Numbered from the stretch's first letter, positions 1 through 57,799 are shown. The stretch: 57,799 nucleotides of DNA from Candidatus Methanomethylophilaceae archaeon (GCA_017540825.1 JAFYAH010000027.1:1-57799); one strand, 5' to 3'. Translations and numbers: made by a program. Notes: generated by a model from the letters alone, not told the origin.

Positions 1-636
1 GTAGTCGGTGACGAACCTCTTGTTGATGTAACTGCTGCCGCTGTCGTACAGGTAGAGTATGGCGCCGGAACCTTCGGACGCCGACATTTCGATCTCCACG
101 GTGTGCTCCCTGTTGCTGAGGGTCAGTCCGGCCAGGTCCGCACAATTTGAAAATGTATTGTCGTCTTCCGACACGTCATCTGGCACCGGTACACCAGCTC
201 CATAAAACGCCTTCGCTCCAATCGTTTCTAATTGAGAATCGTCTTCAAAAACGACTTCTCTAAGAGATGATAACTGGTTGTTTAAACTGGAAGGACGAAA
301 AGCCTCATCGCCTATGATTTGTATAGTGCTTGGAATCGTGATTCTTGTAACACCACTAAGATTTGCGATTCTTGCACAACTGCTCGATATCTCTACTACG
401 GCAATTTCTATATCATGGCTGTCCCTGACTACCGAAGGTACAATCACATCCGATTCGGCTGTTCCAGTTATGCTCGTGATGCGAGCACTGCCGTCCTCTA
501 TCTTATAATTCCATGTTAAACCATTTTGTTGAAGAGAACCCATTTCTGATTCTGCATCCAAATGACTCGCAATCCCTAAAGATGCACAAAGTATCAAAGC
601 AATCGAAAATAATACAAAGACAGTTATTTTTTGCAA
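1..636 (-). CDS. BspA-like leucine-rich-repeat surface protein, N-terminal part (runs off the window)
   Basis: The frame is open from position 636 to the window edge (212 codons) and has no ATG near its 5' end. The start is a TTG at 634-636, supported by a full Shine-Dalgarno GGAGGT at 645-650 with 8 nt spacing. The first ~28 residues (MQKITVFVLFSIALILCAS...) form a signal peptide. Further on, the segment VTRITIPSTIQIIGDEAF and following residues match the BspA/LRR_5 repeat (I-P-x-x-v-x-x-I-g-x-x-A-F). It is probably exported and surface-exposed, perhaps adhesive; this role is inferred from the family. Third-position GC is lower than in the neighbouring housekeeping genes, which may indicate acquired DNA. 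Confidence 0.8.
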   Translation of the reverse strand, partial: MQKITVFVLFSIALILCASLGIASHLDAESEMGSLQQNGLTWNYKIEDGSARITSITGTAESDVIVPSVVRDSHDIEIAVVEISSSCARIANLSGVTRITIPSTIQIIGDEAFRPSSLNNQLSSLREVVFEDDSQLETIGAKAFYGAGVPVPDDVSEDDNTFSNCADLAGLTLSNREHTVEIEMSASEGSGAILYLYDSGSSYINKRFVTDY

Positions 637-857
637 AAACTACTACCTCCTTTGACAAGGGACATGAAGCCACGAACTGAAACACCGAATACTCAAATTA
701 CTTAACTCGAGAAATCGTAGGAAATACAAATCGAATGCAACAAACTATCCTCGATTGTTTAGGATCAGATATGCTATAAACTGTCATCCATTCGTTCAAT
801 TCTACTGTTGTGTCCCTTTAACAGTTGAGGTGGGGTCTCCACCACCTGAGGTTTTAT
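637..857. other. Intergenic region upstream of the LRR gene
   Basis: AT-rich spacer with no convincing gene. It should contain the promoter of the minus-strand LRR gene. The only site placed with confidence is the Shine-Dalgarno at 645-650. Confidence 0.4.
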
Positions 858-894
858 CGAGTAAGGGCTCCTCCGCAAAGGAAGCCCTTACTCG
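858..894 (-). terminator. Hairpin downstream of the secreted-protein gene
   Basis: CGAGTAAGGGCT (858-869) pairs perfectly with AGCCCTTACTCG (883-894). It lies 16-52 nt beyond the TGA of the minus-strand gene at 910-2013 and upstream of the next minus-strand gene. There is no strong T tract, so it could be a terminator or an mRNA-stabilising 3' structure. Confidence 0.5.
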
Positions 895-909
895 CAAGCT
901 TATTTAGGT

Positions 910-2013
910 TCAATAATGATATATCGACTCCAGATAAGTGTAGTCATATGCAGTCGATGCAGCCTCCATCGCTCCGTTCAACTTAGAATAGTACCCAGGG
1001 CTAAACGAGAGGTAAACGCCTGAATGAGTCTCGGCTTCCCAATATATGTACCTAGAATAGTTGCCAATCTCATCAGTCCCGTAGTATGGGCCCTGTGTCC
1101 CCTGTCCGAATATCAAATCATACCAAGAGTAGTAAGTATAGTAATCATCGCTAGTACTAGGGGTCCCCTGATCGTGATAGATCCAAGTTATCAACTGCAC
1201 GTATATGTTAGCAAGGCCAATAGCATCCTTAAATGCCTGATACACGTCTGACCCATATCCACGAACTCTCAATCCATCGCTCGATTTCAACATATCGCTG
1301 TCTATTTCTCCATAGACCCACTCGCCTTCATGATAATATGTAGCCCAAGTTCCTGTCGCCACGATTGACGTACCAATTGTATCCTTGACATAGAACGTGT
1401 AAAGGTACTCCGAAGAATGTGCGATTGTAGTCAAGCTTTGCATGTTCGTAGGTTGCAAGTCTGCCCCTGCCTTCGTTGCATCGGGCATGCTCGTGTGGGT
1501 TCCGGGGACGATGGCGACGTTGGCCGCCCCTGCTGTAGCCCCGAATGTGTATGTCGCTGAGGGGAAGTACACAGAGCCAGCATAGTCAGCGAAGCATCTG
1601 TACCATCCGAGCGCGGGCTGAGCGGTCTCCCAATGGTGATTTGCGACGGATGTTCTGTTGTCGTAGACGAAGATTGTGAAGTCGGTAGAGTTGTTGATCG
1701 TGTAGATCGTTCCGTAGGTGGGGCTTGGGTTGATGTCATACCCGGACCCCCAGGTCTTGGCTGTGTCGGCGGTATAGGTGAAGCCGAGCGCTGTGCTCGC
1801 CTCCTGTACGGCCTGGAATAGGTCGTACGTAGCCGCCGGCTGTACTTTCCATTCGTATCCTGTGACTGCGTCCCCGCTGTAATAGTAGACATTATAGGCC
1901 CCAGTAGGGTTGCTCATCGCAGGAACTTCGTCGGCGCTGCTTAACATGACAGCCCCGGTGACTGCGACCATCATAGTCGCAACCATTACGACAAACATTT
2001 TGTTAGACGTCAT
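910..2013 (-). CDS. Secreted protein of unknown function
   Basis: The protein has 367 residues from the ATG at 2011-2013. This start is chosen over an in-frame ATG at 2154 because GGAGG sits 6 nt upstream and the next residues (MTSNKMFVVMVATMMVAVTG...) are a classical signal peptide, with likely cleavage near AMS-N. The mature part is rich in Tyr, Trp, Thr and Ser and has several N-x-S/T sequons. Two stretches, around residues 45-120 and 215-300, look like divergent copies of one domain (…A-I/V-x-x-A…Y.TD…). There is no C-terminal anchor, so it is probably secreted or loosely surface-bound. I do not recognise the family. The gene has its own promoter and a hairpin at 858-894 downstream. Confidence 0.7.
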   Translation of the reverse strand: MTSNKMFVVMVATMMVAVTGAVMLSSADEVPAMSNPTGAYNVYYYSGDAVTGYEWKVQPAATYDLFQAVQEASTALGFTYTADTAKTWGSGYDINPSPTYGTIYTINNSTDFTIFVYDNRTSVANHHWETAQPALGWYRCFADYAGSVYFPSATYTFGATAGAANVAIVPGTHTSMPDATKAGADLQPTNMQSLTTIAHSSEYLYTFYVKDTIGTSIVATGTWATYYHEGEWVYGEIDSDMLKSSDGLRVRGYGSDVYQAFKDAIGLANIYVQLITWIYHDQGTPSTSDDYYTYYSWYDLIFGQGTQGPYYGTDEIGNYSRYIYWEAETHSGVYLSFSPGYYSKLNGAMEAASTAYDYTYLESIYHY

Positions 2014-2112
2014 CCTTGTCCTCCATTCATTCTCCGATTCGTCCGAGTCCTCCTCACGAGAATCGGGCATAAAAACGAAAGCGATAGGAGGTATAAGACA
2101 TGTCTTTCGATT

Positions 2113-2124
2113 TTTGCCCCATAA
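2113..2124 (-). promoter_or_regulatory. TATA box of the secreted-protein gene
   Basis: On the minus strand the sequence reads GATATATTATGG in an AT-rich stretch about 100 nt upstream of the ATG at 2013. It predicts a leadered transcript that includes the Shine-Dalgarno GGAGG. Confidence 0.4.
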
Positions 2125-2281
2125 TATATCCGACCAAAAATACCTACTTTTCAAAAATTAGGTCATCAAACAAGTTCTCCTATAATTCATAGTGATTACA
2201 ACGCATATTCGTATTACTGCTGAACAATTTAACAATATCAATTTCGGTTAAAAATTACTATTATATGACATATACAGATTT

Positions 2282-3142
2282 CTATATGCGCGCCCGCATA
2301 TTCGATATGGACTGCATCATCCTGCCTTTCATCCGCGAAAATGCGCCGCCACATAAACGGAGCGACCGCTCGGCGGCCCGCGTCAGGAGTGCATCCGGAT
2401 GGCGCTCCCGCCTGCTGTCGAAAGAGGAAAGGCGGTTGCCCGTCGGGATGGCCGCTGCCCGCCCAGCAGTCGAAATCCGATCGTTATCGGTCTCGCGCCA
2501 CACCCAATAACGGGGCAATAGCCGGCACTTCGTCCGCCGAGACCGCAGTAAGAGAAAGGACCTGCATCGCAACATCTCTATCCCGACCGACGCTGCCGCC
2601 GACATCGCGGCCTTGCGGTCGCCGCAGGAGACTATCACCAGCATATCGCCTTCTTCCATTCCAGCGGACTCGATGACGCCTCTCGCTTCCTCCTCCGGGA
2701 TCCCTTCCGGCTGGACCTCCAGCCCGTGCAGGACGCCGCCCAGCATGGCGAAGACGCAGGACTCGTCCGCCCCGTTCCTTATCGCCATGTCCCTCTGCGC
2801 ATACCCGTCGGTGAACCTCTCCGCCATCCCTCCGACGACCGCTCCGCAGAGGAAACCGCTCCCGGGTCTGCAGACTGGCTCCACCAGCCTCAGGGATGTG
2901 TCGCGGAACACTGCGGCCCCGTCCTCGGTCGCCGTCACCCCTGCCCTGCTCACGGAGACCATCCCCCAGCGCCTCATCGTGTCCAGAAGGCCCCTGGTGC
3001 TCCCCTCGCCTATCCCGAGCTCCTCTGCCAGCCTGGCCCTGCTGCACCTTCCCTCTCTGACGAGCATGTCCAGCGCCAGATAAACGTGGGACCCGTTATA
3101 TCTGGGCGTCGGCCCGAACCTGCTATAGTTGAAGATCATCAT
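2282..3142 (-). CDS. DUF4443-like winged-helix regulator, first copy (3' end uncertain)
   Basis: The protein starts MMIFNYSRFGPTPRYNG at 3142 (or 3139). It has an N-terminal winged-helix domain (residues ~10-70, with the helix-turn-helix AELGIGEGSTRGLLDTM) and a C-terminal part resembling the archaeal DUF4443 ligand-binding-like domain. It is a divergent paralogue of the gene at 4060. It overlaps the upstream zinc-ribbon gene (ATGATGA), so the two are translationally coupled. After about residue 190 (VGIEML, near 2570) the sequence turns Arg-rich and loses family character until a TAG stop at 2282. An adjacent frame ends sooner at a TAA (2484). This suggests a frameshift or a degraded 3' end. 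DNA-binding regulation is inferred from the fold. Confidence 0.6.
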   Translation of the reverse strand: MMIFNYSRFGPTPRYNGSHVYLALDMLVREGRCSRARLAEELGIGEGSTRGLLDTMRRWGMVSVSRAGVTATEDGAAVFRDTSLRLVEPVCRPGSGFLCGAVVGGMAERFTDGYAQRDMAIRNGADESCVFAMLGGVLHGLEVQPEGIPEEEARGVIESAGMEEGDMLVIVSCGDRKAAMSAAASVGIEMLRCRSFLLLRSRRTKCRLLPRYWVWRETDNDRISTAGRAAAIPTGNRLSSFDSRRERHPDALLTRAAERSLRLCGGAFSRMKGRMMQSISNMRARI

Positions 3143-3813
3143 CGGGGATCGACCTTTCCACGGCATGCGTCCATGACAGGGAGCACCGCATCCATCACGC
3201 TCTCCAAGGACACGTTCAGCTCCCTGGAGATCGGAACGACCCTGTCTCCGCTGTCGAATCTGACGATCGCCTCCGCTTCCACGAGGCCTACGCCGAGACC
3301 TACAAGGTATTTGACCCTCGATGTCCGGTCGCCCATCAGGCGCATCCTCTCTATCGCGGATGCATCCAGCTCCACGGGCCTCGAGAGCCCGCTCCTGTCC
3401 TGTTTCTTGGAGACGGCAACGATGCCGTGGCCGGATCTGCCGCATCCCGGGCAGACCGCGTCCGTTCCGGCCTTGAGAGGGTCGGCCCAGCGTGCTCCGC
3501 AGGACCTGCACACGACCTCGACCAGCTCCAAAGCCCACATCTTGGATCTGCAAGCGGGACACCGCGCGGGATTATTGCTGGCGGTCATCCATTCATGGCC
3601 GCACCTCATGCATAAAACCCTCCTCGCAGACTCCCTGTCCCACAACGAAGTGCGGCATGAAGGGCAGACGCGCGGCTTTATGCCCGCATCGCCGCTCCAC
3701 CTATAGCCACAGATGCCGCATTCCCTGAGACATAAAGAACCCGGCCCTTCGTCAGAACCTCTGGCCGCACTGCCAGAACCGTCTATGCACCCGTTCGTGT
3801 CCGACCTGCTCAT
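3139..3813 (-). CDS. Multi zinc-ribbon protein with C-terminal helical region
   Basis: The protein has 224 residues with three or more CxxC pairs: CGICGYRW, CPSC, CMRCGHEW, CPAC, CRSCGARW and CPGCG. They form successive zinc ribbons over residues ~30-130. A helical tail from ~145 to 215 includes a helix-turn-helix-like stretch (VPISRELNVSLESVMDAV). It is a paralogue of the genes at 4578-5246 and 14469-14861. It heads a two-gene operon with the DUF4443-like gene, whose start overlaps its TGA. The likely role is a DNA- or RNA-binding regulator; this is inference, and no exact family name is recognised. Confidence 0.72.
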   Translation of the reverse strand: MSRSDTNGCIDGSGSAARGSDEGPGSLCLRECGICGYRWSGDAGIKPRVCPSCRTSLWDRESARRVLCMRCGHEWMTASNNPARCPACRSKMWALELVEVVCRSCGARWADPLKAGTDAVCPGCGRSGHGIVAVSKKQDRSGLSRPVELDASAIERMRLMGDRTSRVKYLVGLGVGLVEAEAIVRFDSGDRVVPISRELNVSLESVMDAVLPVMDACRGKVDPR

Positions 3814-3944
3814 AGGCTACGCCCCAGGGGTCATGCTGTTGGCGCAGACGCGCCGTCGCGCTTCGGCGAACACGGCCGGCTATTCGCCTTGCCGACATCC
3901 GCCCGTAACGAACAAGCCTTTCCGCATATTTGTGCCTATTTGTT

Positions 3945-4020
3945 GGATAAATTAATACTTTACATCCATATGCACATTCCGATAGTATATAAATAATATT
4001 TAATAATATATAAACTAACT
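3945..4020. promoter_or_regulatory. Divergent AT-rich promoter region
   Basis: The spacer between two oppositely oriented regulator genes contains several TATA-like elements: TATATAAATAA near 3987-3997 and TAATATATAAAC near 4004-4015 for the plus gene, and TATTAATTTATCC on the minus strand near 3945-3957. Such a shared region would allow cross- or autoregulation by the two regulators. Confidence 0.5.
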
Positions 4021-4059
4021 ATCTCGCTGTTCAGATGCCGTTATGGATACATAAGTAAA

Positions 4060-5208
4060 ATGCGCACATTGATATGCCACCGCGACATGGCCCTTCCCAT
4101 GCTCCGCTTGCTGTCGCAGCCCGAACACGGCGCCCCCTTCGACGACAACGACGCCATGTTCGTGCTGGAGCTCCTCGAGAGGGCACTGAGATCCGGCGAG
4201 GCGATGAGCAGGGCGGACATCTCCGGGGAGACCGGCATAGGGGAGGGCGTCGTCCGCGCCATCCTCCAGAGGCTGAGGTCCATAGGGCTCCTGAGCATAT
4301 CCCGCGCGGGGACCTCCATCAGCATGACCGGGCTGGAGTTCATGAGGGCGACGGGCGTCTCGCTGATGCGCCTCGACCACACCGACTCGGCCATCGGCGC
4401 CCACCAGGTCGCCCTCCTAGTGAAGGGGAAGGCGGCCATGATAGAGAAGGGGATAGAGCAGAGGAACTGCGCCCTGAAGGTCGGCGCGGACGGCTGCACC
4501 ACCATCGTCTGCGAGGGTGGCGCGCTCGTCCTCCCCCCGGACTGGGACGTGGACGAGAGGACGCCGGAGCTCGCCTCTCAGATCCGCCGGCACGGGATAT
4601 CGGACGGGGACGTGGTCCTCATCGGGGGGAGCGACACCGGCCCGAGGATGGCCTCCGCGGCCTCCAACTCGGCGGCGCTGGCCCTGCTGACCCCGCGAGA
4701 CGGCCCCGGACCGCAGGATGCCCTTTCGGCATGCGGGACGCTTCGACATCCCGGAGATAAAAGTGGTCGCCGCTCCGGGTCCGCGGGCAGCATCCTCACG
4801 GGCCCGCCGCCCAGCGACAGCACCTTCTTGGCGATGGCCTCCACCGGCACGCCCGTGGCCAGGGACGCCTCCACGCAGCCGGCCCCCTCCGAGTACATCG
4901 ACACTGCGCGGCGCAGGTTCTCCTCCCTGAGCGTCTTCGGCCCGCCCCTCGGGCTGTTCCAGGACGTGGACTTGCATCTGGGGCATCTCATCGGGATGCA
5001 GCCGCCGCGGGGAACCCAGACATGCCCGCACCTCCTGCATTCGACCTCCTTCCTCATGCTGACGTTCCACTCCGTCGACCTGCACGAGGGGCACCTGCGC
5101 GGGACCGCGTCGCCACGGCTCTTCCAGGCGTGCCCGCACACCATGCACATGCGGTCGGTGCTGCACGGCTTCACGGGAATCCCCTCGCGGAATAGCATCC
5201 CGCAGTAA
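4060..5208 (+). CDS. DUF4443-like winged-helix regulator, second copy (conserved part ends near 4690)
   Basis: It starts at the ATG at 4060. Residues ~25-100 form a winged helix (ETGIGEGVVRAILQRLRSIG). Residues ~110-210 match the DUF4443-type domain, including an AIGAHQVALLVKGKA motif and a closing GDVVLIGG…AALALL segment. The family should end near residue 215 (position ~4700). The open frame instead runs to a TAA at 5206-5208, entirely antisense to the zinc-ribbon gene at 4578-5246. The true boundary is probably 4690-4790, and the remainder is not credible protein. The gene is a paralogue of 2282-3142 and lies next to another zinc-ribbon gene, repeating the same pairing. Confidence 0.6.
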   Translation: MRTLICHRDMALPMLRLLSQPEHGAPFDDNDAMFVLELLERALRSGEAMSRADISGETGIGEGVVRAILQRLRSIGLLSISRAGTSISMTGLEFMRATGVSLMRLDHTDSAIGAHQVALLVKGKAAMIEKGIEQRNCALKVGADGCTTIVCEGGALVLPPDWDVDERTPELASQIRRHGISDGDVVLIGGSDTGPRMASAASNSAALALLTPRDGPGPQDALSACGTLRHPGDKSGRRSGSAGSILTGPPPSDSTFLAMASTGTPVARDASTQPAPSEYIDTARRRFSSLSVFGPPLGLFQDVDLHLGHLIGMQPPRGTQTCPHLLHSTSFLMLTFHSVDLHEGHLRGTASPRLFQACPHTMHMRSVLHGFTGIPSRNSIPQ

Positions 5209-5246
5209 GGGCACTCGATGAGATGGTCGGACGGAACCTGCTTCAA
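4578..5246 (-). CDS. Multi zinc-ribbon protein, second copy (conserved part ends near 4750-4800)
   Basis: It starts at the ATG at 5246. Three ribbon-type Cys clusters are visible: CPYC, CMVCGHAW…CPSC, and CRRCGHVW…CPRCKST. They span residues 12-95 and are followed by a helix-turn-helix-like tail (GAGCVEASLATGVPVEAI). The same tail ends the paralogue at 14469-14861, so the genuine C-terminus should lie near residue 150-165. The frame stays open to a TGA at 4578, antisense to the DUF4443-like gene. Both genes of this convergent pair therefore lack a stop where one is expected. The role is probably nucleic-acid binding (inference). Confidence 0.6.
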   Translation of the reverse strand: MKQVPSDHLIECPYCGMLFREGIPVKPCSTDRMCMVCGHAWKSRGDAVPRRCPSCRSTEWNVSMRKEVECRRCGHVWVPRGGCIPMRCPRCKSTSWNSPRGGPKTLREENLRRAVSMYSEGAGCVEASLATGVPVEAIAKKVLSLGGGPVRMLPADPERRPLLSPGCRSVPHAERASCGPGPSRGVSRASAAELEAAEAILGPVSLPPMRTTSPSDIPCRRI

Positions 5247-5310
5247 AATCGACCCCGCGCTAGGGATTGGCTCCGACTATTTCTATCCGTCGTCCTTCCG
5301 ACTCCGGCGA

Positions 5311-6576
5311 TCAGGGGCCCAGGCACCCGACGGGTACAACCAAGACTCCGTCGTCGCGCTCGCGGAACATACCGGTGCCGGTGACGACCGCCAAGAACGC
5401 GGGGCCATCCCCGTTGACGGTCTTCGTCTTCCTGGCCAGGCGCAGCAGGCCTTCGGCGGCCTTGTCCTCGCCAGAGCGGAGCTTCACCTCCATCGCCGCC
5501 CACCTGCCGTCCGGCAGGGAGAGAACCATGTCAGCCTCCAAGCCCGTATTGTCATGGTAATGCATCACAGTACCGTCCAGAGGTTGGAGGTATGCGCGCA
5601 TGTCCCTTACACACAAGGACTCGAATATGGAGCCGAACGCGGGGCCGTCCCTGAGGAGCGCCTCCGGAGCCGCACCGAGGGCCGCGGCGGCTATTGACGG
5701 GTCGGAGAAGCACCTCTTGGAGCTGGTCCTCAGCCTGGCCTTGGACATAAGCTCCGGCCTCCAGGCAGGGATGTCGTCGCATACGAATATCTTACGCAGA
5801 GCCGCGATGTACTCGGTGACCGTCTTGCGGGATGCCATGCTCCTGAGGTCCTCGGCGATCGCCGTCGTCTCCGCCATCGTGCACACGTTGCGCGCAAGGG
5901 AGGCCAGCAGCGCCCTGGCGACGTACTGGTCTCTCATCACTCCGTCTGCTCTGGAGATATCGGAGGTGGAGACGGACTCCACGTAGTCCCTGGCGGTCCT
6001 TAGGGAATACCTCTCGTCCATCCCGACCGCGGCCGGCCATCCGCCCCTGCACGCCAGGAATGCCAGCCTCTCCATCGTCAGGTCCGAGCGACAGTCGAAA
6101 TCCGTCCTGCCGTCGAAAAGCGCGGAGACCGGCACGGACCCGTCGGACTCGCCTGACTCGAACAGGCTCATGGTATGCATCCTGGCACGGGATATCCTCC
6201 CGGTCCCGCTGTGCATCCTCTCCTCCTCTTCCTTTCCCAAGTTCGGCACCGACGATCCGGTGAGCACGAAGAGGCCCCTGCCCCCGTCGCGGTCCACGGC
6301 GAACCTGACGGCATCCCAGAGGACCGGTGCGACCTGCCACTCGTCGATCAGCCTGGGGCGCTCCCCCTCGAGCAGCCTGGACGGCCTCTTGGACGCATAG
6401 TACATGTTGCTCTCGCGCTCGTCCGGATCCTGCATGAACACGGCGCTGGAGCACAGCCTCTCCCCGGTCGTGGTCTTGCCGCACCATTTCGGCCCTTCGA
6501 TCAGCAGGGCGCCCGAGGCGCTCAGCCTCTCGCGAAGATAAGCGTCGATCACCCGCGGCATGTAGCCGTCTTCCAT
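5311..6576 (-). CDS. AAA+ ATPase with DUF4143 domain
   Basis: The protein has 421 residues. A Walker A motif GPKWCGKTTT lies near residues 28-37, an LIDEWQ Walker-B-like stretch near 98, and LTGSS (sensor region) near 126. A C-terminal DUF4143 nuclease-like domain contains GLEADMVLSL and AAMEVKLRSG. Members of this common prokaryotic family have no settled function; roles in toxin-antitoxin or defence contexts have been suggested. The ATG at 6576 is preferred because a TATA box (TAATATATA, 6598-6606) is centred 26 nt upstream, which predicts a leaderless mRNA. A fragment of a related gene lies just upstream at 6781-7350. Confidence 0.85.
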   Translation of the reverse strand: MEDGYMPRVIDAYLRERLSASGALLIEGPKWCGKTTTGERLCSSAVFMQDPDERESNMYYASKRPSRLLEGERPRLIDEWQVAPVLWDAVRFAVDRDGGRGLFVLTGSSVPNLGKEEEERMHSGTGRISRARMHTMSLFESGESDGSVPVSALFDGRTDFDCRSDLTMERLAFLACRGGWPAAVGMDERYSLRTARDYVESVSTSDISRADGVMRDQYVARALLASLARNVCTMAETTAIAEDLRSMASRKTVTEYIAALRKIFVCDDIPAWRPELMSKARLRTSSKRCFSDPSIAAAALGAAPEALLRDGPAFGSIFESLCVRDMRAYLQPLDGTVMHYHDNTGLEADMVLSLPDGRWAAMEVKLRSGEDKAAEGLLRLARKTKTVNGDGPAFLAVVTGTGMFRERDDGVLVVPVGCLGP

Positions 6577-6597
6577 GGATGCTCATGGCCGTCTCGG

Positions 6598-6606
6598 TAT
6601 ATATTA
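6598..6606 (-). promoter_or_regulatory. TATA box giving a leaderless mRNA for the DUF4143 ATPase
   Basis: TAATATATA on the minus strand is centred near 6602, 26 nt before the ATG at 6576. Confidence 0.55.
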
Positions 6607-6780
6607 CAATCTGGGTAACTAACTACTCACATTACAATATTCATACTACTCAAAATTCAACTTCATCCCCCGATCCCCTGAGATGAGGGAGGATACGTGC
6701 TCAAGCGCATCCGGAATCGGGCTGCCGCAGAGCTGATGGCGCATGCGATGTAGGTCGCATCCGCGTCCTCGACGCCCCGG

Positions 6781-7350
6781 TCACTCGAAAGAATCACCCT
6801 CGGCATCGCTCATGACCGTATAATCGACCTCCTCCAGGGTCATGCACTCGGGCTTCAAGTCGTCTCTGAGCCTGAGATAGACGGCCTTCATCAAGCATTC
6901 CGCCACGACGTTCTCGGTGACGGCCCCTTGGTTGTACCTGTAGTCCTCGCCGAAGATCGCGATTCTGGCAGCAGGCCCGTATATACGCACCAGCATCCCG
7001 GTGTCGAAGGGGTATGTCCTGCACTGGTCCACGACCTTGTTGGCCTTCAGAGGGATGGAGGGCCGCGTCAGAAGATAGCAGAATATCCCGTATCCCGCAG
7101 CCCCCAGCCATTCGGTGTTGTCGTAGTACTTCTGTTTGGTGGAAAGGTCCAGACGCTCCTTGGTCCTATCGTATACCCTAGAGAACGTGAACTTCTTTTT
7201 GGTGCCCCTGAGCTGCGACGGGATGCTCTCGAAGCAACGCTTCGTCTTCACTGTTTCGATACTATCGTTGTAATTGTTAATGTCGTCAAGGGTCGCCGTC
7301 AGAAGATCGTCAAGAGCCTCCATGGCCCTGGCATTTGACTGAGAAGGCAT
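6781..7350 (-). pseudogene. Fragment of a DUF4143-type AAA ATPase
   Basis: About 190 residues correspond to the middle of a DUF4143 ATPase: IPSQLRGTKKKF, an AGYGIFCYLL helix, FDTGMLVRIYGP, and TENVVAECLMKAVY. The whole N-terminal ATPase domain (Walker A and B) is missing, and so is most of the C-terminal nuclease-like end. Upstream the frame runs into sequence antisense to the flavoprotein gene, so no full-length reading frame exists. It resembles the intact gene at 5311-6576 in family but not in close sequence. A truncated remnant is the best reading; a small functional protein starting at 7350 cannot be excluded. Confidence 0.6.
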
Positions 7351-7414
7351 GGCTGCGACCGAGATCCGATGGCCGATGCTCCCCTTTTTTATCCGCCGTT
7401 GCCTATGGCCGCCC

Positions 7415-8038
7415 ATGAAGGTTCTGCTAGTCAACGGGAGCCCGCACAAGAACGGATGCACGTACACAGCCCTGTGCGAAGTGGCCAAAGGCCTCGAGTC
7501 CGAGGGCGTCGAGCACGAAATCCTCCATCTGGACAACGACACCCCGGGATGCAATGCGTGCAGGTTCTGCAAGAAGAAGGGAAAATGCTCCATAGACGAC
7601 GTGGTCAACGACGCCTTGGAAAGGCTGGACGAGTTCGACGGATTCGTCTTCGGGTCGCCCGTCTACTACGCCGGGCCCGCCGGACAGCTCACGTCGTTCA
7701 TGGACAGGCTGTTCTTCGCCAGCGCGGGAAGGATGGCGTACAAGCCAGCCGCTGCCGTCGTCTCCTGCCGCAGGGGAGGGTCCACCGCCTCCTTGGACCG
7801 CCTGAACAAGTACTTCACGATATCCAACATGCCGGTAGTCCCGTCCCAGTACTGGAACCAGGTCCACGGGAACACCCCCGAAGAGGTAGTCAAGGACCTG
7901 GAGGGGATGCAGATCATGCGCACCCTTGGCAGGAACATGGGCTGGATGCTGAAGTGCATCGAGGCGGGGAAGAAGGCCGGCGTCTCCGTCCCCGTCCCGG
8001 AAGAGCATGCGTGGACCAACTTCATACGCTCGGACTGA
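7415..8038 (+). CDS. Iron-sulfur flavoprotein-like NAD(P)H-dependent FMN reductase
   Basis: The protein has 207 residues with a flavodoxin-like fold. It opens MKVLLVNGSPHKNG (FMN phosphate loop). A compact cluster CNACRFCKKKGKC follows at residues ~47-59 and fits the CX2CX2CX5C pattern of archaeal iron-sulfur flavoproteins. A GSPVYYAGP segment follows. Isf proteins move electrons between ferredoxin, FMN and small oxidants in methanogens. The start at 7415 has a TATA-like TTTTTTAT at 7384-7392 about 26 nt upstream, indicating a leaderless mRNA. It stands alone upstream of gltX. Confidence 0.85.
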   Translation: MKVLLVNGSPHKNGCTYTALCEVAKGLESEGVEHEILHLDNDTPGCNACRFCKKKGKCSIDDVVNDALERLDEFDGFVFGSPVYYAGPAGQLTSFMDRLFFASAGRMAYKPAAAVVSCRRGGSTASLDRLNKYFTISNMPVVPSQYWNQVHGNTPEEVVKDLEGMQIMRTLGRNMGWMLKCIEAGKKAGVSVPVPEEHAWTNFIRSD

Positions 8039-8070
8039 CCCATATATAGGAGCAGAGGATAGGGACGCCC

Positions 8071-9750
8071 ATGACAGACCAGACGGAAGACACGATAAGG
8101 AAGTTCGCGCTCCAGAACGCGGTTTTCTTCAAAGGTAAGGCCAACCCCAAGGCCGTGGTCGGGAAGATCTTAGGCAGCTGCCCGGATCTGAGGTCCAAGG
8201 CAGCCGAGATCACCCCTCTGATAAACCAGATTGTCGAAGAGGTCAACGGCATGGGCCTGGAGGCCCAGACCAAGGCCCTCCAGGAGATGGACGCGTCCCT
8301 CCTGGTCAAAGAGAAGAAGGAGCGCAGGTATGACCTCCCCGACCTCCAGAACGTCGACGGGAAGGTCGTCATGCGCATAGCCCCGGGGCCCTCCGGACCG
8401 TTGCACATAGGCCACACCCGCGTCTCCGTCCTGAACGACGAGTACGTGAAGAGGTACGGAGGGGACCTGGTGCTGAGGTTCGAGGACACCAACCCCGAGA
8501 AGATAGACCCCGACGCGTACGACATGATCCCCGAGGACCTGGACTGGCTCGGCGTGAAGTGCACAAAGAGGTTCATCCAGTCCGAGAGGTTCGAGCTCTA
8601 CTACGGCTACACCAGGAAGCTCGTCGAGCAGGGGAACGCGTACGTATGCACCTGCGACGGGGACCATTGGAGGGAGCTCAAGGAGAAGAAGACCGCCTGC
8701 CCCTGCAGGGAGCTGCCGGTGGAGACCCAGCTGGAGAGGCTGGACGGGTTCTTCGAGGGCAGGTACTCCGACGGGGAGGCTGTAGTCGTCGTCAAGACCG
8801 ACATCTGCCACCCCAACCCGGCGGTCAGGGACTTCGTCGCATTGAGGCTGGTGTCGCACCCCCATCCGAGGACAGGCGACAGATACATAGCGTATCCCAT
8901 GATGAACCTCTCGGTGGCCATAGACGACCACGAGATGGGCATGACCCACGTTATCCGCGGAAAGGACCACCTGAACAACACGTTCAGGCAGGAGTACGTG
9001 TTCGACTACTTCGGATGGAAGAAGCCGGAGTACTACCACTACGGCCTGGTGAACATCCCCGACACCGTCCTGAAGACCTCCATCATCAAGCAGAACATCA
9101 AGGACGGCCAGTATTCGGGATGGGACGACGTCAGGACCGGGACGGTCAGAGCCATGAAGCGCCGCGGCATAAGGCCGGAGGCCATCAGGAGGTACTGGGT
9201 GGAGTCCGGGATCAAGCCTGTGGACATCCAGTTCTCCTGGGACAACCTCTACGGGATGAACCGCGACGTCATCGACGACATGTCCAACAGGTACTTCTTC
9301 GTCAAGGACCCGGTCAGATACGACATCGACGGGATAGACAGGATCGTCGGGAGCGCCCCGCTCCATCCGGACCACCCCGAGAGAGGCAGCAGGAAGTACG
9401 AGCTGGAGTCGCCGCGCACCATATACATGTCCGGCGAGGACTCCGCCATGTTCGCGCAGTCCAAGAGGATAAGGCTCAAGGACCTGTGCAACCTGGAATA
9501 CTCCCTCCCGGCGAAGTACATAGGGGACGACGTGTCCATACTGAAGACCGGCGTCCGCGCCGTTCAGTGGGTGGGAAAAAGGTCCGTCGACGCCAGCATC
9601 CTCATGCCCGACGGCGCCGTCTACAGCGGGCTGATAGAGGATTCGGTCCTGTCTGAACAGAACGACATGGTCCAGCTGGAGAGGATCGGGTTCGCCAGGA
9701 TAGAGAAGAAGAGCGACAAGGGCGTAGAGATGGTGTTCGCCCACCGCTGA
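8071..9750 (+). CDS. gltX: Glutamyl-tRNA synthetase, archaeal type
   Basis: The protein has 559 residues, normal for archaeal GluRS with an N-terminal helical extension (residues 1-95). The class I HIGH motif is in PGPSGPLHIGHTR (~106-117). The second class I signature appears in altered form as VLKTSIIKQ (~332). The all-beta anticodon-binding domain of the GlnRS/archaeal GluRS type follows to the end. It charges tRNA-Glu, and tRNA-Gln for later transamidation in archaea. A TATA box (CATATATAGG, 8041-8050) centred 26 nt before the ATG indicates a leaderless transcript. Confidence 0.97.
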   Translation: MTDQTEDTIRKFALQNAVFFKGKANPKAVVGKILGSCPDLRSKAAEITPLINQIVEEVNGMGLEAQTKALQEMDASLLVKEKKERRYDLPDLQNVDGKVVMRIAPGPSGPLHIGHTRVSVLNDEYVKRYGGDLVLRFEDTNPEKIDPDAYDMIPEDLDWLGVKCTKRFIQSERFELYYGYTRKLVEQGNAYVCTCDGDHWRELKEKKTACPCRELPVETQLERLDGFFEGRYSDGEAVVVVKTDICHPNPAVRDFVALRLVSHPHPRTGDRYIAYPMMNLSVAIDDHEMGMTHVIRGKDHLNNTFRQEYVFDYFGWKKPEYYHYGLVNIPDTVLKTSIIKQNIKDGQYSGWDDVRTGTVRAMKRRGIRPEAIRRYWVESGIKPVDIQFSWDNLYGMNRDVIDDMSNRYFFVKDPVRYDIDGIDRIVGSAPLHPDHPERGSRKYELESPRTIYMSGEDSAMFAQSKRIRLKDLCNLEYSLPAKYIGDDVSILKTGVRAVQWVGKRSVDASILMPDGAVYSGLIEDSVLSEQNDMVQLERIGFARIEKKSDKGVEMVFAHR

Positions 9751-9821
9751 CGCCGCTCGCTACCGGCCTGCAGGGCCGCCTCTCCCATTGCGGGGACGGC
9801 CTGCGGCCGATCAGCCCGGAT

Positions 9822-10478
9822 TCACTCGTAGACGTCCACGAAGATGCAGGATGAGAACCTCCGGTCCACGGCCATGGAGGTGTCGCCCATTTTGACTATG
9901 TGGGGGCCGTTGGCTACGGCGGTCTCCACGACGATCTCCTTGCCGGGGACGAACCCCATCATGACGAGCTTCTTCACCACGGCCGAGTCGTTGGAGAGGA
10001 CATGGGATATGCGCCCGCGCATGCCGCCCTCCATGCTCTCAAGAGACTTTATCTCGACCAGCCCCTCGGTGGCGGTCTTGCATGGGTTGCTGCACCCCTG
10101 GCAGTCGTCGTCCACCCGCGGCCCCATCATCTGGCACATCTTGACGGCGGACTCGTCGGATATGGCATGCTCCATCTTGCAGGCCTCCTCGTGCGCGGTC
10201 TGGCGGTCCACGTCCAGATAGTCTGTGAGGAAGCGCTCCAGGACATGGTGCTTCTTGCGGATCTGGCGTGCGTATCCGAGGCCCTTCTCGGTCAGGGACA
10301 TGCCCCTGTACTTCTCGTACTTGACGTAGCCTTCCGCGGAGAGGACCTTCACCATCTCGCTGACGCTGGCAGGAGACACGCCCATGAACTCGGCCAGCTC
10401 CGTGGTCTTGGCAGTCCCTCTTCCGTCGGTCAGCCGGAGGATGCTGATAAGGTAATCTTCACGGTTAGCGGTAGACAT
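9822..10478 (-). CDS. DtxR/MntR-family metal-dependent transcription regulator
   Basis: The protein has 218 residues with the classical order: winged helix (TTELAEFMGVSPASVSEMVK, residues ~21-40), metal-binding/dimerisation helices with HHVLERFLTDYL and EEACKMEHAIS, and a C-terminal FeoA/SH3-like domain (MMGFVPGKEIVVE). A short Cys cluster, DDDCQGCSNPCK, lies between the domains. It should repress metal-transport genes when loaded with Fe or Mn. The promoter TATTTTAAAT is centred 26 nt upstream of the ATG and overlaps a small palindrome, which suggests autoregulation. Confidence 0.93.
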   Translation of the reverse strand: MSTANREDYLISILRLTDGRGTAKTTELAEFMGVSPASVSEMVKVLSAEGYVKYEKYRGMSLTEKGLGYARQIRKKHHVLERFLTDYLDVDRQTAHEEACKMEHAISDESAVKMCQMMGPRVDDDCQGCSNPCKTATEGLVEIKSLESMEGGMRGRISHVLSNDSAVVKKLVMMGFVPGKEIVVETAVANGPHIVKMGDTSMAVDRRFSSCIFVDVYE

Positions 10479-10487
10479 CGCCCTGTG

Positions 10488-10503
10488 AATCTGTTTTCAG
10501 ATT
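10488..10503. promoter_or_regulatory. Candidate operator of the DtxR-family gene
   Basis: AATCTG-TTTT-CAGATT is a perfect inverted repeat. It overlaps the TATA box and expected start site, 10-25 nt upstream of the ATG at 10478. An autoregulatory site is plausible; the short arms keep confidence low. Confidence 0.35.
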
Positions 10504-10584
10504 TAAAATACTTAAGAGCCCTTCACGACTCTGGACGACTGGACAGAACGGAAAATGTTTGGAGGGGGAGAGCCCCCTCGCGGC

Positions 10585-10890
10585 TCACTTCTTGAGCGAC
10601 TCGAGCTGGCCGTTAAGGACGGATATGACGGACTTGACCTGCTTGACCTTCTCCATGAGGTCGTCGATGCTGGAGACGTCGAACTTCCCGTCGCTCTCCA
10701 TGCTGTCCACGACCTTGCCACCGATCTGGGCCTTGAGGGACTCCAGCTCCCTCTCCTGGTCCCTGATCTGCGACTCCAGCTTGGCGATGTCGATCTTCTC
10801 GCCGAGCTTGTCGTCGACGTTGACGACGCCCTCCTTGAACTTGTTGCCGGCCTCCTTCATGCCTTCTCCGACTTTGTCGAGGAAACCCAT
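10585..10890 (-). CDS. Small coiled-coil protein
   Basis: The protein has 101 residues. An amphipathic N-terminus (MGFLDKVGEGMKEAG) is followed by a long heptad-rich helix (AKLESQIRDQERELESLK) and a second helix up to LNGQLESLKK. There is no membrane segment and there are no Cys residues. It starts 12 nt after the glyA stop codon and is very probably co-transcribed with it. Function unknown; it may be a structural or adaptor protein. Confidence 0.75.
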   Translation of the reverse strand: MGFLDKVGEGMKEAGNKFKEGVVNVDDKLGEKIDIAKLESQIRDQERELESLKAQIGGKVVDSMESDGKFDVSSIDDLMEKVKQVKSVISVLNGQLESLKK

Positions 10891-10902
10891 CGGACAGCCC
10901 CC

Positions 10903-12186
10903 TCATTCCACGAGCCTGTGGTATCCATAGGCGGGCTCGCCGGCGTTGAAGCAGTACTGGATGGTGGCGAACTGCTTCTTGAGCTCCTTCACGTCCTCCT
11001 TCACCTTCTTCGGGTCCTCCTTCTTCTTGACGACCCTGGCGATGAGCGAGGCGACCTCTTTCATCTCGGACTCCTTCATCCCGAGGCGGGTCATCTCCTG
11101 GGACCCGAGCCTAAGGCCGGACGGCCTCACGGAGCTTGTGTCGGAAGGGAGCATGTTCTTGTTGCAGATGATGTTGGCGTCCTCGAGGAGCTGCGCGCAG
11201 TCCTTCCCGCCTCCGAACTGGGAGACGTCCACCGCGATGGCGTGGGACCTGGTGAACCCGAGGTCAGGGCAAAGGACGGGGACCCCGAGCTCGTAGAGGG
11301 CCTCTCCCAGGGCGCGGGCGTTCTTGCATGCCTGGGCGGCGTACTCCTTCCCGAACACGTCCATCTCCGCCAGCGTGATGCCGAGGGCGGCCATCGCATG
11401 GAGGTGGTGGCTGGAGGTGACTCCGGGGAACACGGCTTTCTGGACCTTCTTCTCCTGCTCGTCGGTGAGGTTCTGCCCGAGTATCATCCCGTGGTTGGGG
11501 CCGGGGAACGTCTTGTGGGTGGAGGAGGACACGATGTTGACGCCTTCCCTGAGGGGGTCGTGGAACTGCCCTCCGGCGACGAGGCCGAGCACATGGGCGC
11601 AGTCCTCCCACACGAGGCAGCCGACCTCGTTGAAGGTGTCCTGAAGCTCCTTCAACGGTGGCGGGAACAGGAAGACGGACAGGCCGAACTGGGCGATCTT
11701 GGGCTTGACCTGCTTGAGGAGCTTGATCGTCCCGTCGACGTCCAGGTTCATGTCCTCGACGTTGAACGGGTAGTTGACGGAGTTAACGCCCCTCTGACCG
11801 AAGGCTCCGAACTCGCAGGTGGAGATGTGGGCGCCCTGTGCCAGAGCGCAGGTGGTGATGGTGTCGCCGGGGTTGGCGAAAGCGAAAAGGACGGCCATGT
11901 TGGCTACGGTCCCGGAGATGGGCCTGACGTCGGCGAAGTCGGCCTTGAAGACCTTCTTCGCGAGCTCTATAGCCTTCAGCTCGACCTGGTCGACGTAGAT
12001 GTTCCCCTGGTAGTAGCGCTTTCCGGGGAGCCCTTCCGCATACCTGTCGGCGAAATCCGAAATGAGCATCTCTTTGGCGAGGGGGCTCATCAGGTTCTCG
12101 GAAGCGATCATAGGAATGCATTCCTCGAACCATTTGTTGTGAGCCATGACCTTGTCTCTGATGAACTTAGCATCCTCTGCAGCCAT
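10903..12186 (-). CDS. glyA: Serine hydroxymethyltransferase
   Basis: The protein has 427 residues from the ATG at 12186. It is a PLP enzyme of fold type I, with the Schiff-base lysine in SSSTHKTFPGPNHG (K225). It interconverts serine and glycine while transferring a C1 unit to tetrahydrosarcina- or tetrahydromethanopterin in methanogens. The longer in-frame ATG at 12375 is rejected: the upstream residues are not protein-like, and a TATA box (TTATAAAA, near 12214-12222) lies ~31 nt before 12186. The small coiled-coil gene follows 12 nt downstream. Confidence 0.96.
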   Translation of the reverse strand: MAAEDAKFIRDKVMAHNKWFEECIPMIASENLMSPLAKEMLISDFADRYAEGLPGKRYYQGNIYVDQVELKAIELAKKVFKADFADVRPISGTVANMAVLFAFANPGDTITTCALAQGAHISTCEFGAFGQRGVNSVNYPFNVEDMNLDVDGTIKLLKQVKPKIAQFGLSVFLFPPPLKELQDTFNEVGCLVWEDCAHVLGLVAGGQFHDPLREGVNIVSSSTHKTFPGPNHGMILGQNLTDEQEKKVQKAVFPGVTSSHHLHAMAALGITLAEMDVFGKEYAAQACKNARALGEALYELGVPVLCPDLGFTRSHAIAVDVSQFGGGKDCAQLLEDANIICNKNMLPSDTSSVRPSGLRLGSQEMTRLGMKESEMKEVASLIARVVKKKEDPKKVKEDVKELKKQFATIQYCFNAGEPAYGYHRLVE

Positions 12187-12213
12187 GTAAATCGCTACCG
12201 CATCAGACGATTG

Positions 12214-12222
12214 TTTTATAAC
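12214..12222 (-). promoter_or_regulatory. glyA TATA box
   Basis: GTTATAAAA on the minus strand, centred ~31 nt before the start codon, predicts a leader of about 5 nt. Confidence 0.5.
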
Positions 12223-12356
12223 CTTGCGTACAGAGGAGCCTGGAATCCGAATCGTTGTTGGAGAAACGTCGGCATACAGCCGTACTCCAACTAAAAACGT
12301 GGTAATTACAATCCAGTTATTTCCAAGAGCCACGTTACGCGGCTCATGGTGATAGA

Positions 12357-13067
12357 ATGAGCATAGAGAAGGCACTCGAGGACATCCGCAGAGGGAAGCC
12401 CATCCTGGTCTACGATTTCGACGACAGGGAGAGGGAATCGGACATGACCGTCGCGTCCGAGTTCGTGACCCCCGAGACCATAAGGAAGATGAGGAAGGAA
12501 GCAGGCGGGCTCATATGCACCACTACGCCGTACAGGACTGCGGAAGCCCTGGGGCTGCCGTTCATGAGCGACGTCTTCTGGGACGACTGCAAGAAATACC
12601 CCCTTCTGGCGATGATGGCCCCCACGGACATACCGTACGACAGGACGAAGTCTTCCTTCGGGATAACGATCAACCACAGGAAGACCTACACCGGCATCAC
12701 GGACATCGATCGCGCCATGACCATCAAGGCCTATGCCGAGACGATTTTCCAGGACAAGCCCGCAGAAGACCTCAGAAAGGACCTGGCCTACAACTTCCGC
12801 GCCCCCGGGCACGTCCACCTCCTCAACACCTCCGAGAGGATTCTCGAGAACCGCCACGGGCACACCGAGCTTTGCACCGCCCTGATGTACATGGCCGGGG
12901 TCAAGCCGTCGGCCACCATCTGCGAGATGATGGGAGACGACGGGGGATCCATGAAGAAGGAGGACGTGAGAAAATACGCGGAGTCCAACGGGATCGTGAT
13001 GATAACAGGCGAAGAGGTCCAGAAGGCCTGGGCGGACTGGAAGGCGGCTCACGGCCCGGAACAGTGA
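12357..13067 (+). CDS. ribB: 3,4-dihydroxy-2-butanone-4-phosphate synthase
   Basis: The protein has 236 residues. The acidic active-site loop is visible as DFDDRERESDM near residues 20-30, and a later HGHTELCTAL motif supplies the catalytic His/Glu. The enzyme converts ribulose 5-phosphate to dihydroxybutanone phosphate, one of the two riboflavin precursors. It is the first of four consecutive riboflavin/FAD genes. The GGTGA just upstream of the ATG at 12357 serves as ribosome binding site. Confidence 0.95.
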   Translation: MSIEKALEDIRRGKPILVYDFDDRERESDMTVASEFVTPETIRKMRKEAGGLICTTTPYRTAEALGLPFMSDVFWDDCKKYPLLAMMAPTDIPYDRTKSSFGITINHRKTYTGITDIDRAMTIKAYAETIFQDKPAEDLRKDLAYNFRAPGHVHLLNTSERILENRHGHTELCTALMYMAGVKPSATICEMMGDDGGSMKKEDVRKYAESNGIVMITGEEVQKAWADWKAAHGPEQ

Positions 13068-13071
13068 TCAG

Positions 13072-13967
<896 letters not shown>

Positions 13968-13979
13968 CAGGTGAGAAGC

Positions 13980-14393
13980 ATGAAAGAGTACAGGATTGGA
14001 ATGGCCGTCGCCGAGTTCAACTACGAAGTGACGTCGCTGATGATGGAGAGGGCCAAGGCGGAAGCGGACTTCCTCGGAGTCGAGATTGCCAGGACCATAA
14101 AGGTCCCAGGCGTGTTCGAGATCCCGATGGCCGTCAAGAAGCTCCTGGAGCAGGACGACATCGACGCGGTGATAACCCTCGGAGCGGTGATAACCGGCGA
14201 GACCAAGCACGACGAGGTCGTCGTCGCGCAGGCGTCGAGGAAGATAATGGACCTGGGACTGGAATACGGCAAGCCCGTCGGGTTCGGCATAAACGGCCCC
14301 GGCATGACCGAGCTTCAGGCCATGGACCGCATCGAGAAGGGACGCGACGTCGTGGACACGGTCGTCAAGATGCTGCAGAGGCTGGACTTCTGA
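13980..14393 (+). CDS. ribH: 6,7-dimethyl-8-ribityllumazine synthase
   Basis: The protein has 137 residues. The ATG at 13980 is preferred over a GTG at 13971 because GGTGA lies 5-6 nt upstream. Lumazine synthase motifs are present: AEFNYEVT, KVPGVFEIPMAVKKL, ITLGAVITGETKHDE (the catalytic His is the H of KHDE) and PVGFGI. It condenses the ribB product with 5-amino-6-ribitylaminouracil. It is the last gene of the operon and is followed by a hairpin with a T-rich tail. Confidence 0.95.
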   Translation: MKEYRIGMAVAEFNYEVTSLMMERAKAEADFLGVEIARTIKVPGVFEIPMAVKKLLEQDDIDAVITLGAVITGETKHDEVVVAQASRKIMDLGLEYGKPVGFGINGPGMTELQAMDRIEKGRDVVDTVVKMLQRLDF

Positions 14394-14401
14394 AACTGAG
14401 G

Positions 14402-14432
14402 CGGGGATTCCCCGTCCTTCTTATCCTTTTTC
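14402..14432 (+). terminator. Terminator of the riboflavin operon
   Basis: CGGGG-ATT-CCCCG (14402-14414), followed by a pyrimidine/T-rich run (TCCTTCTTATCCTTTTT), starts 9 nt after the ribH stop codon. Confidence 0.6.
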
Positions 14433-14468
14433 GTTCGACCTGCTGAGTTGGGATCGTGGGCCTAGCTT

Positions 14469-14861
14469 TCACATCACTACCTCGGCCTTCCCCACCCTCG
14501 ACTTAACGATCCTGAACACCGTGGACAGCGGGATGCCTGTCTCCATCGAGATCTTCACGCACCCTTTGCCTGACAGGTACCTCTCCATGACCGACTCTGC
14601 CGTGGCCGTCTCCTTCGTCGGCCTGGTCGCCCTCGTATGCGAGCCGGAGAATCCCATGTTCCAGGAGCGGGTCTTGCAGGAAGGGCACCTCAGAGGAGTC
14701 CCGCTGGTCCTCGGGAACCATGTATGGCCGCAGATCTGGCACTCGTTGGGCACCACCGGCTTGTCCCAGCAGTGGGAGCCGCATGAAGGGCACCTGACCG
14801 GCGAGTCGACGTTGCTGAACCACGCATACTGACACCTGTTGCAGACCTTCAGGTCAGACAT
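14469..14861 (-). CDS. Zinc-ribbon protein with helix-turn-helix tail, third copy
   Basis: The protein has 130 residues from the ATG at 14861, which has a textbook GGAGGT 6 nt upstream; an in-frame ATG at 14945 is rejected. The ribbons are CNRCQYAW…CPSCGSHCW and CQICGHTWFPR…CPSCKTRSW (residues 7-65). The protein ends with GKGCVKISMETGIPLSTVFRIV, a good helix-turn-helix. It is the shortest and cleanest member of the three-copy family in this window and shows where the other two should end. A TATA box lies inside a palindrome upstream, which suggests autoregulation. Confidence 0.78.
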   Translation of the reverse strand: MSDLKVCNRCQYAWFSNVDSPVRCPSCGSHCWDKPVVPNECQICGHTWFPRTSGTPLRCPSCKTRSWNMGFSGSHTRATRPTKETATAESVMERYLSGKGCVKISMETGIPLSTVFRIVKSRVGKAEVVM

Positions 14862-14923
14862 GCGTTTACCTCCTTCCGCGTGAACGCTCCCCTCGCTGTT
14901 GTCGATGCCCATGGTATCACATA

Positions 14924-14940
14924 TTGGAAGTATATTCCAA
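14924..14940. promoter_or_regulatory. Palindrome over the TATA box of the third zinc-ribbon gene
   Basis: TTGGAA-GTATA-TTCCAA: a perfect 6-bp inverted repeat enclosing a TATA-like core, 63-79 nt upstream of the ATG at 14861. Binding there would block TBP, consistent with an operator. Confidence 0.4.
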
Positions 14941-15341
14941 TTCACACATGATTAGTCGTATATTTTAACTTTAAGATAATTGGATTATTTATATAATAGA
15001 TAAAAAGGTTATATTTCACTATATCTAAATTATATTTTTCAAATACCTATATATCTGCTTTTCGTCCAATACGTCCAAAGCTTTAAGATCTTCCGCAAGC
15101 CACCGGCCAGTTATAGGATTCTCAGAACCGTTCAGATGCGAGATGATGGCTATACGGACGATTTCGAAAACGAAAAGACTTCAGAAAACGGACGGAGTGG
15201 CCGCAATCCATTGGATGGACGGATATGACGGCCACATCCTCCCATTTACCGCACGATATGGAAGCGCGCTGATCAGAAAATAACATGCGGCCTGCGACCC
15301 CTGCCGCCAATCTAAGGAGGCAAGGGCCGCGGATCCGCGCC
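14941..15341. other. AT-rich intergenic stretch, no gene seen
   Basis: About 400 nt between the zinc-ribbon gene promoter and the 3' end of purA. Positions 14946-15070 are strongly AT-rich. I see no tRNA, convincing reading frame or repeat here. Confidence 0.5.
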
Positions 15342-16646
15342 TCAGCTCCACCAGCCGCCGCGGCGGTCGATGGTCTCGTCCCTGTCCGGGCCGAGGCTGA
15401 TTATGTCCGCCGGGACCTTCAGATACCTCTCGACGAACTCGATGTACTCCCTCATCTCTCCGGAGAGGTTGTCGTATCCTCCCTTTATCATCGATGCGGT
15501 GTCCTTCCATCCCTTCCAGCCCTTGAGGTTCTCGTAGACTGGCTTGGCCCTGTTGAGCCTGGCTATGGACGCCGGGAAGTGCTTCACCTCCTCCCCGTCG
15601 ATCTCGTATGCGACGCACACGGGGAGCTCGGGGATGTCGTTGAGGACGTCGAGCTTGGTTATCCCGATGGAGGTGAACCCGCACAGCCGGGTGGCATGCT
15701 CGCAGACCACGAGGTCCAGCCATCCGCAGCGCCTTCCCCTCCCGGTGGTGACGCCGAACTCTCCGCCCTTCTTCTGGAGCTCGGCCCCCATCTCCCCGGG
15801 TATCTCCGACACGAAGGGCCCCTCTCCGACGCGGGTGGTGTACGCCTTCACTATCCCGACCACCTTGTCCAGCCTGCTGGGGGCTATCCCCGATCCGGTG
15901 CACACGCCCCCTCCGCAGGTGGAGGACGAGGTCACGTACGGATAGGTGCCGTGGTCAATGTCCAGCATGACGCCCTGCGCGCCCTCGAACAGGACGTTCT
16001 TGCCTTCGTCCAGGGCGTCGTTGATCAGGACGGAGGTGTCGCATATGCGGTCGCCGATGAGCTCCCTCCATCTTGCCATCTTGTCGTGGAGGCTCTCGAC
16101 TGTGCATGCGCACTGCTCCGCCTCCATCATCGACATCAGGTCCTTCTTGTACGGGAGGATGAACGATATCTTCTCGTCCAGGAGGTCGTCCTCCAGAAGG
16201 TCCCCCGCCCTGAACCCGATCCTGGCGATCTTGTCCTGGTACGTCGGGCCGATGCCCTTCCTGGTGGTCCCGACGACGTTCTTCCCGCGGTACTTCTCCT
16301 CGGCGCCGTCCAGCTTCTTGTGGTATCCCATGATCAGATGTGCCCTGTCGGAGACCCTGAGCCCGTCGATCGTCCCGCCGTTCTCCTTCACCTGCCTGAT
16401 CTCCTCTTCCAGGTCCTCCAGGTTCAGGACGACGCCGTTACCGATCACGGCGAGCTTCCCGGGCCTGACGACTCCCGAGGGGAGCCCGTGCAGCTTGTAC
16501 ACCTTGTCGTCCACCTTGATCGTGTGTCCGGCGTTGTTCCCTCCCTGGAAGCGAACGATTATGTCCGCCTTCTCGTCAAGATAGTCGGTGATCTTTCCTT
16601 TTCCTTCGTCGCCCCACTGGGCTCCGATGATTGCTAGACTGGGCAT
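15342..16646 (-). CDS. purA: Adenylosuccinate synthetase
   Basis: The protein has 434 residues from the ATG at 16646. The GTP-binding loop GAQWGDEGKGK is at residues 8-18, followed by GGNNAGHT, the IMP/GTP contact TTRKGIGPTYQDK, and late GRGRRCGWLD. It joins IMP and aspartate using GTP in AMP synthesis. GGAGG and a TATA-like TTTATAATAG (around 16677-16686) are found upstream, the latter at the very 3' end of trm1. It can therefore be transcribed independently of trm1 as well as by read-through. Confidence 0.97.
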   Translation of the reverse strand: MPSLAIIGAQWGDEGKGKITDYLDEKADIIVRFQGGNNAGHTIKVDDKVYKLHGLPSGVVRPGKLAVIGNGVVLNLEDLEEEIRQVKENGGTIDGLRVSDRAHLIMGYHKKLDGAEEKYRGKNVVGTTRKGIGPTYQDKIARIGFRAGDLLEDDLLDEKISFILPYKKDLMSMMEAEQCACTVESLHDKMARWRELIGDRICDTSVLINDALDEGKNVLFEGAQGVMLDIDHGTYPYVTSSSTCGGGVCTGSGIAPSRLDKVVGIVKAYTTRVGEGPFVSEIPGEMGAELQKKGGEFGVTTGRGRRCGWLDLVVCEHATRLCGFTSIGITKLDVLNDIPELPVCVAYEIDGEEVKHFPASIARLNRAKPVYENLKGWKGWKDTASMIKGGYDNLSGEMREYIEFVERYLKVPADIISLGPDRDETIDRRGGWWS

Positions 16647-16678
16647 TTGGCGCACCTGCGCCTCCTTAACCCTCGCTA

Positions 16679-17797
16679 TTATAAAGAATGTGTCCGGCTG
16701 TCCGGGGAGAACTCCTCGTACAGAGGGAGGAGCTCCCGGAGAGGTATGTCCGTCTTGAAGGAGGACGGGCTGACATGGGACTTGGAGGCGCGGCCGTGCT
16801 GGCTGAGATGATCCATGAAGGCGTCGATCTTCGGCGGCGACAGCTTCGTGTGGGAGGAGAGCTCGCTCATGTCGTAGACGAAGACCTCGGTGTCTATCTC
16901 GTTCCTCCAGAGGTCGAGGTACTTCGACGCCCGCTTCTCCTCGGCCAGGCCTTCGGCGCTCATTCCGCGGAGGAAGTCCTTGTCGTGCAGCGGGCCGATC
17001 CAGAACGGGCCGTACTGGTGGTCGGGATCCTTCTCGTAGGATATGGAGCGCTCCAGCGTGTCCTTGTCGTACTGGAGATACCCCAGCCTGCCCAGGGCCC
17101 TGTCCGCCGCCTCCGCGCCCTCCTCCACCCTTATGTAAGTCCTGAAGTAGTGGTCGGCGTAGAACGAGAGGAGGGGCCTCATGCCCCTGTCGAACTTGGC
17201 GAGCTCGCGCGCGATGCTGCAGATAAGTATCCTGAGGCCGCCCTCGTGGCACATGTAGCCCCTCACGGGCTCGGACTGGTACCTGCGCCTGCATTTGGCT
17301 GCATGGGCTCCGGCCAGAGGGGCAGTGTCGGTTGCCGTTATCGCGAGGATGCCCCCGCGCCTGCACCCGCGTATGGCCGACTGCGTGAACGGCGCCGGCG
17401 AGCCGAACGGGTCCAGGTCCACGTAGTCGAAGGAGCGCTCGGCGAAGAGGGAGTGCATGTTCATGTTCGAGCTCTCGCAGTTGTCCAGGCCGTTGAGCTC
17501 TATGTTGGCGTCTATGTAGGCGACTGCGTCGGAGCTTATGTCGTTGGCCGTCACCTCCGTCCCAGGGACCTCGTTGGCTATCCTCACGGACCTGGACCCG
17601 GTCGCGGCCATGGCGTCGGCCACCGTAAGCCCTCTTCCGGCGGAGCGCAGCAGCATGACGCTGACGTCGCGGTTGAACGCCATCTGCTCGTTGAAGAACA
17701 CGGCGCCCTGGATCTTCCCTGGGCCGTGGACGGAATGCAGCCCGGGAACAAGAATGTCGGTGAGCCCCTCCCTCACCACCGTCCCTTCGGGCCTCAA
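16679..17797 (-). CDS. trm1: tRNA (guanine26-N2)-dimethyltransferase
   Basis: The protein has 372 residues. It starts at a TTG (17795-17797) that overlaps the THEP1 stop codon (TTGA), with GGTGA just upstream. The N-terminal methyltransferase domain has FNEQMAFNRDVSV and VADAMAATGSRSVRIANE (SAM loop), and the DLDPFGSPAPF signature typical of Trm1 near residue 125. The C-terminal domain is present. It makes m2,2G26 in tRNA. Length and order are normal for archaeal Trm1. Confidence 0.95.
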   Translation of the reverse strand: MRPEGTVVREGLTDILVPGLHSVHGPGKIQGAVFFNEQMAFNRDVSVMLLRSAGRGLTVADAMAATGSRSVRIANEVPGTEVTANDISSDAVAYIDANIELNGLDNCESSNMNMHSLFAERSFDYVDLDPFGSPAPFTQSAIRGCRRGGILAITATDTAPLAGAHAAKCRRRYQSEPVRGYMCHEGGLRILICSIARELAKFDRGMRPLLSFYADHYFRTYIRVEEGAEAADRALGRLGYLQYDKDTLERSISYEKDPDHQYGPFWIGPLHDKDFLRGMSAEGLAEEKRASKYLDLWRNEIDTEVFVYDMSELSSHTKLSPPKIDAFMDHLSQHGRASKSHVSPSSFKTDIPLRELLPLYEEFSPDSRTHSL

Positions 17798-18444
17798 ATA
17801 TTCTCACCGTTTATCAAGCGGACGACCTTGTACGGGAGGATGTTCCGGTTCGTGGGGGTGACCTCCAGTATCCTCACGTCGTCCCTGCGCCTTATGTCCT
17901 GCAGGAGCGGGTTCCTGGACTTCTTATGGAGGGTGATGATCATCGGCTTCTCGGCGTCCAGGGCCTCTTTCACAGCCTCAACGAACGCCTCGCTCTCGAC
18001 CTCCATCTTCCCGACCTCGTCGATGATGATTATGTCGCACTCCTGGAAATCCGGCTCCACGCCCTCTTCCGCCTTCCTGCAGGCGTTCTTTATGGCCTTA
18101 ACGCCGACCTGCTCGAAAGCCCCGAGGTCGACGCCGATCTTGCCCACCATGACCTTGCTCTCGATGTCCGTGCTGGCGAACTGGATGCGCTCGCCGGTCA
18201 TGAGGTCCCTCACCGTGAAGCCTACCTTGCGCTTGCCCTTGACGGCGACGCGGAGCCCGGGAGCTTTCTCCTTGGCCTCCGCAGAAGCATCTTCGGAAGA
18301 CTCGCGGCTCTCGTCCACAGGCTCGTTGATCATGCCTCCGACCACTACGCCCTCCTCGCGAAGCATGTCGATGATGCGAAGAAGGGCATACGTCTTGCCA
18401 GAGCCTGGAAGTCCCGTTATGCCTATCTTTATGTCAGAGACCAT
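17794..18444 (-). CDS. THEP1-family nucleoside-triphosphatase
   Basis: The protein has 216 residues. Walker A is GLPGSGKT (residues 10-17) and Walker B is DIIIIDEVGKME (~135-146), the THEP1 signature, followed by a late TLHKKSRNPLL. A charged Ser/Glu-rich insertion (residues ~44-63, DESRESSEDASAEAKEKAPG) makes it longer than the usual ~180. Family members hydrolyse ATP/GTP in vitro; the cellular role is unknown. It is translationally coupled to trm1. GGGGAGGG precedes the ATG, and a TATA box (GCTATATACC, ~18468-18477) lies upstream. Confidence 0.9.
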   Translation of the reverse strand: MVSDIKIGITGLPGSGKTYALLRIIDMLREEGVVVGGMINEPVDESRESSEDASAEAKEKAPGLRVAVKGKRKVGFTVRDLMTGERIQFASTDIESKVMVGKIGVDLGAFEQVGVKAIKNACRKAEEGVEPDFQECDIIIIDEVGKMEVESEAFVEAVKEALDAEKPMIITLHKKSRNPLLQDIRRRDDVRILEVTPTNRNILPYKVVRLINGENI

Positions 18445-18545
18445 GCGAACCCTCCCCTTCCGACATGGGTATATAGCATCGGTCGTTTATAATCCCTTGT
18501 AGTTTTTGACAGAAATCTTTAAATATTACCATAAGAGCCAAACCT

Positions 18546-18959
18546 TCATTCGCCATGCTGCCGCTCCTCGACGGAAGAAACGAACATGAGGGGGTACTTC
18601 AGCTCCCGGTCGTAGCGCATCTCAGCGGTGACCTCGTAGCCGCCGAGCCCTATCTTCACGACGGCGTCGATCATGTCCCCGGTCAGCGAAGTGTAGGAGT
18701 ACATGTCCTTGCCGGAAGGGATGGACGACCGGTCTATGCTGACATCTGCGGACAGGACGTACGGCTGAACCTCTATGGACTCTGAGATGGCCTTCTCCAG
18801 GACGGACACGGAGCCCCTGTTCACCGGAGTGCCGACGAACTGGTGATATATCGTGGCCATCTTGATCCCCGCTTCGAACACCGCCCTCTCGCGCTCCGTG
18901 CAGGAGAACCTGGACGAGGCGAGCGCTTCCCTGTCGTTCTTGAGACTGAATCCAGACAT
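18546..18959 (-). CDS. mptD: Dihydroneopterin aldolase, archaeal MptD type
   Basis: The protein has 137 residues from the ATG at 18959. It matches the archaeal dihydroneopterin aldolase family: ERAVFEAGIKMATIYHQFVGTPV, then QPYVLSADVSIDRS, and a C-terminal YDRELKYPLMFVSSVEE. It cleaves 7,8-dihydroneopterin to 6-hydroxymethyl-dihydropterin in methanopterin synthesis, which supports a methanogen assignment. It lies 8 nt after the YbjN-like gene and is probably co-transcribed. Confidence 0.9.
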   Translation of the reverse strand: MSGFSLKNDREALASSRFSCTERERAVFEAGIKMATIYHQFVGTPVNRGSVSVLEKAISESIEVQPYVLSADVSIDRSSIPSGKDMYSYTSLTGDMIDAVVKIGLGGYEVTAEMRYDRELKYPLMFVSSVEERQHGE

Positions 18960-18967
18960 ATGATCCC

Positions 18968-19426
18968 TCAGCTGTACATCACGTCGCGCCTTATGGCGTC
19001 GGCGGGAATCAGGTCCTTCAGCTTTCCGTCGTTCACGTCGACCGTCTTGAACGCTATCAGTATCAGATTCTGGATGAGCTTGTAGGAAGGCACCGCGTCG
19101 TAGTAGCTCTGGATGATCTTGAAGCATATCTTGGGCTCGTCGTCGACCATGAAGAAGCTCCCGTTGTTGATGGAGTTGTTCACGGTGTTTATCTCGATGG
19201 TGAGCTTCTCCCTGGCCTTCTCGGGGATCTCGAACATCAGATAGCAGTATATGTTCAGGGTGCGGTTGTCGTCGTCGGCAGCTATGAACATGGTGATGGG
19301 GAGATCGTCTCCCATGGCGCTGAGCGTTATGGGGCCGCTCTCCAGGACCTGATACTTGAGATCGGACGCGATGAGAGCCTTCTCGACGTTCTTCATCACT
19401 GCCGCTGCCTTCGGTTCACCGAACAT
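18968..19426 (-). CDS. YbjN-like (type III secretion chaperone fold) protein
   Basis: The protein has 152 residues from the ATG at 19426. The pattern of short alternating strands and helices (KYQVLESGPITLSAM, ITMFIAADDDNRTLNIYCYL, INNGSFFMVDDEPKICF) resembles the YbjN domain, a chaperone-like alpha/beta fold often found as a stand-alone small protein. No catalytic residues are seen. The TATA-like TTAAACATA is centred about 25 nt upstream of 19426, which supports this start over the longer frame beginning at 19486. Operon with mptD. Confidence 0.6.
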   Translation of the reverse strand: MFGEPKAAAVMKNVEKALIASDLKYQVLESGPITLSAMGDDLPITMFIAADDDNRTLNIYCYLMFEIPEKAREKLTIEINTVNNSINNGSFFMVDDEPKICFKIIQSYYDAVPSYKLIQNLILIAFKTVDVNDGKLKDLIPADAIRRDVMYS

Positions 19427-19521
19427 GGTCTTCCGTATGCCAATTATGTTTAATTCTATTTCGAGGCACGATCCGGCGTCTGGCAATACATGCAGAACGT
19501 GACGGCCAGTGAATGAGCGTG

Positions 19522-20493
19522 CTAACGGCCTCGCATGTCCTCGAGACGCTTCCTGACGTCTTCCGCTATGTCGGCAGGGACTATGCTCAGAGCGGACTCC
19601 AGAGTCGCGCCTAAAGAGGACATCGCCTTGGACACGGACTCAGCGTAAGACTCCACCATCCTGGCGCGCTGGGCCTGCCTCTCCTTCTTGATGCCGATGG
19701 CCTCCCCTTCGGCCATTCCTTCGGACTTGCCTTCGGCCTTGCCTTGGTCGAAGCCCACCTGGGTCCAGTGGTCCCTGAACTCCTTGTCCAGATCCATGTT
19801 CATCTCTCTGCTTTGAACCAGTATGATGTCATCCCCGGATTCCAACTTAAATATTCTCATCACGAGCTGTTCGCGTTCCGGAGTCCAGTCTCCTTGGTAG
19901 AAGAGGGCATCCAAGGCTGCCAACGATTTCGAACTGGCCTTGAAAGGATCTCCGACCCGTATCCTTACGACCTCCAGGTAGTCCATGTCCTCTCCCAGGG
20001 CTGCTGGATCAAGGCCTTCGGAGACGGTCCGAAAGCGGCTCCGGAGCACCAGGCTGGACTCGCCCGCCCTCAGGTCCATGAGGACCCATGCGGAATAGAC
20101 CTTGATGAGGCTCCTGTATCCCTCCCATTCCGGCAGCTCCGTCTGGTCGAGGAGCATGCCGGCGGAATAGAGCATGGCCCTGGCCTCGTCCTCGCCCTTG
20201 GGGTTGCTGTAGAGCTGCCCTTCTACATCCAACAGCGCGGAGCGCCCGTCAGGCAGCTGTATCTTGAACACCAGATCGGGAAGCATCGCCCCTTTCCCCG
20301 ACAGGATCTCCGAGCTCGTCGGAGAGATGCGCCCGTCCTCCATCATCTCGACCAGCTCGTCCTCGCTGAGACCTTCCAGCTCTGGCACGAAGATGCCTAT
20401 GATCTTGGAAAGGACGCGCTTGTCGCGAATCAGCGCCTTGAAGCGCCGGTCGTGCCCCGGGTTCCATGAGTCCCTCCGCCTCTTCTTCGCCAT
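19522..20493 (-). CDS. Rpn-family PD-(D/E)XK nuclease / putative transposase
   Basis: The protein has 323 residues. An N-terminal PD-(D/E)XK domain is visible as PGHDRRFKALI, DLVFKIQLPDGRSALLDVEGQ (in part) and AMLYSAGML…SLIKVYSAWVL. This is the arrangement of the recombination-promoting nuclease family (PDDEXK_2). A long charged helical tail contains a GKAEGKSEGMAEGEA run. Members act as DNA endonucleases that raise recombination. It is one of the few genes in the window that ends in TAG; read-through would add only 22 residues before a second TAG. Confidence 0.85.
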   Translation of the reverse strand: MAKKRRRDSWNPGHDRRFKALIRDKRVLSKIIGIFVPELEGLSEDELVEMMEDGRISPTSSEILSGKGAMLPDLVFKIQLPDGRSALLDVEGQLYSNPKGEDEARAMLYSAGMLLDQTELPEWEGYRSLIKVYSAWVLMDLRAGESSLVLRSRFRTVSEGLDPAALGEDMDYLEVVRIRVGDPFKASSKSLAALDALFYQGDWTPEREQLVMRIFKLESGDDIILVQSREMNMDLDKEFRDHWTQVGFDQGKAEGKSEGMAEGEAIGIKKERQAQRARMVESYAESVSKAMSSLGATLESALSIVPADIAEDVRKRLEDMRGR

Positions 20494-20638
20494 GGTCGCA
20501 GGACCGGCAGGAGAAGCGGATAAAGGCTCCCTGTGCGCGCACGCTGATCGCCGCTGTCAGACCTCGCAGCATTGAGCCGGCCAGAGGAGGCCCTTGGCGT
20601 TCCGGCTCAGGAAGGAAAGGACGCAGGCCTGGACGTCG

Positions 20639-21994
20639 TCATCGCTCCCTGTCTTCCAGAGCGACGTACTCCCGCTCGTCCAAGGTGTTGACGTACGCAG
20701 GGCGGAGGATCTTGTTGGACGTTATCAGCTCCTCCATGCGATGGGCGCTCCAGCCCACAATCCTGGCTATCGCGAAGAACGGGGTGTACAGCTCGCGAGG
20801 TATGTCCAGCATGTCGTACACGAGGCCGCTGTAGAAGTCGACGTTCGCGCAGACGCCGTTCTTGTTCTTCTTCTTGGCCATGATAAGGCTCGGGGCGATC
20901 TTCTCGATGGCGCTGTACATCCTGAAGTCGGCCTGCCTGTGCTTCTCCACGGCCAGCTTCTCGACGAACGACTTGAACACCTCTGCCCTGGGATCGGAGA
21001 TCGTGTAGATCGCGTGGCCCATGCCATATATGAGGCCCTGATGGTCGAACGCCTTCTTGTCCAGGATGCGGTTGAGGTACTTGGCCAGCTCTTTCTCGTC
21101 CTCGGGGTCGTCCACGTGCTTCCTGATGTCGTCCATCATGTCCATGACCTTGAGGTTGGCTCCTCCGTGCTTGGGCCCCTTCAGGGAGGACATGGCGGCG
21201 GCGACCACGGCGTACGTGTCCGATCCGCTGGAGGTGGTGACGCGGGTGGTGAAGGTGGAGTTGTTCCCGCCGCCGTGCTCCATGTGAAGGACCAGCGCCA
21301 GGTCCAGCACGGTGGCCTCGAGGTAGGTGTACGACTTGTCGGGCCTGAGCATCCTCAGTATGTTCTCGGCGGTGGAGAGGCTGGGGTCCGGCCGGTGTAT
21401 GTACATGCTCTCGTCGTTGATGTAATGGTTGTAGGAATGGTAGCTGTATGCTGTCAGCATGGGGAAGACGCTGATGAGGTAGATGCACTGCCTCATCACG
21501 TTGGGAAGGGAGTTGTCCATCGCCTTCTTGTCGTAGGACGACAGGAAGAGCACGCTGCGGGTCATAGAGTTCATGATGTCCTTGCTGGCCGCCTTCATGA
21601 TTATGTCCCTGGTGAAGGTGCTGGGCAGCCTGCGCTCCTCGGCGAGATGCCTCTTGAACTCCTCCAGGTCCTCCTTGTTGGGGAGCGAGCCGAACAGGAG
21701 CAGGTACGCCGCCTCCTCGAATCCGAACCTCTTGTTGAGGAACCCGTCGCAGAGGCTCTTGATGTCGTATCCGCGATAGCAGAGCTTCCCCGGGCACTGG
21801 ACCTTGGCGCCGTCCACGACCTAGGACCCGTCCACCTGGGAGACCCTGGTGAGCCCGACTATGACGCCGTTGCCCTCGGAGTCGCGGAGCCCCTTCTTCA
21901 CATCGTATCTGGAGTATAGCTCGGGGGAGAACACGTCGCTCTCCTTGCAGAGCTCGCATTTCCTCTCGATATAGCCCTTGTACTCGCCGTTCAT
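20639..21994 (-). CDS. Citrate synthase with an in-frame UAG codon (predicted pyrrolysine)
   Basis: The frame starts at 21994 (MNGEYKGYIERKCE; GGTGA 5 nt upstream) and gives 451 residues if the UAG at 21821-21823 is read as residue 58. Upstream of the UAG are hallmark N-terminal citrate synthase sequences (LYSRYDVKKGLRD, GVIVGLTRVSQV). Downstream, in the same frame, come VDGAKVQCPGKLCYRGYDIK and all catalytic parts: MEHGGGNNSTF, GPKHGGAN, GMGHAIYTISDPRA and NVDFYSG. Annotators will tend to start at the GTG right after the UAG and lose ~59 conserved residues. It condenses oxaloacetate and acetyl-CoA, probably for glutamate synthesis. A nonsense mutation is the alternative, but no other decay is seen. 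Confidence 0.9.
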
Positions 21995-22161
21995 CATGTT
22001 CACCGTGCCGCGAGGACGCGCTTCGCTGCCCGCATCATTGGACGAAGGGTATAACAAAGTTCCGAGCCAGCCGCCTCCGAGCGGAGAGCGAAAACGTCGG
22101 CTAGAGTAGGATAAGGAGGAAAGGGGGCGCCCTCCATGCCGGAGGGGCCTCGTTTTAGGCG

Positions 22162-24831
22162 TCAGACCTTCACGACGGTCTTGACGATAAGCGCGGTGTC
22201 GTGGAGCACCTGGAACTCGTAGTCCGAGCCTATGGTGACCAGGACGTCGCCCTCGTACCATCCTGCCAGGGCGTACCCTGCGAGGGGCTTCGCCTTCACG
22301 AGCAGGACCTCCTTGTCCTCGACGTCGAGGACCAGGCGAGACCCGACGTCTACGCCGTTGTAGGTCAGGTTCCCGTTCTCTATGGACACGGTGACCTTGT
22401 GGGTGTCGTTCTTGACCATCACGGCCTCGGCGTTGACGTGCTCGGTGCCCATGGTGACCTTCACGATCTGATAGTCGCTGACGTCCCCGTCCAGGGTCCA
22501 GTGGTCGAACCTGTATCCGGGGGAGGGGACGGCGGTGAGCTCGAACTCCTCGCCTGGAGACGCCTTGATGTCGTGCGAGCTCCCGACGTCGACGCCGCCG
22601 ACCTTGACGGTCCCGTTCACGGCGACTATGTGGAGGGTGCCGTCCGCCATGGGGACGTTGTACGCGGTGGCCAGGATGTCCTCCGATCCCATCTTGATCT
22701 CGATGGTCTGGTAGCTGGACCCGTACTTCTTGCCGTTCACGTCCCACTCGGAGAAGGTGTTGCCCGCGCCGGGGGCCGCGTTCACGATGAGGCTCTCGCC
22801 CATGTACAGCTGGGTGACGTACTCGGAGCCGATGTTGGCGCTGTTGATTATCAGCCCTCCGTTCACAGCCCTGACTGTGACGGTGTGCAGGGTGCTCTCG
22901 ACGACAGCGCTGAAGGCCATGTCGCCGGACACGTTGAACGTGAACGAAGGCTGGGTTGACACGTACTTTCCATCGTAGGTCCAGCCCCTGAGCATGTACC
23001 CGTACGGCACCTCGACGGATATCGTGACCTCCTTGCCGTCGTAGGCGGTCGTGCTCCCGGCCTTGCCTTGCTCCACGCCGTCGATCGAGACGGTCCCGAA
23101 CTGGGTCGAGGCCGAGACAGTGCGGGGGACCGCCTTGACCATGGCGGCGACCGCGCTTATGTCCTCGGAGACGCCCTTGACGGTAATCTTGTTAGCGTTG
23201 TATACTGTGCCGTTCATCGTCCAGGTGCTGAACACGTAGCCTTCGCCGGCCAGGGCCTCGAAGACGATGGTGTCCCCCTCGCTGACGGTCCCGGCATAGG
23301 TCGTGCCGACGCCGACTCCGTCGACCTCGAGGGTCCCGTTGGAGACCGACAGGCTGACGTTGAAGACGGTGCTGTGGGTCCTCCCCTCGAGCTTTACGTC
23401 GGAGTTCCCCATGGTCAGGGAGTACTCCGCGGAGTCGGACACGCACTTGTCGCCGACGAACCAGCCGACGAACCTGTATCCGTCGGAGGGGAGGGCCTTC
23501 ACTACGGCCGGCATGCCCTCCTTTACGCTCTTGGAAGACACGTTCTCCCCGTCTATCTGGACCGACCCGTTGTCGATGGTCGCGACGACGAGATGGGACG
23601 GGGCGGGGACGAACACCGCCACGACGTCCATGTCCTCCGACCCTGCGGTCACGTTCATTACGGTCCCGGAATAGGGCTGGCCGTCGACCATCCAGCGGTC
23701 GAAGACGAATCCGGCCTTCGAGGCTGCGGACAGCTGGGCAGGGGCCCCCGTCTGCTCGAGAGTGACAAGATACTCGCTGCCGACGTCCTTGCCGTAGGCG
23801 ACTATGCTCCCGTAGGAGGCTGCGGTCTCGCCTTCGACCGTGGTGGTCACATGGACCTGGCTGGTCCCTTTCGGCGCCGCCTGGGTCTGGACTGCGAGGC
23901 TGGCTCCGGAGCCGAACTCGAACGAGCAGACGGGGCTGGAGGAAGGATAGGTCCCGGTCCAGCCAGAGACGACGTACCCCTCGTCCGCGACTGCGTAGGC
24001 GGTCACCGGAGTCCCGGGCGACATGGCGATGGAGCAGGTCTTGCCCTTGTCCTCGCCGTTGACGTATATGGTGCTGTTGCCGCCGTCTATGACCAGCTTG
24101 TCGGCTGCCTTCTTGGCTACCGCGTTTATGGTCGTGTCGGCGGAACCCACCTTGAAAGAATAGGTTGGGCTGCTGGAGACCAGAGATCCTCCGACATAGT
24201 ATCCCTCGAACTCGTATCCGGCCGCAGGCGTCGAGACGATGGCCACGCTGGCGCCGGACGCGAACTCGCCGACGTAGCTGGCTGCGGAGGCCCCTCCGTT
24301 GACAGAGACGGCGGCGTTCTCTCCGACCACGGTGACCTTTGTCGACGATGCGGGGGCTGCGCCGATGACGAACGTCCCCAGGGTGTCGCTCTTGAACCTG
24401 AGCTTCCCCTCGGACACGGCGGAGCTGGCCTGGATCACTGGAGTCTCGGATACCAGGAACACGGTGGATCCGTTCGCCAGCTTGGCCGGCATCACGACCT
24501 CCACCTTCGTCTTCGGCTCCACCACCTTGCCGTCCTTCTTAGCCAGGATGCTGTAGGCGACGGCGCTGTCGCGGTCGATATAGGCTGAAGGCGTCTTCTC
24601 GACGGCGGCCGACTTGTCTGAGCCGCTCAGCTGCACGACCTCCAGAACAGTCCCGGACGGGAATTTTCCGTCATATAGCTCGATCCCGGTGGAAGGGTCC
24701 TTCAGATAGTCGACGGTCCCTCCTCCCGGGTCGTTGTTTCCCTTGTTGTTCAGCAGCAGGAAGGCGGCGGCAACGACGATTATTATCGCCACTGCCGCGA
24801 CGGCCAGCATTGCCGCTTTCTTGTTGTCCAT
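22162..24831 (-). CDS. Membrane-anchored surface protein with InlB-type repeat domains
   Basis: The protein has 889 residues from the third in-frame ATG (24831), which has GGAG at 8 nt. An N-terminal membrane segment (LAVAAVAIIIVVAAAFLLL) is followed by a Gly-rich hinge and about eight tandem ~80-residue modules. Each carries the pattern 'GY-x-F-x-x-W-x-x-x-G' typical of divergent InlB B-repeats (GYVVSGWTG, GYRFVGWFVG, GYVFSTWTMNG, GYRFDHWTLDG, GYALAGWYEG). The module strands are rich in Val, Thr and Ser. It is probably an extracellular, N-terminally anchored adhesin-like protein; the role is inferred. Confidence 0.82.
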   Translation of the reverse strand: MDNKKAAMLAVAAVAIIIVVAAAFLLLNNKGNNDPGGGTVDYLKDPSTGIELYDGKFPSGTVLEVVQLSGSDKSAAVEKTPSAYIDRDSAVAYSILAKKDGKVVEPKTKVEVVMPAKLANGSTVFLVSETPVIQASSAVSEGKLRFKSDTLGTFVIGAAPASSTKVTVVGENAAVSVNGGASAASYVGEFASGASVAIVSTPAAGYEFEGYYVGGSLVSSSPTYSFKVGSADTTINAVAKKAADKLVIDGGNSTIYVNGEDKGKTCSIAMSPGTPVTAYAVADEGYVVSGWTGTYPSSSPVCSFEFGSGASLAVQTQAAPKGTSQVHVTTTVEGETAASYGSIVAYGKDVGSEYLVTLEQTGAPAQLSAASKAGFVFDRWMVDGQPYSGTVMNVTAGSEDMDVVAVFVPAPSHLVVATIDNGSVQIDGENVSSKSVKEGMPAVVKALPSDGYRFVGWFVGDKCVSDSAEYSLTMGNSDVKLEGRTHSTVFNVSLSVSNGTLEVDGVGVGTTYAGTVSEGDTIVFEALAGEGYVFSTWTMNGTVYNANKITVKGVSEDISAVAAMVKAVPRTVSASTQFGTVSIDGVEQGKAGSTTAYDGKEVTISVEVPYGYMLRGWTYDGKYVSTQPSFTFNVSGDMAFSAVVESTLHTVTVRAVNGGLIINSANIGSEYVTQLYMGESLIVNAAPGAGNTFSEWDVNGKKYGSSYQTIEIKMGSEDILATAYNVPMADGTLHIVAVNGTVKVGGVDVGSSHDIKASPGEEFELTAVPSPGYRFDHWTLDGDVSDYQIVKVTMGTEHVNAEAVMVKNDTHKVTVSIENGNLTYNGVDVGSRLVLDVEDKEVLLVKAKPLAGYALAGWYEGDVLVTIGSDYEFQVLHDTALIVKTVVKV

Positions 24832-24946
24832 TATCATTGCTCCTTTTTTTACACCCGTTGCTGGGCTTATGCCTCCGCCTAGAGAGTATTATTAGATAAA
24901 AGTTGAGTAAGGCTGCGCAAGAAACATATCGCACGGAAGCGTCTGG

Positions 24947-25978
24947 CTACGCATGGCAACCATGACCGTCAAAGAGTCCGTGTTCCAGATAGCCCCGGGA
25001 AAGACCATAGCCGAGGCTGCATCCTCCTGCGGGATCCTGCCGGACGCCTACATCTTCCTGGTCGGAGGGAAGCCTGTGCCGATGGACTCCGTCGTCCCTG
25101 AGGATGCGGAGGTCCGCGCCGTGAGGGTCGCGTCGGGAGGACGATCGCTCTCTGGCTATCCTCTCGACGGCGTCGAAGTCGAACCCGCTGGACACGGCGA
25201 TGTCCGTGAGCTCGTCTATGTTCCGCAGGAAGGCTTCGCGGACGTTTTCGCCCTCCAGCTTCCCCTGCGACTTGGAGCAGGAGTCTTCCTCCGGGAACCT
25301 GAGGTACACGTACGGGAGAACCCCGAGGCACTTCATCCCGGTCATGGACTCGATGCGGGAGATCGCGTCGTCCAGCAGGGCGGCGTCCCCCCTGAACCTG
25401 TTGATCACGAACCCTTTGAGCCTGGGCCTCAGATGGTCCGGGATTATCCTCCATGTGCCGTAGATCGCCGCGAAGACGCCTCCCCTCTCGATGTCGCCCA
25501 CGAGTATGGCCGGGACGTCCGCGGCTCCCATCAGGCCGGTGTTGGCGATGTCGCGGTCCATGATGTTGATCTCTGCGGGCGAGCCGGACCCTTCGCAGAC
25601 GACCATGCCGTGCTTTGCGCTGAGCCTGCCGTAGGCCTTCAGAGCCTGGCCCAGCAGCTCCTCGCGGTCCATCGCCTCCCCTCTGCGGTAGTCGCGGAAC
25701 GGCTTCCCGTCGACGACCGCCTGCAATACGCCGTTGCCGCTGGGCTTCAGCAGGACCGGGTTCATGTCCGTCTCGGGCTCCAGCCCGGCCGACCACGCCT
25801 GGAACGCCTGCCCCATGCCTATCTCGCCGCCGTCCTTGGTGGCGTACGAGTTGAGCGACAGGTTGGAGGCCTTGAACGGGACCGGGTCGAGGCCTTTACG
25901 GGCGAAGTACCTGCACAGCATGGCGCAGACGGTTGTCTTCCCGGCGGAAGACGACGTCCCCAGCACCAGCACCCTCAT
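24947..25978 (-). CDS. CobQ-like ATPase domain protein lacking the amidotransferase domain
   Basis: It starts at the ATG at 25978, overlapping the stop of the full-length cobQ (ATGA). The N-terminal dethiobiotin-synthetase-like domain is complete: GTSSSAGKTT P-loop, PFKASNLSLNS, MNPVLLKPSGNG, EGSGSPAEINIMDRDIANT, and INRFRGD. After LGVLPYVYLRFPEEDS it continues only to FDAVERIARE (position ~25150), then runs antisense through the ThiS-like gene to a TAG at 24947. The GATase domain of cobyric acid synthase is absent. Substrate unknown; an amide or ligase step in cobamide or F430-type cofactor assembly is possible. The real 3' end is unresolved. Confidence 0.75.
   Translation of the reverse strand: MRVLVLGTSSSAGKTTVCAMLCRYFARKGLDPVPFKASNLSLNSYATKDGGEIGMGQAFQAWSAGLEPETDMNPVLLKPSGNGVLQAVVDGKPFRDYRRGEAMDREELLGQALKAYGRLSAKHGMVVCEGSGSPAEINIMDRDIANTGLMGAADVPAILVGDIERGGVFAAIYGTWRIIPDHLRPRLKGFVINRFRGDAALLDDAISRIESMTGMKCLGVLPYVYLRFPEEDSCSKSQGKLEGENVREAFLRNIDELTDIAVSSGFDFDAVERIARERSSSRRDPHGADLRILRDDGVHRHRLPSDQEDVGVRQDPAGGCSLGYGLSRGYLEHGLFDGHGCHA
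24953..25141 (+). CDS. ThiS/MoaD-like sulfur-carrier (ubiquitin-like) protein, 3' end unresolved
   Basis: Sixty-three residues from the ATG at 24953 have the beta-grasp carrier pattern: FQIAPGKTIAEAASSCGILPD, YIFLVGGKPVPMDSVV, then DAEVRAVRVASGG. The Gly-Gly at 25136-25141 is exactly where such carriers end and become thiocarboxylated. No stop codon follows there; the frame stays open to 26077, antisense to the CobQ-like gene. The feature is cut at the diglycine on structural grounds. Loss of the stop through a small deletion is one explanation; a C-terminally processed precursor is another. Confidence 0.55.
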
Positions 25979-27795
25979 TCGCTTCCCCCCATTATTCCGA
26001 TCAGCCTGTCCATGTCGATGTTGGACTCGAAGGCGTCCGCAAGCGCATCGAGGCTGTCCTCCAGAAGGTCCTCGTAGCTCTTGGCGGGGGCCTCCTTCGC
26101 CTCGACGGGCGCGTCCACGAACGAGAGGAAGTACCTCCTGAAGGCCTGGAGGTCGAAGCATCCGTGTAGGTACGTCCCGAAGAGCTTCTCCTCCTCCCTG
26201 ACGGAGCCTTCGTTCCAAGACGGATAGAACATGCTGTCCACCCTGAACAGCGGCTCCTCGACCACTTCGGTCTGGCCCATGTGGAGCTCGTATCCCGTGA
26301 CCTTGCCTCCCTCCCCCTTGAGAAGGACGGCCTCGCGGTTGGCGACGGTCTTCTTGTACTCGGCGAAGACGGACCTGTTGCCGAAGAACCCCAGGCCTTC
26401 CACGACCTCCTTCTCGCCTCCTTCAATGCCGAGGGAGTCGTCCATGGCGACGCCCATCATCTGGTAGCCGCCGCATATGCCCAGTATGGGCACCTTCCCC
26501 CTCATCTCCTTCAGCCTGTCGGCGATGCCCTTCTCGCACATCCATCTGTAGTCCAGGACGGTGTTCTTGGTGCCCGGGAGTATGACCGCGCTCACCCCGT
26601 CGAGGTCTCCTGGCTCCTGGACGTAGACGATGGAGACGTCGTCCATGAACAGCGGGTCGATGTCGGTGAAGTTGGCGATGCGGGGGAACTTCACAACTCC
26701 GATGCGTATGCTCCCTTCGCCTCTCCTGCTGGTGCCCCTGAGCGCCTCCGAGTCTTCGGAAGGAAGCATCACGTCGACGTGCGGCATGACGCCCAGCAGA
26801 GGCACGCCGGTCAATTCCTCCAGCCTATCCGCTCCGTCCAGCATCTTCCTGGGGTCGCCGCGCACGTTGTTCAGGATGATCCCTTTGATGCGCTTCCTGT
26901 CCTTCTCCGGGATCAGCTCGACCGTCCCCAGGGCGTAGGCGTAGGAGCCTCCCCATTCGACGTTCACCACGAGGATCACCGTCGCGTCCGCGATCTCGGC
27001 CGCCTTCATGTTGGCGATGTCCTTGTCGTAGATGTTGATCTCGGCCGGGGATCCCGCCCCCTCCATGACGACGTAGTCGTACCTCTTCTTCATGAAGTCG
27101 ACGTGCTCCTTGACTATCTGGATCCCTGGCCCCGGGACGAACTCCTCGTAGTACTCCTTGACCCTGTAGTCCGCGAACGGCTTGCCGCAGACCACCACCT
27201 GGGAGATGTCGTCGCCTTTCGGCTTTAAGAGTATGGGGTTCATGTGGGCGTCGGGCGTGGTGAGGCCGGCGGCCTGTGCCTGGAGGGTCTGGATCATGGC
27301 GATCTCAGCCCCGGTCCTGGTGACCTTGGAGTTCAGGCTCATGTTCTGCGATTTGAACGGCGCGACCAGATAGCCCCTCCTGTGCAGCGCGCGGCATATG
27401 GCGGCCACCGTGATGGACTTGCCCGCGTCGGACGTGGCCCCCACGACCATCACCGCCTTCCCTTCGCGCCAGAACCTGGACTTGGCTTCCGGCAGTATGC
27501 CCTTCAGACGCTCGTCGGAAGCGTCCTCGATCCCCAGGCGCCTTATCTCGGACATGACGAAAGAAGCCACTTCCCTGCGGTGGATGAAGAGGCAGTCGGA
27601 GCAGTTCCAGACCGGCTTCCCCCGCTTGCCTGGGGTGTTCGAGCCCAGGTCCTCGTCCCCGCACGGATAGAACGGGCAGTAGCAGAAGGTGCAGTCCTGC
27701 CCGGTGAAATGGCAGGGATGGTATTCGCATTCGAGGTTGGAGCCTATCCAGCCCCTCTCTATCTCCTCGTTCACCTTCTTCTTGATGCAGTCCAT
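25975..27795 (-). CDS. cobQ: Cobyric acid synthase with N-terminal Cys-rich domain
   Basis: The protein has 606 residues, about 110 longer than usual. Residues 20-75 form a Cys-rich small domain (YHPCHFTGQDCTFCYCPFYPC and WNCSDCLF), elsewhere found as a stand-alone protein beside cobalamin genes. Next come the ATP-binding domain (VGATSDAGKS, residues ~117-126; FKSQNMSLNS; EGAGSPAEIN) and the glutamine amidotransferase domain with nucleophile Cys in LGICGGYQMMG and His in YLHGCFD. It amidates adenosylcobyrinic acid diamide. A TATA box (ATTATAAAAC, ~27825-27834) lies ~33 nt upstream, and the next gene overlaps its stop codon. Confidence 0.93.
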   Translation of the reverse strand: MDCIKKKVNEEIERGWIGSNLECEYHPCHFTGQDCTFCYCPFYPCGDEDLGSNTPGKRGKPVWNCSDCLFIHRREVASFVMSEIRRLGIEDASDERLKGILPEAKSRFWREGKAVMVVGATSDAGKSITVAAICRALHRRGYLVAPFKSQNMSLNSKVTRTGAEIAMIQTLQAQAAGLTTPDAHMNPILLKPKGDDISQVVVCGKPFADYRVKEYYEEFVPGPGIQIVKEHVDFMKKRYDYVVMEGAGSPAEINIYDKDIANMKAAEIADATVILVVNVEWGGSYAYALGTVELIPEKDRKRIKGIILNNVRGDPRKMLDGADRLEELTGVPLLGVMPHVDVMLPSEDSEALRGTSRRGEGSIRIGVVKFPRIANFTDIDPLFMDDVSIVYVQEPGDLDGVSAVILPGTKNTVLDYRWMCEKGIADRLKEMRGKVPILGICGGYQMMGVAMDDSLGIEGGEKEVVEGLGFFGNRSVFAEYKKTVANREAVLLKGEGGKVTGYELHMGQTEVVEEPLFRVDSMFYPSWNEGSVREEEKLFGTYLHGCFDLQAFRRYFLSFVDAPVEAKEAPAKSYEDLLEDSLDALADAFESNIDMDRLIGIMGGSE

Positions 27796-27931
27796 GGGCT
27801 ATCGGGGCCGTTATCTCCGCCTACGGTTTTATAATATGCCGTCTCGAACGGCGGAGCGGCAGGAGACCTTAACGTCCCGAAGCGGCGAAAGTAGCGACAT
27901 CCGTAATACCGGGAGATGCCTGACCCCTGTC

Positions 27932-28852
27932 ATGACGACCCTCCGCCCCCCTCAGCCGACGTCCGAGGCGACTACGAAGACGATGAAAGCCAACAAGGGG
28001 AAGAACACCGGGCCCGAGATAAAGGTCCGCCGCATGCTGAGGGAGATCGGGTATCCGGGATACAGGCTGAACTGGAAGAAGTCCCCCGGAAGGCCCGACA
28101 TCGCGTATCCGGGGCACAGGCTCGCCATATTCGTCAACGGATGCTTCTGGCATCGCTGCCCCATCTGCGACATGCCGCTCCCGAAGTCCCATGTCGAGTA
28201 CTGGGAGGAGAAGTTCAGGAGGAACGTGGAGAGGGACGCCAGGAATCTGAGGGACCTCGAGGAGTCCGGATGGACGGTCGTTGTCATATGGGAATGCAGG
28301 CTGAAGAAAGAGCCACAGGCTGTCAGCGACGAGCTGGCGGAGGTCCTGGGCAGGCTGTACGGCAGAACCGGCGTTTCGGACGTCTGCGGAACGGACGCCG
28401 GAGACGGCTGCCGGCAGGAAGACGGAGAAGAGGGCGACGACGCCGAGGGCCGACGTCCCGATGCGTCGCCTTTTTCCCTGCGGACTTCACTTGAACTTGA
28501 CCGCGGTGCCGTAGCAGACCATCTCGGCCGCTCCTCCCATGATGGCGGATGTAGCGAACCTCACGCACACCACGGCGTCGGCGCCCATGCTCTCGGCGCT
28601 CTCCACCATCCTGGCGGTGGCTATGCTCCTGGACTCGCTCATCATCTCGGTATAGGCCTTCAGCTCGCCTCCGACTATGGTCTTCAGGCCCTGGCCGATG
28701 TCCTTTCCGATGTGCTTGCTCTGTATCATGTTCCCCGATACGAGCCCGATTATCTCGTAATCCTTTCCCGGGATGTTCTCAGTGTTGGTCAACAGCACGT
28801 TCTCTGCCTCCGAAATGCAAAGGGCCGCGGTCGGATCGCCGCTGGCGCCTGA
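27932..28852 (+). CDS. vsr: Vsr-type very-short-patch-repair endonuclease (conserved part ends near 28370)
   Basis: The first ~145 residues match Vsr nucleases: KGKNTGPEIKVRRMLREIG, YRLNWKKSPGRPDIAYPG (the catalytic D is in RPDIA), LAIFVNGCFWHRCPIC, YWEEKFRRNVERD and GWTVVVIWECRLKK. Vsr nicks beside T:G mismatches left by deaminated 5-methylcytosine. The usual partner, a DNA cytosine methylase, is not in the window. After about residue 147 the frame is low-complexity and runs antisense through the YbjQ gene to 28852, so the real stop is uncertain. The start is the ATG nearest the conserved domain with a reasonable N-terminus. Confidence 0.75.
   Translation: MTTLRPPQPTSEATTKTMKANKGKNTGPEIKVRRMLREIGYPGYRLNWKKSPGRPDIAYPGHRLAIFVNGCFWHRCPICDMPLPKSHVEYWEEKFRRNVERDARNLRDLEESGWTVVVIWECRLKKEPQAVSDELAEVLGRLYGRTGVSDVCGTDAGDGCRQEDGEEGDDAEGRRPDASPFSLRTSLELDRGAVADHLGRSSHDGGCSEPHAHHGVGAHALGALHHPGGGYAPGLAHHLGIGLQLASDYGLQALADVLSDVLALYHVPRYEPDYLVILSRDVLSVGQQHVLCLRNAKGRGRIAAGA
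28487..28798 (-). CDS. YbjQ/UPF0145 family protein
   Basis: The protein has 103 residues from a GTG at 28796-28798, with GGAGG 8 nt upstream. Family hallmarks are TNTENIPGKDYEIIGLVSGN, SKHIGKDIGQGLK, ELKAYTEMMSESR, MGADAVVCVRF and the C-terminal YGTAV. These form small pentameric beta-rich assemblies of unknown function, often linked to heavy-metal or stress response. The frame ends cleanly in TGA, while the convergent Vsr frame runs over it. Confidence 0.9.
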   Translation of the reverse strand: MLLTNTENIPGKDYEIIGLVSGNMIQSKHIGKDIGQGLKTIVGGELKAYTEMMSESRSIATARMVESAESMGADAVVCVRFATSAIMGGAAEMVCYGTAVKFK

Positions 28853-28876
28853 TAAGGAATCTGTCCTCGATATTTA

Positions 28877-28901
28877 ACTGTATATCTTGAATATATACAG
28901 T
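28877..28901. promoter_or_regulatory. Inverted repeat upstream of the YbjQ gene
   Basis: ACTGTATAT-N7-ATATACAGT is a perfect 9-bp palindrome, 79-103 nt upstream of the GTG. A TATA-like TTAAATATC lies at its downstream edge. It is a candidate operator or TATA-containing palindrome. The rest of 28799-29048 shows no gene. Confidence 0.4.
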
Positions 28902-29048
28902 TTGACAGTTCGAAGAAAGCCCTTTCTGCTAGAAGGCGCCCCCTGTCCCCTCCGGCCTGCTTGCCGAGAGAGACCGCAGGACCGATGCCGATCTCGGATT
29001 GAGCCCACGATCTGTCCTTTGCCTACCTCTATCTCGAAACTTGGCGCG

Positions 29049-31061
29049 TCAGAGCTGCTTCTTAAGCTCTTTGACCTTCCTCACCGCCCATTTCACTCCC
29101 ATCTTGGAGGCCCTTCTGTACATGATGATCGCCTTCGGGATGTCCATCGGGACCGTCTTTCCGGCCTCTAGGGACTTGGCCATCACGCAGCAAAGCAGCG
29201 GATCCCGCGTCCCTGCACCTATCAGGTCCCTGAGGTCCGTCTTGCCCATGGTCTGGGACATCACGCGCATGAGACTGGGTGTGACATCCTGTCCTTTGAA
29301 CAGCGCTGCCTTCTCCTTCAAGGTGATCACGCGCTCCGCTGGACCGGGATAGCTGAAGCCTTTCTCCATAAGGATCCCGTCGAACGTACGGGATATCTCC
29401 GACACCAGTTCGCCTGGATCGCTCTTGAGAACATTGAACTCCCAGTAGTTATTGCGGCCCAGCCCTTCGGCCATGTTGGAGCGGGAATTGGCGTTGGAAT
29501 AGGTAAGGACGACCAGGTTGCAGTCGGTGTACATGACGACCTCCATGAATCCTGTGAACACCGTGACAATGAGGTCGAATCCGGAAGCCCCGTTCACCAG
29601 CGATACGATGTCCCCTTCGAACCTCTTCGTCCCCGGTATCTCTTCCTGGGAGGGGAATGGAGTGTTCGTATAGACGTCGTACCCCCTTTCGAGGAACAGG
29701 CGCGAAAGGCCGTCCATTACGTCCTTGGTGTTCTGCTTCTCCGCTTCGGACCTCAGCTCTATCGAGTTCCCGTAAGGGTTCAATAGAACCGAGCGGGGCC
29801 CCTTGAAACCGGACCTCTTCAGCCGTCTGACATCGATGCCCATCGTATCCATGATGGAAAGGGCTGGCTCCTCCAAGCGCCTGGCCACCCCCGTGTATAT
29901 GCTGAGGTCTATGTCCCCGTGGAACGTCGCTCCAGGGTACATAGGCTTGTGCGGGACCACCGCGAACCTGCTGTCCGAGTAGTAGTTCATCGAGAGGTAC
30001 ATGTGCAGGCACTTCAGCTCGCCCTTCGACATTACGGCGCCGTCCACTCCCAGAAGGCTGGGGAGGTCCTTCGCCGACTCGGTGACGACGAGGGTGACGT
30101 CGGAGTAGTCCAGCCCGTCGTATTTGGCCAGCCACCTGTAGTTGTCGCCCATCGGGTAGAACGATGTGACCAGGAACCTCCCTCCCCTAGCGGACAGCTT
30201 GTCGTATAGGCATTTCCCTATGGCGTACTTCGCCTCGATGTCACGGAACGTGATCGCTTCCAGCCTTCCGTCGGACTTGCGGCCAGCATAGTATCCGGCC
30301 TCGTTCAGTACGCGGACGTCCACTATGGCGTTGGAAGGGACCTTCCCTAGCTCGGAGCCCGTCCTCGGAACATGCACGGAACCCACATCCGTTTTGGAAG
30401 CGAAGGCCCTGGACTTCAGAAGCTGCCTCTTCGCCCTGCTCTTGCTGCCGTAAGGGCAGTATACGAACACGGTCCCAGGCCCTTCCTTGACGCTCTTGTT
30501 GGTGCTGAACTTGAGATAGCACCTGCGCTCCCCGTCGTCGGGACAAAGGGTCCCGTACATCTCGGGCAGCTCATGGTCAGGGCAAATATAGCGGCCAGGG
30601 CGGACGCCGAACTGCGCGAGCAAGCAGAAGAGGGCGCGGATCTCGGAAAGGGTCCCGCATAGAACGATCTCCCCATTGACGAAGATATCAGGGTTGATGG
30701 TGCACTACAATTCTGCGCCACTCTTATGCTTTATGATGGGATTGTCCGAATAGAGCGTATGGAACGCGGCCATGACGTCGCGCTCGGTACCTACGCCGTT
30801 GAAATACATCTTCGAAAGCCACAGCCTCCCCCAGAACTGGTCGATGTTCCTGCGGGCCACCTCCAGCGCTTCGGCGTGATGCTTCGGGCTGTCTGAGCAG
30901 AGCAGGGCGTTATACAGCTCCTTGTCCCCGAACGACCCGCCGCTGTTCACCGCTTTGATGGCCTTTATCACCTTCGCGATGCTAACGGGGTCGGATATCC
31001 CTCTGAGCAGCTTCCTGCTAAGCATAACGAGTTCGGCATCAGGCTCTTCGGCGCTTCCCAT
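29049..31061 (-). CDS. Sel1-repeat / glycosyltransferase-like protein A with in-frame UAG (predicted pyrrolysine 119)
   Basis: A single frame of 670 residues is interrupted only by UAG at 30705-30707. Residues 1-118 hold Sel1-type helices (LSKMYFNGVGTERDVMAAF). After the UAG come conserved CTINPDIFVNGEIVLCGTLS and RYICPDHELPEMYG. A central domain follows (MGDNYRWLAKYDGL…LVVTESAKDL…SVLLNPYGNSI…GYDVYTNTPF…GTKRFEGDI…DLIVTVFTGFMEVVMYTD) whose order recalls GT9-type GT-B glycosyltransferases. A last Sel1 helix pair lies at ~640-670. No start codon with a Shine-Dalgarno exists after the UAG. The paralogue at 31393-33405 has the same length and the same UAG. TATA ATTAATTTAG lies ~25 nt upstream of 31061. 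Confidence 0.85.
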
Positions 31062-31392
31062 TCTATCAAAAACAGAAGACTAAATTAATAGGTTAATAAA
31101 CCTAGCAGTAGTTACTCAACGAAGTTGTCACTAGTCAGTATTAAAAGAAGATGGCCATTTTTAGTAAACTGGCCATCCGAGGAATTTAAAAACTACCAAC
31201 TGTTTGTCAGACGCATCCTTCAATTCATGCCCAGATTTCGACGATCATCGATACCCGTTGTGATGTGCATTTCGAGATGGATTTCCAGTTTGCCTGGAAT
31301 GATGCGACAAGGCCATTCATGCTTGCATTTCCTGGCGTCTGGATTCGGACTACGACAGGTGGCGAATCGCCGTATATCGACACACATGCGTT
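31062..31392. other. Spacer between paralogues A and B
   Basis: Contains the promoter of A (TATA ~31080-31089), the shared element at 31111-31131, and a hairpin GATGGCCA/TGGCCATC at 31150-31157 and 31170-31177 with a 12-nt loop. The remainder (31180-31392) shows no gene; it may be the 3' untranslated part of B. Confidence 0.5.
31111..31131 (-). promoter_or_regulatory. Upstream element shared by paralogues A and B (copy A)
   Basis: On the minus strand GTGACAA-N5-GTTGAGTAA sits ~50-70 nt upstream of the start codon of A and upstream of its TATA box. The same element lies at nearly the same distance upstream of B (33457-33477). It is a candidate activator or repressor site. Confidence 0.45.
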
Positions 31393-33405
31393 TCACTTGC
31401 CCGCCTGCAGCTTCTTCAGCTCGATGACCTTCCTCTTCGCCCATGGGACTCCGCCCTTAACGGCCTTTCTGTACCACTTTATCGCCCCGGCTATGTTCTT
31501 ATCGGACTTGACGCCTGTCTCCATGGCCTTGGCTCCGATGCAGCACAAGAGCGGGTCAGTGGTGCCATTCTGGAGCAGCACCTGCATTTCACTCCTGCCG
31601 ATGGTCGACCCCACCGTGCGAACCAGCCTGGGAGTGACTTTCTGTCCGCTGAAAATGGCGGCCTTCTCTTTATACGGAAGCAGGCGTTCTGTCGAACAGA
31701 CAGGCTTGTCCGAAGCCATCCCCGGCAACCCGCAGAAAACCTCCATTATCCTGTCTGCTACCTCCTCGGGGCTGTTTTTAAGAGCGTCGATTTCCCAATA
31801 GTTGTCATGGCCTAGGCTCTTGGCCATACGCTTGCGGTTGTTCCTGCCGGAAAAGCACAGAACCACCAAGTTGCAGTCGGTATACATGACCACTTCCATG
31901 AATCCCGTATGGACCGAGACGACGAGGTCGAATGCGGATATCCCCTTGATCAGGGTGAGAATGTCCCCTTCAAACCTCTTCGTCCCAGGCAGCTCCTTCT
32001 GTTCGATAAAGGGGGTGTTGGTGTAGACCGCATACCCTTCATCGAGGAACAGCCGCGAAAGCCTCAGCATTATCTCGAAAGTATTCTTCTTCTCAGCCTC
32101 GGACCTTGCTTCGATGGAGTTCCCGTAGGGGTTCAGAAGGACGGAACGAGGCAGGTCCATCCCTGACCTCCTCACAGGCTCGCCAAAACCCTCGACAGGG
32201 TCGACGGCTGACAGCGCTGGCTCCTTGCAGCGCCTCGCGATCCCTTTTAGCTGCCTGGTGTCCATGTCCGAATGGAACGTGACCCCGGGATGCAGAGGCT
32301 TGTACGGGACCATGACGAATCTTGGATCGGCATGATAGTTCATCGAAAGGTACATGCGCAGACACTTCAGGTCGCCCCTGGATACGACGGCACCTTTGAC
32401 ACCCAGCAGACCCGGAAGGTCCTTCGCGGACTCCGTGACGATGAACGTCACATCGGAATAGTCGAATCCGTCGTATTTGGCCAACCACCTGTAGTTGTCT
32501 CCCATGGGGAAGAAAGATGTTATCAGGAAACGTCCCCCTCTGGCCGACATCCTTCCATAGATCCCTTTGCCAATCCTATAGCCTGTCTCCATATCGGAGA
32601 TAGAGACGGCGGTCAGGATGCCGGCCTTGCGAAATACATAGAACCCCGCCTCGTTGATTGCACGGGTGTCGATCGCCTTGGTCCTCGGCACCGCTCTGAG
32701 CTCCGAGACCTTCTTTGGCGTATAGGCTGAGGCCGGGTCGCGATCCCGGCAGCTGTTATAGATCAGTAACTGTCTATCGGCACGGCTCTTTTTGCCGTAC
32801 GGGCAGTAGACGAGCACCGTCCCAGAACTTTTCTTCAGCTTCCTGTTCGTGCTGAACCTGATGTAGCACCTCTCCTTCTCGTCCTGGGGACAAGGGGTCC
32901 CATACATCTCGGAAAGCTCATTATCGGGGCAAATGTAGCGGTCGGGACGGACTCCGAACTGTGCGAGCACGCAGAATAGGGCGCGGACCTCGGAAAGCGT
33001 CCCGCATAGAACGATCTCCCCATTGACGAAAATATCAGGGTTTATCGTGCACTACAGATTCACGCCGTCGCAGACGTGATCGATCGGGCTGCCGGAATAT
33101 AGGATATGAAGGGCCTCCTTGACATCGCGCTCGGTCCCTATGCCGTTGAAATACATCTTGAACAAGCTGATTTTCGACCACTGCTTGTCCATGTTGCCGC
33201 GGACCAGATCCAAGGCCTCTACATGGTCATCGGGGTTGTCGGAGCACATGAGAGCATCGTAAAGGTCGTAGGCTTCGGCCTCCCCCCTGGAGACAGCTTT
33301 CCTGATTTCGTCTATCGGCGCCTGCCCGCTTCCAGGCGCTGAAATTGAACCTGCTCTGCTCGGACAGGTTCCATTTTCTCTCTTTGCTTTTACTATTCTT
33401 TGCAT
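31393..33405 (-). CDS. Sel1-repeat / glycosyltransferase-like protein B with in-frame UAG (predicted pyrrolysine 118)
   Basis: Paralogue of A with exactly the same length (2013 nt, 670 residues) when started at the ATG at 33405. That start is supported by a TATA box (TTAATATTAGA, ~33434-33444). UAG at 33052-33054 is residue 118. The flanks LFKMYFNGIGTERDVKEAL before it and CTINPDIFVNGEIVLCGTLS after it mirror A. The glycosyltransferase-like core keeps MGDNYRWLAKYDGFDYSDV, SVLLNPYGNSI, YAVYTNTPF, GTKRFEGDI and VSVHTGFMEVVMYTDCNLV. The C-terminal Sel1-like helices end in KWYRKAVKGGVPWAKRKV. The protein looks cytoplasmic, with no signal peptide. Substrate unknown. Confidence 0.85.
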
Positions 33406-33456
33406 AGATATCTTGAAATTAGCTTTTTTTGTTCTAATATTAAAAAGAGCACATGT

Positions 33457-33477
33457 CTTACTCAACAGGTTTGTCAC
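33457..33477 (-). promoter_or_regulatory. Upstream element shared by paralogues A and B (copy B)
   Basis: Minus-strand GTGACAA-N5-GTTGAGTAA, ~52-72 nt upstream of the ATG at 33405 and just beyond its TATA box; the counterpart of 31111-31131. Confidence 0.45.
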
Positions 33478-33956
33478 GACAGCATGCTCTGAAAAACGCG
33501 GAATATATGACCGCAGGCTGCATGCGTCTCCTTTCCAGCCCGGTTCGTTCCTGCAAAACGCGGATCTGCTTGCTGAAGGCCGCTCGATTCAGTCGTTAGA
33601 CGAAAGAGAGGCCCTAGCTAACAAAATGGCGACCAGGACATCGAACGCCGTTGACCGCACCGCGTCTTTCCGCCGGTCGGCACAGGATATGGAAGACGAC
33701 AGGAACCTTCCAATCATCTTTATAAATCAGTTCAACATTCGGCACTCAAGGAAGAGACGGCTTTTCCTGTTCACTATATCACGATCATAACCGGGCTGAG
33801 AAGCCCTGGCAGAGGGGCGAGGACGCAGAAGTCCTGAACCGCAGACCCTATCCAGCCTAAATCACAGCAGCCGGCAGGCGTCCGGCTTGAACAAAATGCG
33901 CGTGCAGTGGAGCAGACGGGCTAGATTCTTTTCCGCAGACCCATAGGAGGGTCAGC
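33478..33956. other. Intergenic region upstream of dnaG with two small hairpins
   Basis: No convincing gene is present; an open plus-strand frame at 33413-33790 lacks protein-like features. Two hairpins sit close together: GGGCT-GAGA-AGCCC (33793-33806, a GNRA-type tetraloop) and AGGAC-GCAGAA-GTCCT (33820-33835). They may belong to a dnaG leader or a small RNA. GGAGG at ~33945 is the dnaG ribosome binding site. Confidence 0.4.
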
Positions 33957-35621
33957 ATGAATATCGATCCAAACACGACAAAGTACATGGTGAAGGCTAA
34001 GATCAACGCGGACGGGATCATCGAGAACCCGGACGTCGTAGGGGCCATCTTCGGACAGACCGAGGGCCTTCTCGGCGACGACCTCGACCTCAGGGTCCTC
34101 CAGAAATCCGGGAGGATAGGCAGGATCGAGGTCGAAGTGGTCTCCAAAGGCGGGAAGTCCGAAGGGATAATCTACATGTCCTCCAGCCTCGACCAGGTGG
34201 AGACCGTGATACTCGCTTCGGCGCTCGAGACCGTCGACCGCGTCGGACCCTGCAAGGCTTCCATACACGTCCTAGGCATCGAAGACGTGAGGATCACCAA
34301 GAGGGAGAAGGTCGTAGAGCGCGCCAAAGAGCTCCTCAACGACCTCATCAAGCAGTCCAAAGGCTCCAGCTACGACCTGATGGACAGCGTCAGGCAGAGC
34401 GTCCAGGTCGAGGAGATAACCTCCTACGGCAAGGACAAGTGCCCTGCAGGGCCCAACGTCAAGGACTCGGGGTCCATCATCATCGTCGAGGGCAGGTCCG
34501 ACGTCCTCAACCTCCTCAAGGCGGGCATAAAGAACGCGATCGCCGTCGAAGGCACCAACATCCCCAAGACGGTCCAGGAGCTCTCCAGGGAGAGGGTCGC
34601 CACCGCGTTCGTGGACGGCGACAGGGGCGGGGAGCTCATCCTCAGGGAGCTGTTCCAGGTAGCCGAGATCGACTTCGTCGCCCGCGCGCCCCGCGCCCAC
34701 GAGGTCGAGGAGCTCACCAGCAAGCAGATAATCAAATGCCTCCGCAACAAGGTGCCGGGCGACCAGTACATGGAGATGAACGGGCTCGTCACCGAGGAGG
34801 GGACCCTCGACTACTCCGAGGCTCCCGCAGAGGAGCGCAGAGAGAGGAGGCGCGACCGCGACGAGGACGATGACGACGACAGGCGCGACCGCAGAGAGAG
34901 GAGGCGCGAGGACCGCGAGGAGCGCAGAGAGAGGAGACGCGACCGCGACGAGGACGATGACGACGACAGGCGCGACCGCAGAGAGAGGAGGCGCGAGGAC
35001 CGCGAGGAGCGCAGAGAGAGGAGGCGCGACCGCGACGAGGACGATGACGACGACAGGCGCGACCGCAAGGAGCGCAAGTCCCGCTTCGACAACGACGCGA
35101 TAGAGAAGTTCAGGAAGAAGAAGGACGACTCGCCGAAGGCCCCCGCGATGATCGAGCCTCCCGAGGAGGTCGCGATGATCGAGGCGGGAGAGACCCCTGC
35201 GCTCATCGAGCCCCCGGCAGAGGAGCCCAAGAAGTCGGAGCCTGCGGAAGAGGAGCCCCAGGAGGAGCCCAAGCCCAAGGCCAGGAGGACCCTCCGCGGC
35301 AAGAAGTCCTCCGACAAGGTCCTGACCCCCGAGCAGACCCAGTACCGCGACATGCTCCTGGACCTCGCCACCACCCACAACGCCAAGGTCCTGGGCGAGG
35401 GCAACGAGGTAATCAGGGAGGTCGCCGTGAAGAACCTGGTCAACTCCCTCAAGGAGGACTCCGAGGGAGCGGTCGCCATAGTGTTCGACGGCGTCATATC
35501 GCAGAGGATACTCGACATATCCGCGGAGAAGGGCATAGGCACCGTCATAGGGACCCGCAGAGGGAACGTCTCGAAGATGCCTGCAGAGATCACAATCCTC
35601 ACCAAAGAGGACCTTTACTGA
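33957..35621 (+). CDS. dnaG: Archaeal DnaG-type primase (exosome-associated)
   Basis: The protein has 554 residues. The N-terminal archaeal DnaG domain (MNIDPNTTKYMVKAKINADG) is followed by a TOPRIM domain with IIIVEGRSDVLNLL (Glu in EGRSD, residues ~177-181) and later FVDGDRGGELILREL (DxD). The C-terminal domain resumes after ~430 and ends in KMPAEITILTKEDLY. Archaeal DnaG binds the exosome and can prime DNA. Between them lies an extreme charged insert (residues ~290-375) built from three 29-residue Arg/Glu/Asp repeats, then a Pro/Glu-rich linker. GGAGG is 7 nt upstream. The next gene starts 5 nt after the stop codon. Confidence 0.95.
   Translation: MNIDPNTTKYMVKAKINADGIIENPDVVGAIFGQTEGLLGDDLDLRVLQKSGRIGRIEVEVVSKGGKSEGIIYMSSSLDQVETVILASALETVDRVGPCKASIHVLGIEDVRITKREKVVERAKELLNDLIKQSKGSSYDLMDSVRQSVQVEEITSYGKDKCPAGPNVKDSGSIIIVEGRSDVLNLLKAGIKNAIAVEGTNIPKTVQELSRERVATAFVDGDRGGELILRELFQVAEIDFVARAPRAHEVEELTSKQIIKCLRNKVPGDQYMEMNGLVTEEGTLDYSEAPAEERRERRRDRDEDDDDDRRDRRERRREDREERRERRRDRDEDDDDDRRDRRERRREDREERRERRRDRDEDDDDDRRDRKERKSRFDNDAIEKFRKKKDDSPKAPAMIEPPEEVAMIEAGETPALIEPPAEEPKKSEPAEEEPQEEPKPKARRTLRGKKSSDKVLTPEQTQYRDMLLDLATTHNAKVLGEGNEVIREVAVKNLVNSLKEDSEGAVAIVFDGVISQRILDISAEKGIGTVIGTRRGNVSKMPAEITILTKEDLY
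34830..35068 (+). repeat. Three 87-nt tandem repeats inside dnaG
   Basis: Copies begin at 34830, 34917 and 35004 (period 87 nt, 29 codons), with the last one partial. Each encodes blocks such as EERRERRRDRDEDDDDD plus RRDRRERRRED. The near-identity of the copies at the DNA level points to recent expansion. Confidence 0.9.
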
Positions 35622-35626
35622 GTGAG

Positions 35627-37150
35627 ATGACAGAGAAGAGAGCGGTGGACACCTGGGACGACGTCGCAGGGATGAAATCCACAGAGGAGATACTCCTTCC
35701 TTCCGACCCTCTCGACAGGGTGCTCGGCCAGGAGGAGGCCATTGAGCTAGCCAAGATAGCCGCCCGCCAGCGCAGGCACCTGCTCCTGGTGGGGCCCCCG
35801 GGAACCGGGAAGTCCATGATAGCCCGCGCGCTCTCGATGAACCTCCCTGCCCCCTCCCACGAGATAAGGGTGGTGAAGAACCCCGAGAACGCCGAGAGGC
35901 CCTTCCTCGAGGTCCTGGACAGGAGCGAGGTCGAGAAGGAGGAGGACCTCAAGAGGGAGTCCGTCGGCGTCCTGATGAGGCCGGAGGAGGCCCCAGGAAA
36001 CGTCGCCGAGCATCTGGGATACAAGTGCAAGAGCTGCGGGAAGTACTCGCTTCCTACGGACATCACCTGCCCCCACTGCAGCTCCAGCAAGATGGACGGC
36101 GGGAACAGGAACAACCCGTTCCAGGACATCATGGGCAGCCTCGGAGGGATGCTCGGGGAGTCCATGCCCCAGCTGACCGCCGGAAAGGAGAAGGTCCACA
36201 CCACCCGCACCCGCAACGGAGAAGAGGAGACGGTCATATTCGAGCGCGCGGGCGACAAGATCCGCATGCTCGACCAGAAGGCCCTCGACAAGAGAGGGGA
36301 GCTTGCCCGCACCTCCAACGAGAAGGTCCTCGTAAAGCTGAACAGGAACCCGTTCGTCCTCGCCACCGGAGCCTCGGAGACCGAGCTTCTCGGAGACGTC
36401 AGGCACGACCCGTACGGAGGGCACGACAAGCTCGGGACCCCCGCTTACGAGAGGGTCGTGGCGGGGTCCATCCACGAGGCACACGAAGGGGTGCTCTTCG
36501 TCGACGAGATCTCCCACCTCGGCTCCCTGCAGAGGTTCATACTGACCGCGATGCAGGAGAAGGTGTTCCCGATCATGGGAAGGAACCCCCAGTCCGCAGG
36601 GGCCAGCGTGAAGGTCGAGGACGTTCCCTGCGACTTCATACTGGTCGCGGCGTGCAACATCCAGGACCTGGAGAACATACTTTCCCCGCTGAGGTCCAGG
36701 ATAATAGGGAACGGGTACGAGGTCCTCGTGGACATCGCCATGCCGGACAGCTCCCACAACCGCGCGAAGTACGCCCAGTTCGTCGCCCAGGAGGTCAACC
36801 TGGACGGCCACATCCCGCACGCCACCATCGACGCCGTCGAGCTCATAATAGAGGAGGGCAGGCGCCGCGCGAGGGACGACAACCAGCGCAACTCGCTGAC
36901 CCTGAGGCTGAGGGAGCTCGGAGGGCTGATAAGGTCCGCAGGCGACATAGCCGTCATGGAAGGCGCGGAGTTCATCACCGCGGACCACATACGCAGAGCC
37001 CTGACCAGGTCCCGCCCTGTCGAGGACCAGATCCGCGAGAGGTACGGCTCCTACAGCACAGGGCTGTTCAAGGACGTCTCCTCAGCCCAGAAGGAGCGCT
37101 CCCAATACTATTACCACACCGAGCACGTGGACGACAGCATGTTCTCGTGA
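35627..37150 (+). CDS. LonB-like AAA+ ATPase without protease domain, with zinc-ribbon insert
   Basis: The protein has 507 residues. Walker A is VGPPGTGKS (~55-63), Walker B is VLFVDEISHL (~288-297), and AACNIQDLENILSPLRSRI covers sensor and arginine-finger regions; a lid helical domain follows. This is the archaeal LonB ATPase part. The usual ATPase insert here carries a zinc ribbon (CKSCGKYS…CPHC, ~133-151) instead of membrane helices. The S16 protease domain (Ser-Lys dyad) is absent: the protein stops after the lid with a Tyr-rich tail. It probably works as an unfoldase or remodelling factor. It is co-transcribed with dnaG. Confidence 0.85.
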   Translation: MTEKRAVDTWDDVAGMKSTEEILLPSDPLDRVLGQEEAIELAKIAARQRRHLLLVGPPGTGKSMIARALSMNLPAPSHEIRVVKNPENAERPFLEVLDRSEVEKEEDLKRESVGVLMRPEEAPGNVAEHLGYKCKSCGKYSLPTDITCPHCSSSKMDGGNRNNPFQDIMGSLGGMLGESMPQLTAGKEKVHTTRTRNGEEETVIFERAGDKIRMLDQKALDKRGELARTSNEKVLVKLNRNPFVLATGASETELLGDVRHDPYGGHDKLGTPAYERVVAGSIHEAHEGVLFVDEISHLGSLQRFILTAMQEKVFPIMGRNPQSAGASVKVEDVPCDFILVAACNIQDLENILSPLRSRIIGNGYEVLVDIAMPDSSHNRAKYAQFVAQEVNLDGHIPHATIDAVELIIEEGRRRARDDNQRNSLTLRLRELGGLIRSAGDIAVMEGAEFITADHIRRALTRSRPVEDQIRERYGSYSTGLFKDVSSAQKERSQYYYHTEHVDDSMFS

Positions 37151-37647
37151 CGCCGGAAGGCCCTCCTCCGCTTCTCTCGGGGGAGGGCTCGCCCGGACCT
37201 ACAGCCGGTGACGAACAGGACCATGCGGTACCCGTCGCCCCCGTCGTTGTAGAATCCCGGCAGGAGCTCTGTGACGCGGAACCCGCGCCTCTCGTAGAAA
37301 TCCTTGGCGGAGACGTTGGACGTGCGGACCTCCAGCTGGATGACGCCGAACCCGTCCATGAAGCATCTCCTGCGGAACGCTTCCAGGAGCTGCCCCCCTA
37401 TCCCTTTGCCTCTGCATCCCTCGTCGACGGCGAAGAGGGAGACGGAGGCCCGGCCCCCTTCGAGCCGGGATCCGCAGATGGCCCCAAGGATGTTGCCGAA
37501 CACGTCGGTCGCGACGAGCTGCCCCTGGGGCCACTGCTCCTGGAAGAACATTATGACAGACGGCGGGAAGAAGTCGTCCAGGTTGCTGTTGATCAGCATG
37601 AAGACGCCTTCCAGGTCCCCTTCGCCAGCCTGCCTTATTATGGCCAT
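37111..37647 (-). CDS. GNAT-family N-acetyltransferase
   Basis: The protein has 178 residues. Core GNAT elements are VSLFAVDEGCRGKGIGGQLLEAF (acetyl-CoA loop RGKGIGG, ~95) and the closing NVSAKDFYERRGFRVTELL. The arrangement resembles RimI-type protein N-terminal acetyltransferases, though the substrate is open. The last ~13 codons overlap the end of the convergent LonB-like gene by 40 nt. It starts 5 nt downstream of the stop codon of the minus-strand gene at 39940-37652 and may be co-transcribed with it. Confidence 0.85.
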   Translation of the reverse strand: MAIIRQAGEGDLEGVFMLINSNLDDFFPPSVIMFFQEQWPQGQLVATDVFGNILGAICGSRLEGGRASVSLFAVDEGCRGKGIGGQLLEAFRRRCFMDGFGVIQLEVRTSNVSAKDFYERRGFRVTELLPGFYNDGGDGYRMVLFVTGCRSGRALPREKRRRAFRRHENMLSSTCSVW

Positions 37648-37651
37648 CCGA

Positions 37652-39940
37652 TCACTTCATCATCTTCCTGAGGACCCCGGCAGCCACCGCTATGACGCCT
37701 ATCACGGCCGCGATTATGGCGTACAGGGTCGCTCCCAGCCCCCCTTCCCCGGACGAGGATCCGCCGGAGCCGTCGACCGTGAATCCGACCGAGCCGGTGG
37801 CCGCGTTCCCGGAAGAATCGGACACCGTCAGAGTCAGCCCGTTGCTCCCTGCCTTGGAAGGCGTATAGGTGAACGACGGGGAGGAGGTCGTCTTGGAGTA
37901 TCCGTCGTCGAAAGTCCATCTGTAGGAATACGAGCCGGAAGGCGTCACGCTTGCGTTGAACGTTATCGAATCGCCGAGAGAAATCCTGGAAGCGGAAGCC
38001 TTGACGGAAGCCTTCAGGTCCGATCCTTCGGAGATCACGACGTAGTCCATCGATGCGGACGCGGTCTTCCCGGAGGAGTCCTTGACCGTCACCTTCAGGA
38101 CGTGGGCGCCTATCTTAGGCGTGAAGCTGGCGTAAGGGACCTTCGTGGAGGCGGTCTGGCCGTCTCCGAAGCTCCAGTCGTACGTGTAGCTGCCGGAAGG
38201 CTTGACGGCGACCTCGAAGGTCACCTTGTCACCCAAGACGTAGGTCTTCTGGGTGGTGAGTATGTTCACGGACAGGCCCTCGTATTCGTAGTACCTCTCG
38301 AAGTCCCTCTCGAACGCGCCGGCGAAATAACCGGCGACATCGGAAGAGAACACGACCACGCCGGCCTCCCTGTTGTTGTTGAAGGAGTTGCTGGTCCAGT
38401 TGACTGACGACACTATAGCCACGTCGTCGCATACCAGGCCCTTGTTATGCAGATAGGGGACGTCCATGGCGGCAGCTTTGACTGCGCTACCGGAGTTCAG
38501 CCTGTCCACCAGGATCTTGGCGGAAGCCGCATAGGAGGAGCCGGAGGTGACCATTATCCTGGCGTCCGCGCCGGAAGTGGCCGCGGCATTGAGGGCGTAG
38601 AGGGGAGAGCTCGGCTCCGTGAAGTCGAGGTAAGAGTCCCCGACGTTCTGCTGCTGCACGTAGACGCGATCCTTCGCCTCCCCTATCCAATGCGTCTCGG
38701 TGTCCCAGGAGTTGTCGGGAGAGAGCATTGGGCATACCTTGGCCGAGTACGAGGGGAAGCTTCCTGAAGAGGGCGACCTGTACGATAGCGTGGCCGCCTT
38801 GGCCCCGGCGTAGCTCATCTCGGAGAAGTCCCTGACGTCCCCGTACCTGTCGTCCGCGTCGTTCCTGAACACGGCCTCCATGTAAGAAGCGTACTCCCTG
38901 CTGTCTATCACGGCTCCCCATCCGCGGTTCCCGTAGTCGTCGCTGTAGACCCCGTCGCGGACGGTCCCGTTGAGGTTGTCGGCCGTCCAGTTCTCCGAGG
39001 TCACGATGGTCTTCGAGCCGTCGACGATCGCGTACTTGGCGTGCACGAAGGAGAAGCGCTCCCCGGACTCTCCGCCTATGAGCTTGACCTGTCCCCCGGC
39101 CTCGACCAGCGCCTTCATCCTGGAAGCCATGTCGCTCTGGTCTCCGCCGTTGGGGCTGGCTTCCATCAGGAGGACGACCTCGACCCCCTTCTTGGCCAGA
39201 TTGCACAGGAGGGCGTACATGTTGGCGTTCGTCATCTGATAGATCTCGATGTGGACGGACTTCTTGGCCCCGCTGACGGCGTCGAAGATGGGCACGCCTC
39301 CTGAATCCGGGAACAGGAACGGGGTGACTATGGCGCTGAAGGACAGGCCGGGATCGAACACGTTGGCGGTCCAGCCTGCCTTCTGGATCATCCAGTCGTC
39401 GGCGGAATCGGTGTCTTGGTATCCGGCTCTGACGACGTAGGCGTTGGTGCCGCTGATGGCGATCGGCGATCCCGTCCAGACGGACGAGTCGGATATGGTC
39501 GCGCTCCCGAAGCACAGGGCGTCTATGGTCGCAGAAGACGGGTCCCTCAGGAACAGCTGGTCCCCCTTGTTGGAAAACACGTACTTCTCATCGGCGGAGA
39601 TTCCCCTCTCCCCTATGCGGACCACGTTGTCGCGGTCTGCGAACGGGGTGATAGCGGTGCTATCTGATCTCACTATAGTGATAGATTCTTTAGGACCAAG
39701 CGTCAAAGACGATGTGAAGGCGCATTTCCCTTCCCCGTCGGACAGGGAGTACCCTTTCAGATCCACCTGCTTGGAACTATAGTTCTTCAAGGTCGCCCCC
39801 TCCCAGTCGAAGGGGCTGAACTCGCTGATCCTGACGCCGTCCAAACTTCCTTCGGCATCAGACTCGCTCAGGAGAGGCTGCAATGCCAAAAGCACCATGA
39901 CGGCTATCGCCAGCAGCGACAGTGCTTCCTTGGTGTTCAT
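37652..39940 (-). CDS. Cell-surface phospholipase-D-like protein with lamin-tail and PKD domains (copy 1)
   Basis: The protein has 762 residues. Signal peptide MNTKEALSLLAIAVMVLLAL; a lamin-tail-like beta domain (RISEFSPFDWEGATLKNYS…LKGYSLSDGEG, ~30-150); a PLD-type domain pair with catalytic motifs HAKYAIVDG…TSENWT and HNKGLVCDD…SSVNWT; two PKD domains (YDWSFGDG and YRWTFDDG, ~560-720); then a Gly/Ser linker and a C-terminal membrane helix with RKMMK. The catalytic domain is predicted outside the cell. PLD enzymes cleave phosphodiesters (lipids or DNA); the substrate here is unknown. It lies 47 nt after its paralogue on the same strand. Confidence 0.9.
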   Translation of the reverse strand: MNTKEALSLLAIAVMVLLALQPLLSESDAEGSLDGVRISEFSPFDWEGATLKNYSSKQVDLKGYSLSDGEGKCAFTSSLTLGPKESITIVRSDSTAITPFADRDNVVRIGERGISADEKYVFSNKGDQLFLRDPSSATIDALCFGSATISDSSVWTGSPIAISGTNAYVVRAGYQDTDSADDWMIQKAGWTANVFDPGLSFSAIVTPFLFPDSGGVPIFDAVSGAKKSVHIEIYQMTNANMYALLCNLAKKGVEVVLLMEASPNGGDQSDMASRMKALVEAGGQVKLIGGESGERFSFVHAKYAIVDGSKTIVTSENWTADNLNGTVRDGVYSDDYGNRGWGAVIDSREYASYMEAVFRNDADDRYGDVRDFSEMSYAGAKAATLSYRSPSSGSFPSYSAKVCPMLSPDNSWDTETHWIGEAKDRVYVQQQNVGDSYLDFTEPSSPLYALNAAATSGADARIMVTSGSSYAASAKILVDRLNSGSAVKAAAMDVPYLHNKGLVCDDVAIVSSVNWTSNSFNNNREAGVVVFSSDVAGYFAGAFERDFERYYEYEGLSVNILTTQKTYVLGDKVTFEVAVKPSGSYTYDWSFGDGQTASTKVPYASFTPKIGAHVLKVTVKDSSGKTASASMDYVVISEGSDLKASVKASASRISLGDSITFNASVTPSGSYSYRWTFDDGYSKTTSSPSFTYTPSKAGSNGLTLTVSDSSGNAATGSVGFTVDGSGGSSSGEGGLGATLYAIIAAVIGVIAVAAGVLRKMMK

Positions 39941-39987
39941 GGAGACTGCATTGCTGGAACGGATAAAGACACTTTTCCCCATCCAGC

Positions 39988-41955
39988 TCAGCTCATGCGA
40001 TGCCTGATGCAGTACAATGACGCGAGAGCCAACAAAGCGGCAGCCAGGGCTAGGGCCCACGCCGAGATTCCGAGCTCGCCGACAGGATCTGAACGATAGA
40101 CGGCGTAGTCGGCTGACGCCGTGCGGGAGTTGCCGTCCGCGTCGGTCACCGTCACCGACAGGGAATGCTCGCCTTCTGTGGTCCAGAACGAGATGCGAGG
40201 CACCGTCGTGGTCCTTGACCTGCCGTCGCCCAGGTCCCAGCGGTACACGTACTCCCCCGCAACAGAGGTCAGCGCCGTAGCCAGAGCCTCCTCCCCGACC
40301 CTGTAGATAGAGCCGATCTCCGACATCTCCACCTCGAAGCCGTCGTACAGGTAGTGCCTCCTGTGGTCCCCGAGGAACGCTTCGGCGTAGAAGTCCGACA
40401 CCTCCTCTGACTCTATGGCTATTCCGACCTCCCTATTGCTGGAGAACGAGTTGTCGGTCCAGTTGACCGAAGCCACGATGGCGACGTCGTCGCATACCAG
40501 CCCTTTGTTGTGAACATAGGGGGCTGCCATCGAGGCCGCCTTAATCCCGGTGCTGGCGCACAGCGAGTACGCGTACGTGCCTGCGGACGAGGCCTCCAGA
40601 ACCAGCCTCGTATCCACGCCCCTCGCCGCGGCCTGCGCCATGTTCCACAGGGGAGTCCCCTCGTCTGCGTCCCTGAACGACGACCCTATGCTCTGCTGCT
40701 CCGAATACAGCCTCTCCGCGGACCTGTCCATGTAGTACGCCTCTGCTTCGAAGGAGCCGTCAGGGGACAGGAAAGGCACGATGCTGGCATAAAGAAAGGC
40801 CCCGCTGCCGCCTGACGGAGGGGAGTATCTCATCTCGCCCGCCGGATGCGCGTTTGGGAACTCCTCGGAGAAGCGCCTGACGTCGCCGTATGCCATGCTG
40901 CTGTCGTTCCTGAACACTTCCTCCATGAACGCCGCGTACCTCTCGCTCTCGACCACGGCGCCCCACCCGCGGTTCCCCACGTCGTCCCCGTACGAGCATG
41001 GGCGCTCCTCGCCGTTCATGTTGTCCTTGGTCCAGTTCTCAGTGGTGAGGACGACCTTGCACCCGTCTATTACCGCATACTTGGCATGCATGTACGGGAA
41101 GCGGTCCGAGTCGGTCCCTCCTATCAGCCGGACCTCGCCGCCATGCATCTCCAAGGACCTCATGAGCGGCACGTACGGCGTTATATCGACGCCCAGCGGC
41201 GCGGCCTCCAGCAGGAGCGCCACCTCCACCCCTCTGTCCTCGAGCTCGCACAGGAGGGCGTACACGTTCCTGCTGCTGAGGATGTACATGGAGATGGCCA
41301 CTCTGCTGCTGGCGGACTCTAGCGCCCTGTAGACCGGCGTCCCCCCGCTGTCGGGGAACAGGAACGGGAGCACCTCGGCGTCCATCCTGCTTCCCGGATC
41401 GAAGCGGTGCTCGGTGACCCCCGGACGGCGGAGGGTCCAGTCGTCTGCGGAATCCGTGTCCCCTCCGGTCCTGACCGCGTAGTACCCTTTCTTCACCGCC
41501 ATAGGCGGGCCGGACCAGACGGCCTTGTCGTCGATCGCCTTGCCGCCGTAGCAAACCGCGTCGACGACCTTGCCCCCTTTCATCAGGAAAAGGTCGTCTC
41601 CCGTGTTCCCCAGGATCAGCGAGCCCTTTCCCTTGACGACTCCTTCGTTCCCGACCGTCACGATGCGTATCCTCCCTCCGAAAGACTCGCAGCTCGGATC
41701 GAGGGAGAAGCCGACCTTGCCTCCCGCAGGTATCTTGAACGATTCGGAGAAGGACCAGACCCCTTCGCCGTCGGTCAGATATGAGCCGTTCAGATCGACG
41801 GCGGCGGAGCCTGGATTGGACACGGCGATCGCCTCCCCGTACGGGTCGTACGCGCATATCCTCGGTTCCGAAGACACGTCGTCCGACGCGAACAGGAGCA
41901 CGAGGACGACGAGCAGAGCCAGGGGAATAAATGAAGCCGCCGTCCGCGTGTCCAT
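39988..41955 (-). CDS. Cell-surface phospholipase-D-like protein with lamin-tail and PKD domains (copy 2)
   Basis: The protein has 655 residues with the same plan as copy 1 but a single PKD domain (YRWDLGDGRSRTTTV). Signal peptide (SFIPLALLVVLVLLFA), lamin-tail-like domain (VDLNGSYLTDGEG), two HKD-type motifs (HAKYAVIDG…TTENWT; HNKGLVCDD…ASVNWT), and a C-terminal membrane helix (WALALAAALLALASLYC). Both HxK…D sets are intact, so a dimer-like active site can form within one chain. It is upstream of copy 1 in a probable two-gene operon arising by tandem duplication. Confidence 0.9.
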   Translation of the reverse strand: MDTRTAASFIPLALLVVLVLLFASDDVSSEPRICAYDPYGEAIAVSNPGSAAVDLNGSYLTDGEGVWSFSESFKIPAGGKVGFSLDPSCESFGGRIRIVTVGNEGVVKGKGSLILGNTGDDLFLMKGGKVVDAVCYGGKAIDDKAVWSGPPMAVKKGYYAVRTGGDTDSADDWTLRRPGVTEHRFDPGSRMDAEVLPFLFPDSGGTPVYRALESASSRVAISMYILSSRNVYALLCELEDRGVEVALLLEAAPLGVDITPYVPLMRSLEMHGGEVRLIGGTDSDRFPYMHAKYAVIDGCKVVLTTENWTKDNMNGEERPCSYGDDVGNRGWGAVVESERYAAFMEEVFRNDSSMAYGDVRRFSEEFPNAHPAGEMRYSPPSGGSGAFLYASIVPFLSPDGSFEAEAYYMDRSAERLYSEQQSIGSSFRDADEGTPLWNMAQAAARGVDTRLVLEASSAGTYAYSLCASTGIKAASMAAPYVHNKGLVCDDVAIVASVNWTDNSFSSNREVGIAIESEEVSDFYAEAFLGDHRRHYLYDGFEVEMSEIGSIYRVGEEALATALTSVAGEYVYRWDLGDGRSRTTTVPRISFWTTEGEHSLSVTVTDADGNSRTASADYAVYRSDPVGELGISAWALALAAALLALASLYCIRHRMS

Positions 41956-42020
41956 GCTGAGAAGATTCCGCCTGGGCCCTTATACGGTTCCGGGGCGAGA
42001 TAAGGTTGTTAAAATCCTAC

Positions 42021-42033
42021 TTTTTATATACGG
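42021..42033 (+). promoter_or_regulatory. TATA box of the MFS transporter gene
   Basis: TTTTTATATACGG is centred 26 nt before the ATG at 42053 and predicts a leaderless mRNA. It decides this start against a much longer open frame from 41570. Confidence 0.6.
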
Positions 42034-42052
42034 CGATAAAATCGGCGACTGG

Positions 42053-43240
42053 ATGATCGAAACCAGGCTCGGTCGCCGCCCTCTGATGCTGCTGATCGTC
42101 ATCCTCAGCATGTTCGGCCCCATCTCCACCGACATGTACCTGTCCGGGCTTCCGACGATGATCGCGGACTTCCGGACTTCGGAGTCGGTCATGAACATGT
42201 CGCTGTACCTGTTCATGCTGGTCCTGGCGTTCAGCATACTGGTCCTCGGGCCGATGGGCGACAAGTATGGGAGAAGGAAGGTCCTGGTGACATCCCTTGC
42301 CATCTACGCCGCATCCAACATTGCCAGCTGCTTCACCCAGAACGTGTGGATGTTCATAGCGCTGAGGATGGTCCAGGCGATCGGGGGCGGAGGGGCGCTC
42401 ACTTCCGCGTTCGCCCTGATCAAGGACTGCTTCACCGGAAGCGACAGACGGTCCGTGCTGTCGGTGACGGCGGCGATAGGGATACTGGGCCCCATACTGG
42501 CCCCTGTGGTGGGCACCGCCCTCATCAACGCGGCCGGTTGGCGCGCGACGTTCTGGGCCCCGGCCTCCATATCCCTCTTCTGCCTGGCCCTGAGCTTGAT
42601 GCTGCCGAGGAACCTTCCCGAAGAGCGCTACGAGGGGACCGTCCTGGACTCGCTCTCCAGGCTCGGGACTGTGTCCAAGGACCGCAGCTTCATCCTGTTC
42701 ACGCTCATGATGTGCACGTTCACCGGGTCACAGCTCGCCTACATCTCCGTCTCGTCGTACGTCTACCAGAACGACTTCGGGCTCGGGACCACGGAGTACA
42801 GCCTCGTTCTGGCCTTGTCCTGCATGTTGGGTCTGGTCATGGCCCGCATCGAGCTGCATAGGGATGCTGCGCCGAAGAGCAACGTCGCCTTCGTGGGAGC
42901 CATGGGCGTCCTCAGCCTGGCGATGATGTGCGTCCTGGCCAGCCATCACTGGGCGCTGTTCATGATGTCGATAGTCCCATGCTGCGCCATAACCATAACC
43001 GCGCGCTCGTTCGGGTTCGGCATCCTCATGAGCCAGCACGAAGGGGACAACGGCGCCGTGTCCTCTGTTCTGAACTTCACCACGTTCATGTTCGCCTTCG
43101 TGGGCATGGTCATCGCATCCTCCTTCCCGGCGGACCTGTTCGTCTACGGCGTCGCAGCGATGCTGGCGGTGAGCTGCGGGGTCTTCTTCTCCTGCTGGGC
43201 GCTGCTGCGGACGAGAGGGTACGGTCTGAAGGGGCTGTAA
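42053..43240 (+). CDS. MFS transporter, Bcr/CflA-type drug efflux
   Basis: The protein has 395 residues with about 12 hydrophobic helices. MFS signatures: FGPISTDMYLSGLP in helix 1 (typical of Bcr/CflA), GPMGDKYGRRKVL between helices 2 and 3, RMVQAIGGGGALTSAFALIKD in helix 4, and GPILAPVVGTAL with GWRATFW in helices 5-6. A proton-driven exporter of drugs or metabolites is expected. The middle (after DFGLGTTEYSLVLAL) looks slightly shortened relative to the family. The gene is divergent from the PLD operon. Confidence 0.9.
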   Translation: MIETRLGRRPLMLLIVILSMFGPISTDMYLSGLPTMIADFRTSESVMNMSLYLFMLVLAFSILVLGPMGDKYGRRKVLVTSLAIYAASNIASCFTQNVWMFIALRMVQAIGGGGALTSAFALIKDCFTGSDRRSVLSVTAAIGILGPILAPVVGTALINAAGWRATFWAPASISLFCLALSLMLPRNLPEERYEGTVLDSLSRLGTVSKDRSFILFTLMMCTFTGSQLAYISVSSYVYQNDFGLGTTEYSLVLALSCMLGLVMARIELHRDAAPKSNVAFVGAMGVLSLAMMCVLASHHWALFMMSIVPCCAITITARSFGFGILMSQHEGDNGAVSSVLNFTTFMFAFVGMVIASSFPADLFVYGVAAMLAVSCGVFFSCWALLRTRGYGLKGL

Positions 43241-43283
43241 AAGAGAAAGGGCACGGCAGGCCTCCTACCGTGCCTGAAGGGTT

Positions 43284-45140
43284 TCACTTCTTCTCGTAGA
43301 TGGATGTGCGAAGGCATCTCATGGAGTTCAAGATCGCCACCACGGCGACTCCGACGTCCCCGAACACGGCCATCCACATGTTGGCTATCCCGAAGAGGGA
43401 CAGTGCCAGGATCAGGAACTTCACGCCGAGGGCGAACACGATGTTCTGCTTGACGATGAAATTGGTGCGCCTGGCGAGCCTTATGGACGTGCAAATCTTC
43501 TCGGGCGCGTCGTCCATGATGACCACGTCGGCGGCCTCGATGGCCGCATCGGACCCGAGCCCTCCCATGGCGACGCCGATGTCGGCACGGGAGATGGAAG
43601 GGGCGTCATTTATCCCGTCCCCTACGTACACCACGTTCGACTTCTCGGCCTTGTCCTGGATGATCTTCTCGAGATACGCGATCTTGTCGGCAGGCATGAG
43701 CTCGCAGTGCGCCTCGTCCAGGCCTATCTTGCTGGCGACCTCCTCCCCAATGGGCTTGGCGTCACCGGAGAGCATGATCGTCCTCTTGATCCCGTTCTCC
43801 TTGAGCTCCCTGACGGTCTCCGCGGAGGTGGGCTTGATGATGTCGGAGAGGGTGATCTTTCCCATGTAGGCGCCGTTCTTGGCGATGTGGACCACGGTGT
43901 GGATCCCGTCTTCGGCGGTCGGCGCGGCTCCGACCTCGTCCATCAGCTTCCTGTTACCGACAGCTATCCTGTCGCCGTCGATCTCGGTTATGACCCCTCT
44001 TCCGGGACGGTCCTCGGACGCTCCGATACGGGAGTAGTCGAACCCCTCCTTGCACTCCTTCTTCAACGAAATGGCTATCGGGTGGTTGGATCCCGACTCC
44101 GCCATGGCGGCCATGAGGACGAGCTCGTCCTCGGTGCAGCCGACGGCCTCCTTGGAATCTATCCCGAACCTGCCCTCTGTGAGGGTCCCGGTCTTATCGA
44201 AGACCACCGTGTCGGCGTGGGCGAGGGCTTCCAGATAGTTGCCTCCCTTCACGAGTATACCCATCTTGGACGCGGCGCCTATCCCGCAGAAGTACCCGAG
44301 AGGCACCGATATGACGACGGCGCAGGGGCAAGACACTACCAGGAAGGTCAGGGCTCTGTAGATCCATGTCTCGGGGTCGTATCCGAGCAGTATGGGTATG
44401 ACGGCCACCAGGACGGCGGAGAACACCACCGCAGGGGTATAGTACCTCGCAAACTTGGTGATGAACTTCTCCACGGGAGCCTTCCTGGATATGGAGTCCT
44501 CCACGAGCTCGAGGACCTTGGACACGGTCGAGTCCTCGTACTCCTTGGTGACGCACATCCTGAACTTGGCGCTGACGTTGACGGACCCGCTGAACACCTC
44601 GTCCCCGGGCCCGACGCTGCGAGGAACCGACTCCCCTGTCAGGGCGCTGGTGTCCAAAGACGACCTGCCGTCGACGATGCTGCCGTCCAGGGGGACCTTC
44701 TCTCCCGGCAGGACCTCCACCATGTCGCCGATCTGTACCTCTTCGGGGTCCACGCGGACCACCTCCCCGTCCTTGACGAGGTTGGCGTACTCGGGCTGTA
44801 TGTCCATCAGGTCGGAGATCGACTGCCTTGTGGTCCTTACCGCGCGGCCCTCGAACCATTCCCCCACCTGGAAGAACAGCATGACGGCCGCTCCCTCCTG
44901 CCAGGACCCTATGACGAACGCCCCGACGCTTGCTATCAGCATCAGGAACTTCTCGTCCAGGAACTGTCCCTTGGCTATGTTGCGGAGGGCTGTCACTAGG
45001 ACGTCGTATCCGCCTATCAGGTAGGCTGCGAGGAATATGAAGAACTGCGCCTTCTCGTCTACGGCCTCCGTGAAATGGATGACCATGCCTATGGCGAAGA
45101 TCGCCAACGCGACGACGAGGCGCTTCTCGAAGGTGTCCAT
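43284..45140 (-). CDS. Heavy-metal P1B-type ATPase (Zn/Cd type)
   Basis: The protein has 618 residues. Motifs in order: TGES phosphatase loop (DTSALTGESVPRS), metal-site helix SCPCAVVISVPLGYF, phosphorylation site DKTGTLTEG, HP motif SGSNHPIA, and hinge VGDGINDAPS. There is no N-terminal HMA domain; that job falls to the separate chaperone encoded just upstream. The sequence around CPC and the C-terminal GVKFLILALSLFGIANMW fits Zn/Cd/Pb exporters (ZntA/CadA). The start overlaps the chaperone stop codon (TGATG). Confidence 0.93.
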   Translation of the reverse strand: MDTFEKRLVVALAIFAIGMVIHFTEAVDEKAQFFIFLAAYLIGGYDVLVTALRNIAKGQFLDEKFLMLIASVGAFVIGSWQEGAAVMLFFQVGEWFEGRAVRTTRQSISDLMDIQPEYANLVKDGEVVRVDPEEVQIGDMVEVLPGEKVPLDGSIVDGRSSLDTSALTGESVPRSVGPGDEVFSGSVNVSAKFRMCVTKEYEDSTVSKVLELVEDSISRKAPVEKFITKFARYYTPAVVFSAVLVAVIPILLGYDPETWIYRALTFLVVSCPCAVVISVPLGYFCGIGAASKMGILVKGGNYLEALAHADTVVFDKTGTLTEGRFGIDSKEAVGCTEDELVLMAAMAESGSNHPIAISLKKECKEGFDYSRIGASEDRPGRGVITEIDGDRIAVGNRKLMDEVGAAPTAEDGIHTVVHIAKNGAYMGKITLSDIIKPTSAETVRELKENGIKRTIMLSGDAKPIGEEVASKIGLDEAHCELMPADKIAYLEKIIQDKAEKSNVVYVGDGINDAPSISRADIGVAMGGLGSDAAIEAADVVIMDDAPEKICTSIRLARRTNFIVKQNIVFALGVKFLILALSLFGIANMWMAVFGDVGVAVVAILNSMRCLRTSIYEKK

Positions 45141-45367
45141 CACTTTATCCTTCTTACGGACTTGACGTCGCTCGACGCCTTCATGGACTCCTTCGATATC
45201 TGCTCCACGAGCGCGTCGACGTCTTCACTCTCGGTCGTGAAGCTGAGCTTCTGGGTCATGAACACGACGTTCACGTCTTCGACTCCCTGTATCTTGGAGA
45301 CGGCTTTCTCGATCTTGGCGGCGCAGTTGGCGCAGTCCAGGCCTTCCAGCTTTAGAACTACCTTCAT
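45140..45367 (-). CDS. Heavy-metal-associated (HMA) chaperone domain protein
   Basis: The protein has 75 residues. A ferredoxin-like HMA fold with the metal motif GLDCANC (CxxC at residues ~12-15). It should bind the metal and hand it to the P-type ATPase encoded in the next, overlapping gene. The ATG at 45367 is chosen because the conserved strand KVVLKLEGL begins right there. A palindromic operator lies directly upstream. Confidence 0.9.
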   Translation of the reverse strand: MKVVLKLEGLDCANCAAKIEKAVSKIQGVEDVNVVFMTQKLSFTTESEDVDALVEQISKESMKASSDVKSVRRIK

Positions 45368-45376
45368 TTGAATCAC

Positions 45377-45404
45377 TAATAGTTGAATAACTGTTCAACT
45401 ATTA
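45377..45404. promoter_or_regulatory. Palindromic operator of the metal chaperone/ATPase operon
   Basis: TAATAGTTGAA-N6-TTCAACTATTA: perfect 11-bp arms, 10-37 nt upstream of the chaperone ATG, covering the expected TATA/start region. The layout is close to known ArsR/SmtB-family metal-sensor sites (AATA..TGAA-N-TTCA..TATT). No ArsR-type gene is in the window. Confidence 0.65.
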
Positions 45405-45497
45405 ATAGACGCATGATGGCCGGGAAGAGGATGCCGCGGTTCGGGACCAATATAATATAAAATCAAAAACGAGAGCAGGAAGCCTATGAGAAGAGGG

Positions 45498-45526
45498 TAA
45501 AAAAAACCGCAAGCCTCGGCCTGCGG
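45498..45526 (-). terminator. Terminator after tpiA
   Basis: On the minus strand CCGCAGGCC-GAGGC-TTGCGG forms a hairpin with one mismatch, followed by eight T residues (45499-45506). It lies 10 nt after the tpiA stop codon and separates the operon from the metal-resistance genes. Confidence 0.75.
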
Positions 45527-45535
45527 CGATTGGTT

Positions 45536-46213
45536 TCAGATGAACTTTATCAGGTCTCTGAGGACGGACTCCGGGTCCTCGGCCTTGACGACGCCCGACG
45601 CCAGGAGCACCCCCTTGGCGCCGAGGTCCACGGCCGTCTTGACGTCCTGGCCGTTCTTCACCCCGGCTCCGCAGAGCACAGAGACCTTCGGATCGACGGC
45701 CTCCACCGCTGCCACGGTGTCCTGGACGATGCGGGGGTTGGCGGTGGTGACGGAAACGTCCCCTCCGATGAGCTCGGGAGGCTCCACGGCGATCATCTTC
45801 GGAGAGAACGCCGCCAGCTCCTTCGCCTTCTCCACGCTCTCCGCACAGACGCAGGTGCAGAGGCCGAGCGCGTGGCACATCTCCACGCACGTCCCGACGT
45901 CCGCAGCCGGCTGCCTGTTCTCCGAATGGTTTATCAGAGTGCCGAAAGCTCCGGCCGCCTTCACGGCGGAAGGGGTGACGTACCCTGTCCCGGATCCCGG
46001 CTTCCTCGGGTTGACGTTCTGGGAGAACACCGGGACCTGCGCATCCCTGGCCACCAGGGACAGCTCGGGCATCGGAGGGCAGGCGGCTATGCTGACGCCG
46101 GACTCCTCGGCCACCTTGGCGCAGGCTTTGGCCAGGCGGAGAGCCCCTTCGCCCTCCACCTGGCTGTAGACCTTGAAGTTCACTATGACCGCAGGGGTCC
46201 TGAGATCAGTCAA
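45536..46213 (-). CDS. tpiA: Triosephosphate isomerase, archaeal type
   Basis: The protein has 225 residues, the short archaeal form. Catalytic residues appear in VNFKVYSQ (Asn/Lys), LINHSENR (His) and AVEPPELIGG (Glu), with the phosphate loop GAGVKNGQD near the end. It starts at a TTG (46211-46213) overlapping the fbp stop codon. It interconverts DHAP and GAP, the substrates used by the adjacent fbp product in gluconeogenesis. A strong terminator follows. Confidence 0.95.
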   Translation of the reverse strand: MTDLRTPAVIVNFKVYSQVEGEGALRLAKACAKVAEESGVSIAACPPMPELSLVARDAQVPVFSQNVNPRKPGSGTGYVTPSAVKAAGAFGTLINHSENRQPAADVGTCVEMCHALGLCTCVCAESVEKAKELAAFSPKMIAVEPPELIGGDVSVTTANPRIVQDTVAAVEAVDPKVSVLCGAGVKNGQDVKTAVDLGAKGVLLASGVVKAEDPESVLRDLIKFI

Positions 46214-47351
46214 GGTTCTCGAACCTCGAGGTGAGATCTTTGAGGACTTCGGGCCTGGAGGTGTACTCCATCTCCTCGGGTCCGAGGATGGAGGGCATGA
46301 ACGGGCCCTGGCTCCTGATGAACCTGCTGGCCTTGATGGAGTTCATGCGGGCGAGGTCCCATGTGTTGCCCTTGAAGAAGTCCACGGGGATGTGCTGGCC
46401 GTTCTTGGCGCCGATCGGCTCCAAGCCCTGGAGCTTGCCTTCGTTGAGCTGGAACCCGAGGCAGCAGATTCTTGGAGGGCCGTCGAAGTAGACGGGATCG
46501 GAGTCCTCGGGAGAGCAGGGGTAGAAGGCGCCGTAGTGGGAGCCTCTCATCCATCCTGCCACGAGCATCGTGGTGTTCATGAAGGGCTGCAGGTACTCCC
46601 CGACAGAGGGGAGACCGCTCTGCGCGCGGCAGATGCAGACGGGGTCGTCCTTTCCGATGTACTTCCCGGCGGTGAGGTTGAGCTTGTCGGTGGACACGAC
46701 GCATGCGGGACCAATCCCAGCCCTGGAGCAGATCCTCTTGATGGCGTACCTTGAGGTGTCTCCGAGGAGGGAGAGGATGCTCAGCGTCTCTTCGGGGGAC
46801 TTCATGACGACCTTCTTGTGGCCGATGACGTCCTGGATCTCGACGTCGAATCCCTTCTTGGCCCTGGCGTCGACGACGAGGCCGGTGGTGGTGAAGGGGT
46901 CGAGGAAGATCCTGCTCAGGGGAAGGGAGTAGGCGGAAGGCTCGGTCTTGTCTGCCATGAAGAACATGAGCGGCTCGGAGCCCCTCTCGACGAAGCTCAT
47001 CTCGGCAGACCCGGGTCCCGCACCCTTCACGTTTCCGGAGAAGGCGTCGGTGAGTATGTCCTGCCCGGCGGCATACAGCTTCATGGACTTGGCGATCTTG
47101 GCAGCCTTCTGGAAGCACTCCCAGGCGGCTCCGTGGACGTCCTTGTTGGCCACGCCTTTGTAGTGGGTCATGTAGAGGTTGATGTCGTCGCCGACACGCG
47201 TGACGTAGAAGTCCTCGATCGTGCCCTGTTTCTGTGCGTCGGCAAGGATCTCCTGGCTGGCCTCCAGCATGGAGGGGTGGGGCCTGGAATGTCCTACGAC
47301 GGACCCTACATCCGCCTTTATTACCGAAACCGTGACTTTTTCTGCAGACAT
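46206..47351 (-). CDS. fbp: Fructose-1,6-bisphosphate aldolase/phosphatase (bifunctional, archaeal)
   Basis: The protein has 381 residues, normal for the type V FBPase. Opening residues VTVSVIKADVGSVVGHSRPH and later GAGPGSAEM and FLDPFTTTGLVVDA (metal-binding acidic residues and Schiff-base region nearby) are diagnostic, as are YFDGPPRICCLGFQL and GPFMPSILGPEEMEY. It condenses DHAP and GAP and dephosphorylates the product to fructose 6-phosphate, making gluconeogenesis one-way. It forms an operon with tpiA (8-nt overlap). Confidence 0.97.
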   Translation of the reverse strand: MSAEKVTVSVIKADVGSVVGHSRPHPSMLEASQEILADAQKQGTIEDFYVTRVGDDINLYMTHYKGVANKDVHGAAWECFQKAAKIAKSMKLYAAGQDILTDAFSGNVKGAGPGSAEMSFVERGSEPLMFFMADKTEPSAYSLPLSRIFLDPFTTTGLVVDARAKKGFDVEIQDVIGHKKVVMKSPEETLSILSLLGDTSRYAIKRICSRAGIGPACVVSTDKLNLTAGKYIGKDDPVCICRAQSGLPSVGEYLQPFMNTTMLVAGWMRGSHYGAFYPCSPEDSDPVYFDGPPRICCLGFQLNEGKLQGLEPIGAKNGQHIPVDFFKGNTWDLARMNSIKASRFIRSQGPFMPSILGPEEMEYTSRPEVLKDLTSRFENLD

Positions 47352-47411
47352 GAGTTCACCGTCTTCTTTTACTGGACGTTAAGCGTATTTCAATAATAAG
47401 TATTTGGGGAT

Positions 47412-48791
47412 TCAGTCTAAGACTGGACAGAGGCCTCGCTCCGAAACGGCCATGCTTTCGAAAACCCTATTCCTGACCGACCGGGTGGCGACAAGTATTA
47501 TCGCCGCCCCCACGCTGTGGCCGAAGAACAGGGCCCAGAATATCGCCTGCAGAGAGAAGTGCCCCGCTATGAAGAAGAACAGGATGAGGACGGCGTTCCT
47601 CAGGACCGCGCAGACTACGGAGACCTCCGGATGCCCCAATGCCTGGAGATAGCCGGAGCAGAGGGGGTTGAACGAGTACAGGGGAGCGTAGAGCGCCAGT
47701 ATCGCGAGCGCCTCGGCCATCGCAGGCCTGTACGAGGACGTGGCGTCGGAATACGTGAACATCGCCATGGCCTGCTCCGGGAATATCATCAGGACTACGG
47801 CTAGAGCGGCGACCGACAGTATCCCCGTCTTGACCGAATAAGAGAACGCGGCCGACATCCTGGCCCGGTCCCCCTGCCCGTAAGCTGACGACGCCACCGG
47901 GACCAGCGCGGCCCCCATGGCCATCGCGGGGACGACGATCGCCTCGATCACCCTGTCCGGGGTGGAGAACACGGCGAGCCCCTCGGACCCGGCGCAGGAT
48001 ATGACCAGATAGTTCAGGACGGCGTCCATCCCGTACAGGACGCAGTACTCCAGCATCTGGGGGACGCCGGCCAGCACGACGCCCCTCATATGGAGGCCGT
48101 CGAAGCGGAAGCTCCTGCGAGAGAAGCGCAGGTACGCCTTGCGCGACAGCAGGAAGCACGCCCCCAGCACGGACGAGAGCAATGTCGACACGACGGTGGC
48201 GACGGAAGCCCCCGCTATCCCCATCCCCGCCCAGTACACGAGCACAGGGTCCAGCAGCATGTTGGAGGACGCCAGCAGCAGCATCATGGCGGTCGACTGC
48301 GAGGAGGCTCCCTCACCGTTGAGGACCCCGGCGATCGCGCCGTTGACCACAAGGAGGAGGATGGAGAGGCTGTACGGCGTCATGTAGTCCATCGAGAGCC
48401 CGAGGACGTCCTCGGCGCCTATCGCCTCGAACAGAGGCCCCTGGACCAGCATGGCGACCGGCGTGAAGGCCGCCCCGAACGCCACGGCGAAAAGCACTGC
48501 CTGGGCGGCGCAGGCGGATGCGTCCCCCTTTCTGCCGGCCCCTATCATCCTGGAGACCACGGCCGAAGCGCCCACCCCGAGGCCGCTGCCCAGGCCTACG
48601 AGTACGTTGTAGACGGGGGCGGCGACCGCCAGCGCGGCCAGCGCGTCCACCCCGAGGCCCGAGCACCACATCCTGTCCGCCAGGACGTTCAGCTGGGCCA
48701 CCAGCAGCGCGACGAGGATGGGGACGGCCATGCGGACCACGGCCTTCCTGGGATTCCCCAGTAGCCTCTCCACCCTCTCCTCGGCGTCCAT
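47412..48791 (-). CDS. MATE-family efflux transporter
   Basis: The protein has 459 residues with 12 predicted membrane helices in two homologous halves. The N-terminal half has RMAVPILVALLVAQLNVLADRMW and GLGSGLGVGASAVVSRMIGA; the second half has GVVLAGVPQMLEYC. Expected to export organic cations or drugs against H+ or Na+. The ATG at 48791 is preferred to longer frames because a TATA box (TTTTATAC, ~48815-48823) is centred ~27 nt upstream. Confidence 0.9.
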   Translation of the reverse strand: MDAEERVERLLGNPRKAVVRMAVPILVALLVAQLNVLADRMWCSGLGVDALAALAVAAPVYNVLVGLGSGLGVGASAVVSRMIGAGRKGDASACAAQAVLFAVAFGAAFTPVAMLVQGPLFEAIGAEDVLGLSMDYMTPYSLSILLLVVNGAIAGVLNGEGASSQSTAMMLLLASSNMLLDPVLVYWAGMGIAGASVATVVSTLLSSVLGACFLLSRKAYLRFSRRSFRFDGLHMRGVVLAGVPQMLEYCVLYGMDAVLNYLVISCAGSEGLAVFSTPDRVIEAIVVPAMAMGAALVPVASSAYGQGDRARMSAAFSYSVKTGILSVAALAVVLMIFPEQAMAMFTYSDATSSYRPAMAEALAILALYAPLYSFNPLCSGYLQALGHPEVSVVCAVLRNAVLILFFFIAGHFSLQAIFWALFFGHSVGAAIILVATRSVRNRVFESMAVSERGLCPVLD

Positions 48792-48889
48792 GCCATGCCC
48801 AGGTGAGACCATGTATAAAACATGGGTGAGGAAGGATTCGCGTACGCGCACGCGCCATGCTTATCACCCCTCCCTCCGAATCTCCGAAC

Positions 48890-49699
48890 ATGGACAAGGA
48901 ATCCGATATCAGATGGCTGAACGAGACGGTCCGCAAGGCGGAGTCCGGAGACAGGGCCGCCATGGAGGCTCTGGACGGCCTCTCCGGGCGCAGGATCGAG
49001 GAGATGGGCGCGTCGGCACTGGACAGACTGGCGACGGAAGGCGGCTCCTGGGCGCTGCTGCTGATGGGCAGGGCACTCTACGAGGGGGCGCAGTCCGATA
49101 GAGACTCCGAGGTGGCGGCCAGGCTCTTCGAGGACTCGGCCGACATGGGCAACCCCTACGCGATGACGGCTCTGGCCAGGATCTTCGAAAATGGCGGTTG
49201 CAGGGGGAGGTCGCTGCGCGAGGCCTATGCCCTGTACCGCCGCGCTGCCTCCATGGGATGTCCTCCGGCCGAGAGATGGATGGAGGAGAACGGGGACAAG
49301 GGGAGATGCCAGACCGACATGGACGCAAAGATGGAAGCTTTGGATCCCGAGGCGATTCGCGAGGCCGGGAAGATCTTCATGGCGGGCGAATAGGCGGACC
49401 AGTCGTACGGAGCGGCGTTCTCGATGTACCTCATGTCCGCCCTCTTGGGGAACGAGAAGTCTGCCCTGGAGGCGGCGAAGCTCCTGATGGACGGGGAGGG
49501 CGTCATCGCGAATCCCGAGCTGGCCTTGCGGATGATGATATCGCTGGCCGACGGCGGGATGGCGGAAGCGCAGGAGGTGCTCGGCTCGATGACGCGCTTC
49601 GAGCTCGCCGACTGCGACGGGGAAGGGCTCAGATCGGCCGGATATCCGGAGGGGTCCTGGGGGAGGAAGGTGCTGGGCCTGATCGACGCCGAGGAGTGA
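48890..49699 (+). CDS. Sel1-repeat protein with in-frame UAG (predicted pyrrolysine 168)
   Basis: One frame of 269 residues, interrupted only by TAG at 49391-49393. Before it lie Sel1 repeats (ALLLMGRALYEGAQ…AARLFEDSADMGNPYAMTAL…AYALYRRAASMG) and EAIREAGKIFMAGE. Directly after it the repeat continues as ADQSYGAAFSMYLMSALLGNEK and LMDGEGVIANPELALRMMISLADGG. The UAG falls inside a Sel1 unit, where 'GxGV' would stand, so the two halves make a repeat only when joined. No Shine-Dalgarno or promoter is seen for a separate second gene. Sel1 proteins act as protein-interaction scaffolds. The start is the ATG at 48890; an upstream ATG at 48857 is the alternative. Confidence 0.82.
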
Positions 49700-49732
49700 C
49701 ATCTATTAGTATGCGTCTGCGATAGGAATGGC

Positions 49733-50785
49733 ATGGACAGGGTCGGGAGGTTCAGAGAGCTCTTCAAGATAGAAGGCGAGCGCCTGGACCCCGCCAGGAT
49801 GCCTGCGATGATGAGGTTCGGAGGCTTCGGCGAGAAGGACGCCTACCTGGTGGAGTCCGCCGTCCGCGTGTCCCCCGAATCCTTCATGGCCTCGCTCTCC
49901 GACCCGGACGCGGACAGGGCGGGCGACGCCGCCGCATCCCTCCAGATCCCAGAGGCCATGTCTGTGATATCCGACATGAGGGCCGCCCTGGGGCTTCCCC
50001 CGCTTCGGACCGCAAAAAAGCCGGCCGACAGGGGAGGCCTCTTCAGGGACATGTTCGACAAGCTCGGCCGCCGCTCCCTTGCCGACGGCTCCATGGCGAG
50101 ATGGGGGTTCCGCCCGGAGGACGTCATGATGGTCAGGTACATCGCCAGATGCCGCCCCAGAGACCTGGAGACGATGGCGTGGGACCCGGATTGCCGCGTC
50201 GCAAGCCGCGCTGCGGACTCTATAGCATGGGCGACCTCCCTGGACCGTGCCGCCCTGGCGTCGCTGATGGAGGACCTGCGCGGAGGGATGCGGGAGGAGG
50301 CCCCTCTCCCGCCGGGCCCCGATATGGCGTTCAAGAAGCAGATGTCCTCGGAGGCGAGGCTGCTCCGCTACACAGGCTCCGAAGCGCACGTGTCGATCCC
50401 GAGGGAGATCCTGCTGGACGGCGCCAGGCTCCGGGTGACCTCTATCTCCGACAGCGCCTTCGCCAGGAACGCGGCCGTGAGGGAGGCGTCCCTGCCGGAC
50501 GGCGTCAGGACGATCGGGAGGTACGCGTTCTTCGGATGCTCCTCGCTGGAGTCCGTCGAGCTGCCCCCGAGCCTCAGGGCCATCGGCGACGGGGCCTTCT
50601 GCAGATGCTCCTCGCTGGAGTCGGTGGACCTCCCCAGCGGCCTCGAGAAGATAGGCGACCAGGCCTTCCTGGGATGCCCCCTGGAGACGGTGTTCTTGCC
50701 CGACAGCGTGTCGCAGACGGGCAGGCACTCGTTCCCTCCGGGCACCAGGCTTAAGGGGCATGGGATCAGACGTAGCGCTTCCTGA
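49733..50785 (+). CDS. Cytoplasmic protein with BspA-type leucine-rich repeats
   Basis: The protein has 350 residues. The N-terminal ~200 residues are helical and unrecognised (MDRVGRFRELFKIEGERLDP…). The C-terminal ~130 carry LRR_5 repeats: RVTSISDSAFARNAAVREASL, TIGRYAFFGCSSLESVELP, AIGDGAFCRCSSLESVDLP and KIGDQAFLGC. There is no signal peptide, unlike the LRR protein at the left edge of the window, so it is probably intracellular. A TATA-like CTATTAGTATG lies 26 nt before the ATG. Its last 20 nt overlap the convergent AIPR gene. Confidence 0.8.
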   Translation: MDRVGRFRELFKIEGERLDPARMPAMMRFGGFGEKDAYLVESAVRVSPESFMASLSDPDADRAGDAAASLQIPEAMSVISDMRAALGLPPLRTAKKPADRGGLFRDMFDKLGRRSLADGSMARWGFRPEDVMMVRYIARCRPRDLETMAWDPDCRVASRAADSIAWATSLDRAALASLMEDLRGGMREEAPLPPGPDMAFKKQMSSEARLLRYTGSEAHVSIPREILLDGARLRVTSISDSAFARNAAVREASLPDGVRTIGRYAFFGCSSLESVELPPSLRAIGDGAFCRCSSLESVDLPSGLEKIGDQAFLGCPLETVFLPDSVSQTGRHSFPPGTRLKGHGIRRSAS

Positions 50786-52790
50786 TCTCCAGCGCCTGCT
50801 TCGCGCGGCCGGGCGCTATCGGGCTCCCGTCCTTGAGGTGGGCCATCACGTCCTCTATGGCCTCTACGTCCTTCCTGTTCCCCGACTCGCGGAGTATGGC
50901 GTACTTCACCTTGCGCCAGTCCCCGAAGGACCTCAGCGCGCAGACGGCGTCGTCCGCCTCCGACCTGCGCCTGTCCTCGGACGATGGCGCGCCCTGGACG
51001 GCCCCCGCCTTGACGCAGTGCGACAGGACGGCGTCGTCGAACGGGACCTCCATCTGGGAGAACGTCTCCCAGCAGGACTGCTTCCTGCATTCCTGCATGG
51101 CGTTGCCTCCCGCCTCGGTTATCCCCGACAGGTAGGCCTGGAAACACCTCGCGGAAGCCAGCGCCTGGCGGACGAGCGAGAGGTCGGCGACCTGCCTGGT
51201 CCATATCTCCTCGACGTCGATCTCGCGGCCCCTCTCCTTGAGGTCGTGCACCACCTTGGACACGGCGTAGGAGCACAGCTGGGGCTTCATGTACCCCTCG
51301 AACCAGTCCTCCCTGCCTATGGCCTCGTAGGCGTCCTCGTAAAGGATGGCGGCGGCCACGGTCTCCTTGAAGTAGTCGTCCCCGAACTCGGAAGGGCTCT
51401 CGGCGAACGCCTTGGACACGTCCCGGGAGAAGTAGCTGTAGCACGTCTGGCCTCCCTTGGCGACCATGTCCGGCTGGAGGCCCAGCATGTACCTGTACCT
51501 GGACAGGTCTATCTTGTCCATCCTGCGCCTCTTGTCGTAGGTCCTCTTGAAAGCGGCGCGCTCCGACTCCGTCCCCTTGGTCGAGTCCTGCTCGAACTGC
51601 CCTCTGGTGCGCTCGTAGAACCACCTCTCCTGGGATCCGGGTATCTCGCACCTGCGGGAGGCGTTCTCCATGGCCATCTGGAACTCGGTGCTGGAGGTGA
51701 GATCGGACTCCCTGACGGCGTTCTGCGTGTTGACGAACACGGATATGTTCCTGACTATGTCCACGGCGTCCTCGTCGGAGACCACCGTGAGCTTCATGGG
51801 AACGTAGACCTCGTAGAGCCTGTCCCTGTACTTCGTCCTGAGCTCCTTGAAGAGGGAGACGGTGGTCTGGCCGCCGTTGACTATCTGGAGGTTGGTGAAC
51901 GCCTTTATCCCGGTCTCGTCGATGTCCACATGGGACGCGGTGAGCGCCACGCCGTTGTTGTAGGCGAAGAACATGCCGGGATCCTCGCGGATGGTGTTGC
52001 GTATCCCCCTGTTGACCTTGGTCTTGACGCTGAGGAACGACCTCACGTTGGATTCCAGGAGCCTGCTGCCGTAGTCGCGGTATATGAGCGCGAGGAACAG
52101 GCCCGGGACGGTCCCGATGTACGAGGTGCAGCGGCCGTTGGACCCGGCCTTGACGCACGGGATGGACGAGAACCCGAAGTCGGAGACCTTGATCACGCGG
52201 TAGTCGTCCGGGCGGGAGGACCCTAGGGCCTCCTTCATGTAGGCCATGTCTATCAGGCGGAGATACACGGGCTTCCCGCCCAGGTCCCTGTCCTTGATCT
52301 CCTTGAACCTCACGCTGCGAACCCTGTCGGTCACCACGTATACGAATATGCGGTCGTACCCGGAGAACCCGGCGCGGATCTGCTTCGCCAGCCCGTATCC
52401 CGACGCCTGGGGGTCCGCCGACCCTTCCACGGTGCCGTTGACGGACTCCTCTATGAAGGCTATGCAACGCTTGGCGTGGTCGTAGAACTCCCTCTCGGTC
52501 ATCCTGGACGGCTCGGCCTCGCCCGAATAGTCGCAGACGAACAGGCTCAGGGTGCTGTCCCCCAGCCCGCCCTCCCCGTCCGTGTAGGCGTAGCCGTGGA
52601 CGACCAGGGACCTGTTGCGCCGGCCGTTGCCCTCGTACCTGCACACCTCGGCCTGGGGGCAGGCGTCCAATGCGGCCATGTCCTTCGTGGCCTCCTCCAG
52701 GAACCTGTCCTGCTCGGACGTGCCGGCCTCCGCCGCGTACTTCCTTATGTCTTCGAGATACTGAATGCGATAAGACTCGACTTCGTCCAT
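50766..52790 (-). CDS. AIPR-family abortive phage infection protein
   Basis: The protein has 674 residues. The AIPR domain (roughly 240-560) is recognised by NVRSFLSVKTKVNRGIRNTI, MFFAYNNGVALTA and LQIVNGGQTTVSLFKEL, then SVFVNTQNAVRESDLTSS. AIPR proteins are known from abortive-infection and restriction-modification neighbourhoods, and the biochemical activity is not settled. GGAGGT overlaps the stop codon of the preceding gene and sits 5 nt before the ATG, so translation is coupled. It is the last gene of a three-gene operon read from 54818. Confidence 0.9.
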   Translation of the reverse strand: MDEVESYRIQYLEDIRKYAAEAGTSEQDRFLEEATKDMAALDACPQAEVCRYEGNGRRNRSLVVHGYAYTDGEGGLGDSTLSLFVCDYSGEAEPSRMTEREFYDHAKRCIAFIEESVNGTVEGSADPQASGYGLAKQIRAGFSGYDRIFVYVVTDRVRSVRFKEIKDRDLGGKPVYLRLIDMAYMKEALGSSRPDDYRVIKVSDFGFSSIPCVKAGSNGRCTSYIGTVPGLFLALIYRDYGSRLLESNVRSFLSVKTKVNRGIRNTIREDPGMFFAYNNGVALTASHVDIDETGIKAFTNLQIVNGGQTTVSLFKELRTKYRDRLYEVYVPMKLTVVSDEDAVDIVRNISVFVNTQNAVRESDLTSSTEFQMAMENASRRCEIPGSQERWFYERTRGQFEQDSTKGTESERAAFKRTYDKRRRMDKIDLSRYRYMLGLQPDMVAKGGQTCYSYFSRDVSKAFAESPSEFGDDYFKETVAAAILYEDAYEAIGREDWFEGYMKPQLCSYAVSKVVHDLKERGREIDVEEIWTRQVADLSLVRQALASARCFQAYLSGITEAGGNAMQECRKQSCWETFSQMEVPFDDAVLSHCVKAGAVQGAPSSEDRRRSEADDAVCALRSFGDWRKVKYAILRESGNRKDVEAIEDVMAHLKDGSPIAPGRAKQALEIRKRYV

Positions 52791-52791
52791 C

Positions 52792-53943
52792 TTAAACCTC
52801 CGATCCCGGGCCGACGGCCCAGATTATATCCAACGCGCGCTCCATCTCGTCCTTCACGGGCGCCGACAGGTCCAGGCGAGGAGAGTCGGGCTCCGAGAAC
52901 AGGCTGTCGGTGCAGGACCAGTCCAGGCCCCTGACGTCCAGGAGCGGCATGACCTTGGAGTAGCGTGCGGCCCTTATCCCCCTCGACAGGGTCACCACAG
53001 CGGCCCCCTCGGGGACGGCATGGCCCTTCAGCTGGGACACCGCCGAGTCGCACAGCTCGTGCATCACGACCAGGTCCATGCGGGAGCCTTTCCTCGATGC
53101 CGAGAACATGCTGCAGAGGCTGTCGGACCATATGCGGCTCACGGAATACCCGCTGAGGTCCAGGGCGGAGACGAAGACCGATTCCGCCGCGGCGAACCTG
53201 AACCCTTCGGCGATGCCGACGTCGGCGGCTCCCTCCGCAGGGCAGAGGAGGTCGAAAGGATGGGTCCCGGCGCACATCGGGGACACCATCGGGTTCCCGA
53301 AGCGGTCCTTGGCCACCACGACCCTGCCGCCCAGCCCCTCTATGGCCCAGTCGGGACATCCCGGCACGCGGCCGGATTTCACCATCGGAGCGAGATACCC
53401 GCACATGAAACCGTCCTCTGCGACCCTGGTGTCGACAGGTATGGCCTTGCATCTCTCGCAGAGCGCGAGGTCCTCTATGGCCAGCTCCGAGGACGAGCGC
53501 ATGGAGTACGGTATCCCCCTTTCGGCGAGAATGGATGTGAATCCCTGGATGACGTCCCAGCTGTCCGAGGCGAACGACACGACGCCGTCCACCGAGGACG
53601 CGAGGAGCCCGTCGGCGCGGCTGTCCCCGGTGACGCCGGAATAGCGCGGCGCCTTGTCGCATCCCGAGAATATCCTGGAGACGGCAGCATCGGACATCCT
53701 GGTAGGCACCTCCACCTTCCTGTACGCGGCCTTCCTGACCGGCTCGGATATCCTGCATACAAGGGCCCCGTTCCTGCGCCCGACTACGTCGAACGGCCCG
53801 ATCACGTCCGCGCCGCAGCATGCGTACGCCTTGTCGACGCCGTCGGCCACTGTTCCTGCGAACCTGGAGCGTATCGGTGCCACGCCTGTCGAGAGGAAAG
53901 AGGAGAAGGACGTTGGGTCCAACGGAAGAATGACGGATACCAT
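52792..53943 (-). CDS. Unknown protein in AIPR operon (orf2)
   Basis: The protein has 383 residues from the ATG at 53943, which has GGAGGGGG upstream. A central cysteine pair CERCK (~162-166), with further Cys at ~181, suggests a metal site. Patterns such as SVDGVVSFASDSWDVIQGF, GIPYSMRSSSELAIEDL and GGRVVVAKDRFGNPM resemble the core of a nuclease-like alpha/beta domain, but no family is recognised. The later GIAEGFRFAAAESVFVSALD and LVVMHELCDSAV may form a second domain. It ends 1 nt before the AIPR start codon. Confidence 0.75.
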   Translation of the reverse strand: MVSVILPLDPTSFSSFLSTGVAPIRSRFAGTVADGVDKAYACCGADVIGPFDVVGRRNGALVCRISEPVRKAAYRKVEVPTRMSDAAVSRIFSGCDKAPRYSGVTGDSRADGLLASSVDGVVSFASDSWDVIQGFTSILAERGIPYSMRSSSELAIEDLALCERCKAIPVDTRVAEDGFMCGYLAPMVKSGRVPGCPDWAIEGLGGRVVVAKDRFGNPMVSPMCAGTHPFDLLCPAEGAADVGIAEGFRFAAAESVFVSALDLSGYSVSRIWSDSLCSMFSASRKGSRMDLVVMHELCDSAVSQLKGHAVPEGAAVVTLSRGIRAARYSKVMPLLDVRGLDWSCTDSLFSEPDSPRLDLSAPVKDEMERALDIIWAVGPGSEV

Positions 53944-54818
53944 CGCAGCCCCCTCCTGCGAAGGCCGCACATGTAGTCGAGCATCGCGACGACCTTCTCG
54001 TTGCTCCCCTGCTCGAAATATTCCACGAAAGGAACGATGTCCTCGTCCGCGAAGCAGTCCACCGAGTCCTCTCCGACCAGTATGTCGCAGTCGAACCCGC
54101 TCCTCTCGCCTATCATGGACTCGTCCACGACAGGGCCATAGGTCATGACGACTCCTTTGAACTCCGCCCTCCCCGTCCCGAGAGGTATGACGCCCTCGCA
54201 TTCTGCTATGACGAGGTCGAGAAGCTTCAGGAACACCTGCTCGCGTATGCTCATGCGGACGCGCTTGCGCAGAGCCTCGTCCTCCGTCATGCGCTCGAAG
54301 CGCTCCGGGACCTCGTTCGCCTGCGAGCAGTAGGACATCAGCACGAGCGGGTCGCCGGTGCGAGGCTGCCCCACGCGGTCGGAGTAGGCTGCGCTGAGCC
54401 AGTCCCAGTGCTCCGAATAGGTCCGGCGTATCCATTCCCCATCGCCTTGGCTCTGGCAGGTGGCGAGGGACCTGGAGAATGCGTCGAGCTCCGGGGAGTC
54501 CAGGAGCACATACCTGTCCGAACCGTCGACTGAGATCGAATAGCCCTCCTCCCTGAGCACCCTTATGGCGTCCTTTCCTTTGGGGACGAGTTGAAGATAG
54601 CGACGAGTCACAGGGCGCTCGCAAAGGGAGTCGACGATGAAGGCCTTGCGGGCCTCTATGCTCGCGTTCATGTCGTTCCAAACGTCGCTCACCTTGGAAT
54701 AGCAGTCGTTGCATAGTATCAGGGGGTCCGTTCCCATGCTGTTGTAGCAGCTCCCTTGCTTGACAGAAACGCCACAACGCTCGCAGAACAACGGCGCATG
54801 GACGGATGGGCTTTCCAT
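53802..54818 (-). CDS. Unknown zinc-finger protein in AIPR operon (orf1)
   Basis: It starts at the ATG at 54818, where a TATA box predicts a leaderless mRNA. The N-terminus holds a four-Cys finger CERC…CYN…CNDCY (residues 12-39), followed by a helical wing (RRYLQLVPKGKDAIRVLREEGYSI) and a larger domain of unknown type. The frame overlaps orf2 by 142 nt. Beyond MLDYMCGLRRRG (position ~53955) its sequence is no longer protein-like, so the functional end may be earlier, through a frameshift or a sequence error. Function unknown. Confidence 0.65.
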   Translation of the reverse strand: MESPSVHAPLFCERCGVSVKQGSCYNSMGTDPLILCNDCYSKVSDVWNDMNASIEARKAFIVDSLCERPVTRRYLQLVPKGKDAIRVLREEGYSISVDGSDRYVLLDSPELDAFSRSLATCQSQGDGEWIRRTYSEHWDWLSAAYSDRVGQPRTGDPLVLMSYCSQANEVPERFERMTEDEALRKRVRMSIREQVFLKLLDLVIAECEGVIPLGTGRAEFKGVVMTYGPVVDESMIGERSGFDCDILVGEDSVDCFADEDIVPFVEYFEQGSNEKVVAMLDYMCGLRRRGLRWYPSFFRWTQRPSPLSSRQAWHRYAPGSQEQWPTASTRRTHAAART

Positions 54819-54835
54819 ATCATTAGTTCCTCTTA

Positions 54836-54848
54836 CTTATATATAAGA
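54836..54848 (-). promoter_or_regulatory. Promoter of the AIPR operon
   Basis: CTTATATATAAG on the minus strand is a symmetric TATA box centred ~25 nt before the ATG at 54818. It is the only promoter seen for the three genes. Confidence 0.65.
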
Positions 54849-55385
54849 TTTAAGAAAGAGAAGAATGTCGCAGATGGCTAGTTCCAGCGGCAGCGGCCCA
54901 CAATAGGAACCAGCGCCCGCTGTGCCCTGAATCATGGCAGATTTCTTAAAATCGAAAGCAATTCAGCATCGCATCCCTGCAATAGGCGACAGGAACTGAC
55001 GACTGGAGACATCGCCTGATCCGGAAGATGAGACGCGGCATACGTTGTAAAACTCCAAGCCCATACGGAAGAATCTGGGATTCGCACTGAGATTGCTGAT
55101 TGCGCGGATTTGATCGAAGCGAACGCTGCATATTTGCCTGTCATGATGAGCTTAAACCAAAATAATAAATAACACCTGTCGAAAAAACACGTTCAGACCG
55201 TCTGGAAAGATGGCTCCGGATATCGAAAAGCACCATGCAGAAAAACACGAAAATCCTGCACATCCACCTCGAAACAGACGTTCGTGTACAAGTTTTATTA
55301 TCAGCAAACCAATAGGAATCCACAGTGTCCAGACGCCTGATCGCGACATGAATGTCATAAAAAAATCGCCCAAGAGAACCTAACG
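54849..55385. other. Intergenic region between the AIPR operon and the large Sel1 gene
   Basis: No clear gene. A minus-strand frame at 55152-55373 could encode a small protein with two hydrophobic stretches (GVWTLWIPIGLLIIKL and VFFRQVLFIILV), but it has no good start signal. The plus-strand promoter of the Sel1 gene is CATAAAAAAATC (~55353-55364), 26 nt before its ATG. Confidence 0.4.
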
Positions 55386-57110
55386 ATGCCTTACAACAGC
55401 AGATACAACATACCGGCTGAAGATTCCAGCGCAGAGAGCCTATACAGGCAGGGCAGGAACTACGAGACAGGAAAAGGTGCCAAGCAGTCCTATCCGGACG
55501 CCTTCGAATGCTACAGGAAAGCGGCTGAGAAAGGGCACAGCCGCGCCATGCACAGCCTCGGGAAATGCTACTATACAGGACATGGGGTCGGCCGCTCCTA
55601 CGAGAAAGCCATCATATGGTACAAGCGGGCGGCAGATCTGGGAAACTCCCATGCCATGCACAGCCTTGGCAGATGCTATGCGCTCGGCAAAGGGGTCATG
55701 CAATCCTACCCGGAAGCGGTGAAATGGTACAGGAAGGCTACCGATCTGGACAACGTATACGCCATGCACAACCTCGCCGAATGCTACAGCAAGGGAAACG
55801 GGGTCAGGCAGTCGTACGAGGAGGCGGTGAGATGGTATCTCAAAGCGGCAGAGAAGGGCGATGCGAGGTCCATTAGCTGCATCGGAGACTGCTACTGCTT
55901 CGGCCATGGAGTGGACAAGTCGTACGAGAAAGCCGTTGAATGGTATCGCAAGGGCGTGGAAAAGAACGACAGCTATTCGATCAACGGCCTAGCATGGTGC
56001 TATTATCACGGCAGAGGCGTGGACAAGTCGTATGAAAAAGCGATGACCCTCTACAAGACCGCTGCAGATATGGGAAACAGCTATGCGATGCACAGCATAG
56101 GCAGCTGCTATTTCTACGGCCATGGGGTGGAGAGATCCTTAGCCAAAGCGGTGGAATGGTACAGGAAGGCCGCGGACCTGGGCAACGCATATGCGATACA
56201 CAGCTTGGGATGGTGCTACATCAACGGCAAAGGCGTGAAACAATCGTACGAAGACGCGGTCGAGCTCTACGAGAAAGCAGCGAGAATGGGCAACAGCTAT
56301 GCCATGTACGGCCTAGGTTGGTGCTACGAGAAGGGAAAGGGAGTCCGCATGTCCTACCTCGAAGCAGTGAGCTGGTACGAGAAGGCTGCGGAACTGGGCA
56401 ACTACTACGCCATGCACAACCTGGGCGAATGCTACGAGAAAGGAAAGGGCGTTGAGCAGTCGAACGAGATGGCGTTCGATTGGTATATGAAAGCAGCTGA
56501 AATGGGAGACTCCAAGTCAATCAGCAACATCGGCGAATGCTACTACTACGGCAGAGGCGTAGAGCAGTCTTACGAGAATGCCATGATGTGGTACTCGAGA
56601 GGCATGGAGCTAGGCAACGCCTACTGCACATACGGCCTCGGATGGTGCTACTACTACGGCAAAGGTGTGGAAAAGTCTTACGAGAAGGCCGTAAAATGGT
56701 ACAGCCTGGCTTCCGATCAAGGAAACAGCTATGCCATGTACGGCCTCGGATGGTGCTACTACTACGGCAGAGGCGTAGAGCAGTCTTACGAGAAAGCTGT
56801 CGAAATGTATTCGAAAGCAGCCGAGATGGGCAACAGCTATGCCATGTACAACCTTGGATGGTCCTACGAGAACGCGAGAGGAGTCGAACAATCGTACGAC
56901 AATGCGTTCTATTGGTATAAGAAGTCAGCCGAGATGGGCAACAGCTATGCCATGTACGGCCTTGGAGAATGCTATTTCTACGGTCACGGAGTGGAGGAAT
57001 CAGTAGATAAAGCCATCAAATACTACCTCAAAGCAGCAGAGATGGGAAAATCCTATGCATCGTTGAGATACGAAGCGTTCTCCGATCTTAACGAGGACGA
57101 ATCCCCGTGA
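55386..57110 (+). CDS. Protein made of ~14-15 tandem Sel1 repeats
   Basis: The protein has 574 residues. From ~residue 18 to the end it is a continuous array of 36-residue Sel1 units with consensus A-M-x-x-L-G-x-C-Y-x-x-G-x-G-V-x-x-S-Y-E-x-A-V-x-W-Y-x-K-A-A-x-x-G-N-S-Y. The repeats are unusually alike and rich in Tyr, with a regular Cys in G(E/W)CY. No signal peptide or membrane helix, so it is cytoplasmic. It should form a solenoid scaffold for protein binding. There is no internal UAG, unlike the other Sel1 genes here. A TATA box sits 26 nt before the ATG (leaderless). Confidence 0.9.
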   Translation: MPYNSRYNIPAEDSSAESLYRQGRNYETGKGAKQSYPDAFECYRKAAEKGHSRAMHSLGKCYYTGHGVGRSYEKAIIWYKRAADLGNSHAMHSLGRCYALGKGVMQSYPEAVKWYRKATDLDNVYAMHNLAECYSKGNGVRQSYEEAVRWYLKAAEKGDARSISCIGDCYCFGHGVDKSYEKAVEWYRKGVEKNDSYSINGLAWCYYHGRGVDKSYEKAMTLYKTAADMGNSYAMHSIGSCYFYGHGVERSLAKAVEWYRKAADLGNAYAIHSLGWCYINGKGVKQSYEDAVELYEKAARMGNSYAMYGLGWCYEKGKGVRMSYLEAVSWYEKAAELGNYYAMHNLGECYEKGKGVEQSNEMAFDWYMKAAEMGDSKSISNIGECYYYGRGVEQSYENAMMWYSRGMELGNAYCTYGLGWCYYYGKGVEKSYEKAVKWYSLASDQGNSYAMYGLGWCYYYGRGVEQSYEKAVEMYSKAAEMGNSYAMYNLGWSYENARGVEQSYDNAFYWYKKSAEMGNSYAMYGLGECYFYGHGVEESVDKAIKYYLKAAEMGKSYASLRYEAFSDLNEDESP

Positions 57111-57398
57111 TCAATCAAGAGAGTCGACGTATTTTGCCCACTCTTTTACATCGTTGAACTCCAAGGGAGTGCCATCGCGAACGTTGAAGAGAATGGTCTC
57201 GCACTCGACGAGGATCTTCTCAAGGTTGTTCTTCCTGTCCTCATCTATGAGGCCCCTGACGTATGCATCCTCGATCTGAGGCCCGAGAGGACCGACAGGC
57301 AGCTTCCCACCGTTGATATTCTTGAGATAAATCTCAATCTTCGATCTTATCTGGGTAGCTGAGGCTATAGCCTTGTAGCTATTGCAAGGAATCTGCAT
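57111..57398 (-). CDS. Small hypothetical protein
   Basis: The protein has 95 residues, mostly helical and acidic (KIEIYLKNINGGKLPVG, DEDRKNNLEKILVECE), with no recognised family. A TATA-like AATAATAACA centred 26 nt upstream of the ATG supports expression as a leaderless mRNA. It is convergent with the Sel1 gene, with stop codons back to back. Confidence 0.65.
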   Translation of the reverse strand: MQIPCNSYKAIASATQIRSKIEIYLKNINGGKLPVGPLGPQIEDAYVRGLIDEDRKNNLEKILVECETILFNVRDGTPLEFNDVKEWAKYVDSLD

Positions 57399-57661
57399 AA
57401 GTGCCGGAATAGAACCTATGTTATTATTCTATCGCCACTGTCTTACATTCGTTTACTACATCGAGACTATTTCACCCGATGCAATGCTAAACCTACCTTT
57501 GGCATGATACACAAAAGAGTTAAAGCAACAACACGAGGTGTAACTACTGCTTAAAACCGACAAAAACAAGAATGGCGTTCGATGCTACGTTTGGCGCATG
57601 GCAAGCGGCCAAGGAACCGCGGGAAGCCTTTCGGGCTCCCTTGCTTCGCTGTGCGTGGTCG
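57399..57661. other. Spacer between the small hypothetical gene and 16S rRNA
   Basis: Holds the promoter of the 95-residue gene (~57419-57428). Downstream of 16S on the same strand there is no tRNA and no 23S rRNA within these ~260 nt; I see nothing else. Confidence 0.6.
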
Positions 57662-57685
57662 CGGGCGGGCCCGGAGGCCCGCCCG
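57662..57685 (-). terminator. GC-rich hairpin just downstream of 16S rRNA
   Basis: CGGGCGGGCC-CGGA-GGCCCGCCCG is a perfect 10-bp stem with a 4-nt loop, starting 4 nt beyond the mature 16S 3' end. It could be a terminator-like or processing structure of an independently transcribed 16S gene. Confidence 0.55.
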
Positions 57686-57689
57686 GCAT

Positions 57690-57799
57690 AGGAGGTGATC
57701 CATCTGCAGGTTCCCCTACAGATACCTTGTTACGACTTAACCTTCCTTGCTGAATCCCAGTTCGAACACCCCAAAGGGAGGCGACCTCACTGGAACCCA
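57690..57799 (-). rRNA. rrs: 16S ribosomal RNA, 3' end (continues beyond the window)
   Basis: The plus strand shows AGGAGGTGATCC, the complement of the 3'-terminal anti-Shine-Dalgarno of 16S, followed by the conserved complement of helix 45 and the 1492 region (GGTTCCCCTACAG, ACCTTGTTACGACTT). The mature 3' end is placed at 57690. The anti-SD agrees with the GGAGG and GGTGA ribosome binding sites seen at many genes. The gene reads leftward and its 5' part lies outside. Confidence 0.97.

Follow-up and report, generated by a model that had tools for sequence, protein, structure and literature searches.

Two tandem paralogous genes of a Candidatus Methanomethylophilaceae archaeon, A and B, are each interrupted by a single in-frame UAG, and in both genes this codon is very probably read through as pyrrolysine (Pyl), such that each would encode one protein of about 670 residues. 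The genes lie in a stretch of 57,799 nucleotides (the window, by which the whole stretch of DNA analyzed is meant) and their features are collected in Table 1. In the mechanism proposed here, this member of the Methanomassiliicoccales would decode UAG genome-wide through a tRNA-Pyl/PylS pair, with A and B as intact genes. The ribosome would insert Pyl at codon 119 (A) or 118 (B) and continue through to a protein that opens with Sel1-like helices, has a Rossmann/GT-B-like middle, and closes with a Sel1 repeat. The UAG would derive from a mutated sense codon (the nearest paralogues have Lys or Arg) and would predate the divergence of A from its counterpart in the congeneric MAG SIG7, while the UAG of B would have been either inherited or copied in by gene conversion.

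Table 1. Features of genes A and B, with coordinates counted from the first nucleotide of the window.
Feature	Coordinates	Strand	Remarks
Gene A	29049..31061	-	predicted 670-residue protein with UAG as Pyl; Sel1-like N-terminal part, Rossmann/GT-B-like middle, C-terminal Sel1 repeat
Gene B	31393..33405	-	tandem paralogue of A; predicted 670 residues with UAG as Pyl; 57% identical to A
In-frame UAG of A	30705..30707	-	codon 119
In-frame UAG of B	33052..33054	-	codon 118
N-terminal Sel1-like helical part of A	30714..30959	-	residues ~35-116; ends just ahead of the UAG
Rossmann/GT-B-like part of A	29337..30356	-	residues 236-575; weak fold call
C-terminal Sel1 repeat of A	29097..29174	-	residues 630-655
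Best-scoring A/B gene-conversion tract in A	30540..30695	-	~codons +4 to +56 past the UAG; edges approximate, UAG possibly included
Matching tract in B	32887..33042	-	same gene-conversion test
20-bp element GTGACAANNNNGTTGAGTAA	31112..31131	-	51-70 nt upstream of A
20-bp element GTGACAANNNNGTTGAGTAA	33458..33477	-	53-72 nt upstream of B

Both genes are 2013 nt long, the frame of each is open except for the one UAG, and the two UAGs share one alignment column. The frame across this codon reads TERDV...ELO-CTINPDIFVNGEIVLCGT in A and TERDV...NLO-CTINPDIFVNGEIVLCGT in B, and in the first 27 codons past it the genes differ at six codons, with one, zero, and five differences at codon positions 1, 2, and 3, respectively. 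The coordinates, the two UAGs, and the six codon differences had been reported in the initial annotation of this DNA and were confirmed base for base, as was the likeness of the flanking peptides, with TERDV and CTINPDIFVNGEIVLCGT present in both frames. The assignment of ATG 31061 and ATG 33405 as the starts is supported by the 20-bp element common to the upstream regions of the two genes (Table 1). Exact matches to this element occur in the genome solely at these two places, and it is absent from SIG7 when searched to two mismatches; it is possible that the element is a shared regulatory site or a remnant of the duplication.

The capacity to decode UAG is present in the host genome (G000), a draft of 2.37 Mb in 73 contigs that is 95.6% complete. 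The search for pyl genes suggested by the initial annotation recovered all of them: a tRNA-Pyl with the anticodon CTA (L022:3329-3399), PylS above cut-off at 255.5 bits, and PylB, PylC, and PylD, which exceed the NCBIfam cut-offs and are encoded in one cluster with pylS. The pyl genes occur downstream of a UAG-bearing mtmB with the GVOGPET site, and each of the eight mtmB copies detected across four congeneric genomes has one UAG. The strongest independent evidence of UAG decoding in this genome is the gene for replication protein A (PRK07218 family; L023:11547-13550 (-), contig C1), which has a UAG at residue 463 in a column that is Lys in 11 congeners, with a stop within the gene being absent from all other genomes searched. 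Efficient termination at UAG would truncate this essential protein, which implies that UAG is routinely read through.

Additionally, Pfam domains extend through UAG in MtmB, an integrase, a NADAR protein, and the OB fold of replication protein A. ORFs that end in UAG continue as coding sequence in 16 of 29 cases in the host genome and 10 of 13 in SIG7; these are crude values from sampled genome stretches, as UAG usage was estimated with a simple home-made gene caller for which some calls are wrong-strand ORFs, and should be read as rough numbers. In a 359-kb sample, roughly ten well-scoring genes nevertheless appear to end at UAG, mostly with another stop soon after, which leaves room for some termination at this codon. 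For two other UAG genes used as controls, relatives were distant or none were found.

The distribution of the family and the state of the UAG column among its members provide a second line of evidence. A single-protein search over 147 genomes of the order identified relatives in four, all within one genus. Beyond the known copies, a class-wide profile search (400 genomes) returned Sel1-repeat matches alone, and viral contigs encoded no relative. The resulting alignment has eight members from four species of the genus: A, B, four copies from SIG7 (G080; contigs include SUSZ01000013.1), of which three are complete and one is longer and Sel1-rich, and one copy each from G092 and G084. The column is UAG in A, B, and SIG7 copy 1 (L016:3871-3873), AAA (Lys) in SIG7 copy 2, CGC (Arg) in SIG7 copy 3, CTG (Leu) in both G092 and G084, and GCA (Ala) in the long SIG7 copy. 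The reading frame is unbroken through the column in the five sense-codon copies, and this continuity indicates that the two halves are one protein.

SIG7 copies 1 and 2 are likewise arranged in tandem, and they are flanked by a Vsr-like gene and a YbjQ-like reading frame on the side that these occupy in the window, a layout which makes A and SIG7 copy 1 likely positional counterparts. The initial annotation had proposed a new family of Pyl proteins, and this was overstated. As judged from the genomes searched, the family is genus-restricted with UAG in some of its members; because three of the eight carry it, with K, R, L, L, and A in the remaining five, Pyl is no family trait and need not be functional, and the position is substitutable. 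The accompanying proposal that UAG is read through with Pyl agrees with the full pyl set, the reading of UAG in other genes, and the form of the sense-codon relatives, which are fused and in no case consist of a stop followed by a separate downstream gene.

Two of the SIG7 copies have UAGs at other positions. Copy 3 has its own UAG (L017:3694-3696 (+), contig C48) in the context LPGTORYESD inside the glycosyltransferase (GT)-like part, where the column is Lys in A, B, copy 1, G092, and G084. The long copy (L020:233-3388 (+), contig C45) is 1051 residues in length and bears numerous additional Sel1 repeats on either side; its UAG occurs close to the N terminus, at residue 32, with the start either before or after that codon.

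With respect to the role of the residue, we infer efficient readthrough with insertion of Pyl, which would serve here as a lysine-like substitute that the protein tolerates and would have no catalytic function. Such a lysine-like role is suggested by K and R at this column in the closest paralogues. Between A and SIG7 copy 1, residues are 62% identical and fourfold-degenerate sites are identical at 75 of 200, from which an unconstrained triplet would be retained in ~5% of cases. That A and SIG7 copy 1 both keep the UAG is in line with an averagely constrained codon, and thus offers mild evidence for constraint at the codon and none for a need for Pyl chemistry. It is unlikely that the UAG is kept by selection, whether as a switch on Pyl supply between a short Sel1 protein and a full-length one or through a structural or chemical role of Pyl; if this were true, the UAG subgroup would be a functional Pyl protein outside of methylamine metabolism.

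The more specific possibility of a dual product, whereby Pyl insertion competes with termination and the ratio of a short Sel1-only protein to the full-length one follows Pyl supply (methylamine status), is considered improbable. In three genes from two species the UAG sits where two domains meet, as such an arrangement would have it, but routine readthrough is implied by the UAG within the gene for replication protein A, and the K and R paralogues can yield the long form alone at this column. While UAG is an apparent stop in other genes, and a passage of PMC4153887 cites substrate-regulated Pyl supply in some bacteria, the UAG of SIG7 copy 3 falls midway through the GT-like part, and regulatory RNA structure past the UAG was looked for and none was found. 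No PYLIS_1 (RF01982) match occurs past the UAG in 29000-33500, and no stable hairpin or RNA structure was detected there (folding z-scores of 1.07, 0.60, and -0.72, the SIG7 stretch having begun just after its UAG). A sub-threshold PYLIS_1 match is present at the mtmB UAG. A PYLIS-like element is not obligatory for Pyl (PMC3639795).

Readthrough as Pyl can also be weighed against a stop and restart, in which the UAG would end a 118-residue Sel1-like protein and the downstream part would be separate with its own start. UAG can terminate genes in this genome and the codon is close to the point where the helical part gives way to the first Rossmann-like strand in the structure models (pLDDT <50 around the UAG), but this reading is very unlikely in light of the sequence past the UAG. 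In agreement with the initial annotation, the first in-frame start candidates are a TTG in A and a GTG in B, both at +28 and both without a Shine-Dalgarno, and in SIG7 copy 1 the first start codon is not reached until +46; all of these sit within conserved coding sequence. The codons ahead of them are under purifying selection. Over the 44 aligned codons that follow the UAG, A differs from SIG7 copy 1 at 6/5/24 sites in codon positions 1/2/3 (p = 2e-5 for the third-position excess), and B differs from it at 7/4/27 (p = 2e-6). The excess persists in the first 27 codons, ahead of any start in A, B, or SIG7 (3/1/11, p = 0.002 for A; 4/1/15, p = 0.0002 for B), a stretch that would be untranslated were UAG a terminator. 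The dN/dS across the UAG, a check proposed in the initial annotation, is well below 1 on either side (~0.3 downstream), and the column is crossed without a break in five relatives.

It should be noted that the initial annotation had read selection from the A/B comparison itself. Selection is clean in the comparisons to SIG7, whereas the near-identity of A and B past the UAG is in part the product of gene conversion. Among A, B, and SIG7 copy 1, sites at which two of the three sequences agree were taken as informative; A and B are the agreeing pair at 31% of these overall but at 35 of the 46 that fall within codons +4 to +56 (permutation p = 0.0002), and A/B third positions in the tract are 70-80% identical versus ~45% elsewhere. 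As the low third-position divergence near the UAG is largely this conversion tract, the A/B comparison overstates selection. RNA-level selection lowering synonymous change past the UAG was ruled out, since third positions are not conserved between A and SIG7 or between B and SIG7, which instead indicates A/B gene conversion. The tract starts at or beside the UAG, and consequently the UAG of B may be copied from A. Trees that include the converted region weakly group the three UAG genes as a clade (support 53/27); without that region, the clade was not recovered, yet was not rejected (p-AU 0.11). Either a single origin of the UAG or an origin plus conversion is possible.

A conversion tract adjoining the UAG, together with five congeneric relatives that lack the codon, would be compatible with A and B being pseudogenes through which a fixed nonsense mutation was spread, but ~550 further codons remain open in both genes under the downstream constraint described above and the SIG7 copy with the same UAG is likewise open and constrained, making this highly improbable. 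Sequencing or assembly error, conceivable in a draft of so many contigs, is refuted by the occurrence of the UAG at two loci with different flanks and its independent recurrence in the SIG7 assembly.

The predicted readthrough product would join parts of differing character. Both ends resemble solved Sel1 proteins by profile (4bwr, E = 7e-10; 8sxq, E = 3e-8), though the single proteins fall below the gathering cut-off of PF08238 (Sel1), with 18.5 and 24.1 versus 30.7 bits. The ends are thus like those of Sel1-repeat proteins, but the large middle is not Sel1. Two structure models have a pLDDT of ~60 (dropping below 50 around the UAG), and Foldseek searches with these returned weak matches to macrolide-type GTs, UGT2B15, and WaaC, with other Rossmann-like folds matching about equally. 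No GT-B or GT9 sequence family matched, nor did any Pfam family match the middle part, and the likeness to GT-B glycosyltransferases (UGT-like, GT9 heptosyltransferases) is therefore a weak likeness of fold in low-confidence models. Of the Sel1 plus glycosyltransferase-like architecture described in the initial annotation, the Sel1 assignment is upheld by profile and the glycosyltransferase label is weakly supported; any enzyme activity of the putative GT-B/Rossmann-like part is uncertain.

Borrel et al. (2014; PMC4153887) predicted in-frame UAGs in 16 genes of 'Ca. Methanomethylophilus alvus' other than those for methyltransferases; for half of the 16, homologues in two related genomes lack the UAG. 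The set includes a Sel1-domain protein (AGI86303.1) and glycosyltransferase-like proteins, UAG stop usage was 1.6%, and the authors reasoned that such a cell would stably retain any UAG that emerged within a gene's coding part (PMC4153887). A and B share with these genes the same order, low UAG stop usage, and the presence of UAG outside of the methyltransferases. Conversely, the M. alvus examples are single genes for which conservation of the UAG site in related species was not shown, whereas the column discussed here is kept in three genes from two species. With Pyl in non-methyltransferase proteins, including a Sel1 protein, already predicted in 2014, A and B are a new example of a known phenomenon, to which this analysis adds a UAG site common to three genes and two species, the replacement states in relatives, and a gene-conversion history.

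The in-frame UAGs of MtmB, MtbB, and MttB are decoded by the same tRNA and synthetase, and the mtmB of this genome has one. In MtmB, Pyl is catalytic. MtmB belongs to another protein family (A and B have no match to PF05369, a methylamine methyltransferase family, for which the mtmB of this genome scores 759 bits) and has UAG in all copies found, unlike the relatives of A and B with K, R, L, or A. Like A and B, replication protein A is encoded by an ordinary gene that appears to tolerate a UAG in place of a sense codon. Its UAG is private to the host species and its column is Lys in all aligned relatives, whereas the site in A, B, and SIG7 is cross-species and variable among relatives. A 2025 Science paper reportedly describes archaea that read all TAG codons as pyrrolysine, and the A/B case fits this picture of genome-wide TAG as pyrrolysine. 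The persistence of a UAG in two species, in a protein unconnected to methylamine, provides a tractable case for setting neutral lysine-like replacement against maintenance by selection. Standard-code annotation of these methanogens cuts genes, with the essential replication protein A among them.

Several other genes have in-frame UAGs, including those for the NADAR protein (L029:8639-9124 (-)), the phage-type integrase (L031:471-1460 (-)), an ArsR-type HTH and methyltransferase fusion (L035:721-2235 (-)), and a DUF6270/Sel1 protein with two (L030:3165-5159 (+)). Second mtmB copies are present in all four congeneric genomes (G000:C57:23515-24897, G080:C17:64405-65799, G084:C56:68918-70297, and G092:C38:26799-28184), and each of these matches spans one UAG plus one TGA, the latter probably being the true stop overrun by the alignment. 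Within the window, a gene at 19522-20493 (-) ends in UAG with an in-frame extension of 23 codons until the next stop of any kind, and this UAG is apparently either the true end of the gene or the site of a short Pyl extension.
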